NCBI GenBank assembly: GCA_011620345.1
Contig: WOZJ01000042.1
Location: 1 to 32,049 of the forward strand
DNA: 32,049 nt
Reading direction: 5' to 3'
Source of the DNA: Nitrospirota bacterium
GTDB taxonomy: Bacteria; UBA2233
The translations under genes and the position numbers were made by a program. The notes beneath the pieces were generated by a model. That model was not told the origin of the DNA and made no database searches. It was given only the letters and a program-made list of their open reading frames with translations. Below, piece by piece: positions 1 to 32,049 of this stretch (the first letter of the stretch is position 1; each line of letters begins with the position of its first letter).

Positions 1-1
1 C

Positions 2-73
2 GAGGGAAGCTTTGTCGAAAGGAGTACATGGAAATCGCTCCTTTCAGAGAAGGAAGAGGCGGGAGGGGTATGA
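2..73 (+). CDS. Possible 3' end of an upstream gene (partial)
   Basis: The second reading frame is open from the window edge to a TGA at 71-73. It reads as an acidic, soluble-looking tail ending EKEEAGGV. The stop overlaps the ATG at 70 of the next gene in the ATGA arrangement used repeatedly in this window. That overlap is the main reason to think this frame is a real gene end. I do not recognise the family from 23 residues, and another frame is also open here, so this is tentative. Confidence 0.35.
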   Translation, partial: EGSFVERSTWKSLLSEKEEAGGV

Positions 74-624
74 ACTCTCTAACCATTTTCAGGCGGCCGG
101 TTTTTTGGACGCTGCTTGGCGTTCTTGTCCTCCTGACGGGCTGCAAGGTCGAAGGGGAGCTTTGGGTCGAGCGTTCTGGTGAGGGGAAAGGTCGCTTCCT
201 CGTGTCGGAAGTGCCCATTACCAAGCCCGAGCTCGAGGTTGAGCTCGCCAAAGAGGGCTTCGAGGTGGACAAGGTGAAAGAGAAAGGCCAGGATACGCTC
301 GAAGCTTGGGTCCACTGGAAGAGCTTTGCCAGCCCGGGCCCATTCGATGCCATAGAGGAGCGTCCAGACGGAAGCGTACGTCTAGCGTTCGGTAGGGCCC
401 CGGAACTAGGCGCGCTGACCGTGCATGTGGACGGGAAGGTGCTGGAGTCCACCGGATACGTGAAGGATAAGAACACGGTCATCTTTCAAGGTGGAAAGCA
501 GGCCGTTTTGACGTACCAGCCCGCGGCGAACAGGGCAGCGGTAGTTCTTATAGCCCTTGCCATCATGCTCGTTGCAATCCTTGTCTTAGTGAGGGTTCGC
601 ATGGCGATGGGGAAGCCCCGATGA
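70..624 (+). CDS. LppM-like lipoprotein with C-terminal membrane anchor
   Basis: This is a 184-residue predicted lipoprotein. The N-terminus has a short basic stretch, a hydrophobic segment and a lipobox LTGC, with Cys25 as the expected lipidation site. A mostly beta-looking domain (residues about 26-150) begins KVEGELWVERSGEGKG. A second hydrophobic helix at about 155-175 is followed by a basic tail. This layout resembles the LppM/DUF3153 type. The molecular role is unknown and I infer an envelope location only. I chose ATG 70 over the in-frame ATG 28 because the signal peptide then sits at the N-terminus and a purine-rich GGGAGG lies just upstream. The gene overlaps the next one by 4 bases, so the two are probably co-translated. 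Confidence 0.7.
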   Translation: MNSLTIFRRPVFWTLLGVLVLLTGCKVEGELWVERSGEGKGRFLVSEVPITKPELEVELAKEGFEVDKVKEKGQDTLEAWVHWKSFASPGPFDAIEERPDGSVRLAFGRAPELGALTVHVDGKVLESTGYVKDKNTVIFQGGKQAVLTYQPAANRAAVVLIALAIMLVAILVLVRVRMAMGKPR

Positions 625-857
625 AGCCCTATTCGAAGCCTCCGCTAAAGCCGTTCCTCTACGTTGCCGCGCTGTTGGCGGCTATCTTGATCGTATTTGG
701 CATTCAAAACGCTAGCCCAGTCGGAGTAAGCTTTTTGTTCTGGCATTTCGATGGTTCTCTCGGCCTTCTGTTGCTCGTTGCTTTCCTTTTGGGGCTTATC
801 GTCGGGCTACTATTGGTTGTGCCAGGCTGGTTGACAAAAAAAAGCCCCCGGCCGTGA
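621..857 (+). CDS. LapA-domain (DUF1049) small membrane protein
   Basis: A 78-residue protein with two hydrophobic helices (about 13-30 and 45-68). The linker carries the family signature QNASPVGVSFLFW, the usual FxxQN...V...F pattern of the LapA/DUF1049 domain. In Enterobacteria the related LapA partners LapB in control of lipopolysaccharide assembly. Whether that applies here is inference, since no lapB is visible. The ATG overlaps the stop of the lipoprotein gene as ATGA, and its own stop overlaps the GTG of the methyltransferase. The length is close to that of other stand-alone family members. Confidence 0.75.
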   Translation: MKPYSKPPLKPFLYVAALLAAILIVFGIQNASPVGVSFLFWHFDGSLGLLLLVAFLLGLIVGLLLVVPGWLTKKSPRP

Positions 858-1525
858 AGCGGATACCCGAGCCCGAGGTGATGGATGACGTGCTCGAGGC
901 AGAGTCCTACGCCTCGGAGGCTGCCTTGGCGTACTTAAGCAGGATTGACGACACGTTTGTGGAACGCTTTCTGCGTATCGGGCTCAAAGACGGCCTTGTG
1001 CTTGATTTGGGCTCTGGCCCCGGGGTGATTCCCATCAAGATCGCTTTGAAGTGTAAAGGCTTAGAAGTTCTTGGCGTGGACCTCTCGGAGGCCATGCTTC
1101 AAATTGCCCGCAAAAACCTTCGGGCCGCAGGGCTTGGTTCTCGCGTACGGTTTGCAAGGGCCGATGTCAAACGGCTGGATTTTCCGGATTGTACCTTTGA
1201 TGCCGTCATTTCGAACTCGCTTCTGCACCACCTCCAAGACCCAGGGGTTGTCTTAATCGAGGCTGCGCGCGTGCTCAAGCCAGGAGGGGCCGTCCTCATC
1301 CGGGATATCAGAAGGCCGCCGGCTTTCTTGCTCGGGCTGTGGGTGCGTGTTTTCGGCAGGTACTACTCGGGGAAGATGCTCGAAGCTTACGTGCGCTCCT
1401 TGAGAGCTGCACTTAGCTTTGGAGAACTCAAAAGCCTGCTTAGGAGCGTTTCCTTTGCAGGATGCATGCCTTTTTGGCACGGCCTGACCCACATCGGGGT
1501 CGAAAGAAGGGCCTTGAAAGCCTAG
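854..1525 (+). CDS. Class I SAM-dependent methyltransferase
   Basis: A 223-residue protein with the class I Rossmann methyltransferase pattern. Motif I is LDLGSGPGV (about 50-58). It is followed by the acidic strand end EVLGVDLSEAML and a post-motif segment FDAVISNSLLHHLQDP. Motif III is ARVLKPGG followed by IRDIRRP. This fits the Methyltransf_11/UbiE-like group; the HHLQDP loop is typical of small-molecule methyltransferases. The substrate cannot be told from sequence. The GTG start overlaps the TGA of the preceding gene by 4 bases and is the only start consistent with that coupling. Its stop shares the palindrome CTAG with the stop of the convergent gpsA gene. Confidence 0.8.
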   Translation: MKRIPEPEVMDDVLEAESYASEAALAYLSRIDDTFVERFLRIGLKDGLVLDLGSGPGVIPIKIALKCKGLEVLGVDLSEAMLQIARKNLRAAGLGSRVRFARADVKRLDFPDCTFDAVISNSLLHHLQDPGVVLIEAARVLKPGGAVLIRDIRRPPAFLLGLWVRVFGRYYSGKMLEAYVRSLRAALSFGELKSLLRSVSFAGCMPFWHGLTHIGVERRALKA

Positions 1526-2544
1526 AAGCGGTCCATTTCGGGCTTAAGGCTTCTTTCGAGCAACCTTTCTAGGGCGTCTTTTGGGTTTGTGCCCTCAAAG
1601 AGAACCCTGTAGACTTCCGTTACGATGGGTGCTTCGACATGGAGCCCCTCGATTCTTTGCAGGAGCGCTTTGACGCTGAAAGCCCCCTCGGCCAAAAAGT
1701 TGGGTTCCGCGAAGAACTGCGATGGGCTGAGCCCGTTGGCGATGAGCACGCCAAAGCGATGGTTACGAGATTTGGGCGATGTGGTGCTTAACAAGAGGTC
1801 CCCTAGCCCGCTTAAGCCTGCTAGCGTTATGGACTTCGCCCCCAGCGCGCGGGCGGTTCGCATCATCTCGGCCATTGCCCTGCTGACCAAAGAGGCCCTT
1901 GCGCTGTGGCCTAGGCGCAGGCCGTCCGATATACCGGCGGCGATTGCATAGATGTTCTTAAGCGCTCCCCCAAGCGCTACCCCCAAGACATCCTCGCTCG
2001 TGTAAACCCTTAAGCGTCCCGAGGAGAACACTTTCTGGATGCTCTCGGCAACCGCAAGGTCTTGGCTTGCGGCAACCATCGCCATCGGAAGGCTTTGAAT
2101 CAGTTCTTCGGCGAACGTCGGGCCGGAAAGGACTGCAAACCTCGAGACGCCCAGGACTGCCAGGAGGATCTCGTGGGGTAGTTTCGCCGTTTGGTCCTCC
2201 AGCCCCTTGCTTAAGAGCACGAACACGGGGCCGCTGTTGGCGTTTGGCCGCTTTGCTTGGAATAGGTCCGTAAGGCAGGTTCTGAGTGCCTGCGTGGGGA
2301 CGGCAAGGACGAGCATGCCGGCTTCGAACACGCTCTTTGGCTCATGGACCAAGGATAGCGAGCTTGGAAAGCGGATTCCTGGGAACAGGTCCAGCGGGCC
2401 GCCTTGTCGCTCCCAGGCTTGGAGGCGATTTGTATCTCGGCCCCAAAGCCTTGTAGGGACGCCGTTCTTGGCCAAGTGGCAAGCGAGCGCTACCCCGAAC
2501 CGTCCAGCGCCAACGACCCCCGCGCTGGGGCTTTCTTTGTCCAT
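1522..2544 (-). CDS. gpsA: Glycerol-3-phosphate dehydrogenase [NAD(P)+]
   Basis: A 340-residue cytosolic enzyme that reduces dihydroxyacetone phosphate to sn-glycerol 3-phosphate, the backbone for phospholipids. The N-terminal Rossmann motif is GVVGAGRFGVALA (about 9-21). The middle segment VLSGPTFAEE is characteristic. The catalytic lysine lies in GGALKNIYAIAAG, followed by LAGLSGLGDLLLS, both GpsA hallmarks. Length matches the family (about 330-340). The ATG shares one base with the gyrA stop (TGATG), so it is the last gene of a gyrB-gyrA-gpsA operon. Its stop overlaps the convergent methyltransferase stop by 4 bases, leaving no room for an intergenic terminator. Confidence 0.95.
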   Translation of the reverse strand: MDKESPSAGVVGAGRFGVALACHLAKNGVPTRLWGRDTNRLQAWERQGGPLDLFPGIRFPSSLSLVHEPKSVFEAGMLVLAVPTQALRTCLTDLFQAKRPNANSGPVFVLLSKGLEDQTAKLPHEILLAVLGVSRFAVLSGPTFAEELIQSLPMAMVAASQDLAVAESIQKVFSSGRLRVYTSEDVLGVALGGALKNIYAIAAGISDGLRLGHSARASLVSRAMAEMMRTARALGAKSITLAGLSGLGDLLLSTTSPKSRNHRFGVLIANGLSPSQFFAEPNFLAEGAFSVKALLQRIEGLHVEAPIVTEVYRVLFEGTNPKDALERLLERSLKPEMDRF

Positions 2545-4976
2545 CAGGCTTCCTCAATCCTCGTCATGGCAATAATAGACTCGTCCGGGTCTAGGTCCAT
2601 AAGCCGCACTCCCCTTGCCGACCTCGAGATCTTGGGGATGCGTTCGAGCTTAAACCGGATGAGCCTGCCCTTGTCTGTCAGCAAAACAACCGTGTCGGAC
2701 TCTAAGACTTGGCTTACGCCCGTTACGATGCCCGTTTTTGCGGTAACGGGAAACAGCCTGACCCCGCCGCTGCCCCGGTGGTGGGAAGGCACATCCGCGG
2801 TGTCGGTTTTTTTACCGTAGCCCTTGGCCGAACACACGAACAACAAGGATGCTTCCTGGCTTGTACGCTCCAGGTGGGCGAGCGTATCTCCAGGCCTCAG
2901 CTTTAAGCCTCTGACGCCCCTAGAAGCCCGGCCTTGGGCGCGGAGCTCGTCCATACGGAACTTTAGCGCCTGCCCGAGTGCCGTAATGCCAAGAACTTCT
3001 AGCCCCTCTTCGGCCCGAATCGCCCTAACGAGCTTATCTCCCTCCAAAAGCGTGATCGCCCGAACGGGCATTCTAGTTGCCGGGATCACCTTCTCAAGCT
3101 CGGCGCGCTTGATCAGCCCCTTGGCCGTCGCAAGGATGGCCTCGCCGCCTCTTTCCTCCGGCCCGACAGAAAGGAGCGCTGCAATCGTCTCGCCCGGGTC
3201 TTTCTGGATGAAGTTGACGATCGGCCTTCCTCGGCTAGTACGCTCGGTTTCGGGAATCTCGTAGGCCTTTAGCTTGAATACACGGCCAAAGCTCGTGAAC
3301 ACCAAAAGCGTCGAAAGGCTGGAAGTGGACAGGATCTCTACGGGAACATCGCTGTCTCGAATGTCCAGGCCCATGGAGCCACGGCCTCCGTGGCGCTGGG
3401 TCCTGTATGCCTTCGATGGCGTACGCTTAACGTAGCCCTGCTTGGTCAAGATGACGAGCATCTCCTCGTCTTGGATTAGCGCTTCTTTCCCGATCTCGGC
3501 CGGCTTATCGAGGATTTGAGTCCTCCTTTCGTCGGCAAAGGCTTCTTTTATCCTTAAAAACTCCTTGACCATCAGCCGCCTTCGGATAGCCTTGTCGTTC
3601 AGAATGCTGCTGTATTCTTTAATCTGGGCCATGAGCTGTTGGAGCTCTTCTTTTATCTTCGTGCCTTCTAGGTGCGTGAGCCTCTCGAGCTTCATGTCCG
3701 TGATCGCCCTTGCTTGGACGGGCGTAAACTTAAACTGGCTTGTAAGCGCGCCCCGGGCGGATTCAGGGTCTTTGGCGGCACGAATGGCGGCGATAATCGC
3801 ATCGATCTGGCCGAGAGCCCTTTCGAGCGCCTCTAGGATGTGGGCGCGTTCCTCGGCCCTTCGGCGCAGGTACGAGGTCCGCTTGGTGATGATCTCCTCC
3901 CTGTGGGCCAAGAATAGCTTGAGCGCCTCGATCAGCGAAAGCCTTTTGGGCCGACCGCCCACAAGCGTCACCATGTGAAGGGGAAAGGTGGTCTCAAGCT
4001 GGGTATGCTTGAACAGCTGGTTCTCGACGACGGCCGGGTCGGCATCGGCCTTGAGCTCGAGTACCATCCGTATCCCTTGCCGGTCGGATTCGTCGCGGAT
4101 GTCGGAGATTCCTTCGATCCGCTTATCCTTCACGAGCTGGGCGATGTCCTCGAGCGTTTTGGCCTTGTTGACCATGTAGGGAAGCTCGGTGACGATAAGC
4201 TTCCCTTTGGCCTTGTCCTTTTCGCGGCTTACCTTCGAGCGCACCTTGAGGCTACCGTGGCCTGATAAGTAGGCTTGGGCGATCTCGTCTTTTCCCATCA
4301 GGATTGCGCCCGTGGGAAAGTCCGGCCCTGGAAGGACTTGTAGCACTTCTTCGAGGATCGCCTCCGGGTTCTTTAGCAGCAGTAAAAGGGCGTCGATCAG
4401 CTCGCCCAAGTTGTGAGGAGGGATGGATGTCGACATGCCCACCGCGATCCCTTGCGAGCCGTTTGCTAACAGGTTTGGGAAGGCAGACGGCATAACTAGG
4501 GGCTCTTTGAGCGATTCGTCGTAGTTCGGGCCGAAGGGGACGGTCTCGTAGGGCAAGTCGTCTAAAAGTTCTCTCGCGATCTTGCTCAAACGGACCTCGG
4601 TGTACCGCATGGCCGCTGGCGAGTCGCCGTCCACCGAGCCAAAGTTGCCCTGGCCGTCGATCAAGGGGTAGCGCATCGAAAAGGTCTGGGCCATCCGAAC
4701 CAGCGCATCGTAGACTGCCTGGTCGCCGTGTGGGTGAAACTTACCTATAACCTCGCCCACGATACGCGCCGATTTCTTATAGGGCTTGCCAAAGTCGTTG
4801 CCTAGCTCGTCCATCGCGAACAGGATCCGCCGGTGTACTGGCTTGAGCCCGTCACGGACCTCCGGAAGCGCCCTGCCGACGATGACGCTCATCGCGTAAT
4901 CGAGGTAGGACTGCTGGACCTCTTTTTCTAGAAGCGTAGCGACGATTTCTCCTTGAGGACCTTGCTCTTCGGCCAT
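2544..4976 (-). CDS. gyrA: DNA gyrase subunit A
   Basis: The 810-residue breakage-reunion subunit of gyrase, which introduces negative supercoils in the A2B2 complex. The catalytic tyrosine is Tyr125 in [10 protein letters not shown]. The quinolone-determining segment is [10 protein letters not shown] (81-90), so Gln86 stands where E. coli has Ser83, while the position of Asp87 keeps Asp90. The GyrA-box QRHGGRG (527-533) marks it as gyrase rather than topoisomerase IV. Six beta-pinwheel repeats follow and there is no long acidic tail. The ATG is preceded by GGGAG on the coding strand and lies 9 bases after the gyrB stop, so the two are co-transcribed. Confidence 0.97.
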
Positions 4977-4985
4977 GGGATCTCC

Positions 4986-7571
<2,586 letters not shown>

Positions 7572-7609
7572 GAAAAGGGCGCCTAGAGGAAGGTCGCTTA
7601 CCCTTAAGC

Positions 7610-7639
7610 TTGCCGTTTACGAAAGGGTTGGCCTAAAAT
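7610..7639 (+). promoter_or_regulatory. Candidate promoter of the tetrapyrrole operon
   Basis: TTGCCG (7610-7615) and TAAAAT (7634-7639) are separated by 18 bases. The expected start point is about 7646, which coincides with the first ATG of the downstream gene. The mRNA would therefore be leaderless or nearly so. Confidence 0.45.
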
Positions 7640-7645
7640 AAAGGA

Positions 7646-8320
7646 ATGGAGGAAGTTTACGATTTGTATCCGGTATACCTCGACTGCAGAGCAAAAGCCT
7701 GCCTTGTCGTGGGCGGCGGCAACGTGGCAGGGCGGAAGGTGCAAGGACTTCTACGGGCGGGCGCGAGGGTTTGCGTCGTGAGCCCCGAAGCTGTCGAACC
7801 AATCAAGGAGCTCTCGGGAGTTGGCCGGCTTGTTTGGGCCAAAAGGCCCTATACAGCCGAGGATTTGGAGGGGGTTTTTTTTGTTGTGGCGGCAAGCAAC
7901 ATCAAGGAGCTAAACCAAAGGGTGGCCGCCGAGGCCAGGTCCAGGGGTATCCTTGTGAACACGGCAGAAGGGGCGTCGGGGGGCGATGTTTTCCTTCCGG
8001 TTTCCTTGGCCTTCAAGAACCTGAGGGTTGCCGTTTCGAGCTCTGGGAAGTGTCCCGCCTTTGCCAAGGCGCTTGCCGATGTCCTGGGAGCGTGGCTTGG
8101 CCGCGGCTTCCCTTTGGCTCTAGAGGTCTTGACGGCCTTAAGGGAGGCTCATTTGAGGTCCGGCGTGGGTCAAGAAAGGTTTGTCGTCGAGCCTTTCTTG
8201 GCCGTAACGCTGTCCGAGCTCCTTGCGCAAGGCTGTACCCACGAGGCGCGAGGAATACTGGAAAAAGCCTACCCTCATCTTCTCCTCATGATTCCTGCGG
8301 CGCTTGGGCGGGCGGCATGA
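7646..8320 (+). CDS. Precorrin-2 dehydrogenase (SirC/Met8/CysG-N type)
   Basis: This 224-residue protein should oxidise precorrin-2 to sirohydrochlorin with NAD+, the branch step to siroheme, cobalamin or siroheme-derived heme. YPVYLDCR and the nucleotide motif VVGGGNVAGRK (21-31) open the Rossmann domain. ILVNTAEGA, GGDVFLP and VAVSSSGKCPAFAK are the family's dimerisation and active-site blocks. The position of CysG Asp104 (in NVVD) carries Glu108 here. There is no fused methyltransferase; the partner CobA is encoded downstream. ATG 7646 has AAGGA directly abutting it. An in-frame TTG at 7664 has GGAGGAAG upstream and would give a protein starting at YPVYLD, so the start is uncertain by six codons. 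The stop overlaps the next ATG by 4 bases. Confidence 0.85.
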   Translation: MEEVYDLYPVYLDCRAKACLVVGGGNVAGRKVQGLLRAGARVCVVSPEAVEPIKELSGVGRLVWAKRPYTAEDLEGVFFVVAASNIKELNQRVAAEARSRGILVNTAEGASGGDVFLPVSLAFKNLRVAVSSSGKCPAFAKALADVLGAWLGRGFPLALEVLTALREAHLRSGVGQERFVVEPFLAVTLSELLAQGCTHEARGILEKAYPHLLLMIPAALGRAA

Positions 8321-9153
8321 ACGGCTTGATCATCCTAGGGCGCATTCTTCAGCTTGCTTACGCCGCCGAGGCGGTCTTTACGCTTATTTTGTTCGAGCGG
8401 CCCGGTGAAAAACTCCCCAAGGTCGTTCAACGGCTTGGCTGGGCATGCCTTGTGCTCCACGCCGCCTTCCTCGCTGGGGCTATTTTTTGGAGAGGGGCGG
8501 ATTTCCTTTTCCGGGAGTCCGGAACGCTCGTTCTGTTTGGGTTTGTGGTATTTATGTTTTATACCGTGATTCTATGGTCTGGTTTCGTTGCCAAGGCGCA
8601 AAGTCTCGGGCTTTTGATCGTCCCTGTCGTTTTAATCTCTTTTAGCTTGGGCGTACGCGGCCTTACCCTCGAAACGGCCTTGAGCGTTCCTTGGGAGTTT
8701 TCTGAGGTATGGCTTGGTGTCCATATCCTCCTGAGCGTGCTTGGAGAGGCCGCCTTGGTAGTGGCCGCGCTCCTTGGATTGTTCTATCTTCTTGAAGAAG
8801 CGGCCATCCGGCGCAAAAAGAGCTTGCCGTTGGTGTTTCGACTTCCCCCGCTCGAGTTTCTGGAGAGGGCAGGGGCTCGGCTGTTGGAGGTCGGGTTCCT
8901 CTTCTTAACGCTCGGGCTTTGGGTCGGGTCGTATTTTGCAACGGAGTCGTACGGGGTTGACTGGCTCGTGCAGCCCAAGCAGATGCTTGCCCTCGCCGCT
9001 TGGGCCGTATACGGGGGGCTCCTTGTACTCAAGAGAACCCGCGCATTTGATGCCAAGGGGATGGCGCTCGGGTGTGTTGCAGGTTTTGTTTTGCTCTTGC
9101 TGGTCATGGTTGGAGTCAGCGTTTGCCCCGTGGGGTTCCACAGGTTCGGATAA
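8317..9153 (+). CDS. hemX: HemX/CcsA-like cytochrome c assembly family membrane protein
   Basis: A 278-residue integral membrane protein with about eight hydrophobic helices, encoded just before hemA as in many bacteria. It resembles the HemX/CcsA family: LVLHAAFL (His48), VWLGVHILLSVLGEAAL (His136) and a terminal GFHRFG (His275) fit the conserved histidine positions. The tryptophan-rich WWD segment of heme-handling CcsA is degenerate (ESYGVDWLVQPKQM, 210-223). That favours a HemX-type role in controlling glutamyl-tRNA reductase over cytochrome c ligation, although in Bacillus HemX acts on HemA abundance by a mechanism that may not apply here. ATG 8317 overlaps the preceding stop as ATGA. A longer upstream extension of this frame lies inside sirC and is rejected. 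Confidence 0.75.
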   Translation: MNGLIILGRILQLAYAAEAVFTLILFERPGEKLPKVVQRLGWACLVLHAAFLAGAIFWRGADFLFRESGTLVLFGFVVFMFYTVILWSGFVAKAQSLGLLIVPVVLISFSLGVRGLTLETALSVPWEFSEVWLGVHILLSVLGEAALVVAALLGLFYLLEEAAIRRKKSLPLVFRLPPLEFLERAGARLLEVGFLFLTLGLWVGSYFATESYGVDWLVQPKQMLALAAWAVYGGLLVLKRTRAFDAKGMALGCVAGFVLLLLVMVGVSVCPVGFHRFG

Positions 9154-9174
9154 ACCAAGGAGATTGGTTGGAAC

Positions 9175-10500
9175 ATGGGTATTGTGCTCGTCGGGGCCAA
9201 TCATCAAAGCGCCTCCGTAGAAGTCAGGGAGCGGTTCTCGGTCCCTCCAGAGCGCACTAAAGAAGCGCTAGGTGCGCTCCAATGCTCTCCCCATATTCGA
9301 GAGTGCGTCCTTCTTTCGACCTGCAACCGCCTAGAGGTCGTCGCGGCCTCTAGGGCCGTATGCCGTGCCAAGGAGGCGATAGAGGGCTGGTTGGCCGAGT
9401 ACGGGTCTGTAGGCCCGAAGGACCTAGAAGCGTATACATACACGTTCTACGACGAAGAGGCGGCCGCGCACTTGTTTGCCGTGGCCTCGGGCCTTGACTC
9501 GCTCGTTGTAGGCGAGCCTCAAATTTTGGGGCAAGTCAAGGAGGCCTACAAGCAAGCAGGCATGTTCGGCAGCGTCGGACCTACCTTGCACAGCCTGTTC
9601 CATAAAGCCTTTCACGTGGCCAAGCGGGTACGTTCGGAAACAGGAATCGGAGAAGGAAACGTATCTGTCTCTTCCGTAGCCGTCGAGCTTGCCGGCCAGA
9701 TTTTTTCACGTATGGCCGACAGGAACGTCCTCATCATCGGCGCGGGCGAAATGGGACAAACGGCGGCCAGACATTTCAAGGCCCGTGGGGTTGGAACCCT
9801 GTACATAGCGAACAGGACGTATTCTTCTGCAAGGGCGCTCGCCGAAGAGTTGGGGGGTGTTCCCTTGACGCTTCCAGAAATTCCCAACGTATTGCCCGAG
9901 GCCGACGTTGTCCTATCGGCCGTCAGCGTGGATGGCTATCTCATTAAGGCGCCCGATGTCGTGGGGCTCTTGAAGCACCGGGCGCGCGGGCCGTTGCTCA
10001 TCCTCGACATCGGGCTTCCAAGGTCGATTGACCCAGAGATCCAATCCCTACCAAGGGCTTATTTGTACGCTATCGACGATTTAAAGCGTGTAGTCGACGA
10101 CAACCTCAAGGCACGTGAACACAAGGCCAAAGAGGGCATGCGGTTGATTGTCGAAGAGGCCAGGGCGTTCGTGCGCGTGCTCGAGCATTCGGACGTTGAC
10201 GAGCTCATTGCCACCTTGAGGACCAATCTTGAGGACTTGCGGCAACGCGAGCTCCAAAGGACGCTCGCCAGGCTCAAAGACCTGTCCGAAAAAGACAGGC
10301 AGGCACTAGAAATCCTTACAGTTTCGCTGATGGACAAGTTCCTTCACGGTCCGGTCATGGCCCTCAAGAACGGGGCGCGTGAGTCGCTGCCCTTCCTTTG
10401 TGAGTCTCTTGTACGATTGTTTCAGCTCGAACGTTCCCAAAATCAAGGACAGCCATGGAACGGATCAGAATCGCAACCCGAAAAAGTCCGCTTGCCTTAG
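9175..10500 (+). CDS. hemA: Glutamyl-tRNA reductase
   Basis: A 441-residue enzyme reducing glutamyl-tRNA(Glu) to glutamate-1-semialdehyde with NADPH, the first committed step of C5-pathway tetrapyrrole synthesis. The N-terminal domain begins GIVLVGANHQSAS, and the catalytic cysteine is Cys50 in LLSTCNRLE. GEPQILGQVKEAY and the NADPH-binding NVLIIGAGEMG (about 184-194) follow. A C-terminal helical dimerisation region (about 310-420) ends the protein. AAGGAG lies 12 bases before the ATG. The last 46 bases overlap hemC in another frame, so the final residues (after about 425) are unlikely to be functionally constrained in HemA alone. HemL, its partner, is encoded at 20495-21778. Confidence 0.95.
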   Translation: MGIVLVGANHQSASVEVRERFSVPPERTKEALGALQCSPHIRECVLLSTCNRLEVVAASRAVCRAKEAIEGWLAEYGSVGPKDLEAYTYTFYDEEAAAHLFAVASGLDSLVVGEPQILGQVKEAYKQAGMFGSVGPTLHSLFHKAFHVAKRVRSETGIGEGNVSVSSVAVELAGQIFSRMADRNVLIIGAGEMGQTAARHFKARGVGTLYIANRTYSSARALAEELGGVPLTLPEIPNVLPEADVVLSAVSVDGYLIKAPDVVGLLKHRARGPLLILDIGLPRSIDPEIQSLPRAYLYAIDDLKRVVDDNLKAREHKAKEGMRLIVEEARAFVRVLEHSDVDELIATLRTNLEDLRQRELQRTLARLKDLSEKDRQALEILTVSLMDKFLHGPVMALKNGARESLPFLCESLVRLFQLERSQNQGQPWNGSESQPEKVRLP

Positions 10501-11372
10501 CCCAGACACGCCTGTTTGCCGAGCGCTTTAAGGGGGTACATAAAGAGGCCCTTGTCGAGACGCTGCCTTTGCTCACGACGGGCGACAAGCTTTTGGACGC
10601 CCCTCTGGCCAGCATCGGGGGCAAGGGGGTGTTTACCAAAGAGCTCGACGAAGCACTATTGTCAAAAAGGGCGGATGTGGCCGTCCATAGCCTAAAGGAC
10701 GTCCCGCATACGCTGCCCAATGGCCTTGCCATCCTAGCATTCCTGACCCGCGAAGACCCTTTGGACGTGCTTGTCTCAAAAACGGCCAAGGCGCTTGAGG
10801 AGCTTCCCCTAGGCGCTCGTGTTGGAACCTCGAGCCTAAGGAGGCAGGTTCAACTCTTGAACATGCGCCACGACGTGCGTATCGTCCCGATTCGCGGAAA
10901 CGTGGGGACACGCCTAAAAAAGCTCGAGACGCAAGGCCTTGATGCCGTTATCCTTGCACGCGCTGGCATTGTACGTCTTGGCCTCGAGCTTGATTACTCT
11001 CCTATCCCGAAAGAGACGATCATCCCAGCCTTAGGGCAGGGCATCATCGCGGTCGTAGGCAGGGAGGGCGAAATCGAGATGACCCGGGCGCTTGGCGCGC
11101 TTACCGACCCCAGGACGACGATCGAGGCCCGTTGCGAGCGCCGGTTTGTCAAGCTTGTAGGGGGGAGCTGTCAAGTGCCCGTAGCGGGAAACGCAAGCCT
11201 TGTGGAGGGCAAGCTGTTATTTCAGGCCGCGGTGGGGTCGCTCGATGGCCGCATCTTGCTGAAGGCAAAGGCTTCGGCAGGGCCGGAGTCCCCGGAGCGG
11301 TTGGCAGACGAGGTGTTCGAGGAGCTCAACGGACAAGGGCTCCAGCCTCTTTTAAAGGATATTGTCGGATGA
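10455..11372 (+). CDS. hemC: Porphobilinogen deaminase (hydroxymethylbilane synthase)
   Basis: A 305-residue cytosolic enzyme that joins four porphobilinogen units into hydroxymethylbilane. Family blocks are IRIATRKSPLALAQ (4-17), GGKGVFTKELDEALL (56-70) and AVHSLKDVP. Next come GTSSLRRQ (124-131) and RGNVGTRLKKL (148-158). The dipyrromethane cofactor attaches to Cys239 in VGGSCQVPVAG. Length is normal. The start fits the family N-terminus and has AAGGA about six bases upstream, although it lies inside the hemA reading frame (46-base overlap). The stop forms ATGA with the next gene. Confidence 0.96.
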   Translation: MERIRIATRKSPLALAQTRLFAERFKGVHKEALVETLPLLTTGDKLLDAPLASIGGKGVFTKELDEALLSKRADVAVHSLKDVPHTLPNGLAILAFLTREDPLDVLVSKTAKALEELPLGARVGTSSLRRQVQLLNMRHDVRIVPIRGNVGTRLKKLETQGLDAVILARAGIVRLGLELDYSPIPKETIIPALGQGIIAVVGREGEIEMTRALGALTDPRTTIEARCERRFVKLVGGSCQVPVAGNASLVEGKLLFQAAVGSLDGRILLKAKASAGPESPERLADEVFEELNGQGLQPLLKDIVG

Positions 11373-12925
11373 ACGGAACTTTCCCCCCTAGAGGGAAAGT
11401 CTTTTTGGTCGGAGCGGGCCCGGGAGACCCCGGGCTTTTGAGCCTAAAGGGGTTTCAGTGCATCCAAATGGCCGAGGCTATCGTTTACGACGCGCTGATC
11501 TCCTGGGAACTAGAGCGGCTTTTCCCACAAGGGGCAAGGCGGGTGTTCGTAGGAAAGCGGAGCTCGAGGCATACGCTTCCCCAAGAGGAGATCAATCGTT
11601 TGCTTGTTCGCTTGGCAAACGAAGAGGGGCTTCGGGTCGTTCGGCTCAAAGGCGGCGATCCGTTCGTGTTTGGGAGAGGCGGCGAGGAGGCGCTTGCGCT
11701 CAAAGAGGCCGGGGTACCCTTTGAGGTGGTCCCTGGGGTCAGCTCGGCGTTTGCCGTCCCCGCCTACTCTGGGATTCCCGTGACACACCGTAAGGTCGCG
11801 AGCACGGTAGCGATTGTGACGGGCCATGAGGACCCAAGCAAGCCCGCCGGTCACCTCGATTTCCATGCGCTTGCAAGCTTCGATACGATCGTGTTCTTGA
11901 TGGCGCTGCACAGCCTCGAACACAACGTCTGCAGGCTCATCGAAGCGGGCAAGGACGCTTCCGCTCCAGCTGCGCTCATTCAAGCCGGGACGACTCCAAG
12001 GCAGCGTACGCTCCTTGCGCCGTTGGAAGAGATTCCCAGGATTGCCGAGCGTGAGGCGATTGGCGCTCCCACCGTGCTCGTGGTCGGCGAAGTCGCCAGG
12101 CTTCACGAACAGCTGAACTGGTACGAGACGCTTCCATTGTTTGGGAAGCGTATCCTAGTGACAAGGCCCAAGGAGCGCTCGGATACGCTTCTGGCAGGCC
12201 TAGAAGCGCTTGGTGCCGAAGCGGTATCCTTGCCGATGATCGAAACGCGCCCTCTTTTGGATGGAAACGACGCAAGAGCGCTCGCTAGCGAGCTCCACAC
12301 GCTCGATTTGGTAGCCTTCAGTTCTCAAGCCGGCGTGGAGGTTTTTTTCCAGGCCCTTTACGCTATCGGTAAGGATGCACGCGCCCTGGGCAGTACCCTA
12401 GTGGCCGCCGTTGGCGAAAAGACAGCGGAGACGCTCAAGAGTTACGGGGTTCTTCCAGACCTCGTGCCAAAGGAGGCCAACGCCGAAGCGCTCCTTCGAG
12501 AAATCCTGGAGGCCTTTCCTGGGCTTAAGCGCGTGCTTTTGCCAAAGGCCAAGAAGGGGCGCACCCTGCTCGAGGAAGGCTTGAAGTCGAAGGGGATTTC
12601 TGTCGTGACGCTCGATGCCTACGAAACGATTGGAGTAAAGCCATCAAGCGAGGTGCTCGAGGGTTTGGATCTCGAAGGGTTCGATTGGGTGCTTTTTGCC
12701 TCCCCTTCTGCTGTGGCGCAGTTTCTCGAGATCTTCGGCGAGGCGGCCTTGCGCCTCCCGGCAGGGCCAAAGGTTGCCTGCATCGGGCAAACGACGGCCA
12801 TGGCGTTTGAGCCAAGAGGGCTCAGGGTCGATGCGCTGGCCAAGGGAAGTTCGGCAACGGGCTTGATCAAAGCAATGCTAGCGTTTGAACAAAAGGAGGG
12901 GGCATGTTTCCAGAAAGGAGAATGA
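11369..12925 (+). CDS. cobA-hemD: Fused uroporphyrinogen-III C-methyltransferase / uroporphyrinogen-III synthase
   Basis: A 518-residue two-domain protein. Residues about 8-250 are the SUMT/CobA methyltransferase, with VGAGPGDPG (14-22), RLKGGDPFVFGRGGEE (92-107), VPGVSSAFAVPAYSGIP and a TTPRQRT block near 208-214. It methylates uroporphyrinogen III twice to precorrin-2. From about 256, LFGKRILVTRPKERS opens a HemD domain to about 505, which cyclises hydroxymethylbilane to uroporphyrinogen III. The fusion places the producer and first consumer of uroporphyrinogen III in one chain. ATG 11369 overlaps the hemC stop as ATGA. The in-frame extension to 11132 lies inside hemC and is not credible. 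The 3' end overlaps hemB by 22 bases. Confidence 0.93.
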   Translation: MNGTFPPRGKVFLVGAGPGDPGLLSLKGFQCIQMAEAIVYDALISWELERLFPQGARRVFVGKRSSRHTLPQEEINRLLVRLANEEGLRVVRLKGGDPFVFGRGGEEALALKEAGVPFEVVPGVSSAFAVPAYSGIPVTHRKVASTVAIVTGHEDPSKPAGHLDFHALASFDTIVFLMALHSLEHNVCRLIEAGKDASAPAALIQAGTTPRQRTLLAPLEEIPRIAEREAIGAPTVLVVGEVARLHEQLNWYETLPLFGKRILVTRPKERSDTLLAGLEALGAEAVSLPMIETRPLLDGNDARALASELHTLDLVAFSSQAGVEVFFQALYAIGKDARALGSTLVAAVGEKTAETLKSYGVLPDLVPKEANAEALLREILEAFPGLKRVLLPKAKKGRTLLEEGLKSKGISVVTLDAYETIGVKPSSEVLEGLDLEGFDWVLFASPSAVAQFLEIFGEAALRLPAGPKVACIGQTTAMAFEPRGLRVDALAKGSSATGLIKAMLAFEQKEGACFQKGE

Positions 12926-13872
12926 GGAGGCTTCGCCAGAATCCAGCCGTACGAAGCCTCGTTCAGGAATGCAGAATTTCCATGGACAAGCTGGTCCTTC
13001 CAGTTTTTGTCTCGGAGCTGATTGACACGCCTTCGCCTATCCGGGCGATGCCGGGGGTGTTCCAGTGGCCCGTTGCGCGGGTAGGTGAGTTTGCGAAGGA
13101 ATCCTGGCAAAGGGGGCTGAAGGGCATGATGCTTTTTGGGATCCCAAGGCTCAAAGACTCAAAAGGGTCGGAGGCGAGCAACCGAGACGGCGTGGTGTCC
13201 AGGGCCATCAAAGAGGTGAAGGAGAAGACGCCTCAAATGCTCTTGATGGCGGACGTCTGCCTTTGTGAGTACACCGACCACGGCCACTGCGGGCTACTAA
13301 ACGGGTACGAAGTGGACAACGACGCGACGCTGCCCGAGCTCGCCAAGGCAGCGCTTGCCTACGCAAACGCTGGTGCGGACATAATCGCACCGTCCGACAT
13401 GATGGATGGCAGGGTAGAGGCAATCCGGACCGCGTTGGACAGCGAAGGGTTTATCCATACCCCCGTCCTTTCCTATGCCGTAAAGTTTGCTTCGGCCTTT
13501 TACGGACCCTTCAGGGAGGCGGCAAACTCGGCTCCCCAGTTTGGTGACCGTAGAGGTTACCAGATGAACCCAGCGAACGCGAAAGAGGCGCTCTTGGAAG
13601 CCGAGCTCGACATCTCCGAAGGGGCCGATATGCTGCTCGTCAAGCCGGCGCTTCCTTACCTGGACGTCCTTAAGACGATCAAAGAAATGACGCCGCTTCC
13701 CGTAGGGGCCTACCAAGTATCCGGCGAGTATTCCATGATCAAGGCCGCCGCGCTGGCGGGTTACCTAGAAGAAGAGCGTACCGTGTTGGAGAGCCTTTTG
13801 GCCATCACGCGTGCCGGGGCCGATTTTATCCTGACCTATTTCGCTCTGGACGTTCTCGAAGACGTTGGATGA
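12904..13872 (+). CDS. hemB: Delta-aminolevulinic acid dehydratase (porphobilinogen synthase), zinc type
   Basis: A 322-residue enzyme condensing two 5-aminolevulinates to porphobilinogen. The active-site zinc cysteines are Cys119, Cys121 and Cys129 in DVCLCEYTDHGHCG. The Schiff-base lysines are Lys194 in SYAVKFASAFYGPFREA and Lys247 in LLVKPALPYLD. The zinc-cysteine set contrasts with Mg-dependent homologues that carry aspartates there. ATG 12904 is chosen because AAAGGAGG precedes it by 4 bases and the protein then begins FPERRMRRLR, a common HemB N-terminus. An ATG at 12922 with ATGA coupling is the alternative. It overlaps the cobA-hemD end by 22 bases. Confidence 0.96.
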   Translation: MFPERRMRRLRQNPAVRSLVQECRISMDKLVLPVFVSELIDTPSPIRAMPGVFQWPVARVGEFAKESWQRGLKGMMLFGIPRLKDSKGSEASNRDGVVSRAIKEVKEKTPQMLLMADVCLCEYTDHGHCGLLNGYEVDNDATLPELAKAALAYANAGADIIAPSDMMDGRVEAIRTALDSEGFIHTPVLSYAVKFASAFYGPFREAANSAPQFGDRRGYQMNPANAKEALLEAELDISEGADMLLVKPALPYLDVLKTIKEMTPLPVGAYQVSGEYSMIKAAALAGYLEEERTVLESLLAITRAGADFILTYFALDVLEDVG

Positions 13873-16459
13873 TGAAAGAACTTCGTTGAACACGAAACGC
13901 CTGGTCTTGATCGATGGAAGCTCCTACCTCTACAGGGCGTTCTACGCCCTGCCGATGTTTCGTACCCAGCAAGGGTTCCCTACGCAGGCTATCTACGGGT
14001 TTACCGCAATGCTGCTCAAGGTGCGCAAGGAGCTAGAGCCGGATTTCCTCGCCGTTTGCTTCGATCATCCGGCTCCCACGCTGCGAAAGCAGGCCTATGA
14101 ACTTTACAAGGCTACGCGCCCCGGGATGCCGAAGGAGCTCTCCATCCAGGTCCCCAAGGTATTTGACGTCATCCAGGCTTTAGGAATTCCCATGCTGGTC
14201 AAGGAAGGGCTGGAGGCGGATGACTTGATCGCCGGCATTACGGAACGCTTCAAGAGGTTTCCGGGGGTTTGCATTGCCATTGTTTCCCAGGACAAGGACC
14301 TCTTGCAGCTGTTGGATGCAAACGTCTGCCTGCTCGATACGATGCGAAACAAAAAGACCACGCTCGAGAGCTTTAAGGAAGCCTACGGGATCGAGCCAAG
14401 GCTGTTCGGAGACTGCCTTGCCCTCATGGGGGATACAAGCGACAACATTCCAGGTGTTCCGGGAATCGGGGCAAAAGGGGCGCTTGCGCTGATCAAGCGC
14501 TACGGCTCGATAGATGCCCTTCTTGAAAGGCTAGAAGAGCTCCCCTCAAAAAAGCGCGATCAGATCCTTGCGGGGCGCGAATCGCTAGAGCTTTCACGGA
14601 GCCTTGTCCGGCTCCAAACCGACGGGACAAACCAGGTGCGCCTTGAGGACCTTACCCCGAAGCCCCCAAACAATCAGGCGTTGTACGAGCTTTTCCGTGG
14701 ACTCGAATTTCGACGCTTGATCGACGATCTTGGCCTTGCCCCAGAGGGCAAGGCCTGCCCCCATGGAACGATCCAAGCCCAGGAAGTCCTTGGGGAAGTC
14801 CTGGAGTTAGGATTGGGAGCGCCCCTTTTAGAGGTTCTCTATTCCAAGCACCCGCCCTTCGCGTTCGACATCGAAGGGGTGGCGATTGGGGACGCAAGGC
14901 GCGTGGCCCTTTGGGACATGGGAACGCCGCTTGTCAAGTTCTTCGGTTCCGACCCGGTCCGGGTGGAAGGAATCGACCTCAAACCGAAACTCGTTGCCTT
15001 GGCGTCCCGCGGCGTTAAAAACCTTTTCCCAGGGTTTGATTTGGCGCTTGCATCGTACCTGCTAGACCCTAACCGCAGGAACCACGGCTTTGAAGCGCTT
15101 GTGGAGCGCTTTTTGGGTGGGGAGATCCAGCCCCCTCCAAAAGAGAAGCTTTCCGAACGTATCGCGATCGCCGCACGAATCCAGCCTAAGCTCGCGGAAG
15201 CGCTTGAGCTTAGGCCAAGGCTCAAAGCCCTACTGAATGAAGTGGAGCTTCCCTTGGTTGAGGTGTTGGCAAGGATGGAGCTCGTAGGTATTATGGTGGA
15301 CCTTAAGGCGTTGCATGCGCTAAGCGTAAGGTACGTCTCTCAATTGGAAGCCTTGCAAGAACGCGCGCATGTCCTCGCTGGAGAGAGCTTCAATCTAAAC
15401 TCTCCAAAGCAGCTTCAAGCTATTTTGTTCGACAAGCTGGGCCTGCCTAGCTCGAAAAGGACAAAAACAGGATTCTCTACGGACGTGGAGGTGCTCGAAT
15501 CGCTCAAGGGCCAGCATGAGCTGATAGACGTCCTGCTCGATTATCGCATACTTGCCAAGCTCAAAGGGACCTACCTCGACCCTTTGCCAGAGTTGGTAGA
15601 CCCGGAAACCCTAAGGGTCCACTCGAGCTTCAACCAAATGGCGACGGCCACAGGAAGGCTCTCGAGTTCGGAGCCAAACCTTCAAAACCTCCCCGTTAGG
15701 GGGGAGCGTGGCGAGGAGATTCGTAACGTGTTCGTTGCAAAAGAGGGCCACGTATTCGTGGCGTTCGACTATGCCCAGGTCGAGCTCAAGCTGCTAGCCC
15801 ACCTAAGCCAGGATGAGAGGCTTATCCAGGCTTTTTTGGACAACCAAGACATCCATGCCCAGACGGCGAGCCTTGTGTTTGGTGTCCCCAAAGAAAGCGT
15901 CGATTCTGCCCTTCGAAGAAGGGCCAAGGTGATCAACTTTGGCATTCTTTACGGCATGACTCCCTATGGTCTCTCCAAAGAGTTGAGGATTGGCCAAGAG
16001 GAGGCGAAGACATTCATCGAAAATTACTTCGCGGCCTTTCCAAGGGTCAAGGGGTTCTTGGATGGAATTGTGGCACAAGCAGAGCACGACGGGGTTGTCG
16101 AGACGCTGCTCGGGCGTATCCGGCCTACGCCCGGCATCAAGCACGGCTCGGCATCTTTGAGAGAACAGGCCAAGCGTGAGGCGATAAACGCTCCCATCCA
16201 AGGGTCAGCCTCTGATTTGATCAAGAAGGCCATGGTGGACGGCTTCCGATTAATCCAAGATGAGCGGCTAGATGCAGAGCTCGTCCTTCAGATCCACGAC
16301 GAGCTACTTTTTGAGGTCGCCGAAAGAAGCCTTGAAGCATTCGTCCCCAAAGTGCGTCGGGCGATGGAGCACGCGATCGAGCTTTGTGTTCCATTGCAGG
16401 TGGACGTACGATTGGGCAAGGCTTACGGGCGGCTAAAAGACCTCAAGCAAGATATTTAG
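13865..16459 (+). CDS. polA: DNA polymerase I
   Basis: An 864-residue repair and Okazaki-fragment polymerase. Residues about 11-290 are the 5' nuclease, with LVLIDGSSYLYRAFYAL, the acidic cluster EGLEADDLIAG, and GDTSDNIPGVPGIGAKGA. A 3'-5' exonuclease-like domain (about 330-455) keeps Asp335/Glu337 but has DLKPK (371-375) where NLKYD is expected, and IAIAAR (433-438) where YxxxD is expected. Proofreading is therefore probably lost. The polymerase part has motif A FDYAQVEL (Asp635), motif B RRAKVINFGILYG (Phe692) and motif C QIHDELLFE (Asp812). The TTG at 13865 overlaps the hemB stop. A later TTG at 13886, giving MNTKRLVLIDGSS, is plausible; neither has a strong ribosome-binding site. Confidence 0.93.
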   Translation: MDDERTSLNTKRLVLIDGSSYLYRAFYALPMFRTQQGFPTQAIYGFTAMLLKVRKELEPDFLAVCFDHPAPTLRKQAYELYKATRPGMPKELSIQVPKVFDVIQALGIPMLVKEGLEADDLIAGITERFKRFPGVCIAIVSQDKDLLQLLDANVCLLDTMRNKKTTLESFKEAYGIEPRLFGDCLALMGDTSDNIPGVPGIGAKGALALIKRYGSIDALLERLEELPSKKRDQILAGRESLELSRSLVRLQTDGTNQVRLEDLTPKPPNNQALYELFRGLEFRRLIDDLGLAPEGKACPHGTIQAQEVLGEVLELGLGAPLLEVLYSKHPPFAFDIEGVAIGDARRVALWDMGTPLVKFFGSDPVRVEGIDLKPKLVALASRGVKNLFPGFDLALASYLLDPNRRNHGFEALVERFLGGEIQPPPKEKLSERIAIAARIQPKLAEALELRPRLKALLNEVELPLVEVLARMELVGIMVDLKALHALSVRYVSQLEALQERAHVLAGESFNLNSPKQLQAILFDKLGLPSSKRTKTGFSTDVEVLESLKGQHELIDVLLDYRILAKLKGTYLDPLPELVDPETLRVHSSFNQMATATGRLSSSEPNLQNLPVRGERGEEIRNVFVAKEGHVFVAFDYAQVELKLLAHLSQDERLIQAFLDNQDIHAQTASLVFGVPKESVDSALRRRAKVINFGILYGMTPYGLSKELRIGQEEAKTFIENYFAAFPRVKGFLDGIVAQAEHDGVVETLLGRIRPTPGIKHGSASLREQAKREAINAPIQGSASDLIKKAMVDGFRLIQDERLDAELVLQIHDELLFEVAERSLEAFVPKVRRAMEHAIELCVPLQVDVRLGKAYGRLKDLKQDI

Positions 16460-16526
16460 GCTGAACGCATTTTTTGGACATCGATACCCCCGCGAACGAA
16501 CCTTACATAAAAAGGCCAACGCATCC

Positions 16527-18170
16527 GTGGCAAGAAAGCGAAGCGCGCTGAAAGCGATCGGAGAGGAAGTCCTCTATTTTATCGTACGCACCCTCTTTTG
16601 GGCTGTCCGGTTAGTGCCCTTGCGCGCGCTTCCCTTGCTTGGAGCGATACTCGGCGTTACGGCATTTTGCTTTATTTTTGGGAAGCCAAGACGAATCGCC
16701 TACAAAAACATGCGAGTCGTGTTCGGACCCGACATGGCCTGGTTTGCCAAGCGTGCGCTTCTGTTCCGCTCGTTCGTTCACGCCGCCCAAGGCATTCTCA
16801 TCGCGTGCTTGGCGGATCGCCTGGGTGATCGTATCGAAGGGTTGTTTCATGTCCGTGGTGAGGAGTACCTCCGCCCATTCCTTGAAAAAGGCCAAGGCGT
16901 TGTCCTCTCTAGCATCCACATGGGCGCTTTCATGCTGACCTACAAAAAGCTGTCCAAGCTCGGGTTGGAGGTCTACTACACGGTTCGTAGGCCCAGAAAT
17001 GAGAAAATCGCCGGGCTCTTGATGGGGTTTATGAGCAAAAGCGGGGTTCGGTTTATCCAAGACAAACCCAAACATCGTAGCGCCCTAGAGAACTTAAGGG
17101 CCCTAAAGGAAGGCGGGGCGATTGTACTAATGACGGACATGAAGCACAGCCCGGAAGATGGCGTATGGACGGAGTTCTTCGGGCATAAGGTGCTTAGCTT
17201 TTCAGGCGGAGCGGTCCTTGCCAAAAGGGCGGGGGTACCGATCGTCCCGATGGTTACGTACAAAGAGGGCGGCGCATACACGATCGAGTTCTTTCCTCCG
17301 ATCTTGCCTAAGGCGGACCAAGAGCCCTCCGAACTCGTCCAAGCCTACTCGAGCGTGCTCGAGCAAGAAATTCGCAAGCGGCCCGAGCAGTGGTGGTGGT
17401 TTCATGACAGGTTTAGGGGCGCCATTCCCATCGAGGCCCCTAAGGCTTTCCAAAGACCCTTGTCGTTCTCGACGCGGTTGTTCCTTTACGGTGGGGTTTC
17501 TATTTACAAGCTCTTCTACCGGTCGCTTCGTATCAGGGTCGTGGACGAGTTTGGAAGGCCGTGGGACCTAAGCGAGTTGCCAAGGCCGGCCATCTACGCC
17601 GGTTGGCACAGCGGCCAGGCGGTCATTCCTGGATTCCTGGGCGGGCTTGGTACAAGTTTCCTCGTTTCTAAGAGCAAGGACGGGGAAGTCTTCGCGCGGG
17701 TTATCAAGGCGTTGGGCGGGAAGGCCGTTCGAGGGTCTTTTCAAAGGGACGGCGCCAGGGCGCTTGCAGAACTCATCCGGCTCTTGAAGGCGGGAGGTTC
17801 GACAACGTTATCCCCTGATGCGCCTAGGGGGCCAAGGTGCGTGGCCAAAGAGGGCGTTGCCTATATGTCGCTAAAAACAGGCGCCCCTGTTGTGCCGTTC
17901 GGTATTTATGCCCAAACTAAGGTTGTTCTCAAAAGCTCGTGGGATCAAACATGGATCCCGTTGCCCTTTTCTACGGTCATTATCGTCGTAGGAAGGCCTA
18001 TAGACAAGGAATCGGTTCCCTCCGGCATGCCGGAGGGCTCAAGGGAGAGCCTGCGGGCAAGGATAGAAGCCGAGCTGAACGCCCTTCAAGCGAGAGCGCA
18101 GGAGCTTGCATCTCACCAAAGGCTCTTTTCTAAATCTTGGCGGGGGGTAGGAGGTGTCGAAGGCCCGTAA
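16527..18170 (+). CDS. Tandem acyltransferase: LpxL-like domain fused to DUF374 domain
   Basis: A 547-residue protein with two acyltransferase-like halves. Residues about 15-300 resemble LpxL/HtrB lipid A acyltransferases. They have a membrane-anchoring N-terminal helix, SIHMGAF with His131, TEFFGHKVLSFSGGAVLAKRAG (214-235) and QWWWFHDRF (289-297). The usual acid five residues after the histidine is replaced by Met136. Residues about 315-515 are DUF374, with AGWHSGQAV (His361), SKSKDGEVFARVI, VRGSFQRDGARAL and SPDAPRGPR. A role in acylating lipid A or another envelope lipid is inferred. The GTG start is the first plausible in-frame codon; AAAAAGG lies about 12 bases upstream. It follows polA by 67 bases with no clear promoter or terminator between. 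The 3' end overlaps the opposite-strand PBP gene. Confidence 0.8.
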   Translation: MARKRSALKAIGEEVLYFIVRTLFWAVRLVPLRALPLLGAILGVTAFCFIFGKPRRIAYKNMRVVFGPDMAWFAKRALLFRSFVHAAQGILIACLADRLGDRIEGLFHVRGEEYLRPFLEKGQGVVLSSIHMGAFMLTYKKLSKLGLEVYYTVRRPRNEKIAGLLMGFMSKSGVRFIQDKPKHRSALENLRALKEGGAIVLMTDMKHSPEDGVWTEFFGHKVLSFSGGAVLAKRAGVPIVPMVTYKEGGAYTIEFFPPILPKADQEPSELVQAYSSVLEQEIRKRPEQWWWFHDRFRGAIPIEAPKAFQRPLSFSTRLFLYGGVSIYKLFYRSLRIRVVDEFGRPWDLSELPRPAIYAGWHSGQAVIPGFLGGLGTSFLVSKSKDGEVFARVIKALGGKAVRGSFQRDGARALAELIRLLKAGGSTTLSPDAPRGPRCVAKEGVAYMSLKTGAPVVPFGIYAQTKVVLKSSWDQTWIPLPFSTVIIVVGRPIDKESVPSGMPEGSRESLRARIEAELNALQARAQELASHQRLFSKSWRGVGGVEGP

Positions 18171-20473
18171 GAGGCTCCAACGGGGAGGGAAGGTTGGCCT
18201 TCCTGGGTGTCTTTGATAGGCTCCGCCGTATCTCCGAACATAACGAAGCGAACCTTGTCGGGTTTCTTGAAGAGACTCGGTGTGATCAGCCCTTTCTTTA
18301 GGGCGTCGCTCGTGAAGTCGACGAAGGTAGGAATTGCAGCGGTAGCCCCCGTCATTCCCCTTCCCATCGTTCGAAAATCGTCAAACCCAACCCAGACGCC
18401 CGCCAAAAAATTTGGCATAAACGCCATGAACCATGCATCTCGGAAGTCGTTTGTCGTTCCGGTTTTCCCCGCAAGTGGAAGACCGAGTACGCCCGCTCGC
18501 GCCCCCGTCCCTCGTCTTACGACGTCTTGCATCATGTTGACGACGATATAGGCGGCATCCTCGGAAACTACCTGGGATGATCCCGGGCTTTTCTCCGTGC
18601 TTATTTCCTTTTGCCCTTTTCTGTCCTTTATTTCCACGATCGAGAACAACTCTGGCCGCTTGCCTAGGTTGGCCAGCGTGGCGTACACGCGGGCCAACTC
18701 TATCGGACGAATCGAGAGGCTTCCTAGCGCGATTGAAAGGTTGGGCTGGATCCGTGTGGCAATACCCATGTTCTTGGCGTAAAGGGCGACCTGCTTTGCC
18801 CCAAACATCCACGTGAGTCTTACGGACGGGACGTTCCTGGAGCGTACGAGCGCTTCCCTTATCGTGATCGGGCCTAAAAAGCGGGCGTCGTAATTCTCTG
18901 GTGTCCAGAGTTCTCCTGGCTTTGCACCGGGAAGGGCTATGGGAGAATCGTCCACCAAAGAGAACGGCTGTAAGCCCTTGTCGATGGCAAGGGTGTATAC
19001 GACAGGCTTGAAGGCGGAGCCTGGCTGTCTCAAGGCTTGCGTAACCCTATTGAAGCGGGTCACTCCGAAGCTAGACCCTCCTTGTATGGCGAGAATCTTT
19101 CCGGTGGATGGCTCGAGCGCGACAAGGCAGCCTTGAAGAAGGGGGATGACCTCCGGCACGAGCTGCGCTTGACTGCTCGAATATTCCAAGGCGACCAAGA
19201 AGAACCCTTCTCCGGGCTTGGGTATCCCAATTTTGCCTTGCTTGAAGGCGTCCCTTAGCTCTTTGGGCCATGATTCCGTATCGAGGACTCGCTCTTTGCC
19301 TTCCACAAGAACGTGCCAACCGTCCTTGGTCTGGGCTATCATTTTGGCAATGACGGTCTCTCCCGGGGAATAGGGGTTAGAGCGATAAATAAAGGCTTCG
19401 TTGTCGTCTCGCTTGGCAAGCCAGAACTTCCAGAACGCCTCTTCGGCATCCGTCGTCCTCCGAATGGACATGGGAGCGGCATACCTGGTGGAAAGCCGAA
19501 CGAGTTGAAGGAACAATGCCTTTTGGGCGGATGCCTGGAGACGCGTGTCGAACGTCGTCGTTATTATATATCCACCCTCCAACACCGCATCCTCGTTTAG
19601 TCGCTTGATGAGCTCTTGGCGTATCATCTCGACACCGTAGGGAACGACGTCCTCATAAGGCTCCCGCCTTGGGTAGATCGCAAGCCTCGTTTGGTAGGCC
19701 TCGCGGGCCTGCTCTTTGGTGACGAACCCTAAGCTTGCCATCTGGCTAAGGACGTAGCGCTGCCTTTCTTTCAGCGCATGGGGAGAAACAAACGGGCTGT
19801 AAAGGTTTGGCGCCTTGGGCATGGATGCCAGGAGCGCGGCTTCGGCCAGCGTTAAGTCTTTGGTGCTCTTGTGGAAGTAAAGCCGGCTTCCCGCTTCAAT
19901 GCCCCAAGCCCAAGACCCAAGCGGAGCCTCGTTCAGGTAAAGCGTAAGGATTTCGTCCTTCGTGAGCTGCTTTTCAATCCTGTAGGCAAGGATAGCCTCC
20001 TTGATCTTGCGCTGTAAGCTTCTTTCTGGGCCGACGACCAAAAGCTTGATGAGCTGCTGGGTGATCGTGCTGCCGCCTTGAATAAAGCTGCCAGACCTCA
20101 AATCGATCAGGGCGGCCCTTAGGATGCTTACAAGGTCAACGCCGGGGTGTTGGTAGAACCTTGCATCCTCTGCGGCAACGAACGACTTCTTGACAAGGTC
20201 GGGGATTTCTTCAGGCTTTAGCGCGTAGCGATGGCCCTTTCTCGAAAACTCCCCGATCCATACCCCGTCTTGGCTGAACACCAAGGAGCCCTGTGGGGGG
20301 TCGTATTCTTTGATTTTTGCCAGGCTTGGCAGCTCTTTTGCATAGCTGATGATCATGACTCCCCCGGCAGCAAGGATCCCGGCAGAGATCCCGACTGCCG
20401 CGATGACCCCTATCAGGAGGAGGCGTTTCCAAGAAATGTGCGAACCTTCCCTTCGAAAGTTTCTTGGGGGCAT
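18113..20473 (-). CDS. mrcA: Class A penicillin-binding protein 1A
   Basis: A 786-residue bifunctional peptidoglycan synthase anchored in the inner membrane by a helix at about 17-43. The GT51 glycosyltransferase has AAEDARFYQHPG (Glu102), GGSTITQQLIK (133-143) and RKIKEAILAYRIEKQLTKDEI. The transpeptidase has SxxK at Ser486 (GSAFKP), SRN at 545-547 and KTGTT at 670-674. An intervening OB-like segment (about 310-440) is as in PBP1A. The C-terminus ends in a short Pro/Ser/Thr-rich tail (about 760-786), whose coding bases overlap the convergent acyltransferase gene by 58 bp. It lies 21 bases downstream of hemL on the same strand, so the two are probably co-transcribed. The ATG has only a weak GAGAAAG upstream. 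Confidence 0.94.
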   Translation of the reverse strand: MPPRNFRREGSHISWKRLLLIGVIAAVGISAGILAAGGVMIISYAKELPSLAKIKEYDPPQGSLVFSQDGVWIGEFSRKGHRYALKPEEIPDLVKKSFVAAEDARFYQHPGVDLVSILRAALIDLRSGSFIQGGSTITQQLIKLLVVGPERSLQRKIKEAILAYRIEKQLTKDEILTLYLNEAPLGSWAWGIEAGSRLYFHKSTKDLTLAEAALLASMPKAPNLYSPFVSPHALKERQRYVLSQMASLGFVTKEQAREAYQTRLAIYPRREPYEDVVPYGVEMIRQELIKRLNEDAVLEGGYIITTTFDTRLQASAQKALFLQLVRLSTRYAAPMSIRRTTDAEEAFWKFWLAKRDDNEAFIYRSNPYSPGETVIAKMIAQTKDGWHVLVEGKERVLDTESWPKELRDAFKQGKIGIPKPGEGFFLVALEYSSSQAQLVPEVIPLLQGCLVALEPSTGKILAIQGGSSFGVTRFNRVTQALRQPGSAFKPVVYTLAIDKGLQPFSLVDDSPIALPGAKPGELWTPENYDARFLGPITIREALVRSRNVPSVRLTWMFGAKQVALYAKNMGIATRIQPNLSIALGSLSIRPIELARVYATLANLGKRPELFSIVEIKDRKGQKEISTEKSPGSSQVVSEDAAYIVVNMMQDVVRRGTGARAGVLGLPLAGKTGTTNDFRDAWFMAFMPNFLAGVWVGFDDFRTMGRGMTGATAAIPTFVDFTSDALKKGLITPSLFKKPDKVRFVMFGDTAEPIKDTQEGQPSLPVGASYGPSTPPTPRQDLEKSLW
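18188..18203 (+). repeat. Perfect inverted repeat near the convergent gene ends
   Basis: GGAAGG (18188-18193) and CCTTCC (18198-18203) are exact complements around a TTGG loop. It lies 18 bases after the acyltransferase stop and inside the last codons of the PBP gene. The following bases include only a weak TTT, so a terminator role is possible but not well supported. Confidence 0.3.
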
Positions 20474-20494
20474 TGGCTTTCTCTACAATACGTG

Positions 20495-21778
20495 TTAGAG
20501 CGCTTGAAATGCGGCGCTCAGGCGTTCTTGGACTTCCTCAAGGAGCGCGTCCGTGTGAGCGACGGACAAAAAGTGCGCCTCGAACGGGGATGGCGGAGGA
20601 AAAAGACCGTGTTCTAGAGCCAAACGAAAGAACCTTGCGTACCGTTTGGTATCCGTATCGAGCACTTCGGCAAAGTTCTTTGGTGGACGCTCTGCGAAGA
20701 ATGGGGTAAAGGTGGAGCCCACCCTATTCAGCGCTATGGGGATGCCCTTTTCCTTGGCGGCTGTTTCGTATGTCCGCGCGATCGTTCGCGCTTTGGCCTC
20801 TAGGGAGGGGTAGAGCGTTTCATGGTGCTCCTTGAGGGCTTGAAGCGTGGCGATGCCAGCGGATACAGCGAGCGGGTTTCCGGATAGTGTTCCCGCCTGG
20901 TAGACGTTTCCTATGGGGGCGAGCGTTTCCATGATGTCGGCGCGCCCGCCCACGCAGGCGAGCGGCAGCCCCCCGCCGATTATCTTGCCTATAGTCGTTA
21001 AGTCCGGCTTGATTTGGACGAGGTCTTGGTAACCACCATAGTGGTACCGAAAGCCCGTAATCACCTCATCGAACACCAGAAGCGCCCCAGATTGCGTACA
21101 CAGCTCCCTTGCGGTTTCAAGAAATCCAGGCTCTGGGGGGACGACGCCCATATTGCAGGCGACGGGCTCGACAATCATGCAAGCGATCCTCTCGCCGTAC
21201 GCCTTGAAGGCCTCGCTAAGTGCCCGGGTATCGTTGTAGGAGGTCGTGAGCGTCAAGGATGCGAGCGCTCCCGGCACGCCGCGTGAGTCTGGCACCCCAA
21301 GCGTTGCCCCTCCAGAGCCGGCCTTTACCAAAAGGGCGTCCGAATGCCCATGGTACCCACCCTCGAGCTTCAGAACGAACTCTCTGCCCGTATAGGCCCT
21401 GGCCAGGCGGATGGCCGTCATTACGGCCTCGGTTCCGGAACTGACGAGCCTTACGCGCTCCAAAGAAGGAATCGCCCCCTGAAGCGCGGCGGCGAACGCT
21501 ACCTCGTCCGGGTGGGGACATCCAAAGCTCAACCCCCTGGCGGCCTGGGCTCGAATCGCCCGCTCAACGTTTGGGTGCGTGTGGCCAAGGATCATAGGCC
21601 CGTAGGCGAGAACGAAATCGATATAGCGGTTCCCTTCGACATCGACCAGGAAGGGGCCAGTCGCGTTTCGAACGAAAAAAGGCGTACCTCCGACTTTTTG
21701 AAAAGAACGGACAGGGCTGTTCACACCGCCTGGAATCAGTCCCAAGGCCGCTTGGAACAAGGCTTCGTTCGTTTTCAT
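20495..21778 (-). CDS. hemL: Glutamate-1-semialdehyde 2,1-aminomutase
   Basis: A 427-residue PLP enzyme converting glutamate-1-semialdehyde, the HemA product, to 5-aminolevulinate. It starts KTNEALFQAALGLIPGGVNSP, as expected for HemL. SSGTEAVMTAIRLARA and LEGGYHGHSDALLVKAGSG (138-156) line the PLP site. VFDEVITGFR and the Schiff-base lysine Lys265 in GKIIGGGLP complete the site. ATG 21778 is preferred over the in-frame ATG 21892. The 38-residue extension from 21892 is not family-like and runs across the promoter region of the divergent nuo operon. GAGGAG directly abuts ATG 21778, an unusually short spacing. It is the only heme gene here outside the plus-strand hem operon. Confidence 0.95.
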   Translation of the reverse strand: MKTNEALFQAALGLIPGGVNSPVRSFQKVGGTPFFVRNATGPFLVDVEGNRYIDFVLAYGPMILGHTHPNVERAIRAQAARGLSFGCPHPDEVAFAAALQGAIPSLERVRLVSSGTEAVMTAIRLARAYTGREFVLKLEGGYHGHSDALLVKAGSGGATLGVPDSRGVPGALASLTLTTSYNDTRALSEAFKAYGERIACMIVEPVACNMGVVPPEPGFLETARELCTQSGALLVFDEVITGFRYHYGGYQDLVQIKPDLTTIGKIIGGGLPLACVGGRADIMETLAPIGNVYQAGTLSGNPLAVSAGIATLQALKEHHETLYPSLEAKARTIARTYETAAKEKGIPIALNRVGSTFTPFFAERPPKNFAEVLDTDTKRYARFFRLALEHGLFPPPSPFEAHFLSVAHTDALLEEVQERLSAAFQAL

Positions 21779-21829
21779 CTCCTCAAATCCTATCGCTTTG
21801 ATGGCATGATGGTTACATAACGAGAAGGC

Positions 21830-21859
21830 TTGCAAATAAATCAAGCGCAAGCGTATACT
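21830..21859 (+). promoter_or_regulatory. Candidate promoter of the nuo operon
   Basis: TTGCAA (21830-21835) and TATACT (21854-21859) are 18 bases apart. The start would be near 21866, giving a short leader of about 35 bases. It lies in the 122-bp divergent region between hemL and nuoA. Confidence 0.55.
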
Positions 21860-21900
21860 AAAACGAAATGATTCATTAAGGAAGCTTAGCACTACCTAAC

Positions 21901-22296
21901 ATGGCTGAACAATACGCGACCGTCGGCGTGTTCTTGGTTTTCGGGGTTTTCTTTGTAATCCTCACGCTCTTTATCGTCCATCTTGTTGCCCCCTACAACC
22001 CAACGCCCGTAAAGCTCTCGATCTACGAGTGTGGCGAGGTCCCTGTAGGCGAGGCATGGGTTCAGTACAACGTGAGGTTCTTTGCGATCGCGCTTCTGTT
22101 CTTGCTGTTCGAGGTAGACATCGCCTTGATGTATCCAGCCGTTGCCGTTTACAAGAAGTTTCTGGATGCCGGAATGGGAGCGCTTGCTCTCGTTGAAATT
22201 CTAACCTTTGTTATCGTGATGTTCTTCGGGCTTGTCTATGCCTGGAGAAAAGGGGGGCTAAAATGGGCCAAAATCCTCGAACCGAGGCCTATGTAA
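21901..22296 (+). CDS. nuoA: NADH-quinone oxidoreductase subunit A
   Basis: A 131-residue membrane subunit with three transmembrane helices. The first loop contains [14 protein letters not shown] with the conserved Cys44, and the second helix carries [10 protein letters not shown] (Glu71, Asp73), both NuoA hallmarks. It sits at the junction between the quinone site and the membrane arm. The ATG is the first gene of the nuo operon. The nearest ribosome-binding-like AAGGAAG (21878-21884) is 16 bases away, longer than usual, and is preceded by a three-codon ATG...TAA frame at 21868-21879. Confidence 0.95.
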
Positions 22297-22339
22297 GCGC
22301 TCCTGCCTTTTTTGGAATCCAAACAAAGGAGAAACATAT

Positions 22340-22828
22340 ATGCATTATACGCTAAGAAATAAGCTTCCATCTACGGCCCTATTTACAACCGTGGATGCCG
22401 TGCTGAACTGGGGAAGACTCTCTAGTCTGTGGTATTTGCTTTTTGGCACGGCCTGCTGTGCAATTGAGTTGATGCAGACGGGCGGGCCAAGAGCGGACCT
22501 GGACCGGTTCGGGGCTGTATTCCGCTCATCCCCAAGGCAGTCCGACCTGCTGATCGTTGCTGGAACCGTCACCTACAAAATGGCCTCCCGGATAAAGAGG
22601 CTATACGAGCAGATGGCAGACCCAAAGTACGTTATCTCGATGGGGAGTTGCTCCAACTGCGGCGGGTTGTTCGATTTGGGTTACAGCGTGCTTCGTGGGA
22701 TCGACAAAGTAATTCCGGTCGATGTGTACGTGCCCGGTTGTCCGCCGCGACCTGAAGCGCTCACCCAGGGGCTTTTGGTTCTTCAAGAAAAGATCCGAAA
22801 GCAGCGCTACCTAGCCAGGGAGGCATAG
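22340..22828 (+). CDS. nuoB: NADH-quinone oxidoreductase subunit B (N2 cluster)
   Basis: A 162-residue peripheral subunit that holds the terminal [4Fe-4S] cluster N2, next to the quinone. Ligands are the tandem Cys39-Cys40 ([10 protein letters not shown]), Cys104 ([10 protein letters not shown]) and Cys134 ([11 protein letters not shown]). An extra Cys107 lies within GSCSNCGG, where many homologues have Ser. AAAGGAG precedes the ATG. It follows nuoA by 43 bases, the largest gap inside this operon. Confidence 0.96.
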
Positions 22829-22831
22829 ACA

Positions 22832-23338
22832 TTGGGCCTGGAAGCGCTTAAAGAAGAGATCACAAAGGCCTTGTCGACAATAGTCGTGGAGCCCGTTTGG
22901 GCTGAGGCTGCGGGCGATTTGGCACTCCATGTCCTCCCAGGCTCGCTCAAAGCCGTTGCCGCTGCCCTTAAGGGAGTGGGGTTTAGGCTGTTGCTTGCCG
23001 TCGCCGTTGTCGATGAGGGCGAAACGTTCCGGGTTGTTTATCCCTTGTGCTCGCTTGAACGGCGCCTAAGGCTTATACTTATGACGTCCGTACCGAGGCA
23101 AGCTCCGGATATAGACAGCCTGGTGGATGTTTGGCCTGCGGCTAACTGGCATGAGAGGGAACAAGCGGAGCTCTTTGGTGTTACCTTTGTCGGCCATCCG
23201 GACCCAAGGCACCTGTTGCTCCCCGATGATTGGGAGGGGTATCCTTTGCGAAAAGACTACAAGGAGCCAGAGGTTTACCGCGGGATTTCTACGGAAAGGC
23301 CCTACTGGGAGGACGAGGGATGCAGCCGTTCGAACTGA
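22832..23338 (+). CDS. nuoC: NADH-quinone oxidoreductase subunit C
   Basis: A 168-residue peripheral subunit of the quinone module, unfused to NuoD, unlike in E. coli. The signature HEREQAELFGVTFVGHPD is followed by LLLPDDWEGYPLRKDY. The TTG start at 22832 is supported by AGGGAGG (22817-22823) 8 bases upstream and by lying just 3 bases after the nuoB stop. The last 19 bases overlap nuoD. Confidence 0.94.
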   Translation: MGLEALKEEITKALSTIVVEPVWAEAAGDLALHVLPGSLKAVAAALKGVGFRLLLAVAVVDEGETFRVVYPLCSLERRLRLILMTSVPRQAPDIDSLVDVWPAANWHEREQAELFGVTFVGHPDPRHLLLPDDWEGYPLRKDYKEPEVYRGISTERPYWEDEGCSRSN

Positions 23339-24459
23339 CGGATCTTGGGGCCGGCACGAAAGAGATGATGCTCAACATGGGACCGCAGCATCCAAGCACG
23401 CACGGGGTGATCAAGTTCGTGCTTAGGATGGACGGGGAGGTCGTGGCCGCGCTCGACCCGGATGTGGGCTTTCTTCATCGGTCCATTGAAAAGATCGCAG
23501 AAAAGCTCTCTTATCCCGATTTTATGCCCTATACGGACAGGGTGGATTACGTAGCCGCCATGAACTGCAACTTTGGCTATGCTAGGGTCGTAGAAAAGCT
23601 CATGAAGATGGAGGTTCCTAAAAGGGCCGAGTATATCCGGGTGATTGTCGCAGAGCTCAACCGAATTTCTTCTCATTTGGTCTCCGTAGGGACGTTTGGG
23701 AACGACATCGGCGCCGTTACCCCTTTTTTGTATGCCATAAGGGACAGGGAGCTCATCAACGACCTGCTCGAGATGCTCTGCGGGGCCAGACTTACGTACA
23801 ATTTTGTGAGAATCGGCGGGGTCGCCTTTGACCTCCCGGACACGTTCAAAGAGAAAGCCATTGCGTTCTTGGACACTTTAGAGCCGAAACTCAAAGAGTT
23901 TAACACCCTCTTGAGCGAGAACCGTATCTTTAGGGAGCGCCTTGCAGGGGTTTGCGTGATCTCTAAAGAGGATGCTGTCGCTTACGGCGTGACGGGGCCT
24001 AATTTGAGGGGGTCCGGGGTAGATTGGGATCTCCGTAGGGATGAGCCCTACTCGGTGTATCCAGAAGTTTCCTTTGAGGTGCCCGTAGGCGGGGGGCTGG
24101 TAGGGAAGGTAGGCGATGCCTTTGACCGCTACTGGGTGCGGATCAAGGAGATGCAAGAAAGCGCAAAGATCGTGCGTCAATGTTTGGAGCAGATCCCGGA
24201 AGGCCCCATCATGGCGAAAATCCCTCGCGTCCTCAAGCCGCCCGCTGGCGATGCCTTCGACAGGACAGAAGCGCCAAGAGGAGAGCTTGGGTACTACCTC
24301 GTGAGCGACGGATCGAGTAAGCCTCAAAGGCTCAAGATCCGGACGGGATCGTTTGCTGCCGTGTCTATTATTCCAAAGATTGCACCGGGTTGGATGATCG
24401 CGGACATCGTTGCGCTGATCGGCAGCCTTGATATCATCGCGCCGGAGATTGACCGCTGA
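23320..24459 (+). CDS. nuoD: NADH-quinone oxidoreductase subunit D
   Basis: A 379-residue 49-kDa-type subunit forming the quinone pocket with NuoB. Family blocks are [40 protein letters not shown] and [13 protein letters not shown]. The C-terminus is [21 protein letters not shown]-like, without the NiFe-binding cysteines of related hydrogenases. The ATG 23320 has GGGAGGA six bases upstream and overlaps the end of nuoC; a longer in-frame extension to 23230 lies in nuoC and is rejected. The stop shares one base with the nuoH ATG (TGATG). Confidence 0.95.
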
Positions 24460-25517
24460 TGGAAATTTTTCTCCAAGAAGGCCTTGTTTTGCTGAAGGCG
24501 GCTCTGTGGGCTGTAGCGCTTTCTTTGGTAATGGCCCTTGTTGCCGGGTTCTTGACATACCTGGAACGGAAGGTTGCAGGGCACATGCAAGCAAGGCTTG
24601 GTCCAAACCGGGTCGGCCCGTACGGGCTTTTGCAGTTCGTGGCCGACGGGGTCAAGTTGTTCCTGAAAGAGGACCTCATCCCAAGCGATGCAGACGCCCC
24701 TCTGTTCCGCTTCGGCCCGTACCTCGTGTTTGTGGGGAGCTTTGCCGTCTTTGCCGTCTTGCCTTTTGGCGAACGGATTGTCGCGACGGACTTGAACATC
24801 GGCCTCTTCTACGTGCTCGCCATCACATCGATCGAAACAGTAGGGCTTTTGATGGCCGGCTGGGCTTCGAACAACAAATGGGCCCTTTTGGGGGCGATGC
24901 GCTCTGCCGCGCAGTCGATCAGCTATGAAATTCCCGTGGGCGTCTCGTTCCTCATCCCTATCGTGCTTGCCGGGTCGATGAGCCTGCAGGGGATTATCCA
25001 TGCGCAGGCCGGGGGTTTTGGGCTGTTGGGTTGGAACGTTTTCCATAACCCGTTCTCCCTGGCCGCCTTCTTTGTGGGATGTACGGCGATGGTGGCCGAG
25101 ATCAACCGTACGCCGTTCGACCTTCCAGAGGCCGAGAGTGAACTCGTTGCCGGCTACAACACCGAATACTCGGGCATGCGCTTTGCCTTCTTCTTCCTTG
25201 CGGAGTACGCGAACATCTTCGTGATCTCCATGATTGCCGCGGCCATCTTCCTTGGCGGCTGGCAGCTTCCGTCCCCCTTCAAAGATATATTGCCCTTTGG
25301 TCTGGTGGGGTCATTCGTTCTGCTGGCCAAGGCGGCTGTTCTCGTGTTTATCGTGCTTTGGCTTCGTTGGACGCTGCCTCGGGTACGGGTTGACCAGCTG
25401 ATGGAGGTCTGTTGGAAGTACCTAACCCCGATGGCGCTTGTTTGCTTGATGGGTACGGCCGTATGGATGTGGGCCTTCCCAGGAAGGATATTTTTTGGGC
25501 TATTTGGTACAGCCTAG
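24459..25517 (+). CDS. nuoH: NADH-quinone oxidoreductase subunit H
   Basis: A 352-residue membrane subunit with about eight helices that links the quinone site to the proton channels. Conserved blocks are [36 protein letters not shown], and [18 protein letters not shown] with [12 protein letters not shown], which contain the acidic loop residues. It follows nuoD directly. In E. coli-type operons NuoE, NuoF and NuoG would lie between NuoD and NuoH, and none are present here. Confidence 0.96.
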
Positions 25518-25529
25518 AAGGAGAAAGCC

Positions 25530-26060
25530 ATGGTGCAATCCATGAAACGATACGTCGGAAACGTCGGAAATACAACGCTGACCGTTCTTAAGGGGTTGCG
25601 GGTCACGCTGATCAACCTGTTTCGCACGCCGATTACGATCCAATACCCTGAGGTAGACATTCGCCAAAAAGATTTAAAGGCGTTCGGCTACAAGGGGCCT
25701 TTGGGTCCGTTGCCGGACCGCTTCCGTGGGTTTTTGCACGTCAACCCAGAGATCTGCATTGCTTGCGATCTTTGCATGAAAGCATGTCCGATAGATTGCA
25801 TTCGGATCGAGAGTACGAAGATCGACAAGACGACGATCCAGGGTAAGGACGGGAAGGCGGTAAACAAGGTGAAGCACCCGGTCCGGTTCGATATTCACCT
25901 TGGCAAATGCATGTATTGTGGGCTTTGCGTCGAGCCTTGCCCGACGGGCGCTATCTCATTTTCGAAAGAGTTCGAAGGCGCGACCTCTACGCTCAACACG
26001 CTTGTTGTGCATTTTGCCGAGCCCAAAGGGCTCCCCGTACGCGAAGCGACAATTTTATAA
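25530..26060 (+). CDS. nuoI: NADH-quinone oxidoreductase subunit I (2[4Fe-4S])
   Basis: A 176-residue TYKY-type subunit carrying clusters N6a and N6b. The motifs are CIACDLCMKACP (Cys76, 79, 82, 86) and CMYCGLCVEPCP (Cys127, 130, 133, 137). An N-terminal amphipathic stretch associates with the membrane arm. AAGGAG lies upstream of the ATG at good spacing. In a complex lacking NuoEFG this is the most exposed iron-sulfur subunit and a reasonable electron entry point, for example from ferredoxin, which is inference. Confidence 0.96.
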   Translation: MVQSMKRYVGNVGNTTLTVLKGLRVTLINLFRTPITIQYPEVDIRQKDLKAFGYKGPLGPLPDRFRGFLHVNPEICIACDLCMKACPIDCIRIESTKIDKTTIQGKDGKAVNKVKHPVRFDIHLGKCMYCGLCVEPCPTGAISFSKEFEGATSTLNTLVVHFAEPKGLPVREATIL

Positions 26061-26082
26061 GCTTAATGGGAAAAAGGGTATC

Positions 26083-26586
26083 ATGAGCCTTTCCGAGCTC
26101 GTCTTTCACGGGATTTGTATTATGACCGTCGTCTCCGGGTTCTATGCGGTGTACACGGAAAACCTCGTGCATGCGGTGTTTGCGCTCTTGGCTACCTTTT
26201 TCGGCATGGCCGGCCTTTTCGTTTACCTCCGGGCGGATTTTTTGGCGGCTCTCCAGGTTCTTGTGTACGTCGGAGGCATTCTCGTGTTGTTCCTGTTTGG
26301 CGTGATGTTCACGCAGGATATTTACCGGCTCAAGATTTCGGCAAAGCCCATAAACCGCGTATGGGGGATGATTCTAGGGGTTGGGTTCCTTGCCTCTTTC
26401 TTTTGGGTGGTGATTCTTAAAGGACGATTCGTTCTGGACACAGGCGTGGGAATGACCTTAGGCCAGGGGGTTGAAGCGCTGGGCGGGTTGTTGCTTACGC
26501 GCTATGTCCTTGCCTTCGAAGCGGTGACGCTCCTCATCGTCGCCTGTATGGTAGGGGCCATCCTGCTAACGTTGAAGCGGGAGTAA
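26083..26586 (+). CDS. nuoJ: NADH-quinone oxidoreductase subunit J
   Basis: A 167-residue membrane subunit with five hydrophobic helices. The typical NuoJ segment HAVFALLATFFGMAGLFVYL is followed by FLAALQVLVYVGGILVLFLF, which contains the helix-3 pi-bulge region. ATG 26083 is chosen over longer frames because AAAAAGGG lies upstream and the extension would overlap nuoI. Its TAA shares one base with the nuoK ATG. Confidence 0.93.
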   Translation: MSLSELVFHGICIMTVVSGFYAVYTENLVHAVFALLATFFGMAGLFVYLRADFLAALQVLVYVGGILVLFLFGVMFTQDIYRLKISAKPINRVWGMILGVGFLASFFWVVILKGRFVLDTGVGMTLGQGVEALGGLLLTRYVLAFEAVTLLIVACMVGAILLTLKRE

Positions 26587-26906
26587 TGGGTATGCTAGAA
26601 CAATATTTGCTTGTTTCCGTCGTTTTGTTCGTGCTCGGAGTGTTTGGGACAATTAGCAGACGAAACGCCGTAGGGATGCTTATCGGGATAGAGCTCGTGC
26701 TAAACGCCGCATCCTTGAGTTTTGTGGCATTTGGCCGGTATATCCTGCCTTTCGGGGATTCTCCCAAAGAAGCCGGGCAGGTGGTCTCCGTGTTTATAAT
26801 TATTCTAGCCGCATGCGAGGCGGTGGTTGCGCTTACGATTGTGTACGCCCTCTACAGGCTCTACCGGACGATAGATGTCGATAAGGTTCACATGCTCAGG
26901 CAATAG
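26586..26906 (+). CDS. nuoK: NADH-quinone oxidoreductase subunit K
   Basis: A 106-residue three-helix subunit related to MrpC. The membrane glutamates needed for proton movement are Glu36 (LIGIELVLNAA) and Glu78 (LAACEAVVALTIVYA). The ATG overlaps the nuoJ stop by one base. A second in-frame ATG two codons later is possible. Confidence 0.95.
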   Translation: MGMLEQYLLVSVVLFVLGVFGTISRRNAVGMLIGIELVLNAASLSFVAFGRYILPFGDSPKEAGQVVSVFIIILAACEAVVALTIVYALYRLYRTIDVDKVHMLRQ

Positions 26907-26921
26907 AAAGGCAAAAGGCGT

Positions 26922-28970
26922 ATGGCGCATCTGGCTTGGCTGATCGTTCTTCTCCCGCTTTTTAGTTCTGCTTGCCTTGCAGGGTTTGGCAAGGGGCTCT
27001 ACCGGCGCTTCGGAAAGAAGGGCGTTGATGTTTTAGGGGTTGGGTCTATCGGGACATCGTTCCTTTTGGCGACCTGTCTTTTGGCCTATGTTCTTTCGCT
27101 GGATCCCGACAAAAGGTCGATACCGTCTGCCCTATGGTCTTGGTTCCCGCTAGAGGGCAAGATGCTCGATATCTCTTTGCTCATTGACCCGCTCTCGGCG
27201 GCAATGGCGCTGATGGTGGCGGGCGTAGGCTTCCTGATTCACGTGTATTCGACAGGGTATATGGACAAAGACCCGGGGTATCCCCGGTATTTCTCCTATA
27301 CGAATTTGTTCATGTTCGCCATGCTTACGCTCGTCTTTGCGGACAACCTCGTGCTGTTCTTTTTGGGCTGGGAAGGCGTTGGCCTTTGTTCGTACCTGCT
27401 AATCGGGTTTTGGTTTAACGATATCGAAAAGGCCAGGGCGGGAATGAAGGCGTTCATCGTCAACCGGATCGGCGACCTTGGCTTTTTGCTCGGCCTCTAC
27501 CTGTTATTTTGGCTGTACGCTTCAAGCACGACCATGCCGTTTGCGATGCCGGAGCTTCGCGCCGACCTTTCCCCTTTGCTCGGAATCGGTTTTTTTGGCC
27601 AGAATTGGGCAACATGGGTAACCTTATGTTTCTTCATCGGGGCGACCGGAAAATCCGCCCAGATCCCGCTGTACGTATGGTTACCGGACGCTATGGCCGG
27701 TCCTACGCCCGTTTCGGCGCTCATCCATGCTGCCACCATGGTGACGGCGGGTGTGTACATGATAGCCAGGCTCTCGTTTGTTTTTGTTCATGCGCCGTTT
27801 ACCCTCGGAGTTGTGGCCACAATTGGTGCGACAACTGCGCTTTTTGCCGCAACCATAGGGCTTTGTCAGAAGGACATCAAAAAGGTACTCGCCTACTCCA
27901 CGGTCAGCCAGCTGGGTTACATGTTCTTGGCGATGGGGGTGGGTGCCTTCGTTTCAGGCTTCTTTCATCTGCTAACGCATGCGTTCTTTAAGGCCTGCCT
28001 TTTCCTTGGCGCCGGCAGCGTGATCCATGGGATGCACGGCGAACAGAACATGGATCTCATGGGCGGTCTTAGGAAAAAAATGCCTGTTACGTGCGCGACG
28101 TTTGTGCTTGCGGCGTTGGCCATCTCTGGTTTTCCATTCTTTTCGGGCTTCTTCAGCAAAGACGAAATCCTGTTTGCTTCTTTATCTTCACCTCTTGGCG
28201 GGCCTGTTCTTTGGGCCGTTGGGTTGTTCACGGCTCTCCTTACCGCATTTTACATGTTTCGGCTCGTTTTTTTGACGTTCTTCGGGGAATCGAGGACCCC
28301 TGATGCCATAAAAGGGCACATCCATGAATCCCCCGCCTCGATGACGGTTCCACTTGTTGTGTTGTCCATGCTGTCGGTGTTTGGAGGTGTGCTGAACCTT
28401 CCGGAGCTCTTCTTCTTGCCGGGCGGGCTTGCGCGCTTTCTTAGGCCCGTCGTTGCTGAATTCCCTGGGTTTAGCCATGCGCTTCATGAAAGCTCGTACC
28501 TCGAGATACCTCTCATGGGCGTCTCCAGCGGCGTAGCCCTTTTGGGGATTGCTCTTGCATACGTATGCTATCTGCGGGCTCCAGGGCTTCCTTACCTTTT
28601 CGGCTACTTCCTGCGTCCCGTGTACAACCTTCTTTGGAACAAGTACTACGTGGACGAAATCTACGAGGCCGCGTTCATAAAGCCCTTACTCCAAACGAGC
28701 CGGTTTTCTGCAAAGGCCGACTTGGTTGTCATCGATGGCGCCGTGAACGGGTCAGCACTCCTAACCCGAGAGACATCCCGGATTGCCGGGCTGTACGACC
28801 TTTGGCTTGTGGATGGACTCGTAAATGCCACTGCCGAAGGAACGCTAAGGCTTGGCAGGTGGCTGAGGTCTTTCCAGACGGGAGCAATCCAAAATTACTT
28901 GTCCTATGTAGTGGGTGGAGCTCTGCTCGTCTTCTGGCTTTTGTGGGCCCTTGTGAATCGTACGGTATAA
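26922..28970 (+). CDS. nuoL: NADH-quinone oxidoreductase subunit L
   Basis: A 682-residue antiporter-like subunit at the distal end of the membrane arm. The proton-channel glutamate is Glu151 in FFLGWEGVGLCSYL. The conserved lysine segment GKSAQIPLYVWLPDAMAGPT is followed by VSALIHAATMVTAGVYM. The C-terminal part (about 560-682) carries the extra helix and long amphipathic helix that brace NuoM and NuoN. AAAGG precedes the ATG. The spacing of 15 bases to nuoK fits operon transcription. Confidence 0.96.
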   Translation: MAHLAWLIVLLPLFSSACLAGFGKGLYRRFGKKGVDVLGVGSIGTSFLLATCLLAYVLSLDPDKRSIPSALWSWFPLEGKMLDISLLIDPLSAAMALMVAGVGFLIHVYSTGYMDKDPGYPRYFSYTNLFMFAMLTLVFADNLVLFFLGWEGVGLCSYLLIGFWFNDIEKARAGMKAFIVNRIGDLGFLLGLYLLFWLYASSTTMPFAMPELRADLSPLLGIGFFGQNWATWVTLCFFIGATGKSAQIPLYVWLPDAMAGPTPVSALIHAATMVTAGVYMIARLSFVFVHAPFTLGVVATIGATTALFAATIGLCQKDIKKVLAYSTVSQLGYMFLAMGVGAFVSGFFHLLTHAFFKACLFLGAGSVIHGMHGEQNMDLMGGLRKKMPVTCATFVLAALAISGFPFFSGFFSKDEILFASLSSPLGGPVLWAVGLFTALLTAFYMFRLVFLTFFGESRTPDAIKGHIHESPASMTVPLVVLSMLSVFGGVLNLPELFFLPGGLARFLRPVVAEFPGFSHALHESSYLEIPLMGVSSGVALLGIALAYVCYLRAPGLPYLFGYFLRPVYNLLWNKYYVDEIYEAAFIKPLLQTSRFSAKADLVVIDGAVNGSALLTRETSRIAGLYDLWLVDGLVNATAEGTLRLGRWLRSFQTGAIQNYLSYVVGGALLVFWLLWALVNRTV

Positions 28971-29007
28971 AGCAGCCTGTAAACAGAAAAAAGGGTTGAG
29001 AAGCATC

Positions 29008-30528
29008 ATGCAGTCGTTCCCCCTGCTTAGCGCCATGGCATTTTTCCCCCTGCTCGGAATTCCCGTGATTCTCCTTCTTCCACAATCCAAGGCCTCGTAC
29101 GCGAAATGGCTTGGCCTCGTGTTTACGCTTCCCTCGCTCGCTCTAGGGGTCGTGCTTTACGGCTCCTACAACCGGGAGCTTGCCGGGGTGTTTGACCCCG
29201 CCTCCTTCCAGTTCATAGAGCGTGTTCCGTGGATCAAGACGTTCAACATAGAGTATTTCGTGGGGATCGATGGCCTGTCGGTGATGATGGTCCTGTTGAC
29301 CGTCCTTCTGTGCACGTTGTGCATGGTTGCTTCTTTCAGCATCAAACAATCGCCCAAGGGGTATTTTTCGCTGTTTCTATTGCTCGAGACGGGCATGCTT
29401 GGGGTATTCATCTCTCTAGATTTTGTCTTGTTCTACGTGTTTTGGGAGGTCATGCTCCTCCCCATGTACTTCTTGATCGGCGTCTGGGGGGGGCCAAGGC
29501 GTGTCTACGCTGCAATCAAATTCTTTCTGTACACTCTCCTTGGCAGCGTGCTTATGCTTGTTGCCATGTTGGCCTTCTATTCCCAAGCCGAACCCCACAC
29601 CTTTGATCTCCTTAGGCTTATCCAGTCTGACTTTTCAGGTGTGACGTTCGACATGTTTGGGCGTGTATGGGATTTCAGCAAGGTGATGTTCCTTTTGCTG
29701 TTTATCGGGTTTGCCGTAAAAGTCCCCATCTTTCCTTTTCACACATGGCTTCCGGATGCACACGTCGAGGCTCCGACAGCGATTAGCGTAATCCTTGCCG
29801 GAGTGCTGCTAAAGATGGGAACGTACGGGCTTATGCGGATAAGCTACCCTATCTTGCCGGAGTCCGCCATCTGGTTTTCCGGTGCGTTGGCCGTCCTCGC
29901 GCTCATCAACATCGTTTATGGCGCGCTTTGCGCAATGGCTCAGCAAGACCTCAAGAAAATGGTCGCCTATTCGAGCATTTCGCATATGGGCTTTGTTCTG
30001 CTGGGTATGAGCGCGCTGACGGAAACGGGGATGAACGGGGCAATCCTTCAGATGTTCAACCACGGAACGATCACGGCGATGCTCTTCTTGCTCGTAGGCG
30101 TGGTTTACGAACGGGCGCATCATCGTAACATCGACGGGTTTGGCGGCTTGGCCGCCAACATGCCTGTGTATGCCGCTTTTACCGGGTTTGCTTGGTTTGC
30201 GGCTTTGGGGCTCCCTTCGCTTAGCTCGTTTATTAGCGAGCTAATGTGCCTCTTGGGGGCGTTCAATGCGTACCGGACGATTACAATCCTTTCTGTATCG
30301 GGCATTCTCTTGGGGGCTGCCTATATGCTTTGGAGCTACCAGCGAATCTTTTTGGGCCCCCTGAACGAACGCTACAGGGGGCTTGCAGATATCTCTACAA
30401 GGGAAGTGCTTTCGCTCGTTCCCTTGGCCGCTATCGTGATCCTCGTTGGCATTTATCCGATGCCCGTCATATCGCTGATGCAGGCTTCTTCGAGGGCGCT
30501 CGTGAACCTCACTACGCTAGGCGTATAG
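29008..30528 (+). CDS. nuoM: NADH-quinone oxidoreductase subunit M
   Basis: A 506-residue antiporter-like proton-pumping subunit with about 14 helices. Glu147 in FYVFWEVMLLPMYFLIG is the channel glutamate. FPFHTWLPDAHVEAPTAIS and DLKKMVAYSSISHMGFV are diagnostic. I chose ATG 29008 because the earlier in-frame TTG at 28996 directly abuts the AAAAAAGGG ribosome-binding site and leaves no spacing. Confidence 0.95.
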   Translation: MQSFPLLSAMAFFPLLGIPVILLLPQSKASYAKWLGLVFTLPSLALGVVLYGSYNRELAGVFDPASFQFIERVPWIKTFNIEYFVGIDGLSVMMVLLTVLLCTLCMVASFSIKQSPKGYFSLFLLLETGMLGVFISLDFVLFYVFWEVMLLPMYFLIGVWGGPRRVYAAIKFFLYTLLGSVLMLVAMLAFYSQAEPHTFDLLRLIQSDFSGVTFDMFGRVWDFSKVMFLLLFIGFAVKVPIFPFHTWLPDAHVEAPTAISVILAGVLLKMGTYGLMRISYPILPESAIWFSGALAVLALINIVYGALCAMAQQDLKKMVAYSSISHMGFVLLGMSALTETGMNGAILQMFNHGTITAMLFLLVGVVYERAHHRNIDGFGGLAANMPVYAAFTGFAWFAALGLPSLSSFISELMCLLGAFNAYRTITILSVSGILLGAAYMLWSYQRIFLGPLNERYRGLADISTREVLSLVPLAAIVILVGIYPMPVISLMQASSRALVNLTTLGV

Positions 30529-30542
30529 GGGAGGGGGCGAGC

Positions 30543-32015
30543 ATGGAAGCCAAAGAAAGCTTGATTTGGGTTTTTCCTGAAATTATCCTTGCTGTTGGCG
30601 CGCTGATCGTGCTGTGCTTTGCGTTGGCTTCGGACCGAGCAAAGAAGCTCGGCTTTGGTGTTGCGGCGATCATTCCGTTGGCGGCGCTTTTAGTCCTGGT
30701 CGCTCGTTTTACCTTGGAGCCTGTCCGGGATGTCTTTTACGGAAGCTTGATGCTCGACCCATTTTCTCAGGTAATCTCAGGGTTTTTCCTTGTCGTAGGC
30801 TTTGTCGCGGTTATTGCCTCCATAAATGACACAGGAATCCAAAAAGTGGGGGGGCTAGAGTATGCCGCTTTTATCCTGTGCATTCTTTGCGGCATGCTTC
30901 TCGTTTCGAAGGCTTCCAGCCTGTTGATGATCTACTTGGCGCTCGAAATGGTTTCTGTGCCTTCTTATTTGGCAGTAGCCTTTTTCCCCGCATCAAAAGA
31001 GAGTCAGGAAGGCGGGTTAAAGTATGTCTTGTTTGGCGCGCTTACCTCTGGCATCCTTCTGTACGGCCTAAGCCTGCTTTACGGGTTTGGGGGGACCTTG
31101 GAGCTTTACGAGCTCCCAAGAGCACTGGCTTCTAGAGAGGTTCCCTTGGTCGGGTTTATAGCGGCTATGGCCTTGGTGATGGTTGGGTTTGGTTTCAAGA
31201 TCACCATGTTCCCGTTCCATGCCTGGGCACCTGACGTGTATCAGGGGGCTCCGACGGCCTTCACGGCATTCCTTTCTGTAGGCCCTAAAGTTGCCGGATT
31301 TGCCGTATTTACCCGGGTAGCCCTATCCTTTTTTTCGCCGGACGCCCTGCCCCAATTCCCCGGGGTTGATCATGGGTTTTACTCTTTGGTTGCCTTGCTC
31401 AGCGCGGCAACGATGACGTACGGTAATTTCGCCGCGCTTTCGCAGGACAATATAAAGCGTATGCTTGCCTATTCTTCCATCTCGCACGCGGGCTACGCAC
31501 TAATTGGCCTTGCTATTCCAGGTGGGAAGGGAATCGGAGTCCTCCTTTACTACTTGTTTGTGTACGCCATCATGAATATGGGAGCCTTTTTGACGGTTGC
31601 CTTCGTCTCGCGCACAAGGAAGCGCGAGACGCTTTCGGACTTTGACGGCCTTGGCTACGACATGCCATACGTGGGAATATTGTTGACCCTGTTTCTGTTT
31701 TCTCTGACAGGCATACCCCCTACGGTAGGGTTTGTCGGCAAGTTTGCCCTTTTTTCGCGGGCGATTGAAGGAGGGCTTTTGTGGCTCGTGCTTATCGCCG
31801 CGCTGAACACCGTTGTTTCTCTTTATTACTACGTCAAGGTTATAAAGGCCCTCTATTTAGGCGGGTCAAGGGCACTGTTCCCCGCGGAGTCCCTGCCGAT
31901 CATGCAAAGTTGCACTCTTGGCGCATTGGGGGCTCTCACCTTATTTTTTGGCCTCTTTTGGGATCCGATGTTGAGGTTGGGCGATCTAGGGGCAAAGATT
32001 GTTTTAGGGGTTTAA
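30543..32015 (+). CDS. nuoN: NADH-quinone oxidoreductase subunit N
   Basis: A 490-residue antiporter-like subunit nearest the quinone module. YLALEMVSVPSYLAVAFF carries the channel glutamate. FKITMFPFHAWAPDVYQGAPT and DNIKRMLAYSSISHAGYALIG are family signatures. GGGGAGGGGG precedes ATG 30543; a longer in-frame extension lies inside nuoM and is rejected. It is the last nuo gene in view. The remaining 34 bases to the window edge show no gene or clear terminator. Confidence 0.95.
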   Translation: MEAKESLIWVFPEIILAVGALIVLCFALASDRAKKLGFGVAAIIPLAALLVLVARFTLEPVRDVFYGSLMLDPFSQVISGFFLVVGFVAVIASINDTGIQKVGGLEYAAFILCILCGMLLVSKASSLLMIYLALEMVSVPSYLAVAFFPASKESQEGGLKYVLFGALTSGILLYGLSLLYGFGGTLELYELPRALASREVPLVGFIAAMALVMVGFGFKITMFPFHAWAPDVYQGAPTAFTAFLSVGPKVAGFAVFTRVALSFFSPDALPQFPGVDHGFYSLVALLSAATMTYGNFAALSQDNIKRMLAYSSISHAGYALIGLAIPGGKGIGVLLYYLFVYAIMNMGAFLTVAFVSRTRKRETLSDFDGLGYDMPYVGILLTLFLFSLTGIPPTVGFVGKFALFSRAIEGGLLWLVLIAALNTVVSLYYYVKVIKALYLGGSRALFPAESLPIMQSCTLGALGALTLFFGLFWDPMLRLGDLGAKIVLGV

Positions 32016-32049
32016 ACGGAAAATCTTATACACCCCGCTACACTTGGCG

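Follow-up and report, generated by a model that had tools for sequence, protein, structure and literature searches.

A fused LpxL-like/LpxJ-like (DUF374) acyltransferase gene in the phylum UBA2233, a candidate bifunctional late acyltransferase of lipid A

A single open reading frame in the analysed window (the whole stretch of 32,049 nucleotides of contig WOZJ01000042.1) encoded an LpxL-like and an LpxJ-like (DUF374) acyltransferase domain, one after the other. On balance, we lean toward a bifunctional late acyltransferase of lipid A, formed by the fusion of an adjacent gene pair. This reading draws on the domain architecture, its conservation, the selection acting on it, the residues of the two sites and the pathway context, and it is the most economical one. 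That both halves are catalytic and that lipid A is the acceptor is inferred, as are the positions, the acyl chains and the order of transfer. The preliminary description of this DNA had suggested a two-step lipid acyltransferase; the idea is the best supported of the readings in view of the two families, the purifying selection and the lipid A genes, and the interpretation given there is partly supported as a whole. The host phylum is a little-known one. UBA2233 in GTDB corresponds to Candidatus Cutipiota, with two genomes of 1.80–1.89 Mb and 55.75–56.11% GC (PMC11382960). The window had a GC content of 55.9% and its genome a size of 1.796 Mb, in line with these figures, and it is on this agreement that the genome is assigned to the phylum. 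The organization of the gene is given below in window positions, all on the forward strand.

16527..18170, + strand: fused LpxL-like/LpxJ-like (DUF374) acyltransferase gene, encoding 547 aa between a GTG start and a TAA stop
16566..17417, + strand: first half, PF03279 Lip_A_acyltrans domain (residues 14–297), with hydrophobic helices at the start
16917..16934, + strand: block I, from His131 (catalytic base position) to Met136, which is Glu/Asp in most homologues (LpxL E137, LpxM E127)
17031..17033, + strand: block II, Met169, Arg in most homologues (LpxL R169, LpxM R159)
17136..17138, + strand: block III, Asp204 (LpxL D200, LpxM D192), unchanged across the 147 homologues and the proposed partner of His131
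17418..17465, + strand: short linker, residues 298–313; the junction has low pLDDT in each of the two models
17466..18128, + strand: second half, LpxJ/DUF374-type acyltransferase, residues 314–534 (Pfam core 17649–17837)
17604..17609, + strand: Trp360-His361, equivalent to R. typhi LpxJ W60-H61 (PMC6148475)
17679..17681, + strand: Asp385, equivalent to R. typhi LpxJ D86 (PMC6148475)
17817..17819, + strand: Asp431 of PDAPRGP, equivalent to R. typhi LpxJ D132, the proposed partner in the His dyad (PMC6148475)
17940..17945, + strand: Trp472-Asp473, equivalent to R. typhi LpxJ W172-D173 (PMC6148475)

The frame was free of internal stops across its 547 codons, and both Pfam families were matched in it, in agreement with the earlier proposal of two fused acyltransferase folds. 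PF03279 matched residues 14–297 with an E-value of 4e-37 (128 bits against a gathering threshold of 22.3, covering positions 13–294 of the 295 in the profile). PF04028 (DUF374) matched residues 375–437 with an E-value of 3e-21 (75 bits against 26.8), and a separate domain search of each half returned the same two families. The absence of the acid five residues after the histidine of block I (H+5) was also borne out: the context reads SSIHMGAFML, with Met at H+5. Proteins lacking this acid are called acid-less hereafter. The gene lay beside polA, outside the lipid A cluster, and its final 58 bases were overlapped by a convergent penicillin-binding-protein-like (PBP) gene on the other strand. 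Further PF03279 and DUF374 copies existed in the genome besides the fusion, and any of them could be the one acting on lipid A.

DUF374 is LpxJ, a characterised late acyltransferase of the alternative type, which places the 3′ secondary acyl chain on lipid A (PMC6148475), and the fusion therefore joins both classes of late lipid A acyltransferase. In Rickettsia typhi LpxJ, residues W60, H61, D86, D132, W172 and D173 are essential, and H61–D132 was proposed as the catalytic pair (PMC6148475). All six were kept in the second half, as W360, H361, D385, D431, W472 and D473, the match being made solely by conserved column and spacing. The second half was modelled, on the basis of its DUF374 relatives, with a pLDDT of about 90 over most of its length. 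His361 and the PDAPRGPR block, on which this half had been called intact, were both present, but the HX4D/E motif was absent (WHSGQAV), as it is throughout the LpxJ family (PMC6148475). Solo DUF374 genes of the window's genome (L008, G000:C26 6330–7067) and of Nitrospirae bacterium UBA2233 (L064, G001:C47), the only other genome of the genus in the comparison, are orthologues and showed Gly at the D86 position. With Gly in the solo gene, the fusion therefore carried the only DUF374 domain found in UBA2233 with all six LpxJ residues and a complete site. The solo gene on C26 adjoined a fadB/fadA-like pair.

The AlphaFold2 model of the first half had pLDDT values mostly of about 85–97. The closest solved relatives, by profile and by fold, were LpxM and PatA (Foldseek: PatA 5oce, E 3e-15 and TM 0.80 on the target; also LpxM 5kn7). 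No NCBIfam LpxL cut-off was reached (100 bits against 248 for PRK08419, 86 bits against 298 for TIGR02207), and this half is classed from its sequence as LpxL-like, not as LpxL proper in the sense of TIGR02207 and PRK08419. In the profile alignment, H131, M136, M169 and D204 corresponded to H122, E127, R159 and D192 of LpxM, with the offset of the deposited-chain numbering counted by hand. Block I reads HMGAFM and does not contain HX4D/E; the block-I His and block-III Asp of LpxM (H122 and D192) are there as H131 and D204. The Arg that partners the missing acid in LpxM and LpxL was also gone, being M169, and the consensus residues W135 and Q205 likewise differed.

In the LpxM structure, H122 hydrogen-bonds D192 and E127 pairs with R159 (PMC6286764). 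The published counterparts of Asp204 are E200 in PatA and D532 in VexE (PMC6286764, PMC9597891). The activity of E. coli LpxL falls 3000-fold in E137A and 170-fold in R169A, and only 15-fold in D200A (PMC6286764); because of these losses, the absence of both Glu and Arg should hurt the first half unless it is compensated, and this is the main fact that speaks against the bifunctional reading. VexE, which has Tyr at H+5, is active, with H466A abolishing the activity and D532A strongly reducing it (PMC9597891), and it sets the precedent for a site of the His–Asp type. A missing H+5 acid need not mean that the first half is dead. This half must compensate or work with a different substrate or donor, unless it has become non-catalytic.

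The H+5 position was Asp or Glu in 44 of the 51 homologues of a set with mostly one or few sequences per phylum. The acid was absent from 31 of 147 LpxL-type homologues in a larger set, picked by similarity to the first half and enriched for acid-less proteins by construction, and HX4D/E therefore does not define the PF03279 family. The His131 and Asp204 columns were invariant in all 147. Among the 31 acid-less proteins, 23 had also lost the Arg partner. The co-loss of acid and Arg looked perfect in the 51 sequences, but 8 of the 31 in the larger set kept the Arg and the independent pairs were too few for a test, so that an association is claimed here and not a strict coupling.

The homologues of the two halves were aligned separately, as a mixed alignment put N-terminal homologues on the C-terminal half. 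A mixture-model tree of 70 representatives, from which the H+5 and Arg columns were left out, contained one branch with 18 acid-less proteins, including the fusion, and two proteins with HxGNFE (UFBoot 99, SH-aLRT 99). The two remaining acid-less rows of the 70 were placed elsewhere. This largely acid-less, well-supported branch is spread over many phyla. In a quick LG+G4 tree, the fusion fell within a clade that bears the acid. We preferred the mixture-model tree, though the branch is long, and since the simpler model put the fusion in another place, its exact position is less certain than the support figures suggest. Members of this branch also stood beside lpxJ in G094, G362 and G232, all from a single other phylum, as three or four tandem acid-less LpxL-like genes (L136–L138). 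The order in G094 (L136, G094:C14 956–7831) was msbA-lpxJ-kdtA, four acid-less lpxL-like genes, then lpxK, with msbA, kdtA and lpxK named from their translations.

The window's genome encoded lpxC. It also held a cluster (L216, G000:C68 367–7727) in which a gnnA/gnnB-like oxidoreductase and aminotransferase preceded lpxB-msbA-kdtA-lpxK; lpxB, kdtA and lpxK were confirmed by Pfam, and msbA and gnnA/gnnB were named from family membership. The gnnA/gnnB-like genes upstream of lpxB suggest that the lipid A of this phylum may contain a 2,3-diamino sugar. In two phyla, a gene for an AMP-binding acyl-activating enzyme directly preceded an acid-less LpxL-like one, on contig C64 of the window's genome (L007, G000:C64 146–3367) and at L141 (G035:C106 2345–4829). 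The two ligases were 33% identical to each other, and a DUF374 gene followed in L007. The acyl-activating enzyme and the acid-less gene could form a dedicated acyl-donor cassette.

These loci bear on a rather unlikely alternative, in which the fusion is a bifunctional or single acyltransferase for an acceptor other than lipid A (a glycolipid, a lysophospholipid or a capsule anchor) and a dedicated acyl-activating enzyme feeds the C64 paralogue. The C64 pair and the acid-less relative from another phylum indeed follow the acyl-activating enzyme and not lipid A genes, the fusion gene itself is away from the lipid A cluster, and LpxL-like proteins such as VexE and PatA use other sugars (PMC9597891), PatA having the solved fold that comes nearest to the first half. 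However, the second half retains every one of the six LpxJ residues, the genome has a lipid A pathway, UBA2233 yielded no second DUF374 copy with a complete site, and the lipid A operon of G094 includes acid-less relatives.

It is also unlikely that the LpxJ half alone is catalytic, with an inactive first half serving as a membrane anchor or as an acceptor-binding or docking module. The family residues E136 and R169 are both Met here, alanine at the matching positions leaves E. coli LpxL almost inactive (PMC6286764), and the changes at W135 and Q205 point the same way. Yet His131 and Asp204 are kept, the core of the first half (residues 100–300) had a dN/dS of 0.075 (Nei-Gojobori, window against UBA2233), the unfused C64 paralogue has the same site, and the acid-less branch is large and includes one lipid A operon that holds four of its members in tandem. 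The earlier suggestion of a binding or docking module started from the missing acid, a weak premise: 31 of the 147 homologues lack it with His131 and Asp204 invariant, VexE is active without it (PMC9597891), and the DUF374 half is acid-less too.

The fusion homologue of UBA2233 also had 547 residues and was 93% identical at the amino acid level from end to end. The two genes aligned over 1641 nt without an indel, with the TAA stop at the same place, and the gene order hemB-polA-fusion-PBP was common to both genomes. The remaining genomes compared were related to the fusion at the domain level only. By the same Nei-Gojobori comparison, dN/dS was 0.15 for residues 1–300 and 0.12 for residues 336–547; with the value for the core, this places both halves under purifying selection. 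A missed stop or frameshift near residue 305, named in the preliminary description as a possible refutation, is ruled out, and so is an assembly join there, by the indel-free orthologue encoding the same 547 aa, the synteny and the dN/dS values. An artefactual fusion, whether from a frameshift that was missed, from misassembly or from a chimeric call, is thus most improbable: the genome is a draft in 72 contigs and no further PF03279–DUF374 fusion was seen among the matches listed for the frames examined in the 386-genome sample, but a separately deposited genome shows the same length, frame and stop with synteny kept, and the proteins are 7% divergent, most of the changes between the genes being synonymous. 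Upstream of hemB, at 11132–12925 of the window, cobA (uroporphyrin-III C-methyltransferase) and hemD (uroporphyrinogen-III synthase) were apparently fused, as read from the translation only.

On contig C64 of the same genome, an LpxL-like gene (HMGLFM) and a DUF374 gene followed each other unfused and in the same order as in the fusion. The two genes overlapped (L007): a start codon of the second gene lies at 2639, ahead of the first gene's stop codon at 2658. In the trees, the first half grouped with the first gene of C64 (100/100) and the second half with the second gene (99/88). The C64 pair was sought in the UBA2233 genome and was not found. Duplication of a gene pair and fusion of one of the two copies, or these events the other way round, would explain both the fusion and the C64 pair. 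Relatives with separate halves and an intact HX4D/E had been considered damaging to the idea of a fusion; the halves are separate in the C64 pair, but HX4D/E is not intact there.

A search for the same architecture, as had been suggested, found it in UBA2233 and, among the matches listed for the frames examined in the 386-genome sample, in none outside this genus. In other genomes, DUF374 was fused to KdtA, LpxK or a GT9 glycosyltransferase, and the joining of LpxJ to envelope-lipid enzymes is therefore a recurrent event. The large DUF374 frames elsewhere were of these three types where scanned, with PF03279 in none, and several further ones resembled GC-rich read-through and were also without PF03279. 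The plasmids searched for the fusion contained separate LpxL-like genes only, and no report of an LpxL-LpxJ fusion was found in the literature searched. A 666-aa LpxL-LpxL fusion with two tandem PF03279 domains, both with H-x4-E intact, was observed at L086 (G036:C59 510–2507).

We propose that the protein is a membrane-anchored late (secondary) acyltransferase of lipid A, in which each half would add one fatty acid to the lipid A precursor, on a primary hydroxyacyl chain. If the known enzymes are a guide, the acylated chains would be the 2′ and 3′ chains. Catalysis would rely on the His–Asp pairs of blocks I and III, His131–Asp204 and His361–Asp431, in place of the HX4D/E pair. The source of the fusion would be an adjacent, translationally coupled lpxL-like/lpxJ-like gene pair. 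A fuller version of this model is plausible but tentative. In it, one polypeptide installs both secondary chains of lipid A through two sites of the His–Asp type known from LpxJ, PatA and VexE, and the LpxL-like half comes from the acid-less branch of many phyla, its Glu–Arg acyl-binding pair replaced, perhaps to suit another acyl donor or chain.

If both halves work, LpxL-type and LpxJ-type acylation would be tied to one pathway, and the fusion would be a natural test of coupling between the two transfers. The H+5 acid, often used to call LpxL-type enzymes active or dead, is absent across a branch of many phyla, and acid-less LpxL-type proteins should not be annotated as inactive. The invariant His and Asp support the view, derived from LpxM, PatA, LpxJ and VexE, that the His and the block-III acid are catalytic and that the Glu–Arg pair serves acyl binding.

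With LpxL/HtrB and LpxM (PF03279), the fusion shares the fold, the hydrophobic N-terminal helix, His131, Asp204 and the C-terminal P-x2-W-x-W-x-H-x-R block; it differs from them by its second acyltransferase and by having Met both at H+5 and at the position of the partner Arg. The six essential residues and the absence of HX4D/E are common to the fusion and to LpxJ (DUF374, PF04028) of Rickettsia, Helicobacter and Campylobacter, but in the fusion DUF374 is the C-terminal half and PDG has become PDA (Ala432). VexE, the acyltransferase of the Vi antigen anchor, is like the fusion an LpxL-like protein with a His–Asp pair, a fused domain and no acid at H+5 (Tyr in VexE); its partner domain is a TPR and not an acyltransferase, and its acceptor is UDP-GlcNAc. 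PatA, the mycobacterial PIM acyltransferase, resembles the first half in fold and uses the His and the block-III acid as its catalytic pair. In contrast to the first half, it retains the block-I Glu–Arg pair (PMC9597891), has another acceptor and is a single-domain protein. The DUF374-KdtA, DUF374-LpxK and DUF374-GT9 proteins and the PF03279-PF03279 protein of L086 likewise join DUF374 or LpxL domains to envelope-lipid enzymes, but their partners are different, and PF03279 and DUF374 were combined in none of those examined.
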